A stretch of DNA of 50,276 nt from NCBI GenBank assembly GCA_003246455.1, contig QKAF01000096.1, positions 1 to 50,276 on the forward strand. The letters are read 5' to 3'. Below, piece by piece: positions 1 to 50,276 of the stretch; the stretch's first letter is position 1, and each line of letters begins with the position of its first letter. Source of the stretch: Bacteroidota bacterium. Lineage in GTDB: Bacteria > Bacteroidota > Ignavibacteria > SZUA-365. A program made the translations under genes and the position numbers. The notes below the pieces were generated by a model. That model was given only the letters and a program-made list of their open reading frames with translations. It did not search any database and was not told the origin of the DNA.

Positions 1-1
1 G

Positions 2-289
2 CTTGTCGCTGGAGATCTGACACTCGATATGGCCTATCCGAACCCGCTCGAGTCCAGCACGTCCATCAAGTACACGCTCGAGTCCGACGGCTATGTCCTG
101 ATGGCGGTGTACAACGCACTCGGTCAGAAGGTCCGTGACCTTGTCGATTCCGACATGCCTGCCGGAAGCTTCAATGTCACCTGGGACGGAACGGATGCGT
201 TCGGAAACAATGTTCCGAGCGGACAGTACTTCATCCGCCTCGGGATGGGTGACAATATGACCACCACGCAGCTCAGCGTGAAGCGATAA
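2..289 (+). CDS. C-terminal end of a secreted protein with T9SS type A sorting domain (5' truncated)
   Basis: The reading frame is open from base 2 of the window, so only the last 95 residues are visible; an ATG at 29 is internal. The visible part is a FlgD-like Ig fold of the type IX secretion sorting-signal kind: a YPNP turn followed by alternating strands (SIKYTL, VLMAVYNALGQKVRDLV), a WDGTD turn and SGQYFIRL near the end. In FCB bacteria this domain is recognised by the type IX machinery, and the protein is secreted or attached to the cell surface. The function of the missing N-terminal part cannot be told. A similar domain closes the gene at 25587-26378. A good hairpin terminator follows at 307-347. 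Confidence 0.85.
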   Translation, partial: LVAGDLTLDMAYPNPLESSTSIKYTLESDGYVLMAVYNALGQKVRDLVDSDMPAGSFNVTWDGTDAFGNNVPSGQYFIRLGMGDNMTTTQLSVKR

Positions 290-306
290 CATTTCCCATC
301 TCACAG

Positions 307-347
307 CAGGGGCTCCGCCAGCGATGGCAGGGCCCCTGTTTTTGTTT
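307..347 (+). terminator. Rho-independent terminator
   Basis: The arms CAGGGGC (307-313) and GCCCCTG (332-338) form a stem that can be extended by inner pairing, followed directly by TTTTTGTTT. It lies just after the stop codon at 289 and separates the truncated secreted protein from xdhC. Confidence 0.8.
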
Positions 348-461
348 CCGTGGACGCGCAATTGACATTCGCCTGAGCATCCCGTAGTTTCTTCCCCGAC
401 AATGAAACGCTCTTCCACGCACTTCGCCGGAGCCGGCGGAGTCCTTATCGGGGAAACGACC

Positions 462-1541
462 ATGCATGAGATCCTTTCCGCGCTGCTGCGTGCCATCGAT
501 CAGGACCAGGCGGTCGCGCTCGCGACCCTGATTGAAACCCGGGGTTCGACGCCGCAGGTCACCGGCGCCTCGGCGCTGTTCACCGCCGGCGGACTGTTCC
601 GCGGTACGCTCGGCGGCGGACTGCTCGAAGCGCGCGGCCAGCAGCGTGCCCTTGAAGCCCTGCATGCTGGTGGGCCGGTGATGTTCCGCTGCGACCTCAT
701 GTCGGACATCGCCGATGCGGAAGGAGCCATCTGCGGCGGATCTGCCCTGATCCTCATCGATGACCGTCCTGCCGAGCACGCCGCGGCGTTCCGCGACATG
801 GCATCGGCGCTGAAGGAGGGAGCCGCCGGCGCGTTGATCACCAACATTGCAGCCGCTGGGGGAGAAGGGGTGCGGCTTCACCGCCACTGGGTTTCGGAAG
901 CGGAAGCAGGCGGCACTGCGGACGGGGCATGGTATTCGGCGCAGCTTCCGGACATCGCCCGTGCCATCGCCAGCGGCAGGGCGGTGATCCTCCCTGGTAC
1001 CGGGGAGGCTCACGACCGGGAGGAGAGCGCAAAGCAGGTCAGCGTCATACCCGTGTATCCGCCGCCGCATCTGATCATCACCGGTGCGGGACACGTGGGA
1101 CGCGCGCTGGCGCATTATGCCGCGCGGCTGGATTTCCGGGTGACCGTGATCGACGACAGGGAAGAACTGGCGAACAGTACGGCGATTCCGGAAGCCGACA
1201 GCATTATCGTCGACGCGGGCGGAGCAGCGATCGCACGTCTGCCGATTCACCGCGACACCTATATCGTCATCGTCAATCGCGGCCATCGCGGCGACGCGGA
1301 GGTGCTTCGGCAGTGCATCGCCTCCGACGCCGCGTACATCGGCATGATCGGCAGCACGCGGAAAATCGCGCAGATGCGGCTGCAGTTCATCGAGGAGCAA
1401 TGGGCCACGCCGGCGCAGTTCGACCGCGTGCACGCGCCCGTGGGCATGGACATCGACGCTGAAACGGTGGAGGAAATCGCCGTGAGCATCGCGGCGGAGC
1501 TGGTCGCGGTGCGCGCGAAGCTGCGGGGAGCTGCCCGGTGA
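462..1541 (+). CDS. xdhC: XdhC/CoxI family molybdenum hydroxylase maturation factor
   Basis: 359 residues. XdhC-family proteins bind molybdenum cofactor, protect it during sulfuration and hand it to xanthine-dehydrogenase-family enzymes in the cytoplasm. The N-terminal XdhC/CoxI domain shows ATLIETRGSTPQ and GTLGGGLLEA; a C-terminal Rossmann domain shows ITGAGHVGRALA and the family-typical YIGMIGSTRK. An in-frame ATG at 402 exists, but 462 is preferred because the family alignment starts near MHEIL and a weak GGGGAAA Shine-Dalgarno lies ahead of it. The GTG of the next gene overlaps its TGA stop (GTGA), so the two are translationally coupled. The only obvious client in the window is the molybdenum hydroxylase at 21738-25490, over 19 kb downstream. 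Confidence 0.88.
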   Translation: MHEILSALLRAIDQDQAVALATLIETRGSTPQVTGASALFTAGGLFRGTLGGGLLEARGQQRALEALHAGGPVMFRCDLMSDIADAEGAICGGSALILIDDRPAEHAAAFRDMASALKEGAAGALITNIAAAGGEGVRLHRHWVSEAEAGGTADGAWYSAQLPDIARAIASGRAVILPGTGEAHDREESAKQVSVIPVYPPPHLIITGAGHVGRALAHYAARLDFRVTVIDDREELANSTAIPEADSIIVDAGGAAIARLPIHRDTYIVIVNRGHRGDAEVLRQCIASDAAYIGMIGSTRKIAQMRLQFIEEQWATPAQFDRVHAPVGMDIDAETVEEIAVSIAAELVAVRAKLRGAAR

Positions 1542-2134
1542 TACGCGCCCTGGTACTGGCTGCCGGCGAATCGCGCAGGATGGGACAGCCGAAAATGCTG
1601 CTGCCGTTCCGCGATACCACCATCATCGCCGCGGTCGCGGGCACGGCGCTCGCTTCGTCCGCCGACAGCGTGCATATCGTGCTCGGTGCCCGCGCGGAAG
1701 ACATCCGCGCCGCCGTCGAAGGGCTGCCTGTTGCGTTCGTCATGAACGCGGCGTACCGGCTGGGAATGCTCACATCCATTCAGGCGGGCGTCCGCGCGAT
1801 GCCCGCCGAGACGCGTGCCGTGCTTCTCATGCTCGGCGATCAGCCGGAAATTCCTGCGGAAACACTCGATCGCGTCATCGATGCGTGGCAGCGGTCGCGA
1901 TCCGGGTTCGCCCTGCCGATCATCGGCGGGAAACGCGGACATCCGCTGCTCATCGACATGCGCCATCGCGACGAACTCCTGGCGCTGTCCCCGGAATCCG
2001 GAATGCGTCCGCTGCTCGCGGCGCACGCAGACGAGATCCTGCACGTTCCCGTCGAAAGCGATGCGGTGCTCCGGGACCTCGACACTCCCGACGATTACCG
2101 CCGCCTCACGGCCCGCAATGAAGGGGGGATCTGA
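1538..2134 (+). CDS. mocA: MocA-like molybdenum cofactor cytidylyltransferase
   Basis: 198 residues, GTG start overlapping the xdhC stop. The N-terminus has the nucleotidyltransferase signature LAAGESRRMGQPKMLLPF, and LMLGDQPEIP carries the metal-binding region of the MobA/MocA fold. MocA transfers CMP to molybdopterin to make the dinucleotide cofactor used by xanthine-dehydrogenase-family enzymes with MCD; MobA would instead make the guanine form. Pairing with xdhC favours the MocA role, because both serve the same class of hydroxylase. Length matches the family (about 190-200). A purely sequence-based split between MocA and other NTP-transferase family members is not certain. Confidence 0.83.
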   Translation: MIRALVLAAGESRRMGQPKMLLPFRDTTIIAAVAGTALASSADSVHIVLGARAEDIRAAVEGLPVAFVMNAAYRLGMLTSIQAGVRAMPAETRAVLLMLGDQPEIPAETLDRVIDAWQRSRSGFALPIIGGKRGHPLLIDMRHRDELLALSPESGMRPLLAAHADEILHVPVESDAVLRDLDTPDDYRRLTARNEGGI

Positions 2135-2192
2135 CCCGCATCCCGCTCCCCGGGGCCTGCTGACGGCACCGCGCGTTCCGTATTTCGTTCAG

Positions 2193-2221
2193 TTGCATCA
2201 ACAGATGTTTTTATCTATATT
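2193..2221 (+). promoter_or_regulatory. Predicted promoter
   Basis: TTGCAT (2193-2198) and TATATT (2216-2221) are separated by exactly 17 bases in a locally AT-rich stretch. Four of six bases match the -35 consensus and five of six the -10 consensus. It points toward the thiolase gene, whose start lies about 410 bases downstream. Confidence 0.5.
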
Positions 2222-2329
2222 CGCCACATCTACTCGACACACGCACCTGTACCTCACAGACGCACCTGCCAGATAATCGCACCTTCCTGTCCGTCTCCCA
2301 CTATCCCACGGTGCCGAACAGCGGACATG

Positions 2330-2370
2330 CCGTTCTCCGTTGCTGCCCGGACTTTCCGGCAGGGGAACGG
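2330..2370 (+). other. Stable compound hairpin in the presumed leader RNA
   Basis: An outer stem CCGTTCTC/GGGAACGG (2330-2337 with 2363-2370, one U-G pair) encloses an inner stem CTGCC-GGA/TCC-GGCAG (2343-2351 with 2355-2362, one bulged C). There is no U-run after it, so it is not an intrinsic terminator as written. The ACGGAC at 2367-2372 could instead pair with GTCCGT at 2289-2294, giving two mutually exclusive folds. Confidence 0.4.
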
Positions 2371-2545
2371 ACGCATCTCTCCTACAGACGATTGAACTGA
2401 TTTCGGCCATTCGACACGCTTCGGCGTCTCGCAGCTGATACCACGCACCTAACGGATTACGCATCCTGAACCGCAACGGGCCAATGCGCGATTACGCGCG
2501 CACTCCGATTGCCGCAGCGCATTTCCTTGCCGCGCGGGGTTCTTG

Positions 2546-2566
2546 TATCGCGATAAAGCGATATTA
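2546..2566. promoter_or_regulatory. Candidate operator palindrome
   Basis: TATCGCGATA (2546-2555) is a perfect 10-base palindrome, followed two bases later by GCGATA (2558-2563), which repeats its right half. It sits 66-86 bases ahead of the thiolase ATG and 22 bases ahead of a TATAAA box (2588-2593). This is a typical place for a repressor or activator site, but no regulator gene is nearby. Confidence 0.35.
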
Positions 2567-2631
2567 CCGTCTTTAGTGCTGATGCTGTATAAAAATCAAT
2601 CACGTTGTACAATTCGGATAAGAAAGCGCGC

Positions 2632-3903
2632 ATGAGCAAGAAACAGCGGGAAGCGGTTATCGTCGGCGCCGCACGGACGCCGATCGGGAAGCACGGCGGG
2701 TACTACAACGCACTGCCTGCAGAGGATCTCGGGGTGTACGCGATGGAGGAGGCGCTGAAGCGCGGCGCGGTGGATCTGTCGAAGGTGCGGATCGACCACG
2801 TCGTCGCCGGGATGATCTATATCGACGCGCGGAACCAGCAGATCTACCTGCCCCGGAACGTGTCGACCCGCGTCGCGGCGCGCTTCGGCGATACCGACAA
2901 TCTGAACGTCGCGCCGGGCAAGACGACGCTGCGGATCTGCGGCACCGGATTCCAGACGCTGGCGGACGCCCACGATCTGCTGACGGGGGACGAACAGCAC
3001 CGGATGAACTGCGTGATCGCTTTCGCCACTGAAAACATGTCGCAGACGAGCCTGGTGCACCAGGGGCGGCGACTGAAAGACGACGTCTGGAGTTTTTCCG
3101 ACGCGCCGGTGAGGGACTACCTCCTCGAGGGATTCAACCACTACCGTTTCAATACCCTGATGCCGCGCACCGCCGAGGAGTACGGCGCACAAACCGGCAT
3201 CACGCTCGACGAGTGCATCCGCTTCAGCTGCCTGAGCCACGAGCGCGCCCGGCATGCACAGATGCATCAGTGGAATCGCTATGCCGAGCCCAACGGGAAT
3301 GACCACCTCCGCGGAAGCTTCGCCCTCGACGCCGTCGACGAAGACGGCATCGCGATCAGCGTCTGGCGCGACGAAGGCACGCGCTACGATGCGACCTATG
3401 ACGAACTGGCGAAGCTTCGGCCGCTCGTCAAGCCGGACGGGCTCGTCACGCCGGGCACGGCCAGTCAGATCAGCGACGGTGCTGCCGCTGCCGTGGTCAT
3501 GGATCGGGATTTCGCAGAGAAAAACGGCATCCCGTATCTCGCGATTCTGCGCGGTTACCATTTCGCGACCGTCGATCCCCGCATCATGGGACAGGGACCG
3601 GTGCCGGCCGTCAACGGCCTGCTCGAGAAGCTCGGGATGAAGAAAACGGACGTCGACCTGTTCGAAGTCAACGAAGCCTTCGCGGCACAGTACCTCGGGG
3701 TCGAGAAGGAACTCGGGCTGCCGCGCGATGCGACGAACGTGAACGGCGGGGCGATCGCCATCGGCCACAACATCGCCGCGACCGGACTCCGCATCACGAT
3801 CGACATGATCTACGAGCTGATACGGCGCGATCAGAAGATCGGCATCGCATCCGCCTGTATCGGCGGAGGACAGGGTGGCGCAGTCTGCGTCGAAATCGTC
3901 TGA
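2632..3903 (+). CDS. Thiolase (acetyl-CoA acyltransferase family)
   Basis: 423 residues. Thiolases cleave 3-oxoacyl-CoA with CoA. The nucleophile is Cys103 in RICGTGFQ; NEAFA, His379 in AIAIGHN and Cys409 in SACIGGGQGG complete the catalytic set, so it should be active. The usual GHPxGxxG loop reads GHNIAATG, a divergent form. A TTG at 2605 would add nine residues; ATG 2632 is preferred because MSKKQREAVIVGAARTP aligns with the family start. It is the first gene of the aromatic cluster and lies next to a hydroxyacyl-CoA dehydrogenase. A likely role, by context, is thiolysis of 3-oxopimelyl-CoA formed from the ring-opening product; the substrate is inferred. Confidence 0.88.
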   Translation: MSKKQREAVIVGAARTPIGKHGGYYNALPAEDLGVYAMEEALKRGAVDLSKVRIDHVVAGMIYIDARNQQIYLPRNVSTRVAARFGDTDNLNVAPGKTTLRICGTGFQTLADAHDLLTGDEQHRMNCVIAFATENMSQTSLVHQGRRLKDDVWSFSDAPVRDYLLEGFNHYRFNTLMPRTAEEYGAQTGITLDECIRFSCLSHERARHAQMHQWNRYAEPNGNDHLRGSFALDAVDEDGIAISVWRDEGTRYDATYDELAKLRPLVKPDGLVTPGTASQISDGAAAAVVMDRDFAEKNGIPYLAILRGYHFATVDPRIMGQGPVPAVNGLLEKLGMKKTDVDLFEVNEAFAAQYLGVEKELGLPRDATNVNGGAIAIGHNIAATGLRITIDMIYELIRRDQKIGIASACIGGGQGGAVCVEIV

Positions 3904-4025
3904 GCCGCACTGGACCGACGACGTGTGCGAGTCGGTTTCCGGAACGCAGGAACGCCAGCCGGCAGCCGCCATGACCGGGAACGACGGGTTTTTGAATGAA
4001 CCGCAACTGAATGAGGACATCTGAT

Positions 4026-6485
4026 ATGGGCATGTGCTTTTCGTACGGGAACCGCCTTCTCCAGAGACAGGTCGCCAGGCTCAACCGGGTGCGCACGATC
4101 GCATTGATCGGCGCCGGCACGATGGGAATCGGTATCGGGCTCGACCTGCTGAACAAAACTGCCTGCGCCATCACGTTCATCGATATCGCCGATGCCGCCC
4201 TGGAACGCGCACAGAAGGAGATTGCGGCCTACGCGGACGGCCTCGTCGCGGGTGGTCGCATGCTTCCCGAGGATCGGGACGCATACCTGTCGCGCGTACG
4301 ATACACCAGCGACTACGCCTCGCTGAAGGAGGCGCAGATCGTGTGGGAAATCGCCACCGAGCGCCTCGACATCAAGAAGGCCATATTCGCCCAGATCGAA
4401 AAACACGCGGACCTCGATCAGCTTGTCTTCGTATTCTCCAACACGTCCTCCCATACGACGGAGGAACTCGCGGTGCTGTTCCAGGACCGCTTCCTGCGCG
4501 ACCGCTTCCTCACCGGGCACGGGTATTTCCCCTTCCATCTCAACAGGCTGTTCGACGTAATGCGGGGGAAATACGCCAGCGAGGAAACCTTCATCGCGGG
4601 CGTCGCTTTCGCGGAGCAGATTCTCGAGAAAAAGACCATGGCGATGGTCAGCGATCATCACGGCTATATCGCAGATCCGATTTTCCAGGGCATGGGTGCC
4701 ATCGTCAGTTGGGACGTGAGAACCGGGCAGGACATCATCGACCTCGCCTCGGTGTTCGCCATGATCACCGCCAATCCCTTCCAGGTACTCGACCGCACAG
4801 GGCACATGCCGTACACCGAGAGCGGCCACCATCTCGGGACCGCCCTGCCGGCAGACGACAGGCTGCGTTCGATTTACGACCAGGACGGGCGGCATTACCC
4901 GCAGTGGATCGGCGACCTGGAAATGGCCGGCCGCACCGGTATCGCGTCGCCTGCGCGGGAGGGCTTCTTCAAGTGGGAGGGAAAGAGCGGGCGCGAAAAG
5001 CCGGTGCTGGTCTACGATCCGACGAAGGGCGAGTACGTGCCCTACACCGAGCCGGATGCGGCGGCATACTGGTCGCTGGCCGGCGCGAATGCACTCGATC
5101 ATCGGAACGCCGCGATAAAGAGCATCGACGGACTCATTCACATCGCAGAAGCCGAGGACATGGGAGGAAAGACCTTCCGCCGGTATGTGCTGCCGATCAT
5201 GCTCTACGGTCTCGACCTCGTGCAGGACGGGTACGCCTCCGCAGGCGACGTGAATTCCGCGACGAAGGTCGGGCTGCGCTTCAAGAACGGCCTGATCGAG
5301 ATCATCGACGGTTTCATCCGGCACTTCGGCATCGACGGACTTCTCGCGCTGATGCGCCGGGCTGCCGCCGACAATCCCGACCGCGCCGCACTGTATGACG
5401 TGGACGGCAGTATCGGACCGCGCAAAGGCAAGCCGTGTCTTCTCCATACGCTCAGGAAAAACGGCAGGACCACGCTCTTCGGTTACGGCCGCATCTACGG
5501 GACGCCCGTCAGCCAGTACAACGTCGTGACGGGCACGATGGAGCCGTATTACAACGATCTGCGCTTCGTGTATCCGAACCGGAAAGACCGCGTCGCGTCC
5601 GTCATTTTCGACAACCCGCTTCGCGGGAATGTCTGGAACCGCTATACACTCGATCAGCTCGACCACGCGATCGGCGTCTCGATGGAACTCTATGAGAAAG
5701 GCCTGCTCGGCGCGATCATCTTCACCGCGTCCGGCGTGAACATGCGCATGCTCGGCGCCGATGCGCGGCAGTTCAACCGGGGCTGGTTCGACGCGAATGC
5801 CGGGTATCAATTCCTGGGTGAGGAAGACGCCTCATGGTTCACCCGCGCGGGAATGCGGCTATTCCGCTTCATCCAGGAAAGCCCGATATGGACGATCGGC
5901 GTTTTCGGCGAGAAATGGGGCGGCGGTGCGGAGTTCACCTATTTCCTCAACCAGCGCTTCGACGTGATATCCCATGGAGTGGAATTCGACACGCTGTCCC
6001 GGGAGATGGTGCGGCGCGAGAGGAAGAACTACAATCAGCCCGAACTTGAATATGCCATCCTCGCCGGCTTCGGCGGGGTGCAGGAGCTGCGGCGGCTGGG
6101 GATGGGCGATTCGGTGATCGACGAACTCTTCCTCCAGGGAATGACCGGCACGCGCGCCTACCAGGTCGGACTGAGCAACGGCGTCGGCGACGACGAACAC
6201 GCGCTGCTGGAAAAAGCCTATGAAATCGCGCGTCTGCGTCAGAAGTATGCCGCGCCGTATTCCGTCGCGCTGTACGAACAGCAGAAAGCCCGCGCCTTCC
6301 GTCACGGCATCGACGACGAGGCGCTCGTGCGCGAAACAGGAGAGACCTTCAATCCCGATGTGAATCCGTACGTGTCGACCGGCCTGCTCCGCCTGCTCAA
6401 TATGGGCGGAAAGAATCCGCCGATGGACCCGACGCCCCGCGGCGTGCTGCCCGGCTGGACGAACACGTACGCGCAGCTGTTCTGA
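4026..6485 (+). CDS. 3-hydroxyacyl-CoA dehydrogenase / enoyl-CoA hydratase fusion protein
   Basis: 819 residues, with the dehydrogenase first and the crotonase domain last, as in FadN-type rather than FadB-type proteins. Residues 29-34 are the NAD-binding GAGTMG, followed by FSNTSSH and His165 in TGHGYFPF; the C-terminal 3HCDH helical part runs to about residue 480. The crotonase part (about 525-775) keeps GGGAEF (Glu636) and QPE (Glu673), aligning with the two catalytic glutamates of crotonase. The Glu of the dehydrogenase His-Glu pair is Asp177 here (LFDV for the usual VEV). ATG 4026 has GAGGA eight bases upstream, better than ATG 4011. Expected role: hydration and oxidation steps of pimelyl/3-hydroxypimelyl-CoA beta-oxidation; substrate inferred from context. 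Confidence 0.88.
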   Translation: MGMCFSYGNRLLQRQVARLNRVRTIALIGAGTMGIGIGLDLLNKTACAITFIDIADAALERAQKEIAAYADGLVAGGRMLPEDRDAYLSRVRYTSDYASLKEAQIVWEIATERLDIKKAIFAQIEKHADLDQLVFVFSNTSSHTTEELAVLFQDRFLRDRFLTGHGYFPFHLNRLFDVMRGKYASEETFIAGVAFAEQILEKKTMAMVSDHHGYIADPIFQGMGAIVSWDVRTGQDIIDLASVFAMITANPFQVLDRTGHMPYTESGHHLGTALPADDRLRSIYDQDGRHYPQWIGDLEMAGRTGIASPAREGFFKWEGKSGREKPVLVYDPTKGEYVPYTEPDAAAYWSLAGANALDHRNAAIKSIDGLIHIAEAEDMGGKTFRRYVLPIMLYGLDLVQDGYASAGDVNSATKVGLRFKNGLIEIIDGFIRHFGIDGLLALMRRAAADNPDRAALYDVDGSIGPRKGKPCLLHTLRKNGRTTLFGYGRIYGTPVSQYNVVTGTMEPYYNDLRFVYPNRKDRVASVIFDNPLRGNVWNRYTLDQLDHAIGVSMELYEKGLLGAIIFTASGVNMRMLGADARQFNRGWFDANAGYQFLGEEDASWFTRAGMRLFRFIQESPIWTIGVFGEKWGGGAEFTYFLNQRFDVISHGVEFDTLSREMVRRERKNYNQPELEYAILAGFGGVQELRRLGMGDSVIDELFLQGMTGTRAYQVGLSNGVGDDEHALLEKAYEIARLRQKYAAPYSVALYEQQKARAFRHGIDDEALVRETGETFNPDVNPYVSTGLLRLLNMGGKNPPMDPTPRGVLPGWTNTYAQLF

Positions 6486-6533
6486 CCCGACGGCAAACGA
6501 CACTCACCACCTGGACAAAACCGGAGAATCGAA

Positions 6534-7496
6534 ATGAACAAACAAAGAATCGCAGTCATCGGAGCGGGTCCGGTCGGTTCGATCCTCTCTGCGCATCTGA
6601 GCAATGCGGAACACGAGGTGCACCTGGTGGAGGTGCAGACGCACCTGATGGAAGCCATCAAGGAACAGGGGCTGCAGATCGTCGGCATCGAGGAGCTGTA
6701 CGCGCGTGTCGACGAAACCTATCACGAGATCGAGGCCCTGAAGGGCATACCCATCGACACGGTGTTCATCTGTTCGAAAGCGATAGACCTCCCCGCGGTA
6801 TCCCGGTCGCTCGAGGAACTCGGGCTCACGGACACCAATTTCGTCAGCTACCAGAACGGCATCGACAACGAGCAGGTGCTGGCGAAGCATTTTCCGAAAG
6901 AACGCGTGTTTCGTACCGTCGTCAATTACGCCGGGATGATCACGCGTCCGGGCGTGGTGCGCATGACCTTCTTCCACCCGCCGAATCATATCGGACAGAT
7001 CGTGCCCGATGGCGTGGATCGCGCGAAGGAACTCGCGCAGATGATGAACGAGGTGGGAATCGAAACGCGGTACGCCGAGTGCGTGCAGAAAGAGGCATGG
7101 CGCAAATCCATTCTCAATTCGGTGCTGATGCCCGTATCCGTTACGACGCGGCTGACGATGGCCCGCATCATGGAGACGCCGTCTCTGAGCGCCATCGTGA
7201 AGGCGCTGATGAAGGATTTCGTGGAAGTCGCGCGCTGCGAGGGCTATGACTACGGACCGGACTTCGAGAAAAATGCCATCGAATACCTGGCGACGGCCGG
7301 CGACCACAAGCCCTCGATGCTCATGGATTTCGAAGCGGGGCGTCCCCTCGAGATCGACTACCTCAACAACAAGATCCAGGAGTACGCGGAGAAGCACGGC
7401 ATCACCTGCGCGTACAACAAGCTGCTGTGCTCGGTCATACACGGGCTGCTGATCGATCGCGACGTCGTCAACGGAAAGCATGCGAATGCCGCGTAG
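6534..7496 (+). CDS. Ketopantoate reductase (ApbA/PanE) family dehydrogenase
   Basis: 320 residues with GGAG eight bases before the ATG. The N-terminus is a Rossmann fold (VIGAGPVGSIL); the C-terminal helical domain has the family lysine in EAWRKSILNSV and the DFEAGRPLEIDYLNNKI signature. True PanE reduces ketopantoate to pantoate with NADPH. Its place inside an aromatic-degradation run and the 17-base overlap with the next gene suggest a paralogue that oxidises or reduces a pathway 2- or 3-oxo acid or CoA ester. Nothing in the sequence fixes the substrate, and a pantothenate role remains possible. Confidence 0.8.
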   Translation: MNKQRIAVIGAGPVGSILSAHLSNAEHEVHLVEVQTHLMEAIKEQGLQIVGIEELYARVDETYHEIEALKGIPIDTVFICSKAIDLPAVSRSLEELGLTDTNFVSYQNGIDNEQVLAKHFPKERVFRTVVNYAGMITRPGVVRMTFFHPPNHIGQIVPDGVDRAKELAQMMNEVGIETRYAECVQKEAWRKSILNSVLMPVSVTTRLTMARIMETPSLSAIVKALMKDFVEVARCEGYDYGPDFEKNAIEYLATAGDHKPSMLMDFEAGRPLEIDYLNNKIQEYAEKHGITCAYNKLLCSVIHGLLIDRDVVNGKHANAA

Positions 7497-8724
7497 CGGA
7501 AGCGATATCGCCGCGCTCGCGTCCGTCGATCAGCTGAAGGCGGTGATGGGTGCGTATTTCACCCGGGTGAAAGAGGCAGCGGAGGATCCCGCGCAGCGCG
7601 TCGCGTGGTGCTCGAGCGTGGGGCCGGCGGAACTCCTTTACGCCATGGGCTTCGAGGTATTCTTCCCCGAGAATCACGCGGCGATGATCGGCGCATCGAA
7701 GAAAGCCGCCGATTACATTCCCGTCACCGTGGCGCACGGCTATTCCCCGGACATCTGTTCGTACCTCACCAGCGACATCGGGGCGTTCCTCACAGGCGAA
7801 ACGCCGCTGCAGCGCTACGGTTTCACGTCGCTGCCGCGCCCCGACATCCTCGTGTACAACACGAACCAGTGCCGCGAAGTGAAGGATTGGTTTTCCTTCT
7901 ACGCCGCACACTACAGTGTGCCCGTCATCGGGATACATACGCCGCTGAACGTCGAGGATATTTCCGAGGACATGATCACGTACATCTCGCGGCAGTTCAG
8001 GAGTCTGATCCCGACGCTGGAGGAATGCGCGCCGGAGCGGTTCGACATCGACCGATTCCGGGAGCGCATCGCGCTCTCGCATGACGCCTGCGTGCTCTGG
8101 CGCGAGGTGCTCGAAACCGCACGGCACCGGCCATCGCCCCTTACGTTTTTCGATGCTTCGATTCACATGGGACCCATCGTGGTCATGCGCGGCACCACGC
8201 ACGCCCTGGAGTATTACCGCATGCTGAAGCAGGAGCTCGACACGCGGGTGGCGGACGGCGTCGCCGCCGTTGCGGGCGAGCGCTACCGGCTGTACTGGGA
8301 AGGGATGCCGCTGTGGTTCAAGCTCTCCGGGATGGCGAAACTGTTCAACAGTCTCGACGCCTGCGTCGTCGCCTCGACGTACTGCAACAGCTGGATCTTC
8401 GATGATCTCGATCCGGCGAATCCCTTCGATTCCTCCGCGCTCGCGTACACGCGGTTGTTCATCGTGCGTTCCGACGACGTCAAGCAGCAGGTCATCACGG
8501 ATCACCTGCGCGAGTACGCCATCGACGGCATCATCTACCATGACGCAAAAACCTGTCCGCGGAATTCCAACAACCGCTACGGTCTGCAGATGCGCATACA
8601 GCGGCAGACGGCTGTGCCGTACCTGGAGCTCAACGGGGATCTCAATGACAGCCGCTGCTACAGCGAGGAGCAGAGCATCATAGCCATCGAAACCTTTGTC
8701 AATCAGCTGGCGATGAGGAAGTAA
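7480..8724 (+). CDS. HgdB/BcrB-type radical dehydratase/reductase subunit (orphan single subunit)
   Basis: 414 residues of the 2-hydroxyacyl-CoA dehydratase / benzoyl-CoA reductase superfamily. Cys93 (DICSY), Cys131 (NQCREVKDWF) and Cys359 (KTCPRNSNNRYGLQ) occupy the positions that hold the [4Fe-4S] or double-cubane cluster in this family, and the C-terminal DLNDSRCYSEEQ is family-typical. Characterised dehydratases and BcrBC use two different cluster subunits, but here there is one, followed with no gap by its activator (8725-9543). That layout resembles E. coli YjiM/YjiL and the double-cubane-cluster protein systems, which are homodimers. It is distinct from bcrB and bcrC downstream. The start overlaps the previous gene by 17 bases; GGAAAG precedes it. 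Substrate unknown. Confidence 0.82.
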   Translation: MRMPRSGSDIAALASVDQLKAVMGAYFTRVKEAAEDPAQRVAWCSSVGPAELLYAMGFEVFFPENHAAMIGASKKAADYIPVTVAHGYSPDICSYLTSDIGAFLTGETPLQRYGFTSLPRPDILVYNTNQCREVKDWFSFYAAHYSVPVIGIHTPLNVEDISEDMITYISRQFRSLIPTLEECAPERFDIDRFRERIALSHDACVLWREVLETARHRPSPLTFFDASIHMGPIVVMRGTTHALEYYRMLKQELDTRVADGVAAVAGERYRLYWEGMPLWFKLSGMAKLFNSLDACVVASTYCNSWIFDDLDPANPFDSSALAYTRLFIVRSDDVKQQVITDHLREYAIDGIIYHDAKTCPRNSNNRYGLQMRIQRQTAVPYLELNGDLNDSRCYSEEQSIIAIETFVNQLAMRK

Positions 8725-9543
8725 GTGTATCGCGCAGGACTGGATCTCGGATCTTCATACACGAAGGGTGTGCTCGTCGACGACGGGGGACACATCGTCG
8801 ATCATGTCGCCGTGCGCACGGGATACGATTTCCGGGCGGCGTCGAAGGAGGTGCTAGACCGCTTTTCCGAAGCGCATGAGATCCAGTACCCGGTGCTGAG
8901 CTGCGGCTACGGGCGCGAGCAGCTCGACGTGCCGTTCACGTCCCATTCGGAAATCATCGCCCTCGCCGCAGCGGTGCACCGCGTATATCCCGAGCGTCTC
9001 GACATCATCGACATCGGCGGACAGGACACCAAGTATGTGCGGCTGACGGAGACGGGCTACGTCGAGAATTTCCGGATGAACCGGAAATGCGCGGCGGGGA
9101 CCGGCGCCTTCCTGGAAGAGATCGCCTTTCGTCTCGGCATGGATCCGTCGCTGTTCGACGCGATGGCGCGCAGGTCGGAGAAGGACATCCGCCTCAACAG
9201 CTACTGCACCGTGTTCGCGGTTTCCGAAATCATCGGTCTGATCAAGAACGGGAGTCCGATGCCCGACATCGTGCGCGGCGTCTACCACTCCATCGCGAAG
9301 CGCTGCGAAGAACTGGCGATTCCCCAGCACACGCTCGTGTTCACCGGGGGAGTCCCCGACCGCCATCCGATGATCGTCGAGCTGTTCTCGCGCCGCTGGC
9401 CGGACATCCGCACGCCGGAGCTGCCGCAGTTCATGGCCGCATACGGCTGCGTCCTGCTGGGAGAAGACCCCGGCGGGAGCCAGTCCGTCGCGGAGCCGGA
9501 ACTGGCGGAGACGACCCCGCGCTGCGACGACTGCAGTGTGTAA
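8725..9543 (+). CDS. BadF/HgdC-type ATP-dependent activator, partner of the upstream radical enzyme subunit
   Basis: 272 residues, GTG start directly abutting the previous stop. The ASKHA ATPase motifs are LDLGSSYTKG (7-15) and DIGGQDTK (96-103). Cys122 (NRKCAAGTGAF) and Cys161 (NSYCTVFAVSE) match the two cysteines by which each HgdC monomer holds half of the bridging [4Fe-4S] cluster; TGGV follows later. Such activators hydrolyse ATP to push one low-potential electron into the partner. Compared with HgdC it carries a C-terminal extension ending CDDCSV, an extra CxxC-like pair. Its simple one-domain form differs from BcrA and BcrD in the same window, so it most likely serves only the 7480-8724 protein. 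Confidence 0.88.
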   Translation: MYRAGLDLGSSYTKGVLVDDGGHIVDHVAVRTGYDFRAASKEVLDRFSEAHEIQYPVLSCGYGREQLDVPFTSHSEIIALAAAVHRVYPERLDIIDIGGQDTKYVRLTETGYVENFRMNRKCAAGTGAFLEEIAFRLGMDPSLFDAMARRSEKDIRLNSYCTVFAVSEIIGLIKNGSPMPDIVRGVYHSIAKRCEELAIPQHTLVFTGGVPDRHPMIVELFSRRWPDIRTPELPQFMAAYGCVLLGEDPGGSQSVAEPELAETTPRCDDCSV

Positions 9544-9644
9544 GACAGGAGCAGCGCGTACGGACGCCGCTTTCCCACGAATGCTTCACCGAGAGTACAG
9601 CATGGTAAATCACAATCATATCATCGAAGTCCCAAGAGGATGCC

Positions 9645-10706
9645 ATGAACCCAATTGATGCCTACGGGTATTTCCTCACTGCGGCGAACGCGCCGCTGGA
9701 GAGACGCAGTTTTACGATCGACAGCGTGGATGACGATCATGCGGTCGTCGCCGTCGCGGGATGCGGTCTGTGTCATACGGATCTGAGCTTCATTTCCGGG
9801 AGCGTGCAGACGAAGCACGAACTTCCGCTCGTGCTCGGACACGAAATCAGCGGCACCGTGGTGGCCGCGGGGTCCGGGGCCGAGTCCTGGGTGGGGAAAC
9901 AGGTGATCGTTCCCGCGGTTCTTCCCTGCGGCGAGTGCAAGCTGTGCCGGGACGGCCGCGACAACATCTGCATGCAGCAGCGGATGCCGGGAAACGATTT
10001 TAACGGCGGCTTCGCGAGTCACGTCGTGATACCCTCCCGTTTCCTCTGTCCGCTGCCAGACGATCTCGCGGGATTCACCCTGCCCGAACTCTCGGTCATC
10101 GCGGACGCGGTCACGACACCCTATCAGTCGCTGCAGCGCAGCGGACTGCGCGAGGGGGATCTCGCAATCGTGATCGGCGTCGGAGGCATCGGCATCTACA
10201 TGGTGCAGCAGGCGCGCGCCGCGGGTGCGACAGTGATCGCGCTGGACATCGACGACGCGAAACTGGCGACCGCCGCGAAACTCGGGGCCGCGTACGTGAT
10301 CAATTCCCGCGAGCTGAGCGAGCGGGATATCAAGGAGAAGATTCGCGCAATCACGAAGGAACACAAGCTCCCGCGCTTCCAGTGGCGCGTGTTCGAGACG
10401 AGCGGCACCGCGGCCGGCCAGGGGGTGGCATTCTCCCTGCTTTCGTTTGCAGGCAGTGTCGGCGTCGTCGGTTTCACGATGGACAAGCTCACACTCCGGC
10501 TGAGCAATGTCATGGCATTCGACGCGGATGTCTTCGGGAACTGGGGCTGTCGTCCCGCCCACTATCCTGCCGTCGTGGACCAGGTGCTGAAAGGAACGAT
10601 CAACCTGCGCGAGAATATCGAGACGAAGCCGCTGGATGCGATCAACGACGTCATCCCGCTGGCACTCGCGCACAAGCTCGACAGGAGGGTGATTCTCACC
10701 CCGTGA
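9645..10706 (+). CDS. had: 6-hydroxycyclohex-1-ene-1-carbonyl-CoA dehydrogenase
   Basis: 353 residues, zinc-type medium-chain alcohol dehydrogenase. Catalytic zinc residues Cys40 (GCGLCHTD) and His66-Glu67 (GHEISG) are present, as are the structural-zinc cysteines 95, 98, 101 and 109, and a VIGVGGIG nucleotide loop near 177-184. The fold alone would give only a generic alcohol dehydrogenase; the specific call rests on the immediate neighbours oah, dch and bcrCBAD, with which had forms the known benzoyl-CoA set. It oxidises 6-hydroxycyclohex-1-ene-1-carbonyl-CoA with NAD to the 6-oxo compound. GAGG lies seven bases before the ATG. A 101-base gap separates it from the upstream activator gene, so an internal promoter is possible. 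Confidence 0.87.
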   Translation: MNPIDAYGYFLTAANAPLERRSFTIDSVDDDHAVVAVAGCGLCHTDLSFISGSVQTKHELPLVLGHEISGTVVAAGSGAESWVGKQVIVPAVLPCGECKLCRDGRDNICMQQRMPGNDFNGGFASHVVIPSRFLCPLPDDLAGFTLPELSVIADAVTTPYQSLQRSGLREGDLAIVIGVGGIGIYMVQQARAAGATVIALDIDDAKLATAAKLGAAYVINSRELSERDIKEKIRAITKEHKLPRFQWRVFETSGTAAGQGVAFSLLSFAGSVGVVGFTMDKLTLRLSNVMAFDADVFGNWGCRPAHYPAVVDQVLKGTINLRENIETKPLDAINDVIPLALAHKLDRRVILTP

Positions 10707-10790
10707 CACGACAGAAGCGTCGTCCGCGCCCGGCTCGGCGCGATCATCAGGCATCATCGTTCCGTTACGATACAAGAAAAGGAGAAGGAC

Positions 10791-11876
10791 ATGGACCAAC
10801 TGAAGAATCACGAGCTTGTCGAGGGGTACGAATACAAGGACATCATCGTGGAGAAGCGGCCCCTCCTCGACGGCAAGGGAAATGAAATCGCGGGCCTCTG
10901 TAATCACTGGATATTTCTGAACAACCCCGCACAGTTCAACTCCTACACCACCACGGCGGTGAAGGAGGTCATCCTCGCGTTCCGCGCGGCTTCCTGCGAC
11001 CGCTCCTGTGTGGCGGTGGTATTCACGGCGATCGGCGACAAGGCGTTCTGCACCGGCGGGAATACCAAGGAGTACGCGGAATACTATTCCGGGAATCCGC
11101 AGGAATACAAGCAGTACATGCGGCTGTTCAATGACATGGTCACCAACATCCTGATCTGCGACAAGCCCGTGATCAACCGCGTCAACGGCATGCGCATCGC
11201 AGGGGGCCAGGAAATCGGCATGGCCTGCGATTTCACCATCGCTTCCGATCTCGCGCGCTTCGGACAGGCGGGACCGAAGCACGGTTCGGCGCCCGAGGGC
11301 GGGTCGACGGATTTTCTCCACCTGTTCGTCGGCGCGTCGCGCACCGTGGAATCGCTCACGCTCTGCAATCACTGGTCGGCGCACACCGCGGTGCGCATCG
11401 GACTGATCAACAAGATCGTTCCCGCGCTGAAGCAGGCCGACGGGACCTTCATCCAGAATCCGATGGTGAGTCTGCGCGAGTACGACGACTGGGGCAATCC
11501 CGCATACGGGGAATTCAAGACCGGCGCCGAGAAGGAAGCGGGGAAGGCGGCGATGGCCGAATGCACGGTGGACCTGTCCCTGCTGGACAGGGAAGTGAAC
11601 CGGCTGGCGTACGACCTGGCGCTGACCATGCCGGACTGCACCGTGAAAACCCTCGAATCCTTCCGCAAGAAAAAACTGGAGCACTGGCAGCAGAACTCGG
11701 AGACGAACCGCTCATGGCTCGCGCTCAACATGATGACCGAGGCGAAGCTCGGCTTCCGCGCCTTCAACGAAGGCCCGAAGGGCAACCGCGAGGTCGATTT
11801 CATCCGGCTGCGCACGGAACTGGCGCAAGGACGGCCATGGACAGAGGCGATGATCGAGGAGTTCATTCCCCGTTGA
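10791..11876 (+). CDS. oah: 6-oxocyclohex-1-ene-1-carbonyl-CoA hydrolase (ring-opening)
   Basis: 361 residues with an AAGGAGAAGG ribosome site. This is the BamA/Oah branch of the crotonase family, longer than ordinary hydratases. Diagnostic stretches include NHWIFLNNPAQFNSYTT, FCTGGNTKEYAEYYSG, NGMRIAGGQEIGMACDF (133-147) and GPKHGSAPEGGSTDF (161-175). The enzyme adds two water molecules and cleaves the alicyclic ring to give 3-hydroxypimelyl-CoA, the committed ring-opening step shared by class I and class II benzoyl-CoA degraders. It is a widely used marker for anaerobic aromatic degradation. It sits between had and dch in the cluster. Confidence 0.95.
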   Translation: MDQLKNHELVEGYEYKDIIVEKRPLLDGKGNEIAGLCNHWIFLNNPAQFNSYTTTAVKEVILAFRAASCDRSCVAVVFTAIGDKAFCTGGNTKEYAEYYSGNPQEYKQYMRLFNDMVTNILICDKPVINRVNGMRIAGGQEIGMACDFTIASDLARFGQAGPKHGSAPEGGSTDFLHLFVGASRTVESLTLCNHWSAHTAVRIGLINKIVPALKQADGTFIQNPMVSLREYDDWGNPAYGEFKTGAEKEAGKAAMAECTVDLSLLDREVNRLAYDLALTMPDCTVKTLESFRKKKLEHWQQNSETNRSWLALNMMTEAKLGFRAFNEGPKGNREVDFIRLRTELAQGRPWTEAMIEEFIPR

Positions 11877-11924
11877 TTCGCGCGTTCCGGTCATAATGCC
11901 GCCTCACAAATCAGGAAGCACCGC

Positions 11925-12701
11925 ATGGATTATCAGAGCATCGCAATACAGGAATCGTACGACGGGCAGGTTGCGGAAATCACCCTGAAACCCGCGCCCG
12001 CAAATATCATCTCCTCCGCGATGATGGGGGAGATCTATCACTTCCTCGCCGCGCAGCAGGAGATCACGCAGCGCAAGCTCGTCGTCATCTCGGGCGAGGG
12101 AAAACACTTCAGCTTCGGCGCCTCGGTGGAGGAGCATACCCCCGGGAAGGTCGGAGACATGCTGCCGAAATTCCATCGCTTCATCGGTGCGGTGCTCTCG
12201 AGCAGGGTGCCGACGCTCGCGAAGGTGACAGGCTGCTGCCTCGGCGGCGGCTTCGAACTCGCCCTGGCCTGTACGTTCATCCTTGCCGATGCGAAAGCGA
12301 AGTTCGCCGTCCCCGAAATCAATCTCGGCGTGTTTCCGCCCCCCGCCAGCGTTCTCCTGCCGTGGCGGGCGGGCGACGCCTTCGCCTCCGAGATGATCCT
12401 CGGCGGCGAGATGCTGCCCGCGGCGCGCCTGAAGGAGCAGGGTGTGATAAACGGGGTGGCCGAGGAGGGCACGCTCGACGCCGTGGTTGCGGCGTTCATC
12501 GAGAAGGTCATCCTGCCCAAGAGCGCGGCGGCGCTGCGTCATGCCTGCGCCGCATCCCGCATGTCGACCGCGGCACACTACGAGCAATTCATCGGTCCGC
12601 TCGAGACGCTGTATCTCGACGGCGTCATGCGCACCCATGACGCCGTGGAAGGAATCGCGGCATTTCTGGAGAAGCGCGATATCACCTGGACGAACGAATG
12701 A
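11925..12701 (+). CDS. dch: Cyclohexa-1,5-diene-1-carbonyl-CoA hydratase
   Basis: 258 residues, crotonase family. HFSFGASVEEH (61-71) is characteristic of Dch; LGGGFELA (Glu111) and VPEINLGVFPPPA (Glu131) hold the active-site and oxyanion elements. The enzyme hydrates the dienoyl-CoA product of benzoyl-CoA reductase to 6-hydroxycyclohex-1-ene-1-carbonyl-CoA, the substrate of had. Having dch rather than a BadK-type hydratase points to the Thauera-type branch, in which a diene is the reductase product. It is 48 bases after oah and 74 bases before bcrC. Confidence 0.93.
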   Translation: MDYQSIAIQESYDGQVAEITLKPAPANIISSAMMGEIYHFLAAQQEITQRKLVVISGEGKHFSFGASVEEHTPGKVGDMLPKFHRFIGAVLSSRVPTLAKVTGCCLGGGFELALACTFILADAKAKFAVPEINLGVFPPPASVLLPWRAGDAFASEMILGGEMLPAARLKEQGVINGVAEEGTLDAVVAAFIEKVILPKSAAALRHACAASRMSTAAHYEQFIGPLETLYLDGVMRTHDAVEGIAAFLEKRDITWTNE

Positions 12702-12775
12702 TGCACGCGCGCGCCGCCGCGCATCATGCTGGTCTTCGAAAACGAGATCATCCATTCACCTGAAAGGTCCGCAAC

Positions 12776-13936
12776 GTGACAGTACAAGAAATACTCCGCC
12801 AGTGTGAAGACCTCTACAACGACATCGACTTCGCGTATGTCAGGGACTGGAAAACGCGCCACGGCGCCGGGGCCATCGGGTACATGCCGGTGTACGTCCC
12901 GCGCGAGCTGATACGCGCCGCCGGCATGCTGCCGGTCGGCATCATGGGAGCCGGCGATCTCCTGGAAATCATCAAAGGTGACGCCTATTTCCAGTCCTAC
13001 ATCTGTCATATCCCCCGGTCCACGATCGAGATGGGCGTCAGCAACCGGCTGGACTGTCTCGACGGCATGCTCTTTCCCGCGATCTGCGACGTCATCCGCA
13101 ATCTCAGCGGCATGTGGAAACTGCTTTTCCCGGGGAAGTACGCGAAGTACGTGGACTTCCCGCAGAACTTCGATGCGGAACTCGGGGGAACGTTCTACCG
13201 GCATGAACTGCGCGGGCTTCTCGCGGATTTCGCGCGCATCAGCGGAAGGGAGATCAGCAACGACGACATCAACGAGGCGATCGTCCTCTACAACGAGAAC
13301 CGCCGCGTGATCAGGGAACTGTACGCCCTGCGGGTTGAGCGTCCGCATCTTGTGCCTACCTACGAGATGTATCTCATCCTGCGCGCCTCCAACATTCTCG
13401 ACGTCGCGGAGCACACCGCCCTCATGCGGGATTACCTCACCGCGACGCTGCGGGAGGAGCGTCCGGTGCGCGACAACATCCGCATCGTGCTCACCGGTGC
13501 GTTCTGCGAGCAGCCGCCGCTGGGCCTGATCCGCGCCCTGGAAAACAGCGGCTGCAACATCGTCGACGACGACTGGATGCTGGGCGCGCGGTACATGCCC
13601 GACGACATCCCGGTCACCGCCGACGCAATCGGCGCGCTGACCGATGCGTACCTCACAGGTACCGTCGCCACCGCGTCGAAGTACGAGGAAGACGGGAACA
13701 AAGGCGCCTATCTCATCAGCCAGGTGACGCGTTCCGGTGCCGACGGTGTGATCTTCGCCGCACCGAGTTTCTGCGATCCCGCGCTCCTCGAGCGGCCGAT
13801 GCAGCAGGAGGCGCTCAAGAGAGAAAAAATTCCATACACATCATTCAAGTATTCCGAAGACACCGGGCAGTACCAGGTCATCAGGGAACAGACCGGAACC
13901 TTCGCGGATGCGATCAAGCTGTGGGGAGATGCATGA
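12776..13936 (+). CDS. bcrC: Benzoyl-CoA reductase subunit C
   Basis: 386 residues, GTG start. One of the two substrate- and cluster-binding subunits of class I ATP-dependent benzoyl-CoA reductase. The N-terminus has GAGAIGYMPVYVPRELIRAAGMLPVG, the family entry motif. Cys77 (SYICHIPR), Cys104 (PAICDV) and Cys333 (PSFCDP) are the best candidates for cluster ligands; Cys94 and Cys244 are also conserved-looking. The length agrees with known BcrC. It reduces the aromatic ring together with BcrB using electrons delivered by BcrA/BcrD. The stop lies one base before the bcrB start, so the two are tightly coupled. Confidence 0.93.
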   Translation: MTVQEILRQCEDLYNDIDFAYVRDWKTRHGAGAIGYMPVYVPRELIRAAGMLPVGIMGAGDLLEIIKGDAYFQSYICHIPRSTIEMGVSNRLDCLDGMLFPAICDVIRNLSGMWKLLFPGKYAKYVDFPQNFDAELGGTFYRHELRGLLADFARISGREISNDDINEAIVLYNENRRVIRELYALRVERPHLVPTYEMYLILRASNILDVAEHTALMRDYLTATLREERPVRDNIRIVLTGAFCEQPPLGLIRALENSGCNIVDDDWMLGARYMPDDIPVTADAIGALTDAYLTGTVATASKYEEDGNKGAYLISQVTRSGADGVIFAAPSFCDPALLERPMQQEALKREKIPYTSFKYSEDTGQYQVIREQTGTFADAIKLWGDA

Positions 13937-13937
13937 T

Positions 13938-15251
13938 ATGAGTACGACAGCGACCGAATCGGTACAGAAAGAACAGAGCATGCTGCTCCAGAAGGACATG
14001 ATCGCCGATCATTTCCGGCGTCTCGGAAGGGCAAAAGAAGAGGGCAAAAAGGTCGTGTATACTTTTGTCCCCGGGAATCTCAACGAGCTCATCCTGGCGT
14101 TCGACATGCTCCCGGTGCATCCCGAGATCAACGCCCTGCAGTCGGCGATGCGGAAAAAGAGCGCCGGCTACATCCGCGAGGCGGAGAAGCACGGGCATTC
14201 CGAGGACGTGTGCACCTACGTCAAATGCGATGTCGGCATGCTCAAGTCCGGAAACATCGGGCCCACCGGGGAGAAGCTCCCCGAGCCCGACCTGCTGCTT
14301 CTCAGCTACACCGGCTGTTTCACCTTCATGAAATGGTTCGAGATCCTGCGCAAGGAATACAACGACTGCGCGACGGTGATGCTGCACGTCCCCTACCAGG
14401 GTGACGGCGCGATCACCGAGGAGGCCCGGGCCTACGTCGTGAAGCAGCTGCGCGAGGTGCTCGTTCCGCAGCTCGAGCGCATCTCCGGCAGGAAGCTCGA
14501 CCACGACCGCCTCGAGGAACTGCTCGCTTCTTCCGCGCGGGCGGAGGAGGACCTCGTTTCCATTCTCGAATCGGCGAAACAGAAACCGTCGCCGATCGAC
14601 GCCTACTTCGGCGGCGTGTATTACATCGGACCGATATTCACGGCGTTTCGCGGACGTGAATCCTGCGAGGAATACTACCAGGTGCTGCGCAGCGAAGTGG
14701 AGGAGCGCATTCGGATGAAAAGCGGACCGATCACGCCCGAAGGACCGATGCACAACGAGCAGTACCGCCTGGTCGTCGAAGGACCGCCCAACTGGACGAG
14801 CTTCAGGGAATTCTGGAAAATGTTCTACGACGAGTCCGCGGTGGTGGTCGCGTCGTCGTACACGAAAGTGGGCGGCATCTACGACACCGGATTCCGCCAC
14901 GACGCGCGGCAGCCGTTCGAGTCCCTCGCGGACTACTGCCTCGGCTGTTACACCAATCTCAATCTCCCGTCGCGCATCGACCTTCTCGAAAAGTACATCA
15001 ACGAGTACGAGGCGGACGGGTTCCTGATCAATTCCATCAAGAGCTGCAATTCGTTTTCCGCCGGACAGCTTCTGATTCTCAACGAACTCGAGAAGCGGAC
15101 GGGGAAGGCGGGTGGATTCATCGAATCGGACCTGGTCGACCCACGCTACTTCAGCGCCGCCAATATCAAGAACCGCCTGGAATCCTACTTCCAGATGGTG
15201 GACGCGAAACGGCAGAACCGGCACACTCCCTCCAGCAGAGAAAGGGCATAA
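13938..15251 (+). CDS. bcrB: Benzoyl-CoA reductase subunit B
   Basis: 437 residues when started at ATG 13938, which has GGGGAG nine bases upstream; the longer in-frame start at 13908 lies inside bcrC and is less likely. The second cluster-binding subunit. VCTYVKCDVG (Cys92, Cys97), SYTGCFTFMKWFEIL (Cys127) and IKSCNSFSAGQ (Cys370) supply the ligand set expected for this superfamily. YYIGPIFTAFRG and the C-terminal ESDLVDPRYFS are also typical. It forms the active-site heterodimer with BcrC. The gene is one base after bcrC and two bases before bcrA. Confidence 0.94.
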   Translation: MSTTATESVQKEQSMLLQKDMIADHFRRLGRAKEEGKKVVYTFVPGNLNELILAFDMLPVHPEINALQSAMRKKSAGYIREAEKHGHSEDVCTYVKCDVGMLKSGNIGPTGEKLPEPDLLLLSYTGCFTFMKWFEILRKEYNDCATVMLHVPYQGDGAITEEARAYVVKQLREVLVPQLERISGRKLDHDRLEELLASSARAEEDLVSILESAKQKPSPIDAYFGGVYYIGPIFTAFRGRESCEEYYQVLRSEVEERIRMKSGPITPEGPMHNEQYRLVVEGPPNWTSFREFWKMFYDESAVVVASSYTKVGGIYDTGFRHDARQPFESLADYCLGCYTNLNLPSRIDLLEKYINEYEADGFLINSIKSCNSFSAGQLLILNELEKRTGKAGGFIESDLVDPRYFSAANIKNRLESYFQMVDAKRQNRHTPSSRERA

Positions 15252-15253
15252 CA

Positions 15254-16558
15254 GTGGAATGTTACGTCGGCATTGACCTCGGCTCGACAACGAGCAAAGC
15301 CATATACATGGATGCGCATGCGAATATTCTCGGGCGCGGCATCATCAATTCACGCCACAACTACACGCTCGCGTGCCAGATCGCGCAGGAGGAGGCGGAG
15401 AATCACTCGCGTTTCGCCATCCTCGAGCAGAGTATCCGTGAGAACGGCACCGGGCAGAGCATCGCCGCCACGCTGATGCCCGTGCTGCGCGCGAAATACA
15501 AGCTCGCGGAGCACAACGCGCAGCTGGCGGAACTGCGTCGCATCTGCATGAAGGACCTCGACAACTGGAAGGACCCGATGGCGGCATCGCTCTACCTCGA
15601 AGCGGTCGAGCACATCCTCCACCGGATGGAGCAGGAGGCCGTCGATATCTACCGGGAGGATACGGCCGAGAAGAGCGACTTCTTCCGCGACATCGCCACG
15701 AGCCAGTTCATGGAATTCGCACAGGACCAGGTGCGCCGGCACGTGGAGGAACTTTCGTTCGAACGGCTTGTCGGCATCTTCGACCGTGCCATCATCCGGG
15801 TCGAATCGGTGAGTTTCGCGAAGTCCTTTTCCGCGCATATCGACTTCGCCTACCGGGAGGTCGCCGCGATGCCCGCCTTCGCCCCGTACCGGGACCAGAT
15901 CCACGCGGCAGTGAAGATCGCCGACGAGCGCGAATTCAACATCGTCCGCATCGTGGGCACCGGCTACGGCAGGCAGCGGCTGCCGTTCGAAAAGGAGCAG
16001 ATCCGTTCCGAAATCCTCTGCCACGGCCTCGGCGCGCATTACATGTTTCCCGACACGCGGACCGTGCTCGACATCGGCGGACAGGACACCAAGGCGATAC
16101 AGGTCGACGGCAACGGAATCGTGGAGAATTTCCAGATGAACGACCGCTGCGCGGCGGGCTGCGGCCGTTACCTCGGCTACGTCGCGGATGAAATGAACAT
16201 GGGTGTGCATGAGCTGGGTCCCCAGGCGATGCAAGCCACGAAAACAATCCGCATCAATTCGACCTGCACCGTATTCGCCGGCGCCGAGATACGTCAGCGT
16301 CTGTCGGTCGGCGAGAAGCGCGAAGACATTCTCGCCGGACTGCACCGCGCCATCATTCTCCGGGCCATGTCGCTGCTGGCGAGAAGCGGCGGCATCAGCA
16401 ACGAGTTCACCTTCACCGGCGGGGTGGCGAAGAACGAGGCCGCCACGAATGCCCTCAGGACGCTTGTGCGCGAGAACTACGGCGAGATCACGGTGAACAT
16501 CAGTCCCGACAGCATTTTCACCGGCGCCTGCGGCGCCGCGCTCTTCGCGAGAAACTGA
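15254..16558 (+). CDS. bcrA: Benzoyl-CoA reductase subunit A (ATP-binding, electron-activating)
   Basis: 434 residues, GTG start two bases after bcrB. ASKHA ATPase motifs: VGIDLGSTTSK (5-15), then VLDIGGQDTK (271-280). Between them lies the long insertion (about residues 60-220) that separates BcrA from the shorter HgdC-like activators. Cys299 in NDRCAAGCGRYL and Cys338 in NSTCTVFAG hold the [4Fe-4S] cluster shared with BcrD. The BcrA-BcrD module hydrolyses ATP, about two per electron in the studied enzyme, to drive electrons into BcrBC. The length is close to the Thauera protein. Confidence 0.94.
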   Translation: MECYVGIDLGSTTSKAIYMDAHANILGRGIINSRHNYTLACQIAQEEAENHSRFAILEQSIRENGTGQSIAATLMPVLRAKYKLAEHNAQLAELRRICMKDLDNWKDPMAASLYLEAVEHILHRMEQEAVDIYREDTAEKSDFFRDIATSQFMEFAQDQVRRHVEELSFERLVGIFDRAIIRVESVSFAKSFSAHIDFAYREVAAMPAFAPYRDQIHAAVKIADEREFNIVRIVGTGYGRQRLPFEKEQIRSEILCHGLGAHYMFPDTRTVLDIGGQDTKAIQVDGNGIVENFQMNDRCAAGCGRYLGYVADEMNMGVHELGPQAMQATKTIRINSTCTVFAGAEIRQRLSVGEKREDILAGLHRAIILRAMSLLARSGGISNEFTFTGGVAKNEAATNALRTLVRENYGEITVNISPDSIFTGACGAALFARN

Positions 16559-16620
16559 CGCCGGCGGCGCGGCACCGCCGGGAATCATCACACCTTCGAT
16601 CACGGAAAGGACGATCAGAC

Positions 16621-17472
16621 ATGTGGCTAGACAGACTGTACACCGTCGGCATCGATGTCGGTTCGAATTCGATCAAGACCGTTCTCATGGAGCACGACGA
16701 CAACGGCAGCGAAGCGAAGCTGCTGTTCTCGGATCTGAGCAAGATCCGGAAGCGGGAGACGAAACTTGTCGCCGAGCAGTCGTTCGAGCAGGTGCTCTCG
16801 CGAGCGAGTCTCACGCCGGATGACATCGCCTACGTCGCGACCACGGGGGAAGGGGACATGGTCGATTTCCGCCGGGGGCACTTCTATTCCATGACCGCAC
16901 ACTCCCGCGGAGCGATCCATCTCAATTCCGCTGTCCGCTCCGTCGTCGACGGCGGCGCGATGCACGGGAAAGCTTTCGCCATCGACGAACGTTCGAAGGT
17001 GCTGACCTACAAGATGACGTCGCAATGCGCATCGGGTTCGGGCCAGTTCCTCGAGAACATTGCACGCTACCTCGGCATACCCCTGGAGGACGTCGGCGCG
17101 CTGTCGAAGGAGTCGACGTCGCCCGAGATGGTGTCGGGCATCTGCGCCGTGCTCGCGGAAACGGACGTGATCAACATGGTGAGCCGCGGAATCTCCGCGA
17201 GCGACATCCTCAAGGGTATCCACCTTTCGATGGCCCGGCGGCTTGTCGGACTTCTGCGCGGGGTGAGCGCCGAAGGGGAGGTGATGATTACCGGGGGGCT
17301 GGCGAACGACACCGGTTTCGTGGCGGCCATCCAGGAAATCGCGGATTCGGAAAACATGAACGTGCGATTCAACACGCACGAGCTGTCGATCTTTGCCGGC
17401 GCCATCGGTGCCGCCATCTGGGGCGCGTTCCGGCATAAAAAACTGGCGCAGTCGGAACTCCAGCATCAGTAA
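16621..17472 (+). CDS. bcrD: Benzoyl-CoA reductase subunit D (ATP-binding, electron-activating)
   Basis: 283 residues. ASKHA motif VGIDVGSNSIK (9-19); the second phosphate loop is divergent (VDGGAM, 109-114) instead of DIGGQD, as expected for this subunit. Cys136 (TSQCASGSGQFLE) and Cys175 (GICAVLAETD) are the cluster cysteines; ITGGLAND follows. It pairs with BcrA to form the ATP-driven electron pump. A 62-base gap separates it from bcrA. No ferredoxin gene follows, although a 2[4Fe-4S] ferredoxin is the usual electron donor and is often encoded beside bcr genes. Confidence 0.93.
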   Translation: MWLDRLYTVGIDVGSNSIKTVLMEHDDNGSEAKLLFSDLSKIRKRETKLVAEQSFEQVLSRASLTPDDIAYVATTGEGDMVDFRRGHFYSMTAHSRGAIHLNSAVRSVVDGGAMHGKAFAIDERSKVLTYKMTSQCASGSGQFLENIARYLGIPLEDVGALSKESTSPEMVSGICAVLAETDVINMVSRGISASDILKGIHLSMARRLVGLLRGVSAEGEVMITGGLANDTGFVAAIQEIADSENMNVRFNTHELSIFAGAIGAAIWGAFRHKKLAQSELQHQ

Positions 17473-17497
17473 TCTTAACGGCGCGAGGATCCCGTCC

Positions 17498-19273
17498 ATG
17501 GAAGCTTACATGAAATGCGACACACCGCTGAAAGACGTGACGAGGAACATCGGTGTCATGCTCCTCAACAACCGGGAACGGTACGGGGAGATGAACGCTT
17601 TCGCCCAGGATGAAAGCGGCGCCTACCAGTTCTGGACCTGGAACGGGCTCGTCGACGATATCGTCACGTTCGCCGCCTACCTGCGAACCAAGGGACTCAA
17701 GCGCGGGGATCATATCGGCATCATCAGCCGCAATTATTACCACCGCCTCGTCGTGGAACTCGCCGTCATGGCCAGCGGGTACGTGAGCGTGCCGATCTTC
17801 CATCGCTACACCGAGGAGATGATGTCGCATCTGCTCGAGTTCTCCGACGTGAAGATGCTGATCCTGGTCAACTACTGGCGCCTCGAATATCTTCCGACCG
17901 ATGACAAACCCCTGCTCGTGATGGAGACCCCCGAATTCCCGCGGAAGATGTACCCCTTCGAAAACCGCGTCGAATTTTTCGACGACGTCATGAAGCGGAC
18001 ACAGCCGACGAATGAACAGCGGCGGGAAATCGAGGAATCGTTCCGCACGATCGAGCCGGAGGAGACCTGCCTGATCATGTACACTTCCGGGACGACGCGT
18101 TTCCCGAAGGGCGTGATCCTCACGCACCGGAATATCATGACGCAGCAGAGCGCGCTGCAGGAACTGTGGAAGCCGGTGCCGGGAATGCGCTTTCTCTGCT
18201 ATCTGCCGTGGCATCACAGCTTCGGCGGACTGTTCGAACGCTTTTTCGCGCTGCATTCAGGCGGCTGTCTCGCCGTCGACGGTTCGTGGGGCAAGGATAT
18301 CAACAAGCTGCTGCAGAATTTCGCGGAGATCAAGCCGCACATCTATTTCAGTGTGCCCAAGGTGTACAAGGAAATCGTGTCCCGCGTTCTGACGTCCGCA
18401 GATGCCGAAGCCACGTTTTTCCATGACGAACTCAAGTATGTCTTCACTGCCGCTGCGCCGCTCGACCTGAGCATATCCGACATCTTCAAGAAGAAGGGGG
18501 TTCCGGTAGTGGAGGGCTGGGGACTGACGGAAACGTCGCCCTGCTGCACCCTGACGGATCTCCTGCTCGAGCGGACGCCGGGCGTGGTCGGCTTCCCGAT
18601 TCCCGGTGTCGAAGTACGCCTCGGCGACGAAAATGAAATCCTCGTGCGCGGCGTCAACGTCATGAAAGGATATTACAAACTCCCGGAGGTGACCGCCGCG
18701 GTGCTCGACGAGGACGGCTGGTTCAAAACCGGCGACATCGGCGCGGTGACCGAGGACGGTCTGCAGATACTCGCGCGCAAGGACCGCGTCTTCAAACTCA
18801 GCAACGGCGAAAAAGTCTTTCCCTCGATGATCGAGCGCAACATCGGCAACCTGTGCAAGTTCATCAAGCACGCTTATATCTTCGGTGCGGGACAGGACCA
18901 TCCCTGCGCGCTGCTGTTCCCGAACAGGGAGCTGCTCGATTCGGACGAAATCAGCATCCTCGACGAGGCGGACTGCGTGCACCCCGATAAATCCGACTCT
19001 CTCACCGTCTGCTTCTCCCGCTGCCTGCACAAGATCAACTGTCATCAGAGCGTCAAATTCGAGCACATCCAGAAGGCGATGATCATCGACCAGGAGCTGA
19101 CGCTCGAACGCGACGAACTGACGCCCTCGTTCAAGATCATCGCGCGCAACATCGAGAAGAACTACAAGGAGTACATCGACTGCATGATGATGAACAAGAC
19201 GGAGGGACTCCCCGAGAACGCATACGTCGTCGAGGTGTGCGACTGCGCGCGTGAGCACGACGGAGAAGACTGA
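17498..19273 (+). CDS. AMP-forming acyl-CoA ligase (long-chain synthetase-like)
   Basis: 591 residues of the adenylate-forming superfamily. The ATP loop is MYTSGTTRFPKGV (194-206), unusual in having Arg-Phe where most members have Gly-x; GWGLTETSP (about 340), WFKTGDIG (about 408-415) and RKDRVFKLSNGEKVFP (hinge and catalytic region) follow. Overall layout, including the C-terminal LTPSFKI stretch, is like FAA1/FadD15-type ligases rather than the benzoate-CoA ligase BadA/BclA. The start is taken at ATG 17498 after GAGGAT. It lies 25 bases after bcrD and probably activates an aromatic or phenyl-alkanoic acid that enters the pathway; the substrate cannot be read from the sequence. Confidence 0.86.
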   Translation: MEAYMKCDTPLKDVTRNIGVMLLNNRERYGEMNAFAQDESGAYQFWTWNGLVDDIVTFAAYLRTKGLKRGDHIGIISRNYYHRLVVELAVMASGYVSVPIFHRYTEEMMSHLLEFSDVKMLILVNYWRLEYLPTDDKPLLVMETPEFPRKMYPFENRVEFFDDVMKRTQPTNEQRREIEESFRTIEPEETCLIMYTSGTTRFPKGVILTHRNIMTQQSALQELWKPVPGMRFLCYLPWHHSFGGLFERFFALHSGGCLAVDGSWGKDINKLLQNFAEIKPHIYFSVPKVYKEIVSRVLTSADAEATFFHDELKYVFTAAAPLDLSISDIFKKKGVPVVEGWGLTETSPCCTLTDLLLERTPGVVGFPIPGVEVRLGDENEILVRGVNVMKGYYKLPEVTAAVLDEDGWFKTGDIGAVTEDGLQILARKDRVFKLSNGEKVFPSMIERNIGNLCKFIKHAYIFGAGQDHPCALLFPNRELLDSDEISILDEADCVHPDKSDSLTVCFSRCLHKINCHQSVKFEHIQKAMIIDQELTLERDELTPSFKIIARNIEKNYKEYIDCMMMNKTEGLPENAYVVEVCDCAREHDGED

Positions 19274-19354
19274 CCCGCGAGAAGAAACGGCGGCCGTGAG
19301 AGTCTCCGTGCGCCGTGGTATCCGCCCATCAGAGAAACAAACGAGGAATGAAAC

Positions 19355-20104
19355 ATGGATCTTGGCCTGAAAGGGAAAAACGCCATCGTCACCGGAGGCA
19401 GCATGGGAATCGGCACGGCGATCGCCCTTGGACTCGCCGCGGAAGGCTGCAGCGTGGCGATCAACTACCGGCGTCATGAATCGGAGGCCGCCGGGGTCGT
19501 GGAACGGATCGAACAGCTGGGCTGCCGCGGACTGGCGGTGAAGGCCGACGTCGCCGACTTCGCGGATGCGCAGAACATGGTGCGTCGCGTTGAGGAGGAA
19601 TTCGGAGGTCTGGATATTCTTGTCTGCAATGCCGGCATCAACTGGGACGGCGTGATATGGAAAATGACCGAGGAGCAATGGGACACGGTCATCAACGTGA
19701 ACCTGAAAGGATACTTCAACTACAACCGCGCCGCGGCGGAAGTGTTCGTCAGGCAGAAGGGCGGCAAGATCGTCAACATCTCCTCGATCAACGGGATACG
19801 CGGAAAATTCGGGCAGAGCAACTACGCGGCGTCGAAGGGCGGGGAAATTGCGATGAGCAAGTCCCTCGCGCGTGAACTCGGGAAGTTCAACGTCAACGTC
19901 AACGTCGTCGCTCCGGGGATGGTCATGACCGAGATGGCCAGGAAGATCCCGCCGGAGTTCCTCAACAAGGCCGTGGACGAAACCGTGCTCGGGCGCATCG
20001 CCGCGCCCGAAGACTGCGCGAACGTCGTGGTGTTCCTGTGTTCCGATCGCGCGCGGCATGTCACCGGCGAAGTCATCCAGGTGGATGGCGGCCAATACAT
20101 CTAG
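19355..20104 (+). CDS. Short-chain dehydrogenase/reductase (FabG-like)
   Basis: 249 residues. TGGSMGIG nucleotide loop near the start, CNAG, the catalytic Ser-Tyr-Lys in NISSINGIRG and NYAASKGG, and the C-terminal VDGG. Such enzymes interconvert 3-hydroxyacyl and 3-oxoacyl thioesters. With the thiolase and DUF35 protein that follow only ten bases later, it forms a compact SDR-thiolase-OB-fold unit like the last steps of side-chain oxidation in anaerobic alkylbenzene or phenylpropanoid breakdown. Substrate is inferred. A fatty-acid synthesis role is less likely in this setting. Confidence 0.87.
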   Translation: MDLGLKGKNAIVTGGSMGIGTAIALGLAAEGCSVAINYRRHESEAAGVVERIEQLGCRGLAVKADVADFADAQNMVRRVEEEFGGLDILVCNAGINWDGVIWKMTEEQWDTVINVNLKGYFNYNRAAAEVFVRQKGGKIVNISSINGIRGKFGQSNYAASKGGEIAMSKSLARELGKFNVNVNVVAPGMVMTEMARKIPPEFLNKAVDETVLGRIAAPEDCANVVVFLCSDRARHVTGEVIQVDGGQYI

Positions 20105-20114
20105 GAGAAACCGC

Positions 20115-21272
20115 ATGAAGGGACGAGTTGGAATCATCGGTATCGGGCACGGGGTGTTCGGGCGCCGCAGCGACGCGACGGTGCAGGAGCTGGCCTTCGA
20201 GGCCTTTCGCTCCGCGCTGCAGGATGCCGGCATCGAGCGCGACGCGGTCGACGCGTCCGTGATCGGGTCCGTGCCCGAGTATCACAAACAGCGATCGCTC
20301 GCGGGCGTGGTCCAGGAATACCTCGGGTTGAATCCCAAACCTACCTGGCTTACGGAAGTCGCCTGTGCTTCCGGCAGCGCCGCCATGCGCACGGCCTGGA
20401 TGTCGATCAAGGCGGGCGTGCACGACGTCGTCGCGGTCATCGGCTGCCAGAAGATGACCGAACTTTCGACGCCGGAAATTCTCGCGCTCATGGGACGCGT
20501 CGGCGAAGTGCAGTGGGAATCGGTATTCGGGACGACGTTCCCGGCGTACTACGCACTGTTCGCGAAGCGGCACATGCATGAATTCGGAACGACCCGCGAG
20601 CAATTGATAGAGGTCGCCGTCAAAAACCACTATTACGGCGCGCGCAATCCCTATGCCCTGTTCCGCAAGGAGATCACGCTGGAAAAAGCGCTCGTCTCGG
20701 AAGAAGTCGCCACGCCCCTGCAGGTCTACGACTGCTGCGCAAATGCCGACGGGGCGGCGTGTGTCATTCTCGCCTCGGAGGAACGCGCCCGTGCGCTGTC
20801 GTCCAACACCGTCTGGCTCGACGGGATGGGCAGCGCCACGGCGAGCATGTCGGTGCTCCGCCGCCCGAATCTGACCGGACTTCCGAGCGCGGAAGCCGCG
20901 GCGGCCGAGGCGTACCGCATGGCCGGAATCTCGGCCGCGGATGTCAAGGTCGCGGACGTGCATGACTGCTTCACCATCGCGGAGATCATGGCGTACGAGG
21001 ATCTCAGTTTCTGCGCGAAGGGCGAGGGGGGACCGTTCATCGCCGACAGGCAGACGTATATCGGCGGAAAGGTCGCGGTCAACGTGGACGGCGGGCTCAA
21101 GGCGAAGGGACACCCGATCGGCGCGACGGGCGTGTCGATGACCTGTGAAATCGCCAAGCAGCTGCGCGGCGAGGCGGGCGAACGCCAGGTGCCGGATGCC
21201 GATGTCGGTCTCACGCACAACGTGGGCGGCATCGGCCAGTACTGCTTCGTTCAAATACTCAGGAGGGACTGA
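20115..21272 (+). CDS. SCP2-type thiolase
   Basis: 385 residues; ATG 20115 has TAGGAGAAA in front. The nucleophile is the cysteine in EVACASGSAAMR, and KGHPIGATG holds the catalytic histidine. The second, C-terminal cysteine of classical thiolases is replaced by a HNVGGIGQYC segment, as in SCP2/lipid-transfer-type thiolases. Many such thiolases need a small DUF35 partner, which is the next gene, three bases away. Benzoylsuccinyl-CoA thiolase BbsAB is a known example of this pairing in anaerobic toluene degradation. Here it may release benzoyl-CoA or hydroxybenzoyl-CoA plus acetyl-CoA; inferred. Confidence 0.86.
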   Translation: MKGRVGIIGIGHGVFGRRSDATVQELAFEAFRSALQDAGIERDAVDASVIGSVPEYHKQRSLAGVVQEYLGLNPKPTWLTEVACASGSAAMRTAWMSIKAGVHDVVAVIGCQKMTELSTPEILALMGRVGEVQWESVFGTTFPAYYALFAKRHMHEFGTTREQLIEVAVKNHYYGARNPYALFRKEITLEKALVSEEVATPLQVYDCCANADGAACVILASEERARALSSNTVWLDGMGSATASMSVLRRPNLTGLPSAEAAAAEAYRMAGISAADVKVADVHDCFTIAEIMAYEDLSFCAKGEGGPFIADRQTYIGGKVAVNVDGGLKAKGHPIGATGVSMTCEIAKQLRGEAGERQVPDADVGLTHNVGGIGQYCFVQILRRD

Positions 21273-21275
21273 CCC

Positions 21276-21716
21276 ATGTTTCAGTGGTTCGGAAAGATCA
21301 ATTATTCCCCCTTCACGAAAGTGGGGGCTTTCGCCGATCACCTCAAGGACGGCCGCCTGATGGGATCTCGCTGCACGGCATGCGGGACGACGTCATTTCC
21401 CCCGCGCGCAGACTGTGAGGAGTGCATGAGCGGCGATTTCGAATTCCAGGAAATCAGCGGGCGCGCGGTGCTTCATACGTTCACGAAGATCGTCGCCGCG
21501 CCGACAGGATTCGAGGACGTGACACCGTATATCGTGGGCGTCGTCGATCTGGAAGAAGGCGGTCGCGCGCTCGCATGGTTCGGGGAGACGATCGCGGAGG
21601 AGGAGATCCGCATCGGCATGGAACTGCAGGTCGTGCCGCGTATATTCGAGGAAAGCGAAGAAATCAAAGTGTATTACAGCCTGGATCGTCCGGGTACGTC
21701 CTGGTCCAAAGTCTGA
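21276..21716 (+). CDS. DUF35 OB-fold / zinc-ribbon partner of the thiolase
   Basis: 146 residues. A rubredoxin-like zinc ribbon with cysteines 33, 36, 47 and 50 (CTAC and CEEC) is followed by an OB-fold (GRAVLHTFTKIV to LQVVPRIF). In ChsH2, BbsA and related proteins this fold binds acyl-CoA and completes the active site of a partner hydratase or thiolase. It starts three bases after the thiolase stop, so the pair should be made together and probably form a complex. Confidence 0.88.
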   Translation: MFQWFGKINYSPFTKVGAFADHLKDGRLMGSRCTACGTTSFPPRADCEECMSGDFEFQEISGRAVLHTFTKIVAAPTGFEDVTPYIVGVVDLEEGGRALAWFGETIAEEEIRIGMELQVVPRIFEESEEIKVYYSLDRPGTSWSKV

Positions 21717-21737
21717 TCATCAACGGCGAGGATAGCA

Positions 21738-22619
21738 GTGTATATTCCGGATTTTCAATTTCATCGGCCTGCGACGGTACAGGATGCCTGCCGGCTGCTG
21801 ACGGAAAGCGAGGATGCCGCCCCGCTTGCGGGCGGAACCGACCTGCTGGTCGAAATGAAACAGGGCGGAAGACGGCATCGTGACATCGTGTCCCTGAGAG
21901 CGATACCGCAGCTTCGCGCGATCGAGGCGGATGAGCGCGCGCTGTTCATCGGCGCCGGGGTGACGCACAACGACGTGAAAGCATCGCCGGCGGTGCGGGA
22001 GATTTTCCCCGCGATCGCGGATGCGGCCGCCACGATCGGCACGGATCAGATCCGGAACGTCGGAACGATCGGCGGCAATCTGTGCACGGGCGCTTCGTGC
22101 AGCGACATGGCCCCGATCCTGATCGCGCTCGGGGCGGAGGTGGAGATCTCCGGTATCGGAAGCACCCGTGTCCTGCCCCTCGAGGAATTTTTCGTGTCAC
22201 ACCGCGCGACCCGCCTCCAGCGGGGAGAACTGATGACGAACATCATCGTACGGCGCCATGGAGACGCGCGCGTGTCATGGTACGAGAAATTCGGCATGCG
22301 CAACGCCGCTGCCATTTCCGTGGCATCGGCGGCCGTCACGCTGACCGTGGACGCCGGAATCTGTTCCGAAGCGCGCATTGTCATTGGCGCCGTCGCGCCC
22401 ACCCCGAAATTCAGTGCAGGGGCGTCGTCCGCGCTCACCGGACAGCCCATCGCGTCGATGACGGAAGGGTCCCCGCTTCTCGAGCAGGCGGGTGCGGCCG
22501 CGGCCGCGGATTCCCTTCCCATCGACGATCTGCGCGGCAGTTCCGATTACCGACGCACCGTCATCCAGGTTCTCACGAAGCGGGCGGTGCTTCGCGCGCT
22601 GGAACGTCTGCCGCGGTAA
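21738..22619 (+). CDS. Molybdenum hydroxylase FAD-binding subunit (HcrB/CoxM-like)
   Basis: 293 residues, GTG start after GGCGAGG. Both flavin motifs are present: LAGGTDLLVEMK (30-41) and GTIGGNLCTGASCSD (109-123). In 4-hydroxybenzoyl-CoA reductase the equivalent subunit has a roughly 40-residue insertion with four cysteines that binds an extra [4Fe-4S] cluster; here the region after GGNL runs straight into the family core and has only Cys116 and Cys121, so that cluster must be absent. Forms a complex with the fused subunit encoded next. The electron partner is unknown. Confidence 0.88.
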   Translation: MYIPDFQFHRPATVQDACRLLTESEDAAPLAGGTDLLVEMKQGGRRHRDIVSLRAIPQLRAIEADERALFIGAGVTHNDVKASPAVREIFPAIADAAATIGTDQIRNVGTIGGNLCTGASCSDMAPILIALGAEVEISGIGSTRVLPLEEFFVSHRATRLQRGELMTNIIVRRHGDARVSWYEKFGMRNAAAISVASAAVTLTVDAGICSEARIVIGAVAPTPKFSAGASSALTGQPIASMTEGSPLLEQAGAAAAADSLPIDDLRGSSDYRRTVIQVLTKRAVLRALERLPR

Positions 22620-22682
22620 CCCGGGCGGAGAATGCCGTACGAACATCATCCACGATATTGACGACAACGAGAAGGGGCAGCA

Positions 22683-25490
22683 TTGAAACACCTCATTTCG
22701 ATAGAAGTAAACGGCCGGCCGTACGAAGTCGCCGTCAAACCGTCGCTCACGCTGGTCAACCTCCTGCGCGATGAGCTGCGGCTGATCGGAACCAAGAAAG
22801 GCTGCGGGCTCGGAGACTGCGGCGCGTGCACGGTCCTGCTCGACGGCAAACCCGTCAACTCCTGCCTGGTGCTCGCGGTCGAGGCCGACGGCCGTTCGGT
22901 GCAGACCATCGAAGGTCTCTCGAAAGGGGAGGAACTGCACCCGATACAGCGCGCCTTCGTGGAAAAGGGTGCCATCCAGTGCGGCTACTGCACGCCCGGA
23001 ATGATCATGCGCACGAAAGCGCTTCTCGACGAGAATCCGGAACCGGATCACGAGGAGATCGTCCGCGCCCTCAACGGCAATCTCTGCCGCTGCACCGGGT
23101 ACACGAAAATATTCGAGAGCGTCGAAGCGGCGTCGCATTATCTCAGGGGAGAAACCCCTCCGGAGATCGAATATCAGCCGCAGAAATCGGCGATGGATCT
23201 GTCGGTGGTAGGGAAGCGCCTTGCGAAGAAGGACGCTCCGGACAAGGCGACCGGACGCGCGATCTATACCGACGACATCATGCTGCCGAACATGATCTAC
23301 GGGAAGCTGCTGCTCAGCACCGTGCCGCATGCCCTGATCAAGCGCATCGACACGTCGCGCGCGAAGGCGCTGCCCGGCGTGCATGCCGTGCTCACCGGTG
23401 CGGACGTGCCGGATATCACCTGGGGGACCTCTCCGCCCCGTTACGACGAGAACATCCTCGCGCAGAAGAAGGTCCGCTACGTCGGCGATCCCATCGCCGC
23501 CGTGGCAGCGGATGACGAGGAAACCTGCTACGAAGCGCTGAAGCTGATCGACGTGGAGTACGAGGAGCTGCCGTCGGTTTTCGATCCGATGGCCGCCATG
23601 GCGGACGGGGCGCCGCGGCTTTTCGACGACAAGTACGAGAACAACATCAACACGCGTGTCGACCATCACTTCGGCGATATAGACAGGGGATTCGCGGAGG
23701 CGGATTATGTGCGCGAGGAGCGCTTCGTCGGAAACCGGACGTATCAGAACCCGATGGAACCGCACTGTTCCATCGCGGAGTGGGACCGCGAAGGCCGCGT
23801 GACCGTGCATACGTCGACGCAGGTCGTGCATTACGTGCATCATCAGCTCGCGCGCATTTTCGGACTGCCGCTCGGCAGCATCCGCATCATCATGACCAAC
23901 GTCGGCGGCGGCTTCGGCGCGAAAGCCGCGACGAGTCCGCTCGAGATTCTTTCCATCATACTCGCGAAGCAAACGGGGCGTCCGGTGAAGATGCGGTACA
24001 CCCGCAAGGAGATGTACCTCTACAACCGCGGCCGGCACAAGCAGTACATCGATCTGAAGATCGGCGTCAAGAACGACGGCACTATTACCGCCGTGAAGCA
24101 GAAGGTGGTGCTCGAGGGCGGCGCCTATTCAAGTTTCGGCATCGTGACGACGTATTACGCGGGATCGATGCTGCCGACACTGTACAAGATGCCGAATTAC
24201 AAGTACGACGGTTTCCGCGTCAACACGAACCTGCCGCCGAGCGGGGCGTTCCGCGGACATGGCTGTCCCCATCCGCGGTTTGCGTTCGAATCCCTCCTGT
24301 CGATGATCGCCGACGACATCGGCATGGATCACATCGACATCCGGCTGAAGAACGCGATGGAACCGGAAACGCATACCATCAACGATCTCGACATCCATTC
24401 GTGTGAATTCACCTCCTGTCTCGAAACCGTGAAACGGAAATCTGGGTGGGCGGAAAAGAAGGGGAAGCTTCCCCCCGGCCGGGGAATCGGCATCGGCTGC
24501 GGCGGGTTCGTTTCCGGCGCGGGGTACCCGATTTACCGGTCGCAGTTTCCGCATTCGAACGCCATTGTCAAGGTTCTTGAAGACGGTTCCAAGGCCGTGC
24601 TTCTCACCGGGGAAGCGGACATCGGCCAGGGTTCCGACACGGTGCTCGCGCAGGCGGCCGCCGAAGCCATGGGCATCAGCTTCGACCGCATGAGCGTGAT
24701 TTCCGCCGACAGCGATATCACGCCGATCGGTTTCGGCGCATACTCGAGCCGTGTCACGCTGATGGGAGGAAACGCCTCGAAGATGGCGGGTGACGACGTG
24801 CGAACCCAGCTCTTCGAAATTGCGTCGGAGATGCTGGGGGTCGGTCCGGAACGTCTCGTCGCGAAAGAGAATCGCATCTTCGACTGCGAGAACAGCGAAA
24901 AATTCATTCCGTGGGAAAAAGCCGCCGCGGAGTTCTTTTCGAAGAAAGGGCCGCTCGTCGGGACCGGCTACTATTCGCCGCCGGAGGGGCTGGGCGGAAG
25001 CTACAAAGGCGCCGCGGTGGGCACCTCGCCTGCGTACTCCTTTTCCGCGGCCGTCTGCGAGGTCGAGGTCGATCTCGAGACCGGCAAGGTCAACGTCCTG
25101 AACTTCTGGGACGCCTCGGACTGCGGCACCGCGATCAATCCCATGGCCGTGGAAGGCCAGGTGGAGGGCGCAATCGTGATGGGGATGAGCGAAACGCTGT
25201 TCGAGGATCAGCGCTTCGACGCCAACGGGCGCCTCGTCAACCCGGACCTACACAACTACCTCATCGCGACTTCCTCCGACGCTCCGGCGATCGAGTCCAC
25301 GATCGTCGACAGCTATGAACCCAATGGGCCGTTCGGTGCGAAGGAGATCGGGGAAGGATCGACGCTGCCGGTGCTCGGGGCGCTGGCGAATGCCATCGCC
25401 GACGCCACCGGCGTCCGGATCCGTGAGCTCCCGATCACGCCGGAAAAAATTCTGAACGCGCTTCGGGAGAAAAAGAACGGCGGGTCCTGA
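22683..25490 (+). CDS. Fused [2Fe-2S] and molybdopterin-binding subunit of a xanthine dehydrogenase family enzyme
   Basis: 935 residues, TTG start with GAAGGGG ahead of it. Residues 1-155 are the iron-sulfur subunit: Cys41, 46, 49, 61 bind the plant-type [2Fe-2S] and Cys100, 103, 135, 137 the second one. From about 172 on is the molybdenum subunit: VGGGFGAK (407-414), SGAFRGHGCPHPRF (520-532), DIGQGSDTVLAQ (646-657), and IGEGS with Glu891 aligning with the catalytic Glu of xanthine oxidase. In most bacterial relatives these are two separate proteins. The location beside benzoyl-CoA genes suggests a 4-hydroxybenzoyl-CoA reductase-like dehydroxylase, but hydroxylation of another aromatic is equally open because the FAD partner lacks the Hcr-specific cluster. 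Confidence 0.88.
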   Translation: MKHLISIEVNGRPYEVAVKPSLTLVNLLRDELRLIGTKKGCGLGDCGACTVLLDGKPVNSCLVLAVEADGRSVQTIEGLSKGEELHPIQRAFVEKGAIQCGYCTPGMIMRTKALLDENPEPDHEEIVRALNGNLCRCTGYTKIFESVEAASHYLRGETPPEIEYQPQKSAMDLSVVGKRLAKKDAPDKATGRAIYTDDIMLPNMIYGKLLLSTVPHALIKRIDTSRAKALPGVHAVLTGADVPDITWGTSPPRYDENILAQKKVRYVGDPIAAVAADDEETCYEALKLIDVEYEELPSVFDPMAAMADGAPRLFDDKYENNINTRVDHHFGDIDRGFAEADYVREERFVGNRTYQNPMEPHCSIAEWDREGRVTVHTSTQVVHYVHHQLARIFGLPLGSIRIIMTNVGGGFGAKAATSPLEILSIILAKQTGRPVKMRYTRKEMYLYNRGRHKQYIDLKIGVKNDGTITAVKQKVVLEGGAYSSFGIVTTYYAGSMLPTLYKMPNYKYDGFRVNTNLPPSGAFRGHGCPHPRFAFESLLSMIADDIGMDHIDIRLKNAMEPETHTINDLDIHSCEFTSCLETVKRKSGWAEKKGKLPPGRGIGIGCGGFVSGAGYPIYRSQFPHSNAIVKVLEDGSKAVLLTGEADIGQGSDTVLAQAAAEAMGISFDRMSVISADSDITPIGFGAYSSRVTLMGGNASKMAGDDVRTQLFEIASEMLGVGPERLVAKENRIFDCENSEKFIPWEKAAAEFFSKKGPLVGTGYYSPPEGLGGSYKGAAVGTSPAYSFSAAVCEVEVDLETGKVNVLNFWDASDCGTAINPMAVEGQVEGAIVMGMSETLFEDQRFDANGRLVNPDLHNYLIATSSDAPAIESTIVDSYEPNGPFGAKEIGEGSTLPVLGALANAIADATGVRIRELPITPEKILNALREKKNGGS

Positions 25491-25586
25491 TCGTCGTCCA
25501 GGGCAGAGGCCGGCTGTAACTTCCGCCTCGTAAGTACTGTCATATCAAGTGCTTGCCATGCCTCTGTTCAACTCAAGGATCGTGTC

Positions 25587-26378
25587 ATGAAGAAACTGGT
25601 TGCTCTCCTTACGATATTCGTCTTTTCCATCGCGGCGCTCACATATGCATTCGCGCACGCGAGTTACACCAAACGCACCATGATGAGCGGCAGTCAGGGC
25701 TGCGGAGGCTGCCACGCCAGCCTGAACACCGCGGTGCAGGTTGCGATCAGCGGACCCGACACCCTGAGCGCCGGCGCAACCGGAACTTTCCAGGTGAAAA
25801 TCAGCGGCGGGAGCGGGACTGCAGTGTGCGTGGACATCGCCGCCTCCGGCGGGACGCTCGCGCCGGCCGACGCCAATACTAAGGCCTCGCAGGGGGAACT
25901 GATCACCAACGGCGTCAAACGATACTCCGGCGGAAGCTACACGTATTCGTTTTCCCTGACCGCGCCGACGACTTCACAAACGCTCACGCTGTATGCCACG
26001 GGGATGAGCACGATGCAGACATACAATTTTGCCCCGAACAAGTCCGTCGTCGTGACATCCGCAACGACCGGCGTGCAGGAGCCGGCTCTGTCCGCACCCG
26101 TTACCGTCCTGCTGGAGCAGAATTTCCCGAACCCGTTCAATCCTTCCACGGCGATCACTTATACGCTGTCACAGCGCGGCACCGTGCGTCTCGCCATTTA
26201 TGACGGTTCGGGCGCTGAAGTCGCGCTTCTCGAGGAAGGGATTCGCGAAAGCGGAAGCCATCTGCTCCAGTGGAATGCTGCGGGAAGCCCCAGCGGTCTG
26301 TATTTCTGCAGACTGGAGACGCGAACAGCAGACGGCAGCTCAGTGACACAGGTACGAAAAATGATTTTGCAGAAGTAA
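25587..26378 (+). CDS. Secreted CxxCH protein with C-terminal T9SS sorting domain
   Basis: 263 residues with AAGGA before the ATG. An N-terminal signal peptide (MKK plus hydrophobic run, cut near AFA-HA) is followed at about residue 36 by GSQGCGGCHAS, a single haem-c-like CxxCH. The middle part is a beta-rich domain similar in style to the reeler/choice-of-anchor V proteins of Bacteroidota, which carry the same CxxCH near their N-terminus. The end is a type IX sorting domain (NFPNPFNPSTAITYTL to GLYFCRL). Whether haem is bound is unknown. It is 96 bases after the molybdenum enzyme and is probably a separate unit. Confidence 0.8.
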   Translation: MKKLVALLTIFVFSIAALTYAFAHASYTKRTMMSGSQGCGGCHASLNTAVQVAISGPDTLSAGATGTFQVKISGGSGTAVCVDIAASGGTLAPADANTKASQGELITNGVKRYSGGSYTYSFSLTAPTTSQTLTLYATGMSTMQTYNFAPNKSVVVTSATTGVQEPALSAPVTVLLEQNFPNPFNPSTAITYTLSQRGTVRLAIYDGSGAEVALLEEGIRESGSHLLQWNAAGSPSGLYFCRLETRTADGSSVTQVRKMILQK

Positions 26379-26403
26379 AAAAAAGGCGCCCTCGGGCGCC
26401 TTA
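26376..26403. terminator. Bidirectional terminator between convergent genes
   Basis: AAGGCGCC/GGCGCCTT arms (26383-26390 and 26395-26402) with a CTCG loop, flanked on the left by a run of A. Read on the minus strand the hairpin is followed by a U-run and ends the gene 26401-28056, whose stop codon is in the hairpin. It also lies at the stop of the plus-strand gene. Confidence 0.75.
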
Positions 26404-28056
26404 CCGTTTCTGCAGTTTGAGGGCGAAATCGAGGACGGTGTCGCGGTGATCGAGAAAATCCCGGTATTTCTGCGATACCGGGTAGTCGGGAGCGATGCCC
26501 CGGTTGATATCCATGTCTTTTACCGCGGTGACAAATGTCGCGGTCGGCACGAGCATGAGCAGGCGCGAATGGGAGAGGTGGAGTTCATGCGCAGCAGCGT
26601 TGCAGGCAAAGGTCCCGCCGGTTTCCGTACCGATCATGGTTCCGATGCCATGATATTTGAGCAATGCGCAGAAGTGCGCAGCCGTCGAGAAGTTGCTGCC
26701 GTCGATCAGGGTAATGAGCTGACCGTCGAACGGCGGATCGGCCCGGGGAATCACATTGGCGAGCGCCGCGTACTTCCCGTAGGGCTTCGCGAAATACGGA
26801 GTCGGTTCCTGCTCGAGATGCGCGAACAGCGCGGCGGCGCAGAAGGGATCTCCGCCGTCGTTGCCGCGGAGATCGAGGATGAGCCGGCCAATCCCCCGGT
26901 CCCGAATGACCTGGAAGCAGCTGTCTAAAAAGGAGCGGAACTGGTCCTCACGCTCGTAATAGGAAAAACTGGTGATGGTCAGCACCGCGGCGGAATCCTT
27001 TGCCCGCAGGTCGAACAGCAGCTGCGGCGCAACGAAAACCGAGGCGCGCACTGCGTCGATGCCCGCGGAACGCAGCGTCGCCGTGGCCGAGGTCTTGCGG
27101 CCGGGGAGCGCGTACAGGACGGTATACCGGGGCGGGAAACCGTACGTCCGGGCGAAGAGCATCGGGAAGCGGCGTTCGACCTGCACCATGCGGAAGTGCG
27201 GATTGAACGCGTCCGCCGTATACATGTCCGCCAGCTCGCGTGTAATTTCATTCATCGGACGGCCGTTGATCTCCAGGATGATGCTCCCGATCGGGACCTC
27301 CTGCTCGCTTCCGTAGTACCCCACGACGACCGGATAACCCTCCATCATGCGGATGCGGAGGGGGAACAGCCGGTCGCCCGCGTAGGTCCAGTAGGCCTCC
27401 GACATCCAGAGGCTGGAGTGCCCGCACCCGATTGCGGCCGCGATGGGCGCGACGACATGGTAGAACTCGTGCGGCTGCATGGGACGGTCGATAAGCCGCT
27501 GCTGGCGATCGAACAACGCGTCGAAGTCGGGCCTGGCAGTATGCGCGTACAGACAGCAATGCCGGTTTTCCAGCGTCTGCCTCAGCTGCGCGAAATCCTC
27601 GTGCAGTTCGCGCATCGGGAACATCACCGGCATCCCCACGGCTGCCAGATCATAGCGGTCGATGATGAAATTCCCCACCTCCAGGTCCTGCGTGCGTCCG
27701 GTAAGCAGCAGCCGGCGGTTGCCGAAGGGTGCGTTCGCGGGATCAGGCTGCCATTCCCAGAAGACGCGTCCGTCGGGCTTGAGTATGAGATATTTGTATT
27801 CGACACTGGTGCCGGAATCGCCGTGGAGGGAGAACACGCCGGAATATTTTCCATCCGTTTCCTCGTCTTTCAGTTCATAGCGGTCGCCTTCCCAACCGGA
27901 AAACGTTCCGCGCAGAATGACACGATCGCCGTCTTCCGGTGCAAACAGCTCCCAGTCCTTCGCATCGTTCATATCGACACGAAAATGGATATCATTTTGC
28001 GGTCGCGCGATTCCGGCTGCGAAGGGGAGCAGCAGAAAGAGCAGGATCCACCGCAT
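26401..28056 (-). CDS. S41-family peptidase-like protein with starch-binding-like N-terminal domain
   Basis: 551 residues with GGAGG before the ATG. A signal peptide (about 1-19) is followed by a domain of about 100 residues (RVILRGTFSGWEGDRYELKD, YKYLILKPDGRVFWEWQPD) resembling CBM20/48 carbohydrate-binding folds. The rest resembles C-terminal processing peptidases: a PDZ-like patch (VPIGSIILEINGRPM), LILDLRGNDGGDP, and LIDGSNFSTAAHF with Ser457 near the expected nucleophile, then GTETGGT. It should act outside the cytoplasm. The natural substrate is unknown. A Bacteroidota-style promoter and a leader hairpin lie upstream. Confidence 0.8.
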   Translation of the reverse strand: MRWILLFLLLPFAAGIARPQNDIHFRVDMNDAKDWELFAPEDGDRVILRGTFSGWEGDRYELKDEETDGKYSGVFSLHGDSGTSVEYKYLILKPDGRVFWEWQPDPANAPFGNRRLLLTGRTQDLEVGNFIIDRYDLAAVGMPVMFPMRELHEDFAQLRQTLENRHCCLYAHTARPDFDALFDRQQRLIDRPMQPHEFYHVVAPIAAAIGCGHSSLWMSEAYWTYAGDRLFPLRIRMMEGYPVVVGYYGSEQEVPIGSIILEINGRPMNEITRELADMYTADAFNPHFRMVQVERRFPMLFARTYGFPPRYTVLYALPGRKTSATATLRSAGIDAVRASVFVAPQLLFDLRAKDSAAVLTITSFSYYEREDQFRSFLDSCFQVIRDRGIGRLILDLRGNDGGDPFCAAALFAHLEQEPTPYFAKPYGKYAALANVIPRADPPFDGQLITLIDGSNFSTAAHFCALLKYHGIGTMIGTETGGTFACNAAAHELHLSHSRLLMLVPTATFVTAVKDMDINRGIAPDYPVSQKYRDFLDHRDTVLDFALKLQKR

Positions 28057-28085
28057 GGCTGTACCTCCGGTTACGCATACCGAAC

Positions 28086-28105
28086 GGGGAGCGAAGGCGC
28101 TCCCC
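28086..28105 (-). other. Hairpin in the 5' leader of the S41-like gene
   Basis: GGGGAGCG (28086-28093) pairs perfectly with CGCTCCCC (28098-28105) across a four-base loop. It falls in the predicted leader, 30 bases from the start codon, with no U-run on either strand, so it is not an obvious terminator. Confidence 0.4.
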
Positions 28106-28129
28106 GCGGCAGAAAAGGAATTGACAGAT

Positions 28130-28159
28130 AAAAGATAACAGTCTCCGGCACGGAGTCAA
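28130..28159 (-). promoter_or_regulatory. Predicted Bacteroidota-type promoter for the S41-like gene
   Basis: On the minus strand TTGACT (28159-28154) is followed after 16 bases by TATCTTTT (28137-28130). This fits both a sigma-70 reading and the Bacteroidota pattern of TTG near -33 and TAnnTTTG near -7 (seven of eight bases, 19 bases apart). It would give a leader of about 65 nt. Confidence 0.5.
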
Positions 28160-28220
28160 GTGGGATCGACGTCCACCGGTGCGGAGGGGGCAGGGGTATT
28201 TTGCCGACGGGGTACGGGGA

Positions 28221-30086
28221 TCAGAGCGCGGGGACCGCGGCTTCCGGGGCGTCGTCGAAGATTTCGAACGGGCTCAGCTCCCGCAGACGCTCCTCGAGCA
28301 GTTCGAGTTCGCTGCGCATGCGGTTCAGCATCTGCTCCGATTCCTCGCGGATATCGGGAATCAACCCGTGGTAGTAGGCGATGCCGTCCATCAGGTTTTC
28401 ATGGAAGCTGTGCAGCAGCGTACGCGCTTTCGAATGCAGGGAGTCGACCCGGGTGTGGAGTCCCTCGACATGTTTTTCGAGCATGCGCTGATAGTAGTCG
28501 ATATACAGCTGCAGTTCCTTGATGAACATGTTCGGGCGATCCGGATCGCTCATGAGGTTGAAGCGGCCGTAGATGTGGTCGACCATTTCACGGAGCGTGG
28601 CGACGCTTGAAAAATAGGCGAGATTGGGACCGGGACACACCGAGACGGCCTTGCTCAGCTTCGGCAGTTCGATGTTGTTGACGGTCAGGGCGCTGACCGT
28701 CAGCCCTTCGCACAGACACGCCTTTGCCGTCGCCGCCTGGAAGGCGTCGCGATACTCGGCGGTATGCTCCATATGCCGTTCGCGAAGTCCGGCGATCTTC
28801 TTTTTGAGATAGGTAATCGATGCGGTGCAGAGGGGCTTTTCGGAAAGTTCGGTATTGAGGGAAAGGAATTTCTTCACGCAGGCGCTGCCGGGTTTCCCGG
28901 CTTCGATCAGGCTCTCTTTCTCGAGGTCCTTGCTGTTCCCGCGCAGATTGTTGAAGGGCACGCCCAGGGGAGAGATTTCGCTCAGGTAGAGGTCGTCCAC
29001 TTTTGCGACGCGCAGTTTCTCGAGTGTTTCCGGGTCCACATTCATGACTTCCGGCACGAGAAGAAACGGGCTTCCCCAGCCCACCGAACTGACCGCATAG
29101 CGGCGCTGCAGGAATTCATGCTCCCTGATGGTGCCGACGCCGCCCTGAACGGTGACATCGATATGCATATCCTCAGGATTCAGATCCGTCCCGCGCTGCC
29201 GCATCGCCGCGGCGAAGAGCGTCCGCTGCTCGTCGAGCAGTTCGTCACGCCGCGTGAGAAACTCCTCGAGGATCGGCCCGAGCAGGTACCCGTCGGTCGC
29301 GAAGGCATGCCCGCCGCAGTTGAGCCCGGATTCGATACGGTATTCTGAAATCCAGAGGCCTTTCTTGGCCATGAACTTGCCCTGGATCATCGCCGATCTG
29401 AAGTCGCTGACCTTGATCGTGATGCGCTTTTTCAGGTATCCGCTGGGGTCGGGATAAAAATCGTCGAACTGGCCGCAATAGCTGTAAAGACGCGGGTTCA
29501 TCCCGGCCGAAAGCACCACCGCGCTGTCGAGATCGCTCATGGCGAAGCCCCGGAGCGAGGCATGGGCGTCGTTGAATTCCGCCGGAAGCGCGACCCCTTC
29601 CCGTGTGCGGTTCGCCTTGTCGACTTTCGTCATGATGTTGACGTCGATCGAGCCGGGGGTGACGCTCGCGCGAAGATGCTCCTGCTCGGCTTTTTTCAGC
29701 TCCGGGTCAGGATTCGCGAGCATCGAGATATACTGCCGCTTCAGCGGAGACCGGTCGGGGAGCAGCTGAAAATACGTGTGGAGTTCGCTGCCGCTTTCGA
29801 AACCGCTCTCGCGCATCCGTTCGAAGTCCGTGTCCACGATGCGTTTGATCACGTTGAGGTACGCGGTCGTGCGGCGCGCGCGGGCGTCGTGCTCGCGTTC
29901 GTCGATCGGGTCGAACTCCCATCCGTAGCGCTCACAGTAGTGCCTGCGGAGGTTTTCCATCAGCCCGTCGTCGACGAGCGAGACAACAGAGGAGATCCCG
30001 TAGCGTGCCACCTTGACAGGAGCGTCGACAGAAAACCCGACGCCGAGAACCGGGATATGAAACGTGTGGTCTGATGTATTGGGCAT
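28221..30086 (-). CDS. Unrecognised protein, 621 residues, possibly FMN/TIM-barrel related
   Basis: The family is not recognised with confidence. The start at ATG 30086 has GAAAG ahead of it; a TTG at 30149 would add 21 residues. The N-terminus (FHIPVLGVGFSVDAPVKVARYGISSVVSLVDDGLMENL) recalls nitronate monooxygenase-like flavin barrels, and SGLNCGGHAFATDGYLLGPILEEFL with VQGGVGTIREHEFLQRRYAVSSVGWGSPFLLVPEV supports a barrel with a GGH signature. There is a cysteine-bearing stretch (CTASITYLKKKI, ACLCEGLT, VCPGPN). The last 120 residues are predicted helical, with coiled-coil character and acidic ends. No signal peptide, so probably cytoplasmic. It has no clear operon partner; the TPR lipoprotein is 93 bases upstream on the same strand. 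Confidence 0.6.
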   Translation of the reverse strand: MPNTSDHTFHIPVLGVGFSVDAPVKVARYGISSVVSLVDDGLMENLRRHYCERYGWEFDPIDEREHDARARRTTAYLNVIKRIVDTDFERMRESGFESGSELHTYFQLLPDRSPLKRQYISMLANPDPELKKAEQEHLRASVTPGSIDVNIMTKVDKANRTREGVALPAEFNDAHASLRGFAMSDLDSAVVLSAGMNPRLYSYCGQFDDFYPDPSGYLKKRITIKVSDFRSAMIQGKFMAKKGLWISEYRIESGLNCGGHAFATDGYLLGPILEEFLTRRDELLDEQRTLFAAAMRQRGTDLNPEDMHIDVTVQGGVGTIREHEFLQRRYAVSSVGWGSPFLLVPEVMNVDPETLEKLRVAKVDDLYLSEISPLGVPFNNLRGNSKDLEKESLIEAGKPGSACVKKFLSLNTELSEKPLCTASITYLKKKIAGLRERHMEHTAEYRDAFQAATAKACLCEGLTVSALTVNNIELPKLSKAVSVCPGPNLAYFSSVATLREMVDHIYGRFNLMSDPDRPNMFIKELQLYIDYYQRMLEKHVEGLHTRVDSLHSKARTLLHSFHENLMDGIAYYHGLIPDIREESEQMLNRMRSELELLEERLRELSPFEIFDDAPEAAVPAL

Positions 30087-30179
30087 ACGTTCTTTCAATC
30101 GATTGCGAACAATATCACGGTAAGATACCTCGATCGAGAGAAGGAACAAAGGGAAAAGCGTGGTTGCATCCCTGCCGCG

Positions 30180-31667
30180 TCAATCGATACGCTCCAGTGC
30201 CTTGTCACGGATCAGCGCATATTCGATGGTATTGAAGTCCCAGTTTCCGACCTCACGGAACAGCTGCTGGGCCTCGGCCGTGCGCCCGAGAGCGTCCAGC
30301 GCCAGGGCGCGGCAGTATTTCACTTCGATCAGGTCAGGGTTCGATTCATCGAGATGCTCGAGTGCCAGGGCGAAATCTTCCTGAGCCAGCAGGATTCTCC
30401 CGATGAGCAGTTCGGTATTTTCCTTCTTCCTGGCGTTGCGAATGTCGCGGAGGAAGTCGATCGAACGGTCGGTATGTCCCATCGCCGCGATAAAGTCGCC
30501 GCGCTGCAGCGCAAGGCGGCCTTCGAGCAGGGCGATCTCCGATTCCGTCGTCTGTGTGAAGCTGGGAGTATTGATCTGCTGTGCGATGGCGCGGGCGAAA
30601 CGCCGGTACATCGCCAGCGCGTCTTCGGCGTCGCCGAATTTCCGTGATTCGACGCACATCAGGAAGCGGTTGTAGGCGGTGTTTCGATATGGAAGGAAAT
30701 CCACGTTTTCGTCATACCCGAGGAGGGGAAGGCTGCTGAGCAGGGAAGCGTTCGCACGGACGGCATCGTCGTTCCGCCCCTCGTACAGCCAGGTGAAGGT
30801 GCGGAAATTTGCCGCACGCGATTTCGCCGGACCGATACCCAGGTCCGTGGCGCGGGCAAAATCCCTTCTCGCATCGTCGTAGAGGCCGATGAATGTCAGG
30901 GCATGTCCGCGTTTGACATAGGCGAGGAACGATTCCTTGTCGACGGTCATTGCGCGGGTGTATTCCCCGCGAGCGAGTTCGAGGCGCAAATCTGCGCGGT
31001 AGACATCACCGAGGAGTATATGCGAATCGGCCTCCTCCGGATAGCGATGCACGTAGAGTTCGGCAAAGCGCTCCGCTTCATGCAGGTTGCGCGGTTCCTC
31101 GAACAGGTACGAGGTGGCCAGCGACCGGAGCGCAGGGGCGAACAATCCATTAAGTTCGATGGCCTGCTCAAGCATCGCGCGTTCCTCGTAGGTATTCCTG
31201 TTCTCCGCGAGCGCGGTCGCGTATTCGAACAGGGCGCGCGGCCCCTTGGGAAAACGGTTTTTCAGACGGCGCGCAAGCGTGGTGTATTCCTGGAGATCGT
31301 TCTGCGCACCGGCTTTCAGCATGCCGATAAGCAGCTGTTCGCCGTCCGAAGCCCCGGAGGCATACGACTGTGCCAAATCCGTATACCGTCTCCATTCCGC
31401 GGACGACGTCGCTGTTCGTGCGCGGTAATAATACGCCACGGCGAAGGCGCTGTCGGCCGCGATCGCTTTGTCGAAGAGCGCTCCCGCATCGTCGCTTCGT
31501 CCCACGTCGTACGCCTGGCGCCCCTTGAGAAAGAGAGCCCTGGCGTCCGTTGATGTTGTGGTGATGGGTATATCGCTGTCCTCGTTGTCGGCCGCACCGC
31601 AGCCCGGGATCGAAGCGGTCAGCAGACAGGCGAGCAATATAACGGGCACGGCAGGGGAAGGTCGCAT
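30180..31667 (-). CDS. TPR-repeat lipoprotein
   Basis: 495 residues. A lipoprotein signal (hydrophobic run then ASIPGC, lipid-modified Cys23) is followed by an Asp/Thr-rich linker and many helix pairs of the tetratricopeptide type, for example ARALFLKGRQAYDVGRSDDAGALFDKAIAADS and LARGEYTRAMTVDKESFLAYVKRGHALTFIGLYDDARRDFARA. TPR proteins are scaffolds for protein contacts. It should face the periplasm or sit on the outer membrane. No enzyme domain is seen. It is divergent from the sensor kinase at 31952. Confidence 0.82.
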   Translation of the reverse strand: MRPSPAVPVILLACLLTASIPGCGAADNEDSDIPITTTSTDARALFLKGRQAYDVGRSDDAGALFDKAIAADSAFAVAYYYRARTATSSAEWRRYTDLAQSYASGASDGEQLLIGMLKAGAQNDLQEYTTLARRLKNRFPKGPRALFEYATALAENRNTYEERAMLEQAIELNGLFAPALRSLATSYLFEEPRNLHEAERFAELYVHRYPEEADSHILLGDVYRADLRLELARGEYTRAMTVDKESFLAYVKRGHALTFIGLYDDARRDFARATDLGIGPAKSRAANFRTFTWLYEGRNDDAVRANASLLSSLPLLGYDENVDFLPYRNTAYNRFLMCVESRKFGDAEDALAMYRRFARAIAQQINTPSFTQTTESEIALLEGRLALQRGDFIAAMGHTDRSIDFLRDIRNARKKENTELLIGRILLAQEDFALALEHLDESNPDLIEVKYCRALALDALGRTAEAQQLFREVGNWDFNTIEYALIRDKALERID

Positions 31668-31902
31668 ACAGTCCTCCGTGTGTTACTGGGAACGCGGAAT
31701 TCCGCGTCAACTATGTGCAGAGATTATGGGTCAAAATGAACAGGAAACGGCACATTGTCAAGGGCGAAGCGCCTGACCGGCGCCATGCCCATCCGCCTGC
31801 CGCTTCCTCGATGCATTTCGTGCGACGCGCGATTCGGGCGCTTGTTCCTGTCTTTCCAGTTCGCTAGTTTAGTCCGAAACAGTCTTTTTTTTTTACGCAC
31901 CT

Positions 31903-31918
31903 GCGGGGCATGCCCCGC
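31903..31918. promoter_or_regulatory. Perfect 16-base palindrome upstream of the sensor kinase
   Basis: GCGGGGCATGCCCCGC reads the same on both strands and follows a run of ten T (31885-31894). It lies 33 bases before the GTG start of the kinase gene. It could be a protein binding site or a hairpin in the leader; a terminator is unlikely because the T-run is on the wrong side. Confidence 0.4.
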
Positions 31919-31951
31919 GCATCGCCCCGTACTGAAGCCGAGGAGATAGCT

Positions 31952-34003
31952 GTGCTTCGCGAACGACCTGAAATCCGGATCGCACTCGCTTTCGTGCTGT
32001 TTTCATCAGCATGGATCCTGTTTTCCGATTCCATCATGTTCTCGGTGTTTCCGGACCTGAAGGACGCGCAGATCGTGGGGACGCTCAAAGGGCTCGCGTT
32101 CGTCATCGCCACCTCTGTCATCCTCTTCATCCTGATCCGGCGTGAGCAGTCCGCGCAGCGGCGGAAACAGGAGGAAATTCATGCGCTGAACCGGCTGCTG
32201 CAATCCGTTCTCGACCCGATCGAAGATGTGCTGTTCGTCATCGATGCATCGCATCGCATCCGCTATCACACGAAGGGCGCGCTGAGCGTCGCCGACGCGG
32301 AGGTGCGCGACGGGGAGCCGCTCTGGGACCTCCTTGCGCCGCATACGACAGAAACGCTGCGACCGGTTGTTGAGCGCGTGGTCGCGACCGGGCGTGAAGA
32401 AACACAGGAATTCGAAGAGGCGGATCGCCGGCTGATACATGCCCGCGTGTACGCGATCCCGACGGGCGCCTGCGTCCTGCTCCACGATGTCTCCGCGCGA
32501 AAAGCCGCGGACGACGAGCGGCACCGGATGGAACTCGAGCGGGAAGAACTGCTCATGCGGCTGCAGATGCACATCGACCGCATGCCGATCGGTTATATGG
32601 TCACCGACAGGGATTTCCGTTTCGTCTATCTGAATCCCGCGGCCGAACGCATGTTCGGCTACAGCAGCGCCGAACTGCGCGGGAAATCTCCCTACGAGAC
32701 GATCGTGCCGGAAGAGGCGCGCACCGCCGTCGAGCAGATCCGCCGCGAGTGGGAGCGGGGCAGTCTCAGCGCGCATACGACCAGCGTGAACCGCACGAGA
32801 AAAGGGCGCCGCCTGATCTGTGACTGGTTCAATACGCCGGTACTGAACAAGGAAGGCGAATTCGTGCAGCTCATTTCGATGGTGCAGGATGTAACGGAAA
32901 TGACGCGTATGATCGATGCGCTCCGCCTGAGCGAAAACCGTTACCGGACCCTGATCGACAGGGCGAATGACGGCGTGCTCACGATCCACGACGGCGTTTT
33001 TTCCTCCAGCAATCCGAGCGCCGGACGGATGCTGGGCTACGGCGAAGAGGAACTGGTCGGGAAGCGGCCGGCGGACATTTCCCCCGCTTTCCAGGCCGAA
33101 GGGGCACCGTCGTTCACGCTCGCACAGGAGTACATGCAGTACGCGCTCGACGGAAACTCCCTCGTATTCGAATGGATCCATCTCGCCCGCAGCGGCAGGG
33201 AAGTGGTCATAGAAGTGAGCCTCAGCCCGGTCGAGCAGGCAGGCGAGCTGTTCCTTCTCTGCCTGTGGCGTGATGTCACCCAGCGGCGGCAGTATGAGAA
33301 CGATCTGCTGGAATCGCGCTCGCGTCTTCGCGCCCTGGCGGCGCGACTCGACGAGGTTCGCGAGGAAGAGCGGGTCCGGCTTTCGCGGGAAATTCACGAC
33401 GGGCTCGGACAGTCGCTGACGGGACTGAAGATCGACGTTTCGCTTCTCAAGCGCGCGATGCCGCGCGAGGCGGGCGAGCAGGGAAATGTCATGGAAGTAG
33501 TGGCCTCGATGGAGCATATCCTCGACGATACGATCGCGCAGACGAGGCAGCTCGCCCGTCAGCTGAGGCCGGGGATGCTCGACGAGGTCGGCATATCCGA
33601 AGCGATCCGCCAGTACATGAACGAATTTCGGCAGCGCAGCGGCATGCGGGTGGTGCTCGAACTTTCGCGGGAGGAAATCCCCGTCCCGCCGCGGCAGCAG
33701 CTCGCGTTGTACCGGATCGCCCAGGAAGCGATCACCAACATCGTGCGGCACGCGGACGCGGAGCGCGTCGAGGTGCAGCTCGATATCGTCGCCGGGATGG
33801 CGATGCTCGAAGTACGTGACGACGGGAGGGGGATCGTCTCCGAGGATCTTGCGAAGACGGACTCGCTCGGTATTGTCGGGATGAGCGAGCGGGCGGAACT
33901 TCTCGGCGGGTTTTGCCGTATTCTGCCGCGCGACGGCGGAGGAACCGTCGTGCACGTCGAACTGCCGCTCGAACCGGAGCAGGACAGCACGCAGAGTCCG
34001 TGA
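31952..34003 (+). CDS. PAS-domain sensor histidine kinase, NarL-partner (HisKA_3) type
   Basis: 683 residues from GTG 31952, which has GAGGAG six bases upstream; an ATG at 31910 lies in a palindrome and lacks a good ribosome site. Two membrane helices (about 8-29 and 44-64) are followed by three PAS-like segments (for example LFVIDASHRIRYH, MVTDRDFRFVYLNPAAERMFGYS, GVFSSSNPSAGRMLGY). The dimerisation and phosphoacceptor box is REIHDGLGQSLTGLKIDVSLL and the ATPase has AQEAITNIVRHA and EVRDDGRGI. It phosphorylates the response regulator encoded 30 bases downstream. The signal is unknown; the PAS domains are probably cytoplasmic. Confidence 0.92.
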   Translation: MLRERPEIRIALAFVLFSSAWILFSDSIMFSVFPDLKDAQIVGTLKGLAFVIATSVILFILIRREQSAQRRKQEEIHALNRLLQSVLDPIEDVLFVIDASHRIRYHTKGALSVADAEVRDGEPLWDLLAPHTTETLRPVVERVVATGREETQEFEEADRRLIHARVYAIPTGACVLLHDVSARKAADDERHRMELEREELLMRLQMHIDRMPIGYMVTDRDFRFVYLNPAAERMFGYSSAELRGKSPYETIVPEEARTAVEQIRREWERGSLSAHTTSVNRTRKGRRLICDWFNTPVLNKEGEFVQLISMVQDVTEMTRMIDALRLSENRYRTLIDRANDGVLTIHDGVFSSSNPSAGRMLGYGEEELVGKRPADISPAFQAEGAPSFTLAQEYMQYALDGNSLVFEWIHLARSGREVVIEVSLSPVEQAGELFLLCLWRDVTQRRQYENDLLESRSRLRALAARLDEVREEERVRLSREIHDGLGQSLTGLKIDVSLLKRAMPREAGEQGNVMEVVASMEHILDDTIAQTRQLARQLRPGMLDEVGISEAIRQYMNEFRQRSGMRVVLELSREEIPVPPRQQLALYRIAQEAITNIVRHADAERVEVQLDIVAGMAMLEVRDDGRGIVSEDLAKTDSLGIVGMSERAELLGGFCRILPRDGGGTVVHVELPLEPEQDSTQSP

Positions 34004-34033
34004 TATCAACCCAGTCCCATTCACGAGGACGTC

Positions 34034-34663
34034 ATGATACGCATACTGATCGCGGACGACCATCGCATCGTTCGTGAAGGATTGAAGAAAATTCTCTCTC
34101 TCGAAAGCGATTTCCAGATCGTGGGCGAAGCGGCCCGCGTCGATGAAACCATGCAGCTCCTCCAGCGCACCCGTCCGGACGTCCTGGTGCTGGACATTTC
34201 CATGCCCGGGCGCAGCGGTCTGGACGCCCTGCCGGATCTGCGCGCCCATTCTCCGGCGACACGCGTTCTCGTGCTCAGCATGCACCCGGTCGAAATGCAC
34301 GCGGTGCGCTGCCTGAAAGCCGGCGCCTCAGGGTACCTGACAAAGGATGCGGTTCCCGAGGAACTCGTGACTGCCGTCCGCCGCATTCATAGCGGCAGGA
34401 ACTATATCACTTCGGCGCTTGCCGAACAGCTCGCCGACCAGCTCACCGCCAGCGGGACTCCCACCTCGCTTGCCTCGCTTTCGGTGCGGGAAGTGGAGGT
34501 GCTTCGGATGCTCGCGGGCGGGAAGAAACCCGCGGCGATCGCCGACGCCCTCGGGGTGAGTCCGCGTACGGTCGGGACCTACCGGCGTCGCATTCTCGAG
34601 AAGCTCAACCTCAAATCCACCGCCGACCTGATCCACTTCGCGATCGATCAGGGACTCGCCTGA
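34034..34663 (+). CDS. NarL/FixJ family response regulator
   Basis: 209 residues. Receiver domain with acidic pocket Asp8/Asp9, phosphoacceptor Asp54 (VLVLDISMPG), Ser82 and Lys104 (LTKDA), followed by a LuxR-type helix-turn-helix (LSVREVEVLRMLAGGKKPAAIADALGVSPRTVGTYRRRI). It is the cognate partner of the preceding kinase, 30 bases upstream. Target genes are not evident; the aromatic cluster is more than 6 kb away and separated by minus-strand genes. Confidence 0.93.
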   Translation: MIRILIADDHRIVREGLKKILSLESDFQIVGEAARVDETMQLLQRTRPDVLVLDISMPGRSGLDALPDLRAHSPATRVLVLSMHPVEMHAVRCLKAGASGYLTKDAVPEELVTAVRRIHSGRNYITSALAEQLADQLTASGTPTSLASLSVREVEVLRMLAGGKKPAAIADALGVSPRTVGTYRRRILEKLNLKSTADLIHFAIDQGLA

Positions 34664-34717
34664 TTCACGCTTCCGGGGGCGGGGCTTTCCTCGCCTATCT
34701 GCAGGGACCGCCACGAT

Positions 34718-34734
34718 GTACGCGTTTTGCGTAC
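34718..34734. promoter_or_regulatory. Inverted repeat between the two response-regulator genes
   Basis: GTACGC and GCGTAC arms flank a GTTTT centre in the 195-base gap between the NarL-type regulator and the receiver-only gene. It is a candidate DNA-binding site for the adjacent regulator; nothing else supports it. Confidence 0.3.
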
Positions 34735-34858
34735 GCGCGCAGCCGATATTGCCATACGCGAACATTACCCATTTTCCTCCCTCTGATTCGTGGCGGATGC
34801 GTACATCCGGCGGGCGGCGATCCGGTTATCTTGCATTGCATAACAAAGCAGGTGACGA

Positions 34859-35269
34859 ATGGAGCACGGCGCTCGAATAATGATTGTTGACGACTCGCGG
34901 GTAATCGGAGAACGGTTGCAGCGCCTGCTCAACAGCATCCCCAATATCGCGATGATCGAATACGAACCGGATCTCGATCATGCGAGCAATCGGCTTCGCT
35001 CGTACGCACCGGACATCCTCATCCTCGATCACCATTTCCCTGAAGGCATCGGCGAGGACTTGCTTCGCATGGACGGGGTGATGCTCGAGGAGACGCATAT
35101 CATCGTGTATTCCGCGTTCGGTTCACTCCTCAACAACGCGCAGTACCGGAGTCTCGGCGCGCATGTCATATTCGATAAAAATGAATCCCCGGAATCCCTG
35201 GTCGCACTGATCGAGTCGATCATTCGGATTCGACTGAAACGATGGAAAGAAACGCAGGTTGCGGTATGA
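34859..35269 (+). CDS. Receiver-only response regulator
   Basis: 136 residues consisting of one receiver domain: Asp11/Asp12 (IVDDSR), phosphoacceptor Asp57 (ILILDHHF), Ser85 (VYSAF) and Lys107 (FDKNES). No output domain follows. Stand-alone receivers act as phosphate sinks, shuttle proteins or allosteric partners. It overlaps the next gene by ATGA, so the two are probably made together. Confidence 0.88.
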   Translation: MEHGARIMIVDDSRVIGERLQRLLNSIPNIAMIEYEPDLDHASNRLRSYAPDILILDHHFPEGIGEDLLRMDGVMLEETHIIVYSAFGSLLNNAQYRSLGAHVIFDKNESPESLVALIESIIRIRLKRWKETQVAV

Positions 35270-35694
35270 AACTCACAGATGGATTGGCAAGGACACGCGA
35301 ATTACCCGAAGCCGCGATGACAGACGAATTGCGGCACCATGCGTCTCGCGCGGGAAATGAGGGATTCAACCTCAAACGGGCGATCTTCGATACTATCAGT
35401 ACGCTCGTCGATACCGCGGAAGGATCTGCGCCGGTCTGGATGCTCGGGGAATTTCCGCATCTGATGCGGGGATCCACCGACATCGTGACCCTGATACACG
35501 ATGCTTTGCGCTTCGCATGGAAGCGCTGCCACAACAGTGAATGTTCAACCTTGCATGTCCATGCGGAAGTGCGGCATGCAATGGTGATCCTGGAAATCGA
35601 CGAATGTCCCGATCAGTTCAGTGTCGGCCATTGCCTTGTTTCCGTCGCCCTGGGGAGGGTGTTTGTGGATGCTCCGGTCCCTGTAATGAAATAA
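35266..35694 (+). CDS. Small protein coupled to the receiver; remote resemblance to a kinase ATPase domain
   Basis: 142 residues, ATG overlapping the previous TGA. No family is recognised with confidence. Residues about 70-115 (STDIVTLIHDALRFAWKRCHNSECSTLHVHAEVRHAMVILEIDE) follow the spacing of the N-box helix and next strand in HATPase domains (ALxxAxKR-x-S-x-LxVxxEV-x-M-x-LEIxD), but the N-box asparagine and the glycine-rich loops are missing. It may be a degenerate ATPase that binds the receiver, or an unrelated fold. Coding is supported by the coupling and by the absence of a competing frame. Confidence 0.55.
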   Translation: MKLTDGLARTRELPEAAMTDELRHHASRAGNEGFNLKRAIFDTISTLVDTAEGSAPVWMLGEFPHLMRGSTDIVTLIHDALRFAWKRCHNSECSTLHVHAEVRHAMVILEIDECPDQFSVGHCLVSVALGRVFVDAPVPVMK

Positions 35695-35995
35695 TTCGGA
35701 ATTCTCCTCTCTCTCGCTCAGTGAATTCCCGGTCTGTTCTTCTCTCGCGCACCCATAACGAACAGGCCGGGGATTCGCGTATCATGTCCCGCCCGGCACC
35801 GCTGTCCGCGGCCACGCAATCATCAGCCACATCGCCCGCCGTTTTCCTTCTTCCCCGACGCTGACCGTACTGGAGCGACGCTGACCGTCCCGAGGCATTG
35901 ATACGGACGTATTTTTCCCATGGCCGCACTTTCATTTTGCCGGCGCATTCCCCATCTTTTGATGTTATTACAACCATCACAGCGGAGCACGTGCC
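35695..35995. other. 301-base gene-free region with a short direct repeat
   Basis: No gene is supported here. The 13-mer CGACGCTGACCGT occurs twice, at 35856-35868 and 35876-35888, exactly 20 bases apart, about two helical turns. AT-rich stretches at 35905-35925 and 35950-35975 precede the macro-domain gene and may hold its promoter. Confidence 0.4.
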
Positions 35996-36547
35996 ATGGC
36001 AGGCAGCACCCTTCTCATGCGAGAATGGAACAATATTCGTGTCGAAGTCGTCCATGGTGATCTCACGGAGGAGGATGTCGATGCGATCGTGAACGCCGCC
36101 AACGCCAATCTCGATCATGGCGGCGGCGTGGCGCGTGCCATCGTGCAGAAGGGGGGCGCGAGCATCCAGCAGGAGAGCCGTCGCATCGGCACCGTAAAAA
36201 CCGGGCAGGCCGTGCATACCGGCGCGGGAGAACTGCCGATCAAGTATGTCATCCACGCGATCGGTCCGATCTGGACCGATGGAGATAGCGGGGAAGAGGA
36301 ACTGCTTGCCAGCGCGATTCGCAGCAGCCTTGCGCTCGCCTCCGAACTCGGCTGCGAAAGCATCGCGATGCCCGCGATCAGCTCCGGGATTTTCGGCTTT
36401 CCGAAGGCACTCGCTGCCGAGATTATTATTCGGACAATTCGTATCTTCATTGATGGCTACAGCGGTCCGCTGCGGCGAATTCGCTGCACGAACATCGACG
36501 AGGAAACCGCACAGCTCTTCCGCGGTGTTCTAGAAAAGACAGAATAA
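35996..36547 (+). CDS. Macro-domain protein (ADP-ribose binding / deacylase type)
   Basis: 183 residues. The ADP-ribose-binding motifs are VNAANANLDHGGGVARAI (about 31-48) and PAISSGIFGFP (about 122-132), with VIHAIGPIW between. This is the MacroD/YmdB-like class that removes ADP-ribose from proteins or hydrolyses O-acetyl-ADP-ribose. A CGGAG site lies nine bases before the ATG. It stands alone, 29 bases before hppD, with no visible toxin partner. Confidence 0.9.
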   Translation: MAGSTLLMREWNNIRVEVVHGDLTEEDVDAIVNAANANLDHGGGVARAIVQKGGASIQQESRRIGTVKTGQAVHTGAGELPIKYVIHAIGPIWTDGDSGEEELLASAIRSSLALASELGCESIAMPAISSGIFGFPKALAAEIIIRTIRIFIDGYSGPLRRIRCTNIDEETAQLFRGVLEKTE

Positions 36548-36576
36548 CGGATATTTCACAGATAGACGGAGCAGGA

Positions 36577-37689
36577 ATGCAGGTAGAAACCCATGAACTC
36601 AAGCAAGATCTTCTCCCGCTGCGCGCGGTGCACCACGTCGAGATTTACTGCGGCAACGCCAAGCAGTCGGCATATTACTACCGTCAGGCGTTCGGTTTTT
36701 CGCTCGTCGGGTATCTCGGCCCGGAAACCGGGGTGCGTGACCGCGTATCCTATGCGCTGCAGCAGGGAAAGGTCCGGTTCATTCTGACGACACCGCTCGT
36801 CGAGGACGGCATCATTCCCTTCCTGAGCAAGCATGGCGACAGCGTGCGCGATATCGCGCTCGAGACCACCGACGCGGATTTCTGTTTCCGGACAACCGTC
36901 GAGCGCGGTGCGCGTCCGGTGCTCGAACCCCAGATCGTCGAAGATGCGCACGGGAAAATGAAGATCGCCACCGTGGGGACCTACGGCGACACCGTGCACA
37001 CCTTCATCGAGCGCCTGGATTACGACGGACCCTTCCTTCCCGGTTTCCATGCCACGCCCGCGGATCCGCTGGCACGGCCGGTGGGTCTCAAGCACATCGA
37101 CCATATCGTCGGAAACGTCGACTGGAACCAGATGGAAGACTGGGTGCAGTTCTACATCGACGTCTTCGGATTCTCCCGTTTCGTCACCTTCGACGACAAC
37201 GATATTTCGACCGAATATTCCGCCCTGCACTCCACCGTCGTCTCCAACAGCACCAAGTGGATCAAATTCCCGATCAACGAACCCGCGAAGGGACTCAAAA
37301 AGTCACAGATCGAGGAATACATCGTGTTCAACAACGGTCCCGGCGTGCAGCACGTCGCGATCGAGACCGATAACATCATCGAGACGATATCGAGCATGCG
37401 CGAGCAGGGCGTCGAATTCCTCGACATCCCGGAGTCGTACTACACCGATCTGCTCGACCGCGTGGGACCGATCGAGGAGGATCTCGAACCCCTGCGCAGG
37501 CTCAATATCCTGGTGGATCGCGACGACAAGGGGTACATGCTGCAGATCTTCACGAAGCCGGTCGAGGACCGTCCGACGCTCTTTATCGAGATCATCCAGC
37601 GCAAGGGCGCCGAAAGCTTCGGCAAGGGCAACTTCAAGGCGCTGTTCGTCTCCATCGAACGTGAACAGGAGCGGCGCGGAAACCTGTAA
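36577..37689 (+). CDS. hppD: 4-hydroxyphenylpyruvate dioxygenase
   Basis: 370 residues. Two vicinal-oxygen-chelate domains; the iron ligands are His176 (LKHIDHIVG), His259 (GVQHVAIET) and Glu338 (LFIEIIQR). The enzyme converts 4-hydroxyphenylpyruvate and O2 to homogentisate and CO2 in tyrosine catabolism. SYYTDLLDR and the C-terminal GKGNFKALFVSIE are typical. Because it consumes O2, it implies at least occasional aerobic growth. No homogentisate dioxygenase gene is next to it, so the rest of the route must be elsewhere. A clear terminator follows. Confidence 0.95.
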   Translation: MQVETHELKQDLLPLRAVHHVEIYCGNAKQSAYYYRQAFGFSLVGYLGPETGVRDRVSYALQQGKVRFILTTPLVEDGIIPFLSKHGDSVRDIALETTDADFCFRTTVERGARPVLEPQIVEDAHGKMKIATVGTYGDTVHTFIERLDYDGPFLPGFHATPADPLARPVGLKHIDHIVGNVDWNQMEDWVQFYIDVFGFSRFVTFDDNDISTEYSALHSTVVSNSTKWIKFPINEPAKGLKKSQIEEYIVFNNGPGVQHVAIETDNIIETISSMREQGVEFLDIPESYYTDLLDRVGPIEEDLEPLRRLNILVDRDDKGYMLQIFTKPVEDRPTLFIEIIQRKGAESFGKGNFKALFVSIEREQERRGNL

Positions 37690-37714
37690 GCGGCCGACCC
37701 TCCGACGCAATGTC

Positions 37715-37744
37715 AAGCCCCGATACGTTCGGGGCTTTGCTTTT
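37715..37744 (+). terminator. Rho-independent terminator after hppD
   Basis: AAGCCCCG (37715-37722) and CGGGGCTT (37730-37737) pair across a seven-base loop, followed by TGCTTTT. Confidence 0.8.
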
Positions 37745-37804
37745 CGTGCCGCGGCCTTCACGCGTGTTTGCGAATGGCGCCGGCGTTGTGTTTGTTGCAA
37801 TGTC

Positions 37805-38275
37805 ATGGAATACAAACGCACCTACGTCGATGGATACAACCTGCTGCACAAGATCAGCCGACTTGAGCGCTTGATGAAGTCCAATCCCGACGCCGCGCGT
37901 CGCGGCCTCGTCGAATTCGTGCGCAAACGGATGCGCGGAAAGGGGCAGATCATGATCGTGTTCGACGGTCATGGAGAGGTGATCGGGGGCGGTAACGCGA
38001 TCAGCGTCGTCTATTCGCTCACCCGGACCGCGGATGACTGGATACGGTTCAATCTCGAACGGGATTCCCAGCCCCGCATGGTTCTCGTGATTTCTTCCGA
38101 CAATGAAGTGCGTGCGCATGCCGCGGTCTGCGGTGCGCATCTGATGTCTTCACAGGAGTTCATCGCGGACCAGAGGCGGGAGAAGCCGGACATGGTCGAG
38201 ATGCACCTGAAAAACCGGACTCTCTCGGAGAACGAGATCCGCTTCTGGATGGATGAATTCAAAAAGAGGGGATAA
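37805..38275 (+). CDS. NYN-domain (YacP-like) predicted ribonuclease
   Basis: 156 residues beginning MEYKRTYVDGYNLLHK; the open frame extends upstream through hppD in another frame, but ATG 37805 is the natural start because VDGYNLL is the first conserved motif. IMIVFDGHGE and LVISSDNEV supply the other acidic residues of the PIN-like NYN fold. Relatives include YacP/Rae1, which cleave RNA in the cytoplasm. The ribosome site is weak. It is a stand-alone gene after a terminator, so a promoter in 37745-37800 is expected. Confidence 0.8.
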   Translation: MEYKRTYVDGYNLLHKISRLERLMKSNPDAARRGLVEFVRKRMRGKGQIMIVFDGHGEVIGGGNAISVVYSLTRTADDWIRFNLERDSQPRMVLVISSDNEVRAHAAVCGAHLMSSQEFIADQRREKPDMVEMHLKNRTLSENEIRFWMDEFKKRG

Positions 38276-38287
38276 AAGCGGTATCAA

Positions 38288-38316
38288 TTGGAATTGCTCG
38301 CCAAATCAGATAACTT
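38288..38316 (+). promoter_or_regulatory. Predicted promoter of the Mla-type operon
   Basis: TTGGAA (38288-38293) and TAACTT (38311-38316) are 17 bases apart in a locally AT-rich gap, 29 bases ahead of the first start codon. Confidence 0.35.
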
Positions 38317-38344
38317 ATTTGCTCTTCCGGAAAGGAATTGAGTC

Positions 38345-39157
38345 GTGAACACGTTGCAGAAGCCGCCGCACATATCGTACTACGCCCTGACGCGATCGCG
38401 AATCCGCAGTGCCATGGACCAGGTGTACGGTATCACGACATTTGGACTCCGATTCTTCCGCTATGTCTTTGTCCCGCCGTATGAGTGGGGACAGGTGCGC
38501 AAGCATCTCGACGAACTCGGATCGAAGTCGCTTCCGCTGCTGACGATCGTCGGCGTGATCATGGGACTGATCCTCGCGCTGCAGTCGCGTCCGACGCTCG
38601 ACCGCTTCGGCGCAGGCGGTTTCCTCCCGGCAATGCTGGCGCTCACGATCGTCCGCGAGCTCGGGCCGGTGATCACCGCGCTCATCGTCGCGGGACGCGT
38701 CAGTTCCGGAATCGGGGCGGAAGTCGGTTCGATGAAGGTCACCGAACAGATCGACGCGCTCGAGGTCTCCGCGGTCGATCCGTTCAACTATCTCGTTGTG
38801 ACCCGGGTGCTTGCCTGCTCGATCATCCTGCCGCTGCTGACCGCTTACGTCGATTTCCTTGCGATTTTCGGCGGGTACATCTCCGAATGGATTTCGTCGA
38901 ACTCCAGCATGCAGCTGTATTTCAACGAAGTCGTACAGAGTCTGCGATTTTACGATGTGCTGCCGGGCATCGGGAAGACGATCGCCTTCGGGTACATCAT
39001 CGGCGTGATCGGCAGCTACCAGGGATTCAACGCCGCGCGGGGGACCGAGGGTGTCGGACGGGCCGCTACTTCCGCGGTCGTGCTCGCTTCACTGAATATC
39101 ATCTTTCTCGACATGGTCATTATCCAGCTGACACAGCTCTTCCTCGGAGCCGCATGA
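38345..39157 (+). CDS. mlaE: MlaE-family lipid ABC transporter permease
   Basis: 270 residues, GTG start after AAGGA. Multi-helix membrane protein with the MlaE signature RELGPVITALIVAGRVSSGIGAEVGSMKVTEQIDALEV. MlaE forms the membrane dimer of the phospholipid transporter in the inner membrane. The MlaF ATPase and the MCE protein MlaD follow with ATGA overlaps, as usual. No MlaB or MlaC is present here. Confidence 0.92.
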   Translation: MNTLQKPPHISYYALTRSRIRSAMDQVYGITTFGLRFFRYVFVPPYEWGQVRKHLDELGSKSLPLLTIVGVIMGLILALQSRPTLDRFGAGGFLPAMLALTIVRELGPVITALIVAGRVSSGIGAEVGSMKVTEQIDALEVSAVDPFNYLVVTRVLACSIILPLLTAYVDFLAIFGGYISEWISSNSSMQLYFNEVVQSLRFYDVLPGIGKTIAFGYIIGVIGSYQGFNAARGTEGVGRAATSAVVLASLNIIFLDMVIIQLTQLFLGAA

Positions 39158-39906
39158 TGAACGAGGCCCGCAACGACATCCTGATCGACGTCCGGGACGT
39201 CTGGAAATCCTTCGCCGATCTCGACGTGCTCACCGGCGTGAGCATGCAGGTGCGCTCCGGATCGAGCGACGTCATCCTCGGCCGAAGCGGCATCGGGAAG
39301 AGCGTCCTCCTCAAGAGCATCGTGGGACTTCTGCGCCCGGAGCGCGGCAGCATCGAGGTGATGGGGGAGCAGGTGATCGGCCTCAAGACGAAGGAACTCA
39401 ACAGGCTGCGCAAGAGCATCGGCTACGTCTTTCAGTATGCCGCGCTCTACGATTCGCTCACGGTCCGCGAGAATCTCGAATTTCCGCTGCGCAAGCATAC
39501 GGATGCGGGCGAGGAAGAAATCACCGAGCGCGTGTTCGAACAGCTGCGACTTGTCGGCCTCGAGCATGCCGTCGATAAAATGCCCTCGGAACTGAGCGGC
39601 GGCATGAAGAAACGCATCGGGCTTGCGCGCGCCATCATCAAGCGTCCGCAGATCGTTCTCTATGACGAACCCACGGCGGGCCTCGATCCGATCACCGCGC
39701 GTGAGATCAGCGAACTCATCCTCAGTCTCGAGGAGCAGTTCGGCATCACATCGATCACGGTGACGCACGACCTCGAATGCGCCCGGATCATCGCGAACCA
39801 GATTTACATTCTCGATGGCGGCACTTTCCAGCACAGCGGCACCTTCGACGAGTTGAAAATGTCGGAAGACCCATACACACGGGCATTTTTTCAGGTGGTT
39901 GTATGA
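39154..39906 (+). CDS. mlaF: MlaF-family ABC transporter ATP-binding protein
   Basis: 250 residues; ATG overlaps the mlaE stop. Walker A GRSGIGKSVLLK, Q-loop in VFQYAALYDSLTV, signature LSGGMKKRIGLARAI, Walker B IVLYDEPTAGLDP and the switch histidine in TVTHD. It powers MlaE and energises lipid movement between the membranes. An open frame reaches further upstream inside mlaE but has no support. Confidence 0.94.
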   Translation: MMNEARNDILIDVRDVWKSFADLDVLTGVSMQVRSGSSDVILGRSGIGKSVLLKSIVGLLRPERGSIEVMGEQVIGLKTKELNRLRKSIGYVFQYAALYDSLTVRENLEFPLRKHTDAGEEEITERVFEQLRLVGLEHAVDKMPSELSGGMKKRIGLARAIIKRPQIVLYDEPTAGLDPITAREISELILSLEEQFGITSITVTHDLECARIIANQIYILDGGTFQHSGTFDELKMSEDPYTRAFFQVVV

Positions 39907-41000
39907 AGAAGACGAGTCTATCACGCGCACGCGTCGGCTTTCTGATTTTTGTCGGCGTGCTTGCCTTTACCGTTGGAATATTTTTTGTCGGCCAGAAAAG
40001 CCAGCTGTTCAGCAGTGTGTTCTTCGTCCAGGTGAATTTCGCCAATGTCGAGGGCGTCAAACCCGGTGCGGCCGTCATGCTCTCGGGGTACAGTGTCGGT
40101 ACGGTATCCGATATCACGCTCACCCCGCAGGCCGATTCGATCCGTCTCCTTCTTCGCATCGACGAAGGGGTCCGCGGATTCATCAAGACGGATTCCAAGG
40201 CGGAAATCAAGCAGGAAGGGCTGGTCGGAAACAAGTTCATCAGCGTGAGCATCGGTTCCCCCGAGGCGAAGGAGATCCCGGATTACGGGTTCATCCGCGG
40301 CATTCCGCCATTCGCGCTGAGCAGTATCGCCGACAATTTCATTTCCATCGCCGATACGGTGAAGCAGGTCACGGGCGAACTTTTCGTCCTTCTCAGCCGG
40401 CTGAACCACGGCGAAGGAACCATCGGCCGGCTTTTTACCGATGACGAGGTCTACACGAACCTGGTCAATATCACGGCGCAGACCGAAGAAGGGCTTCGCC
40501 GGACGAACGCACAGCTCGACAAGCTTTCCGACCTGCTCGCGAACAGCGTGAAGACGCTGGATGCCATAGCGGTCAAAGCGGACACGGCGATGGACAATAC
40601 CGTGCGCATGACCGAGGACGCCGCGAACATTCTCCGCAAGGTGGACGAGGGACAGGGAACGCTGGGTCTTCTGATGAATGACCGCGCACTTTACGATTCT
40701 CTCGTCATGTTCCTCGCCTCCATGTCCGACGTGGCCTACGATGCGGGAAATGCCGCGGACCAGGCCGCGAAGAGCATCCACGCCATGCGCGAGCACTGGC
40801 TCTTCGGACGCATTTTCGCGGGAGAAAGTTTTGAAGAGGAACAGCCTCTGGAGTCGGCGTACGTGCGCAAAATGCGTGAACTCCAGCATCGGCTCCAGGT
40901 GCTCGAGCAGCGTGAGCGCGAACTCGGCATCGGGAAGCCGGGAAGCGGCAGTGACCCCGGGCGGGGCGGCAATCGGGGGACAGGTACGCACGGAAAATGA
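39903..41000 (+). CDS. mlaD: MCE/MlaD-family membrane-anchored substrate-binding protein
   Basis: 365 residues; ATG overlaps the mlaF stop. One N-terminal membrane anchor (about 11-31), then an MCE domain (FVQVNFANVEGVKPGAAVMLSGYSVGTVSDITL to EGLVGNKFISVSIG), and a long helical tail (about 150-330) with repeated hydrophobic heptads, ending in a Gly-rich stretch. MlaD forms a hexameric ring that carries lipids across the periplasm. It is longer than E. coli MlaD (183 residues) because of the helical tail, as in many non-Proteobacterial members. Confidence 0.88.
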   Translation: MKKTSLSRARVGFLIFVGVLAFTVGIFFVGQKSQLFSSVFFVQVNFANVEGVKPGAAVMLSGYSVGTVSDITLTPQADSIRLLLRIDEGVRGFIKTDSKAEIKQEGLVGNKFISVSIGSPEAKEIPDYGFIRGIPPFALSSIADNFISIADTVKQVTGELFVLLSRLNHGEGTIGRLFTDDEVYTNLVNITAQTEEGLRRTNAQLDKLSDLLANSVKTLDAIAVKADTAMDNTVRMTEDAANILRKVDEGQGTLGLLMNDRALYDSLVMFLASMSDVAYDAGNAADQAAKSIHAMREHWLFGRIFAGESFEEEQPLESAYVRKMRELQHRLQVLEQRERELGIGKPGSGSDPGRGGNRGTGTHGK

Positions 41001-41902
41001 CCACCCTGGTGCTCGGACATCTCGTCCTTGATGAAATTCACAGTTATGACGGCAATGTCTACCGGAGTCCCGGCGGCATCACCTTCCCGCTGACAGCCTT
41101 TTGCGCAATGACGGAGACGGGAGACTCCCTTCGGCCGGTATTTCCGTACGGCGTCGATGCGGCGGGGGTCATGCAGACTCTCGCGGCGGAATATCCCGAG
41201 ATCGATCCGCGGTATTGCTGGGAGGTCGACGAGGAGAATACCCGCGTCCGCCTGTTCCACACGTCCGCATCGCATTACAACACCCAGCTGGTCCGCAGTC
41301 TCGGTCCCATTACCTGGGACCGCCTTTCTCCTGTCCTTTCCCACGCAGACCTGGTGTACCTCAACATGATGACCGGCCACGACATATCGCTCGAAACCGC
41401 GGCACGGCTGCGAGGGGAAGGAAGGCTGGTATACATCGATCTGCACATGATCGCATACCGCGTACACGCCGACGGCCGCCGAGAGCCCGCACCTTCGGAA
41501 CACTGGCGGCAGTGGGTGCGTGCCGCCGACGTGCTTCAATGCAACGAGCACGAATTCGCCGCCCTGATCCCCGGTGAGGCCGACGAACAGCAGCGTCTGC
41601 GCATGGTATTCGAAGCGGGCAGTCCGCACCTGTTCGTGCTGACGCGCGGAGAGGCCGGCGCGGATATTTACCGCGCACCGGATGTGCACATGCACGTCCC
41701 CGCGATCCCTGCACCGCGCGTTGTCGATCCGACCGGGTGCGGCGACGCCTTCGGCAGCACGCTCGCGATCGGACTAGCGCGCGGACACGGGCTCGAGCAA
41801 GCAGCCGGGCGCGCCGCCCGTGCGGCGTCATTTGTGGCCGGGATCCCGGGCTCCATCGGCATGCGCGCGCTTCGGGAGTATCTCCGGGGAGGTGCGGCAT
41901 GA
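40997..41902 (+). CDS. PfkB-family sugar or nucleoside kinase
   Basis: 301 residues; ATG overlaps the mlaD stop. The C-terminal PfkB signature DPTGCGDAFGSTLAIGLARG holds the catalytic Asp; the N-terminus has LVLGHLVLDEI and SPGGITFPLTAF. It should phosphorylate a sugar or related alcohol with ATP. The substrate is not evident. Its coupling to the Mla genes on one side and an RmlD-like reductase on the other suggests a role in envelope sugar or lipid metabolism; inferred only from position. Confidence 0.84.
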   Translation: MTTLVLGHLVLDEIHSYDGNVYRSPGGITFPLTAFCAMTETGDSLRPVFPYGVDAAGVMQTLAAEYPEIDPRYCWEVDEENTRVRLFHTSASHYNTQLVRSLGPITWDRLSPVLSHADLVYLNMMTGHDISLETAARLRGEGRLVYIDLHMIAYRVHADGRREPAPSEHWRQWVRAADVLQCNEHEFAALIPGEADEQQRLRMVFEAGSPHLFVLTRGEAGADIYRAPDVHMHVPAIPAPRVVDPTGCGDAFGSTLAIGLARGHGLEQAAGRAARAASFVAGIPGSIGMRALREYLRGGAA

Positions 41903-42840
41903 GAGTGATGATTACCGGAGCGCACGGACTGCTCGGACAGAAGCTCGCGCTGGCCTTCGCCCGCGAGACCGGCGACGAACTCCTTCTGACGGATATCGCG
42001 CCCAGGACATTCTTCATCAACAAGCGGTTCGACTATCAGCAGCTGGATATCACGCAGCTGAGCGACGTCAAGAGTCTCGTGTCCGCGTATCGCCCCGACG
42101 TCATCGTCAACACCGCCGCCATGACCGACGTCGACGGATGCGAGGAAGACAAGCTGGCGGCATGGCGGCTGAACGTGGACGGCCTGAAAAACCTGATTAT
42201 CCCCGCGCGGCGCATCGATAACTGCCGCATCGTGCAGCTTTCAAGCGACTACGTCTTCAACGGACGCACGGGGCCGTACGACGAATCGTCCCGGCCGAAT
42301 CCTGTGAGTTACTACGGCAAATCGAAGCTCGCATCGGAAAACGCGATGCTGGAAAGTCCCGTCGGAGGCATCGTCGTGCGGACGCAGGTCCTCTACGGCG
42401 CCGGCTACGAGGTTCGACAGAATTTCGTCGCATGGGTGCTGGCGCAGCTCGAGAAGGGTGCTCCCTTCCGCGTCGTCGATGACCAGCGGGGAAATCCCAC
42501 GCTGGCGGACGATCTCGCCTACGGGATCCTCAAGCTTGTCGAGCGCGGCGCCGGCGGGGTTTTTCACGTCTCCGGCCCGGAATCGATCGACCGTTTTTCA
42601 TTTGCGCAAAAAATTGCCGAAATTTTCGGATTCGACCCGGGCATGATATCCCCGACGTCATCCGCGGAGATCGGGCAGGCGGCCAATCGTCCTCCCGACA
42701 GTACGTTCATTACATTGAAATTCGAAGCCGCCTGCAACGAGCGGCTGAGCGACGTGACACGAGGACTCGAACGACTGCGGCAGCAGCTTCGCGACGGTGC
42801 CACGCATACCGACCTGCTGAGCGACAGCAGATTTTTCTAA
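41899..42840 (+). CDS. RmlD-like NAD(P)-dependent sugar reductase / epimerase
   Basis: 313 residues; ATG overlaps the PfkB stop and has GGGGAGG before it. Short-chain Rossmann fold of the extended type: ITGAHGLLGQK, IVNTAAMTDVDGCEED (dTDP-4-dehydrorhamnose reductase style), LSSDYVFNG, and the active-site YYGKSKLASE. Such enzymes reduce dTDP-4-dehydrorhamnose to dTDP-rhamnose for surface polysaccharides, though the full rhamnose operon is not here. It could act on another nucleotide sugar or methionine-adenosyltransferase-like partner. It is the last gene of the Mla-linked overlap chain. Confidence 0.83.
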   Translation: MRVMITGAHGLLGQKLALAFARETGDELLLTDIAPRTFFINKRFDYQQLDITQLSDVKSLVSAYRPDVIVNTAAMTDVDGCEEDKLAAWRLNVDGLKNLIIPARRIDNCRIVQLSSDYVFNGRTGPYDESSRPNPVSYYGKSKLASENAMLESPVGGIVVRTQVLYGAGYEVRQNFVAWVLAQLEKGAPFRVVDDQRGNPTLADDLAYGILKLVERGAGGVFHVSGPESIDRFSFAQKIAEIFGFDPGMISPTSSAEIGQAANRPPDSTFITLKFEAACNERLSDVTRGLERLRQQLRDGATHTDLLSDSRFF

Positions 42841-42863
42841 CCCCATCAAGGTGTGAACACGAC

Positions 42864-44153
42864 ATGCTCGACATGAAGCGCATTCGCGAAGTCCCTGACC
42901 TGGTCCGGCAGGGTGTACAAAATAAGAACGAAAAAGGAGACGTCGATGCGGTTCTCGCGATCGACCGCCGCCGCCGCGATATCATCGCGGAGGTCGAGCA
43001 GCTGAAGAACACCCGGAACGTGGTCTCCCAGGAAATTGCCCAGCTGAAGAAGGAGAAGCAGGACGCCGACGATAAGATCGCGGAGATGAAGGGCGTTTCC
43101 GACACGATCAAACAGCTCGACGACGAACTGCGCGGTGTCGAGGAGGAACTCCGGCAGAGCGTGCTCGCGCTGCCGAACCTCTGCCATGAGAGCGTGCCGG
43201 TTGGCCGCAACGCGGAAGACAACGTCGAGATCCGCAGCTGGATTCCCCTGCACACGATGCGGATCAACGAGGATCCGGAGCACGCGGTGCTCGATCACAT
43301 CGAGCTGGGACGCAAGCACGGCATCCTGGATTTCGATCGCGGAGCGAAGCTCAGCGGCAGCGGCTTTCCGCTGTACGTGGGGCAGGGCGCCACGCTCGAG
43401 CGCGCCTTGATCAACTTCATGCTGGATACGCATCTTCGGGAGCACGGGTATCGCGAAGTGTTTCCGCCGTTTGTCGTCAACACCGATTCGATGGTCGGCA
43501 CCGGCCAGCTGCCCAAGATGTCGGAGGACATGTACCGCTGCGCGGACGACGATCTCTACCTGATTCCGACCGCCGAAGTGCCGATCACCAACATGTACCG
43601 TGATGAAATCCTCGAGGCGGAACAGGTCCCTTCGCATTTCTGCGGCTATTCGGCCTGCTTCCGCCGCGAAGCGGGATCTTACGGGAAGCAGACCAAGGGA
43701 TTCCTGCGCGTGCACCAGTTCAACAAGGTCGAACTGGTGAAATTCGCACGTCCGGAAGAATCGTACGATGAACTCGAAGCGCTGGTCGGAAACGTCGAAC
43801 GGATTCTGCAGCTGCTCGAAATTCCGTATCGCGTTCTCCTGCTGTGCTCCGGAGACACCTCGTTTTCCTCGGCGAAAACCTACGATCTCGAAGTGTGGTC
43901 GCCCGCCGAGAACACCTGGCTGGAAGCGTCATCCTGCAGCAATTTCGAAGACTTCCAGGCGCGTCGGGCGAACATCCGCTACCGTCCGGAGGGTGCGAAA
44001 GGGAAGCCGCAATTCGTGCACACGCTGAACGGATCCGGGCTCGCCACATCGCGTCTCATGGTGGCGATCCTGGAGAACTACCAGACGCCCGAAGGGAAAA
44101 TCATCGTTCCCAAACCGCTGCAGCCCTACACCGGCTTTGCGATGATCGGGTAA
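42864..44153 (+). CDS. serS: Seryl-tRNA synthetase
   Basis: 429 residues with an AAGGTG site. MLDMKRIREVPDLVRQGV starts the N-terminal coiled-coil arm (about residues 25-105) that holds tRNA-Ser; the class II catalytic core has FLRVHQFNKVELVKF (motif 2 region), ASSCSNFEDFQARRANIRYR and motif 3 (LNGSGLATSRLMVAILE). Essential cytoplasmic enzyme. A terminator follows, so it is probably a single-gene unit behind the RmlD-like gene. Confidence 0.97.
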   Translation: MLDMKRIREVPDLVRQGVQNKNEKGDVDAVLAIDRRRRDIIAEVEQLKNTRNVVSQEIAQLKKEKQDADDKIAEMKGVSDTIKQLDDELRGVEEELRQSVLALPNLCHESVPVGRNAEDNVEIRSWIPLHTMRINEDPEHAVLDHIELGRKHGILDFDRGAKLSGSGFPLYVGQGATLERALINFMLDTHLREHGYREVFPPFVVNTDSMVGTGQLPKMSEDMYRCADDDLYLIPTAEVPITNMYRDEILEAEQVPSHFCGYSACFRREAGSYGKQTKGFLRVHQFNKVELVKFARPEESYDELEALVGNVERILQLLEIPYRVLLLCSGDTSFSSAKTYDLEVWSPAENTWLEASSCSNFEDFQARRANIRYRPEGAKGKPQFVHTLNGSGLATSRLMVAILENYQTPEGKIIVPKPLQPYTGFAMIG

Positions 44154-44173
44154 CAGCCGGACACCATTTGAAG

Positions 44174-44213
44174 AAAGCTCCCGCATTCGCGCGCCGGATC
44201 GGGAGCTTTTGTC
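44174..44213 (+). terminator. Rho-independent terminator after serS
   Basis: AAAGCTCCCG (44174-44183) pairs with CGGGAGCTTT (44200-44209), followed by TGTCTT. Confidence 0.75.
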
Positions 44214-44240
44214 TTCTGTTTCGTGTTGAGTGTGATTAGT

Positions 44241-44987
44241 ATGATACAGGCAATTACCATCGATTTCTGGAACACGACCGTCGACTCCAATAACGGAGCG
44301 CGACGGCGGGCCGCGCGCAACCGCGCGATGGAGGACATTTACCGCAGCGTGGGCAGGATGTTCGACGAAGAAGCGGTAACGGCGGCTTTCGAACACTCGT
44401 ACCGGGCGTTCGAACAGCGCTGGCATGCCGAGCAGCGCACGATGACCGCGGACGAGAGTCTCGAGGTCATCTGGGCGTTTCTCGATCTCGAGGTGCCCGC
44501 GGAGCAGCATGCCGCCACCGTGCGTCTCATGGAGGACAGCATTCTCGAGGGCATCCCGGGACTGCTTCCGGGATGCGCGGACGCACTGGCACAGCTTTCC
44601 TCGCGCGTTCCTCTCGCTTTGATCTCCGATACCGCGTTTTCTCCGGGACGGGTGCTGCGGCAGGTGCTGCAGGCACACCAGGTGGACGCGTATTTCCGCA
44701 CGCTGATTTTCTCGGATGAAATGGGCGTGTCGAAACCTCACCCACGCATGTTCGAACGGGCGCTCGCCGGGGTGGATGTCCCCGCTTCGCACGCCGTGCA
44801 TATCGGCGACATCGAACGGACGGACATCGCCGGTGCGAAAGCGCTGGGGATGAAGGCCATCCTCTTTCGCGGCGACGACAGCGGACGCTATCACGCGGAA
44901 AACCTGCCGGAGCGGACCGCGGCCGACGCCGTCGCGCACTCCTGGTCCGAGGTCCTGGACATTCTTTCAGACTGGGGCCTGCAATGA
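44241..44987 (+). CDS. HAD-superfamily hydrolase
   Basis: 248 residues from ATG 44241; a TTG at 44223 would add six. Motif I is TIDFWNTTVD, where the second acidic residue of the DxDxT motif is Trp, as in haloacid dehalogenase and some other HAD branches; motif II is LISDTAF, motif III SKPHPRMF, motif IV HIGDIERTDIAGAKALG. A phosphatase or dehalogenase role is possible. It overlaps the ABC exporter by ATGA. No clear ribosome site is seen. Confidence 0.85.
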   Translation: MIQAITIDFWNTTVDSNNGARRRAARNRAMEDIYRSVGRMFDEEAVTAAFEHSYRAFEQRWHAEQRTMTADESLEVIWAFLDLEVPAEQHAATVRLMEDSILEGIPGLLPGCADALAQLSSRVPLALISDTAFSPGRVLRQVLQAHQVDAYFRTLIFSDEMGVSKPHPRMFERALAGVDVPASHAVHIGDIERTDIAGAKALGMKAILFRGDDSGRYHAENLPERTAADAVAHSWSEVLDILSDWGLQ

Positions 44988-46732
44988 AATCCCTTCTCCG
45001 TCTCGCCCCGTATTTCAAACGCTACCGCGGTACGCTGCTGTGGGGGATTTTCTTCATTTTCCTCTCGACAGTCTTCGCCGTCATAGCGCCGGTGATCATC
45101 CGCGACGCCGTCGACGGTCTGCAGAGCGATCTGAATTCGTCGACACTGCTGCAGTACGCCGCAATGATCGTCGGTATCGCCGCGATGAGCGGGCTCTTTC
45201 TGTATCTGACACGTCAGACCATCATCGTGGTGTCGCGCCGAATCGAATTCGATCTCCGGAACGACTTCCTGATCCACGTGATGAAGCTGTCGCAGGGGTT
45301 TTTCTCGACCACGACCACCGGCGACCTCATGGCGTACGCCAGCAACGACATCTCCGCGGTGCGCATGTTCGTGGGTCCCGCGGTGATGTATGCGTCGAAC
45401 ACCGTGTTCAATTTCGTGATCATCGTCTGGCTGCTCGTCGATATACATCCGCTGCTGACGCTCTGGGGGCTTCTGCCGCTGCCGGTGCTTTCCTTCGCCG
45501 TGCACAAGGTCGGCTCGCTGATCCACAAGCGCTACGAGGAAATCCAGGAGCAGTACGGCACGCTCACCGCGCGTACACAGGAGAGCATTTCCGGCATTCG
45601 CGTGGTGAAAGCCTACCTGCGCGAAGCGTATGAGACCGCGGTGTTCCAGGATCTCAGTGAAGAGTACCGCGTGCGCAACATGCGCATGGTGCGCATTCAG
45701 TCGCTGTTCATGCCCATGATCGGCATGCTGGTCGGCTTCTCGATCATCCTGATTATCTGGCTCGGCGGGCGCGACGTGATCGCGGGCCGGCTTTCCCTCG
45801 GAGAACTGACGCAGTTCATCATTTACCTCGGCATGCTGATCTGGCCGATGGCAGCCATCGGCTGGGTGGTCAGCCTGATTCAGCGCGCGGCTGCCTCGAT
45901 GAAACGTCTCGAAAGAGTATTCGACTCCGTACCGGAAATTGCCGACGACGAGACCACCGACCACAGTATCACGCGGATCGAGGGCGCCGTGCATTTCGAG
46001 GATGTGCATTTTCGCTATGCGCCGGAGGAACGCGAAATCCTCAGCGGCATCGATCTGGAGATCGCAGCGGGAACCACGCTCGGCATCATCGGGCTGACCG
46101 GCGCGGGGAAGAGCACGATCGTGAACCTCATCCCCCGGCTTTTCGATGCGACCTCGGGCACCCTCTCCATCGACGGCAGCGACATCCGCAGAATTCCGGT
46201 GGAAGTGCTGCGCCGGCACATCGCCTACGTGACGCAGGAAACCTTCCTCTTTTCGGACACGCTGCGCAACAACATCGCCTACGGAGTCGACGCGCCGTCC
46301 GACGAGGACGTGCTCTGGGCCGCCTCGATCGCACAGCTGGACAAGGACGTCACGGATTTTCCGCTGCAGTACGAAACCATGCTCGGCGAGAGGGGCATCA
46401 CCCTGTCGGGCGGGCAGAAACAGCGGGTCAGCCTTGCGCGCGCCGTGCTCCGCAAACCGTCTATCCTCATTCTCGACGACGCGCTTTCCGCCGTCGATAC
46501 GCATACGGAAGAGGACATTCTTCAGCAGCTGCGAAGCGTGATGGCGGAACGTACCAGCATCCTTATCAGCCACAGAATTTCGACGGTGAAGAGCGCCGAT
46601 CATATCATCGTGATTGAGGACGGCAGGATCAGCGAGCAGGGGACGCATGACGAACTCGTTGCGTTCGACGGACTGTACGCGGATCTGCACCGGAAGCAGC
46701 TGCTGGCCGCTGAACTGGAGGAAATGGAATGA
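44984..46732 (+). CDS. ABC exporter half-transporter (MsbA/BmrA-like)
   Basis: 582 residues. Six membrane helices (about 15-320) then a nucleotide-binding domain: Walker A GLTGAGKSTIVNL, signature LSGGQKQRVSLARA, Walker B ILILDDALSAVDTHTEED, and switch histidine in LISHRIST. It works as a homodimer or heterodimer in the inner membrane and exports lipids, drugs or peptides. No second half-transporter is beside it, so a homodimer is likely. Confidence 0.93.
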   Translation: MKSLLRLAPYFKRYRGTLLWGIFFIFLSTVFAVIAPVIIRDAVDGLQSDLNSSTLLQYAAMIVGIAAMSGLFLYLTRQTIIVVSRRIEFDLRNDFLIHVMKLSQGFFSTTTTGDLMAYASNDISAVRMFVGPAVMYASNTVFNFVIIVWLLVDIHPLLTLWGLLPLPVLSFAVHKVGSLIHKRYEEIQEQYGTLTARTQESISGIRVVKAYLREAYETAVFQDLSEEYRVRNMRMVRIQSLFMPMIGMLVGFSIILIIWLGGRDVIAGRLSLGELTQFIIYLGMLIWPMAAIGWVVSLIQRAAASMKRLERVFDSVPEIADDETTDHSITRIEGAVHFEDVHFRYAPEEREILSGIDLEIAAGTTLGIIGLTGAGKSTIVNLIPRLFDATSGTLSIDGSDIRRIPVEVLRRHIAYVTQETFLFSDTLRNNIAYGVDAPSDEDVLWAASIAQLDKDVTDFPLQYETMLGERGITLSGGQKQRVSLARAVLRKPSILILDDALSAVDTHTEEDILQQLRSVMAERTSILISHRISTVKSADHIIVIEDGRISEQGTHDELVAFDGLYADLHRKQLLAAELEEME

Positions 46733-47736
46733 CAGAAGAAACGCTGCGGCGTATCGGGATCGAGGAATGTGAAACACTACTGCTCGGTGCGTCGCGCATC
46801 GTTCTGACGACGCACATGAATCCCGACGGCGACGCCATCGGCAGCGAATGCGCACTGCATGCCGCGATGCGCGCGAGGGGAAAGGATGTCCGCATCATCA
46901 ACTGCGACGCGGCTCCGGAAAACCTGGCGTTTCTGAACGGCGACGGACAGGTCGAGGCGTATGTTCCCGACGTGCACGATCCGGTCATCGCCGCGGCGGA
47001 TCTGCTGGTCGCGCTGGACTTCAACGACATCCGACGCGTCCGCCAGATGGAAGCGGTGTTCCGCGCCGCGTCCGGGACAAAGCTCGTCATCGATCATCAC
47101 CTCGAACCGAAACCGTTTGCCGATTCCTACTGCAGTCTGCCGGATGCCTGTTCCACTGCGGAGATCGTGCACGACGTGCTTGCGCGAAGCATCGACGTCA
47201 TGCCGTACGACATTGCGCTGGGACTCTACGTGGGCATCATGACCGACACGGGGTCGTTTCGCTTCGATCGCACCACTCCCCGCGTTCATCGCATCGCCGC
47301 TGGCCTCCTCGAGGCGGGTGTCGATCCGCAGGGGACGCATCGCCGGATTTTCGACGACTATCCGATGGGGCGCACGCAGCTTCTCGGCATGATCCTCGCC
47401 GGAATCGAACAGCACTGCGGGGGACGCGTCTCGGTGCTTGCGGTCACCCCGGAGATGTTTGCCGAAACCGGCACCAGCGTCGAGGATGTGGAGAATATCG
47501 TCAACTCCGGGCTCGCAATCCGCGGAGTGGAAGCCACGGCTCTGCTCACCGTGCTCGACGGGGTGATCAAAATCAGCTTCCGTTCTCGGGGGGCGATCAC
47601 GGTCAATGACATCGCCGCACAATTCGGCGGTGGAGGCCACCGGCTCGCCGCGGGTGCGACGGTTGAAGGGATGCCGCTCGCGGAATTGAAATCGCGTGTC
47701 GCGGAAGCGCTCTGTGCGGCCCTCCGTGAGAGCTGA
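46729..47736 (+). CDS. DHH/DHHA1 phosphoesterase, NrnA-like
   Basis: 335 residues; ATG overlaps the exporter stop. DHH motifs: HMNPDGDAIGSE (28-39 region), LDFND, IDHHLEP and GIMTDTGSFRF; the C-terminal DHHA1 domain has the GGGGHRLAAGA substrate loop. NrnA degrades short RNA oligonucleotides and dephosphorylates pAp in the cytoplasm, in species lacking Orn. A minus-strand terminator lies just after it, from the convergent gene. Confidence 0.92.
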   Translation: MTEETLRRIGIEECETLLLGASRIVLTTHMNPDGDAIGSECALHAAMRARGKDVRIINCDAAPENLAFLNGDGQVEAYVPDVHDPVIAAADLLVALDFNDIRRVRQMEAVFRAASGTKLVIDHHLEPKPFADSYCSLPDACSTAEIVHDVLARSIDVMPYDIALGLYVGIMTDTGSFRFDRTTPRVHRIAAGLLEAGVDPQGTHRRIFDDYPMGRTQLLGMILAGIEQHCGGRVSVLAVTPEMFAETGTSVEDVENIVNSGLAIRGVEATALLTVLDGVIKISFRSRGAITVNDIAAQFGGGGHRLAAGATVEGMPLAELKSRVAEALCAALRES

Positions 47737-47749
47737 CCGCCGGAACGGC

Positions 47750-47790
47750 ACGAAAAGAAAACGCCCTCACCCGACAAAGGGGAGGGCGTT
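47750..47790 (-). terminator. Terminator of the Spy-like gene
   Basis: Read on the minus strand, AACGCCCTC/GAGGGCGTT (47760-47768 with 47782-47790) forms a hairpin followed by TTTCTTTTCG. It is 48 bases past the stop of the minus-strand gene and faces the NrnA-like gene. Confidence 0.7.
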
Positions 47791-47838
47791 CGCGCTTCAG
47801 GGAGTGGAGGCTCGGATCAGCGCTGCGCTGGAGAGGCG

Positions 47839-48345
47839 TCAGTCATCTTCGGGGGGAGGCGCATCCTCGGTTCGTTCCTGCATCATACCGCGCCGTCCGC
47901 GGGAGGACCGGCCTTCGGGACCGCGCATGTGCTCTCGTTTGCCGCGGGCGTCTTTCATTCGCATCTCCATACGTTTGCCTTTCATCTCTTTCCATTGCTT
48001 CTGCTGCTCCGGATCGAGCTGTTTCATGACTTTCTGATCGGCATCGAAAAGCGCGAGTTTCTGCTGCACCTGCAGATCGGCGATCTCGCGGGAGAGCTTT
48101 TCGAACGCCGCGCGGTCAGCCGATTCGTCCTGCATCATGTCTTTCATATCGATGCGCTTCTTCTGCAGCGTGGCGCGTATGTCGATCATTTTTTTCTGGG
48201 TCTCGGTACGGATATCCTTCAACGCGGTTTTCTGTTCTTCGCTGAGATTCATTTTTTTCCATGCGCCTGCGTCCGGTCGCGGCTGGGCATAAAGCGATCC
48301 CGCGGAGAGGAGCATGAATACGACGGCGAGCATGAGCGGTTTCAT
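47839..48345 (-). CDS. Spy/CpxP-like secreted helical protein
   Basis: 168 residues from ATG 48345, which has AAGGA seven bases ahead; an upstream start at 48399 is less likely. A signal peptide (MKPLMLAVVFMLLSAGSLYAQ) is followed by charged helices beginning NLSEEQKTALKDIRTE, the LTxxQ-like motif of Spy, CpxP and related periplasmic chaperones or metal-stress proteins. Met and Lys are very frequent, and the C-terminus is Arg/Gly-rich then acidic (ERTEDAPPPEDD). The role is probably envelope protection; no stress regulator is adjacent. Confidence 0.75.
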   Translation of the reverse strand: MKPLMLAVVFMLLSAGSLYAQPRPDAGAWKKMNLSEEQKTALKDIRTETQKKMIDIRATLQKKRIDMKDMMQDESADRAAFEKLSREIADLQVQQKLALFDADQKVMKQLDPEQQKQWKEMKGKRMEMRMKDARGKREHMRGPEGRSSRGRRGMMQERTEDAPPPEDD

Positions 48346-48468
48346 TTCGAATATCCTTGATTCGTGAGTGAGTGCTTGGTAGTTTTGTGCATTGGACATC
48401 GGAGGGACCGCACAGGTTTAACCTCCCTCCGGGTTACGGGAGACAAGAGATTTTCAGAATTGCCGGAA

Positions 48469-48927
48469 ATGAACGCATCGAATACCCATACGTCCCGGGA
48501 GCCCCGGAGATCGCGGCGTGCGACCGTCCTGCTCCTGTCGTTCACCGCGCTGGTCGCGGCGGGACTCTACGTCTGGTCTTCGATGCTGCAGACCGTGCGG
48601 TACGAACTTGCCGTGGAACCGCCGACGCTGTTCACCGGCGCGCCGGACAGTGTTCGGATCCGTGCGTGGGCGGTGAACCGCTGGGACGGACGCATCCCGT
48701 TTTCCGATCCCGCGATCCGCGTGGAACTGCTGGAAGGTTCGGAACTCGGTTCGCTCGCACAGCGGGGCGGTGATCACGCCTGGGTTTTCATTTCGAACGG
48801 ACTGCAAGGCGGCACGGCGGTGTTCCGCGTGTTCGTTGACGACTGGCCTTTCCCGATGATGGCCGTTGTCCGCATTGCCGCACCTGTCGCGGCCGAATAT
48901 TATCATCTTCAGAGGAGAGACGTGTGA
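48469..48927 (+). CDS. Membrane-anchored protein of unknown function
   Basis: 152 residues from ATG 48469. One membrane helix (about 18-37) after a basic N-terminus (PRRSRRATVLLLSF), then a beta-rich periplasmic domain of about 110 residues resembling an Ig-like fold in its strand spacing (RYELAVEPPTLFTGAPDSVRIRAWAVNRW). No family is recognised. It overlaps the asparaginase gene by GTGA, so the two are coupled. A divergent promoter region shared with the Spy-like gene lies at 48346-48468, with a short AGGTTTAACCT palindrome at 48414-48424. Confidence 0.6.
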   Translation: MNASNTHTSREPRRSRRATVLLLSFTALVAAGLYVWSSMLQTVRYELAVEPPTLFTGAPDSVRIRAWAVNRWDGRIPFSDPAIRVELLEGSELGSLAQRGGDHAWVFISNGLQGGTAVFRVFVDDWPFPMMAVVRIAAPVAAEYYHLQRRDV

Positions 48928-49913
48928 AACGCGTTGTCATGGTGTTTACGGGCGGGACGATTTCAATGACCATTGATCCGGTGACCGGCGGGGCCGTCCC
49001 GTCGCTCAGCGGTGACCAGATTCTCACACGGATGAAGGATCTGCGGGCACTGGCGGAAATCGAGTATCGCGAATACGGGAAACTTCCCGGACCGCATGTG
49101 ACGCCGTCGATGATGCTGGAAATCGCGCGGATCGCCGAGGAGGAAAGTGCACGCGACGACGTCGCGGGTATCATCATCACCCACGGCACCGATACGCTCG
49201 AGGAGACAGCCTATTTCCTCGACCTGGCGCTGCACACCGACAAGCCGGTGCTGCTGGTCGGCTCGATGAATCATTCGGAAGATCCCGAGTGGGACGGTCC
49301 TGCGAACATCCGTGACGCGCTGCTGGTGGTCCTTTCGGGCCAGTTCCGCGGTCTGGGCGTTCTGACCTGCCTCAACGGAGAGATCAACGCGGCGAGTGAG
49401 GTGACGAAAACCCACACACTGCAGCGCGACACCTTCATGAGTTTCGATTTCGGACCAGTCGGTCGGATATTTGAGGGCCGGCCGGTTTTTCTGCGCAAGC
49501 CGTTCATTCACGACCATATCGGCATGGTGGAGCCCGTCGAACCGGTGCATATCCTCAAATGTTACGCGGGGATGGACAGCATCCCGTACCAGAGCTGCAT
49601 TACCGGGGGCGTGCGCGGGCTCGTCGTCGAGGCGATGGGAACGGGGAACGTCCCGCCCCGCGCATTCGACGGCATCATGCAGGTCATCGATGCGGGAATC
49701 CCGGTCGTGCTCGTCTCCCGCTGTCCGCGCGGCGTGACGGATGACGTATACGGGTACTATGGCGCCGGGCGGAACCTCCATGCAGCGGGTGTCATTTTCG
49801 CACCGTATCTCAACGGACAGAAGGCGCGCATCAAACTGATGCTCGCGCTTGCCACCACGGGCGACGCGCAGGAGCTGCGGCGTCTTTTCGAGCGAACGGA
49901 AGGGAAACGGTAA
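48924..49913 (+). CDS. Asparaginase / glutaminase family amidohydrolase
   Basis: 329 residues, GTG start with AGAGGAGAG before it. The nucleophile region is FTGGTISM (catalytic Thr in the first motif) and the second active-site motif is ITHGTDTLEETAYF. It hydrolyses asparagine to aspartate and ammonia. No signal peptide, so it is cytoplasmic, similar to type I enzymes. It is coupled to the preceding membrane protein. The relation between the two is unclear. Confidence 0.93.
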   Translation: MKRVVMVFTGGTISMTIDPVTGGAVPSLSGDQILTRMKDLRALAEIEYREYGKLPGPHVTPSMMLEIARIAEEESARDDVAGIIITHGTDTLEETAYFLDLALHTDKPVLLVGSMNHSEDPEWDGPANIRDALLVVLSGQFRGLGVLTCLNGEINAASEVTKTHTLQRDTFMSFDFGPVGRIFEGRPVFLRKPFIHDHIGMVEPVEPVHILKCYAGMDSIPYQSCITGGVRGLVVEAMGTGNVPPRAFDGIMQVIDAGIPVVLVSRCPRGVTDDVYGYYGAGRNLHAAGVIFAPYLNGQKARIKLMLALATTGDAQELRRLFERTEGKR

Positions 49914-49934
49914 GCCGCGTCCGGTCGCGCAGCG

Positions 49935-50018
49935 TCCGTGCGTTCGCCGCGGATGCGGGGTCCGTGCGTTCGCCGCGGATGCGGGTGCGCCGCGGCTGTG
50001 GGCGCACCGCGGCTGTGG
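49935..50018. repeat. Two short GC-rich tandem repeats
   Basis: A 26-base unit is present twice in a row (49935-49960 and 49961-49986, one mismatch), followed directly by a 17-base unit present twice (49985-50001 and 50002-50018, two mismatches). It lies between the asparaginase stop and the next, convergent gene. No coding signal is seen. Confidence 0.75.
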
Positions 50019-50040
50019 GCGCGGTGCAGTCTCATTCGGG

Positions 50041-50077
50041 ATAAAAGAAAATCGCCGGCAGGGAAGCGGCCGGCGAT
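50041..50077 (-). terminator. Terminator of the gene at the window end
   Basis: On the minus strand ATCGCCGGC/GCCGGCGAT (50051-50059 with 50069-50077) is followed by TTTCTTTTAT. It is 33 bases past the stop of the minus-strand gene below. Confidence 0.75.
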
Positions 50078-50110
50078 GGAATCAGAGAATCAGAGCGGGG
50101 AGCTCCGATG

Positions 50111-50275
50111 TCAGAACGAACACTGTCTGTAAACCTGCTGGCGGGCGGGATCGACCTGCGCCATGAGATTCATGAGGCGGGGACGCTGCGCATAGCCTTC
50201 CAGAAGCTTGCAGTACTCATTGGAATGCGACTCGAGCCACATCGTGAGCAGCAGCGACCGCGCGTTCGTGCGTGC
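50111..50275 (-). CDS. C-terminal end of an unrecognised protein (5' truncated by the window)
   Basis: Reading the minus strand from 50275, a frame is open for 54 codons to a TGA whose complement is at 50111-50113. The visible end (LLLTMWLESHSNEYCKLLEG, then LMNLMAQVDPARQQ) looks like ordinary helical protein, and a terminator follows at the right distance. The start lies beyond the window. The function cannot be told. Confidence 0.6.
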   Translation of the reverse strand, partial: ARTNARSLLLTMWLESHSNEYCKLLEGYAQRPRLMNLMAQVDPARQQVYRQCSF

Positions 50276-50276
50276 G

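Follow-up and report, generated by a model that had tools for sequence, protein, structure and literature searches.

The window (the whole stretch of DNA analysed, 50,276 nucleotides) carries on its minus strand a reading frame that runs from 30086 to 28224, with a stop codon at 28221-28223, and whose translation gives 621 amino acids without an internal stop. The N-terminus of the encoded protein is MPNTSDHTFHIP. A TTG located 63 bases upstream of the ATG offers an alternative start that would yield 642 aa, but the ATG is considered the better choice because homologues start a few residues from it. In 27 relatives aligned over their full length, identity to the 621-aa protein ranges from 86 to 47%, and 44 columns are invariant in a conservation set of 215 sequences (165 + 30 + 20, including three loci at least 90% identical to discovery copies and a few other near-duplicates); this conservation identifies the frame as a true gene. 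The source genome (4.1 Mb, 165 contigs) contains a single copy. Its neighbours in the window, a TPR protein (30180-31667) and an S41 peptidase (26401-28056, minus strand), are uninformative. In the latter, a weak, sub-threshold match of the starch-binding type precedes the peptidase part.

Searches of family libraries returned no real match. Pfam yielded nothing above chance for either the protein or its profile, and the nitronate monooxygenase (NMO) family PF03060 was absent among Pfam matches up to an E-value of 1, its gathering cut-off not being reached. NCBIfam gave no match to the protein, the cut-off of the FabK equivalog TIGR03151 included; PADLOC gave none, and PHROGs gave chance matches only. 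No relative was detected among PDB sequences, where neither the single sequence nor its profile reached FabX at E-values of 10 or less, or in phage, plasmid and viral collections. Besides chance matches, the sequence libraries gave only matches of the coiled-coil type (apolipoprotein, HR1). As judged by titles and abstract openings, no paper listed in the literature searches described this protein family. The preliminary description of a well-formed 621-residue frame without a recognisable family therefore stands on both counts, in view of the stop-free translation, the ATG shared with homologues and the conservation on the one hand, and the silence of Pfam, NCBIfam, PADLOC, PHROGs and PDB sequences on the other.

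The gene is nevertheless common. It was matched in 29 of 61 genomes of relatives (the source genome included) and in 112 of 296 near-complete genomes sampled from the phylum, and a scan of a species-genome collection produced at least 580 confirmed matching stretches. The 80 loci kept among the matches listed fall in Bacteroidetes/Bacteroidota, Ignavibacteria, Chlorobiota, Calditrichota and Cloacimonetes, as well as in Omnitrophota, Planctomycetota, Sumerlaeota and a metagenome-assembled genome (MAG) labelled 'Thermus/Deinococcus group'. Some genomes depart from a single intact copy: G201 has two intact copies (on C25 and C31), and G147 has one intact copy plus a second broken by several stops (C1:4371167-4372859). 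One in-frame stop each occurs in G032:C8:2417-4213 (L008, TAG) and G062:C50:2122-3939 (TGA), through assembly error or as a pseudogene; L008 was left out of alignment A1. A protein so highly conserved and so frequent (more than a third of the sampled genomes) that has no family model in the searched libraries represents a gap in genome annotation.

The structure was predicted with AlphaFold2 from an alignment of 78 sequences (A2), for which 77 of the 80 loci were used and L035, L075 and L090 were excluded because of a stop within the matched stretch; a further alignment, A4, comprises 54 of these 77 loci. The resulting model (mean pLDDT 89.7, pTM 0.91) shows a TIM barrel, then a Cys-bearing subdomain and then a helical tail. 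With Foldseek, the best matches were PfaD (1.8e-9) and FabX (2.2e-9), followed by FabK, NMO and the enoyl reductase domains of fatty acid synthases. With VIA, the top match was H. pylori FabX (Z 22.9, rmsd 3.1, 336 of 363 residues), and five FabX entries gave Z values of 21.4-22.9 and rmsd of 3.0-3.1, with 323-337 residues aligned over model residues 1..508. The runners-up were FabK (Z 19.7-20.9, rmsd 3.8-5.1), NMO (19.5) and PfaD (19.1); the lead of FabX, 2 units over the best FabK and 3.4 over NMO 2gjl, is a modest gap. Since 336 of the 363 FabX residues are aligned, reaching model residue 508, most of its C-terminal subdomain (residues 267-363) must be matched, and the VIA alignment on the predicted model reproduces the FabX order of TIM barrel followed by C-terminal subdomain. 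When residues 346-621 were folded separately (pLDDT 83), Foldseek returned no match at E 0.001, and VIA listed helical bundles only (Z up to 12.4, uninformative for such folds), FabX being absent from that list. The coordinates of the predicted parts and conserved motifs are collected in the table below.

Table. Features of the 621-aa protein gene in the window, and loci of comparison.
Feature	Position or locus	Strand	Basis or remark
Whole gene, 621 aa and stop	28221..30086	-	ATG start matches homologues
Residues 1-345, predicted NMO/FabK/FabX-type TIM barrel	29052..30086	-	Model and fold matches; barrel end read from secondary structure
Residues 68-141, four-helix run within barrel part	29664..29885	-	Secondary structure of model
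Residues 252-260, ESGLNCGGH, active-site-type motif	29307..29333	-	E252, C257 and H260 in 215/215
Residues 314-341, QGGVGT...GWGSPF, presumed FMN phosphate-binding loops	29064..29147	-	Conservation; loops of family B and, through them, of FabK/FabX
Residues 346-508, presumed [4Fe-4S] subdomain	28563..29051	-	FabX structural alignment to residue 508
Cys403, presumed cluster ligand	28878..28880	-	215/215; aligned to family B Cys
Cys420, presumed cluster ligand	28827..28829	-	215/215; aligned to family B Cys
Cys457-Leu-Cys459 (CLC), presumed cluster ligands	28710..28718	-	215/215; aligned to family B CLC
Cys484 of CPGPN, fifth Cys of subdomain	28635..28637	-	215/215; no family B counterpart seen
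Residues 520-611, antiparallel three-helix bundle	28254..28529	-	Model; generic helical matches only
Operator-bearing loci	L043, L054, L064, L073, L074, L081, L089, L093, L095, L100, L107, L174, L187, L195, L202, L225, L230		Upstream of gene
Family B member	L144:706-2268	-	
Family B member	L145:778-2301		
Family B member	L146:722-2287		
Family B member	L147:719-2158		
Family B member	L148:322-1875	-	

The 44 invariant columns include E252, C257, H260, Q314-G316, G336, C403, C420, C457, C459, C484 and E524, with the six Cys and H260 unchanged in all 215 sequences. Taken together, the predicted model and the conserved motifs display an FMN-type barrel, glycine loops and an active-site His as found in the NMO superfamily. 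Direct sequence searches with the 621-aa protein gave no usable E-value for NMO, FabX or FabK, and an hhalign comparison of its family with 43 FabK-type sequences was not significant (E 0.021) and misaligned. A search for FabX orthologues by Cys spacing among NMO matches of two genome sets found none in the loci examined.

A partial bridge is provided by family B, a group of five FabK-related proteins of about 490 aa that are likewise nameless in the searched libraries. Its relation to FabK is evident (hhalign 4.3e-19; phmmer 9e-8 to a FabK and about 1e-5 to FabX), with matches to TIGR03151 far under the cut-off in the two members scanned. It carries a C-terminal motif, C-x19-C ... C-L-C, and is likely to be an iron-sulfur flavoprotein as well. 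Profile alignments between the two families gave E-values of 0.0029 and 0.0045, with an HH probability of only 8-11%. The glycine loops, C403, C420, C457 and C459 are collinear with family B in both alignments and the GGH in the second (E 0.0045). Judged by its motif and by this alignment of GGH to GGH, His260 corresponds to the catalytic His182 of FabX. C403, C420, C457 and C459 are probable cluster ligands, because they fall on family B counterparts in both alignments.

These results modify the preliminary description, whose overall interpretation is supported in part. It had placed an NMO-like barrel in the N-terminal third; the barrel is upheld by the model, by the fold matches to FabX, FabK, PfaD and NMO and by the GGH, QGGVGT and GWG[ST]PF motifs, but it spans over half of the protein (approximately residues 1-345). 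The Cys-bearing part had been regarded as foreign to that family, which does not hold: FabX has a [4Fe-4S] subdomain in this place, according to the available part of its structural report (PMC8626469), and family B has four Cys in the same order. The predicted helical end is indeed present, as a generic three-helix bundle with no specific match.

The gene neighbourhoods of relatives were surveyed within 5 kb at 181 loci, 165 of them distinct at 90% identity. Neighbour genes were ORFs identified by a simple script rather than curated predictions; they were named by Pfam and NCBIfam searches on representatives, with NosF, NosY, FixI and NosZ named from context and sequence. Among the 165 loci, Rrf2, ScdA (with a hemerythrin domain), NadA and NadB were found 14 times each, an ABC ATPase group including NosF-like proteins 11 times, HemN 8 times, NosD, NosL and NosY-like proteins 7 times each, CcoNO and a FixI-like ATPase 6 times each, ThiC 4 times, and an Fnr-like regulator and NosZ 3 times each. 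At least one of these genes is present in 48 of the 165 loci and none in 117. Counted in 2-kb bins outward from the gene, their density falls from 97 to 66, 35 and finally 34 per Mb, for genes that had been preselected as frequent nearby. Similar arrangements occur in distant lineages. An Ignavibacteria MAG (L098) has the order gene, Rrf2, membrane protein, NadA, NadB, and Flagellimonas (L059) the order gene, Rrf2, NadA, NadB; ScdA lies within approximately 3 kb of the gene both in L057, a Saprospiraceae, and in L083, a Planctomycetota MAG. ScdA acts in the repair of iron centres (review on RIC proteins, PMC9268430). In family f37, Rrf2 and ScdA come first, then the gene and after it membrane proteins; nos genes often lie upstream. 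Downstream of the gene in f37 loci (e.g., L234, L235, L241 and L244) there is a conserved membrane protein (about 405-420 aa) that matches neither Pfam nor NCBIfam, followed in some of them by two short proteins, one with a sub-threshold COX1 match; this downstream group is possibly heme-copper-related.

Co-occurrence was assessed by separate family searches in the same 296 genomes, where removal of a fragment (G334) reduced the gene-bearing genomes from 112 to 111, against 185 without the gene; the 2x2 tests ignore phylogeny. ScdA_N was found in 75 of the 111 gene-bearing genomes and in 41 of the 185 others (odds ratio 7.3, p 9e-15). The corresponding counts were 54 and 44 for NosZ scoring above cut-off (odds ratio 3.0, p 1e-5) and 86 and 88 for a desaturase (odds ratio 3.8, p 4e-7). 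The ScdA association persists in genomes with and without the desaturase (odds ratios 4.2 and 15), whereas the desaturase association is seen only in genomes lacking ScdA (odds ratio 5.0) and is gone in those that have it (1.4, p 0.50). For the 112 gene-bearing genomes, DNA with wide flanks was taken at 100 places. ScdA lies within 5 kb of the gene in 13 of 75 genomes (0.21 expected), all 13 in family f37. For NosZ, 16 of 54 genomes have it no more than 15 kb away (0.4 expected), and these are spread over four families. In the source genome of the window, the family searches detected neither ScdA_N nor a desaturase, and no NosZ match exceeded the cut-off. Use under low oxygen or nitric oxide (NO) is supported in several lineages, though not for the window's own genome.

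Part of the gene family also appears to share an upstream operator. The palindrome ATGA[CT]N4[AG]TCAT (ATGAYN4RTCAT) has the TGA-N6-TCA spacing of Crp/Fnr-type operators, for which the HcpR consensus in the available part of PMC1274295 served as comparison, and occurs within 300 bp upstream in 17 of the 165 loci, against an expectation of 1.07 derived from how dense it is in this DNA. Classical FNR, CRP and NsrR-like operators were found upstream of the gene in none of 164 loci. ATGAN6TCAT was the best of many patterns tried, with an uncorrected p of 2e-5 that is not significant when corrected for approximately 14,000 possible patterns. It was retained because all hits within 300 bp also had the inner Y...R, because, among the further sites, some lie ahead of Rrf2, ScdA, Fnr-like, cbb3 and FixI-like genes, and because a held-out set confirmed it. 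As the operator had been discovered in the same data, it was tested on new genomes. A first held-out set, from one order and mostly other families, contained it in 0 of 30 loci; in held-out family f35, where 3 of 20 loci at least 90% identical to discovery copies had been removed, it was present in 6 of 17 (0.24 expected), with one additional site before NadA. Given these two outcomes, a Crp/Fnr-like operator is well supported in part of the gene family and absent elsewhere.

Considering this evidence, the protein is best interpreted as a FabX-like FMN/[4Fe-4S] oxidoreductase that in many relatives is tied to low oxygen or NO, a reading to which we assign a probability of roughly 0.7. The analysis itself shows the predicted fold, the invariant residues, gene linkage and co-occurrence, and the operator of some lineages; the FMN, the [4Fe-4S] cluster, its ligands and the electron path are putative throughout. 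The protein would be a soluble oxidoreductase of the NMO superfamily acting in the manner of FabX, in which FMN bound in the TIM barrel may exchange a hydride with an organic substrate beside His260, perhaps with participation of Cys257. Electrons would pass singly via a cluster held by Cys of the C-terminal subdomain, and would be given or taken by a soluble carrier rather than by NAD(P)H. In many relatives, the enzyme would belong to a gene set for low oxygen and NO stress.

Narrower forms of this reading differ in the reaction they propose. Whether the role is defence against NO, biosynthesis without oxygen or help to iron-sulfur enzymes, the data favour none decisively, although the ScdA association, the sturdier one, leans to NO. 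Tentatively, the protein may be a nitrosative-stress enzyme whose cluster-fed FMN reduces or removes a nitro, nitroso or nitronate product of NO. Nitronate chemistry occurs in the NMO superfamily, which favours this proposal, as do the adjoining ScdA, Rrf2 and nos genes and a ScdA co-occurrence that holds with and without the desaturase. In addition, the available part of PMC1274295 counts dnrN (ScdA) and nos among the core genes of the NO regulon. However, 36 of the 111 gene-bearing genomes have no ScdA, the gene is also found in anaerobic phyla, and NadA/NadB, ThiC and cbb3 neighbours would suit low oxygen equally well. An unlikely alternative is oxygen-independent biosynthesis in the style of FabX, which would supply unsaturated acyl-ACP, or something similar, under conditions where desaturases that depend on O2 fail. 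FabX is the closest fold, the desaturase is enriched in gene-bearing genomes, and HemN, cbb3 and Fnr-like genes are among the neighbours; yet the annotated frequent neighbour clusters include no fatty-acid gene, the desaturase link disappears within ScdA-bearing genomes, the source genome has no desaturase match, and identity to FabX is just about 20% in the structural alignment.

Two further proposals concern the iron-sulfur side of the protein. It could assist iron-sulfur enzymes that are sensitive to O2 or NO, like NadA and ThiC, for instance as an electron donor or cluster-repair reductase; NadA-NadB adjoin the gene in Flavobacteriaceae, the Ignavibacteria MAG and other lineages, ThiC does so in four Omnitrophota loci, and ScdA, with its role in iron-centre repair (PMC9268430), and Rrf2 lie near it in other loci. 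This role is rather improbable, considering that the invariant GGH of the barrel suggests catalysis on a small molecule and that all these neighbours are missing from most loci. Equally doubtful is that the Cys subdomain forms a zinc site or disulfides and holds no cluster, which would make the protein an ordinary FMN reductase. A predicted model cannot reveal a cofactor, the ligand spacing differs from that of FabX and the subdomain has a fifth invariant Cys, all compatible with such a site, but the best structural match is the cluster-bearing FabX and the gene surroundings are rich in iron-sulfur genes.

If the protein is a FabX-like enzyme of low-oxygen or NO conditions, it would constitute a second branch of the FabX flavin/iron-sulfur architecture and point to a reaction so far unrecognised among facultative and denitrifying Bacteroidota. 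A bolder proposal, which we hold at somewhat less than even odds, is that these proteins form a class of FMN/[4Fe-4S] enzymes of their own, as yet without a name. Its marks would be a separate cluster motif (C-x16-C...C-L-C plus CPGPN), an additional Cys in the active site and the helical tail. The class would occur in more than one-third of the phylum's sampled genomes and in several other phyla, would be partly under Crp/Fnr-type and Rrf2-linked control, and would catalyse an oxygen-independent or NO-protective reaction.

The closest known system is H. pylori FabX, a dehydrogenase/isomerase that acts on acyl-ACP (PDB 7e1q and 9lt5). According to the available part of PMC8626469, it is an NMO-family flavoprotein whose [4Fe-4S] cluster is held by C300, C304, C308 and C320, and its cluster domain stands where FabK has its NAD(P)H motif; the abstract of the same report states that this architecture is absent from all other characterised members. 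The 621-aa protein resembles FabX in having a TIM barrel and a C-terminal subdomain in the same order and the GGH motif. It differs in its low identity, its length (621 versus 363-372 residues), a Cys ahead of GGH (C257), a helical insert and the three-helix tail, and the interval from the conserved Glu to GGH is one residue longer than in FabX, adjoining C257. The FabX spacing CX3CX3CX11C is not that of C403, C420, C457 and C459 with C484. FabX homologues were counted above 50% identity in the available part of PMC8626469, and a Bacteroidales FabX is about 40% identical to HP0773 in that of PMC11300592; the 621-aa protein is far more distant. It is not filed as FabX because its ligand spacing and sequence both fall outside that group. 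With the enoyl-ACP reductase FabK (TIGR03151) and NMO (PF03060), it shares the barrel fold (Z about 20), the GGH and FMN-type glycine loops, but neither profile matches it and its Cys subdomain and tail are extra; by analogy with FabX, the Cys subdomain would correspond in place to the NAD(P)H-binding region of FabK. In PfaD and the trans-acting enoyl reductases, too, helical parts are added to a barrel (Z about 19), at an rmsd of 4 or more. Family B differs in its clear FabK kinship by sequence and in having no counterparts of C484, C257 or the three-helix tail, but has in common with the 621-aa family the GGH motif and a set of four Cys arranged as C..C..CLC.
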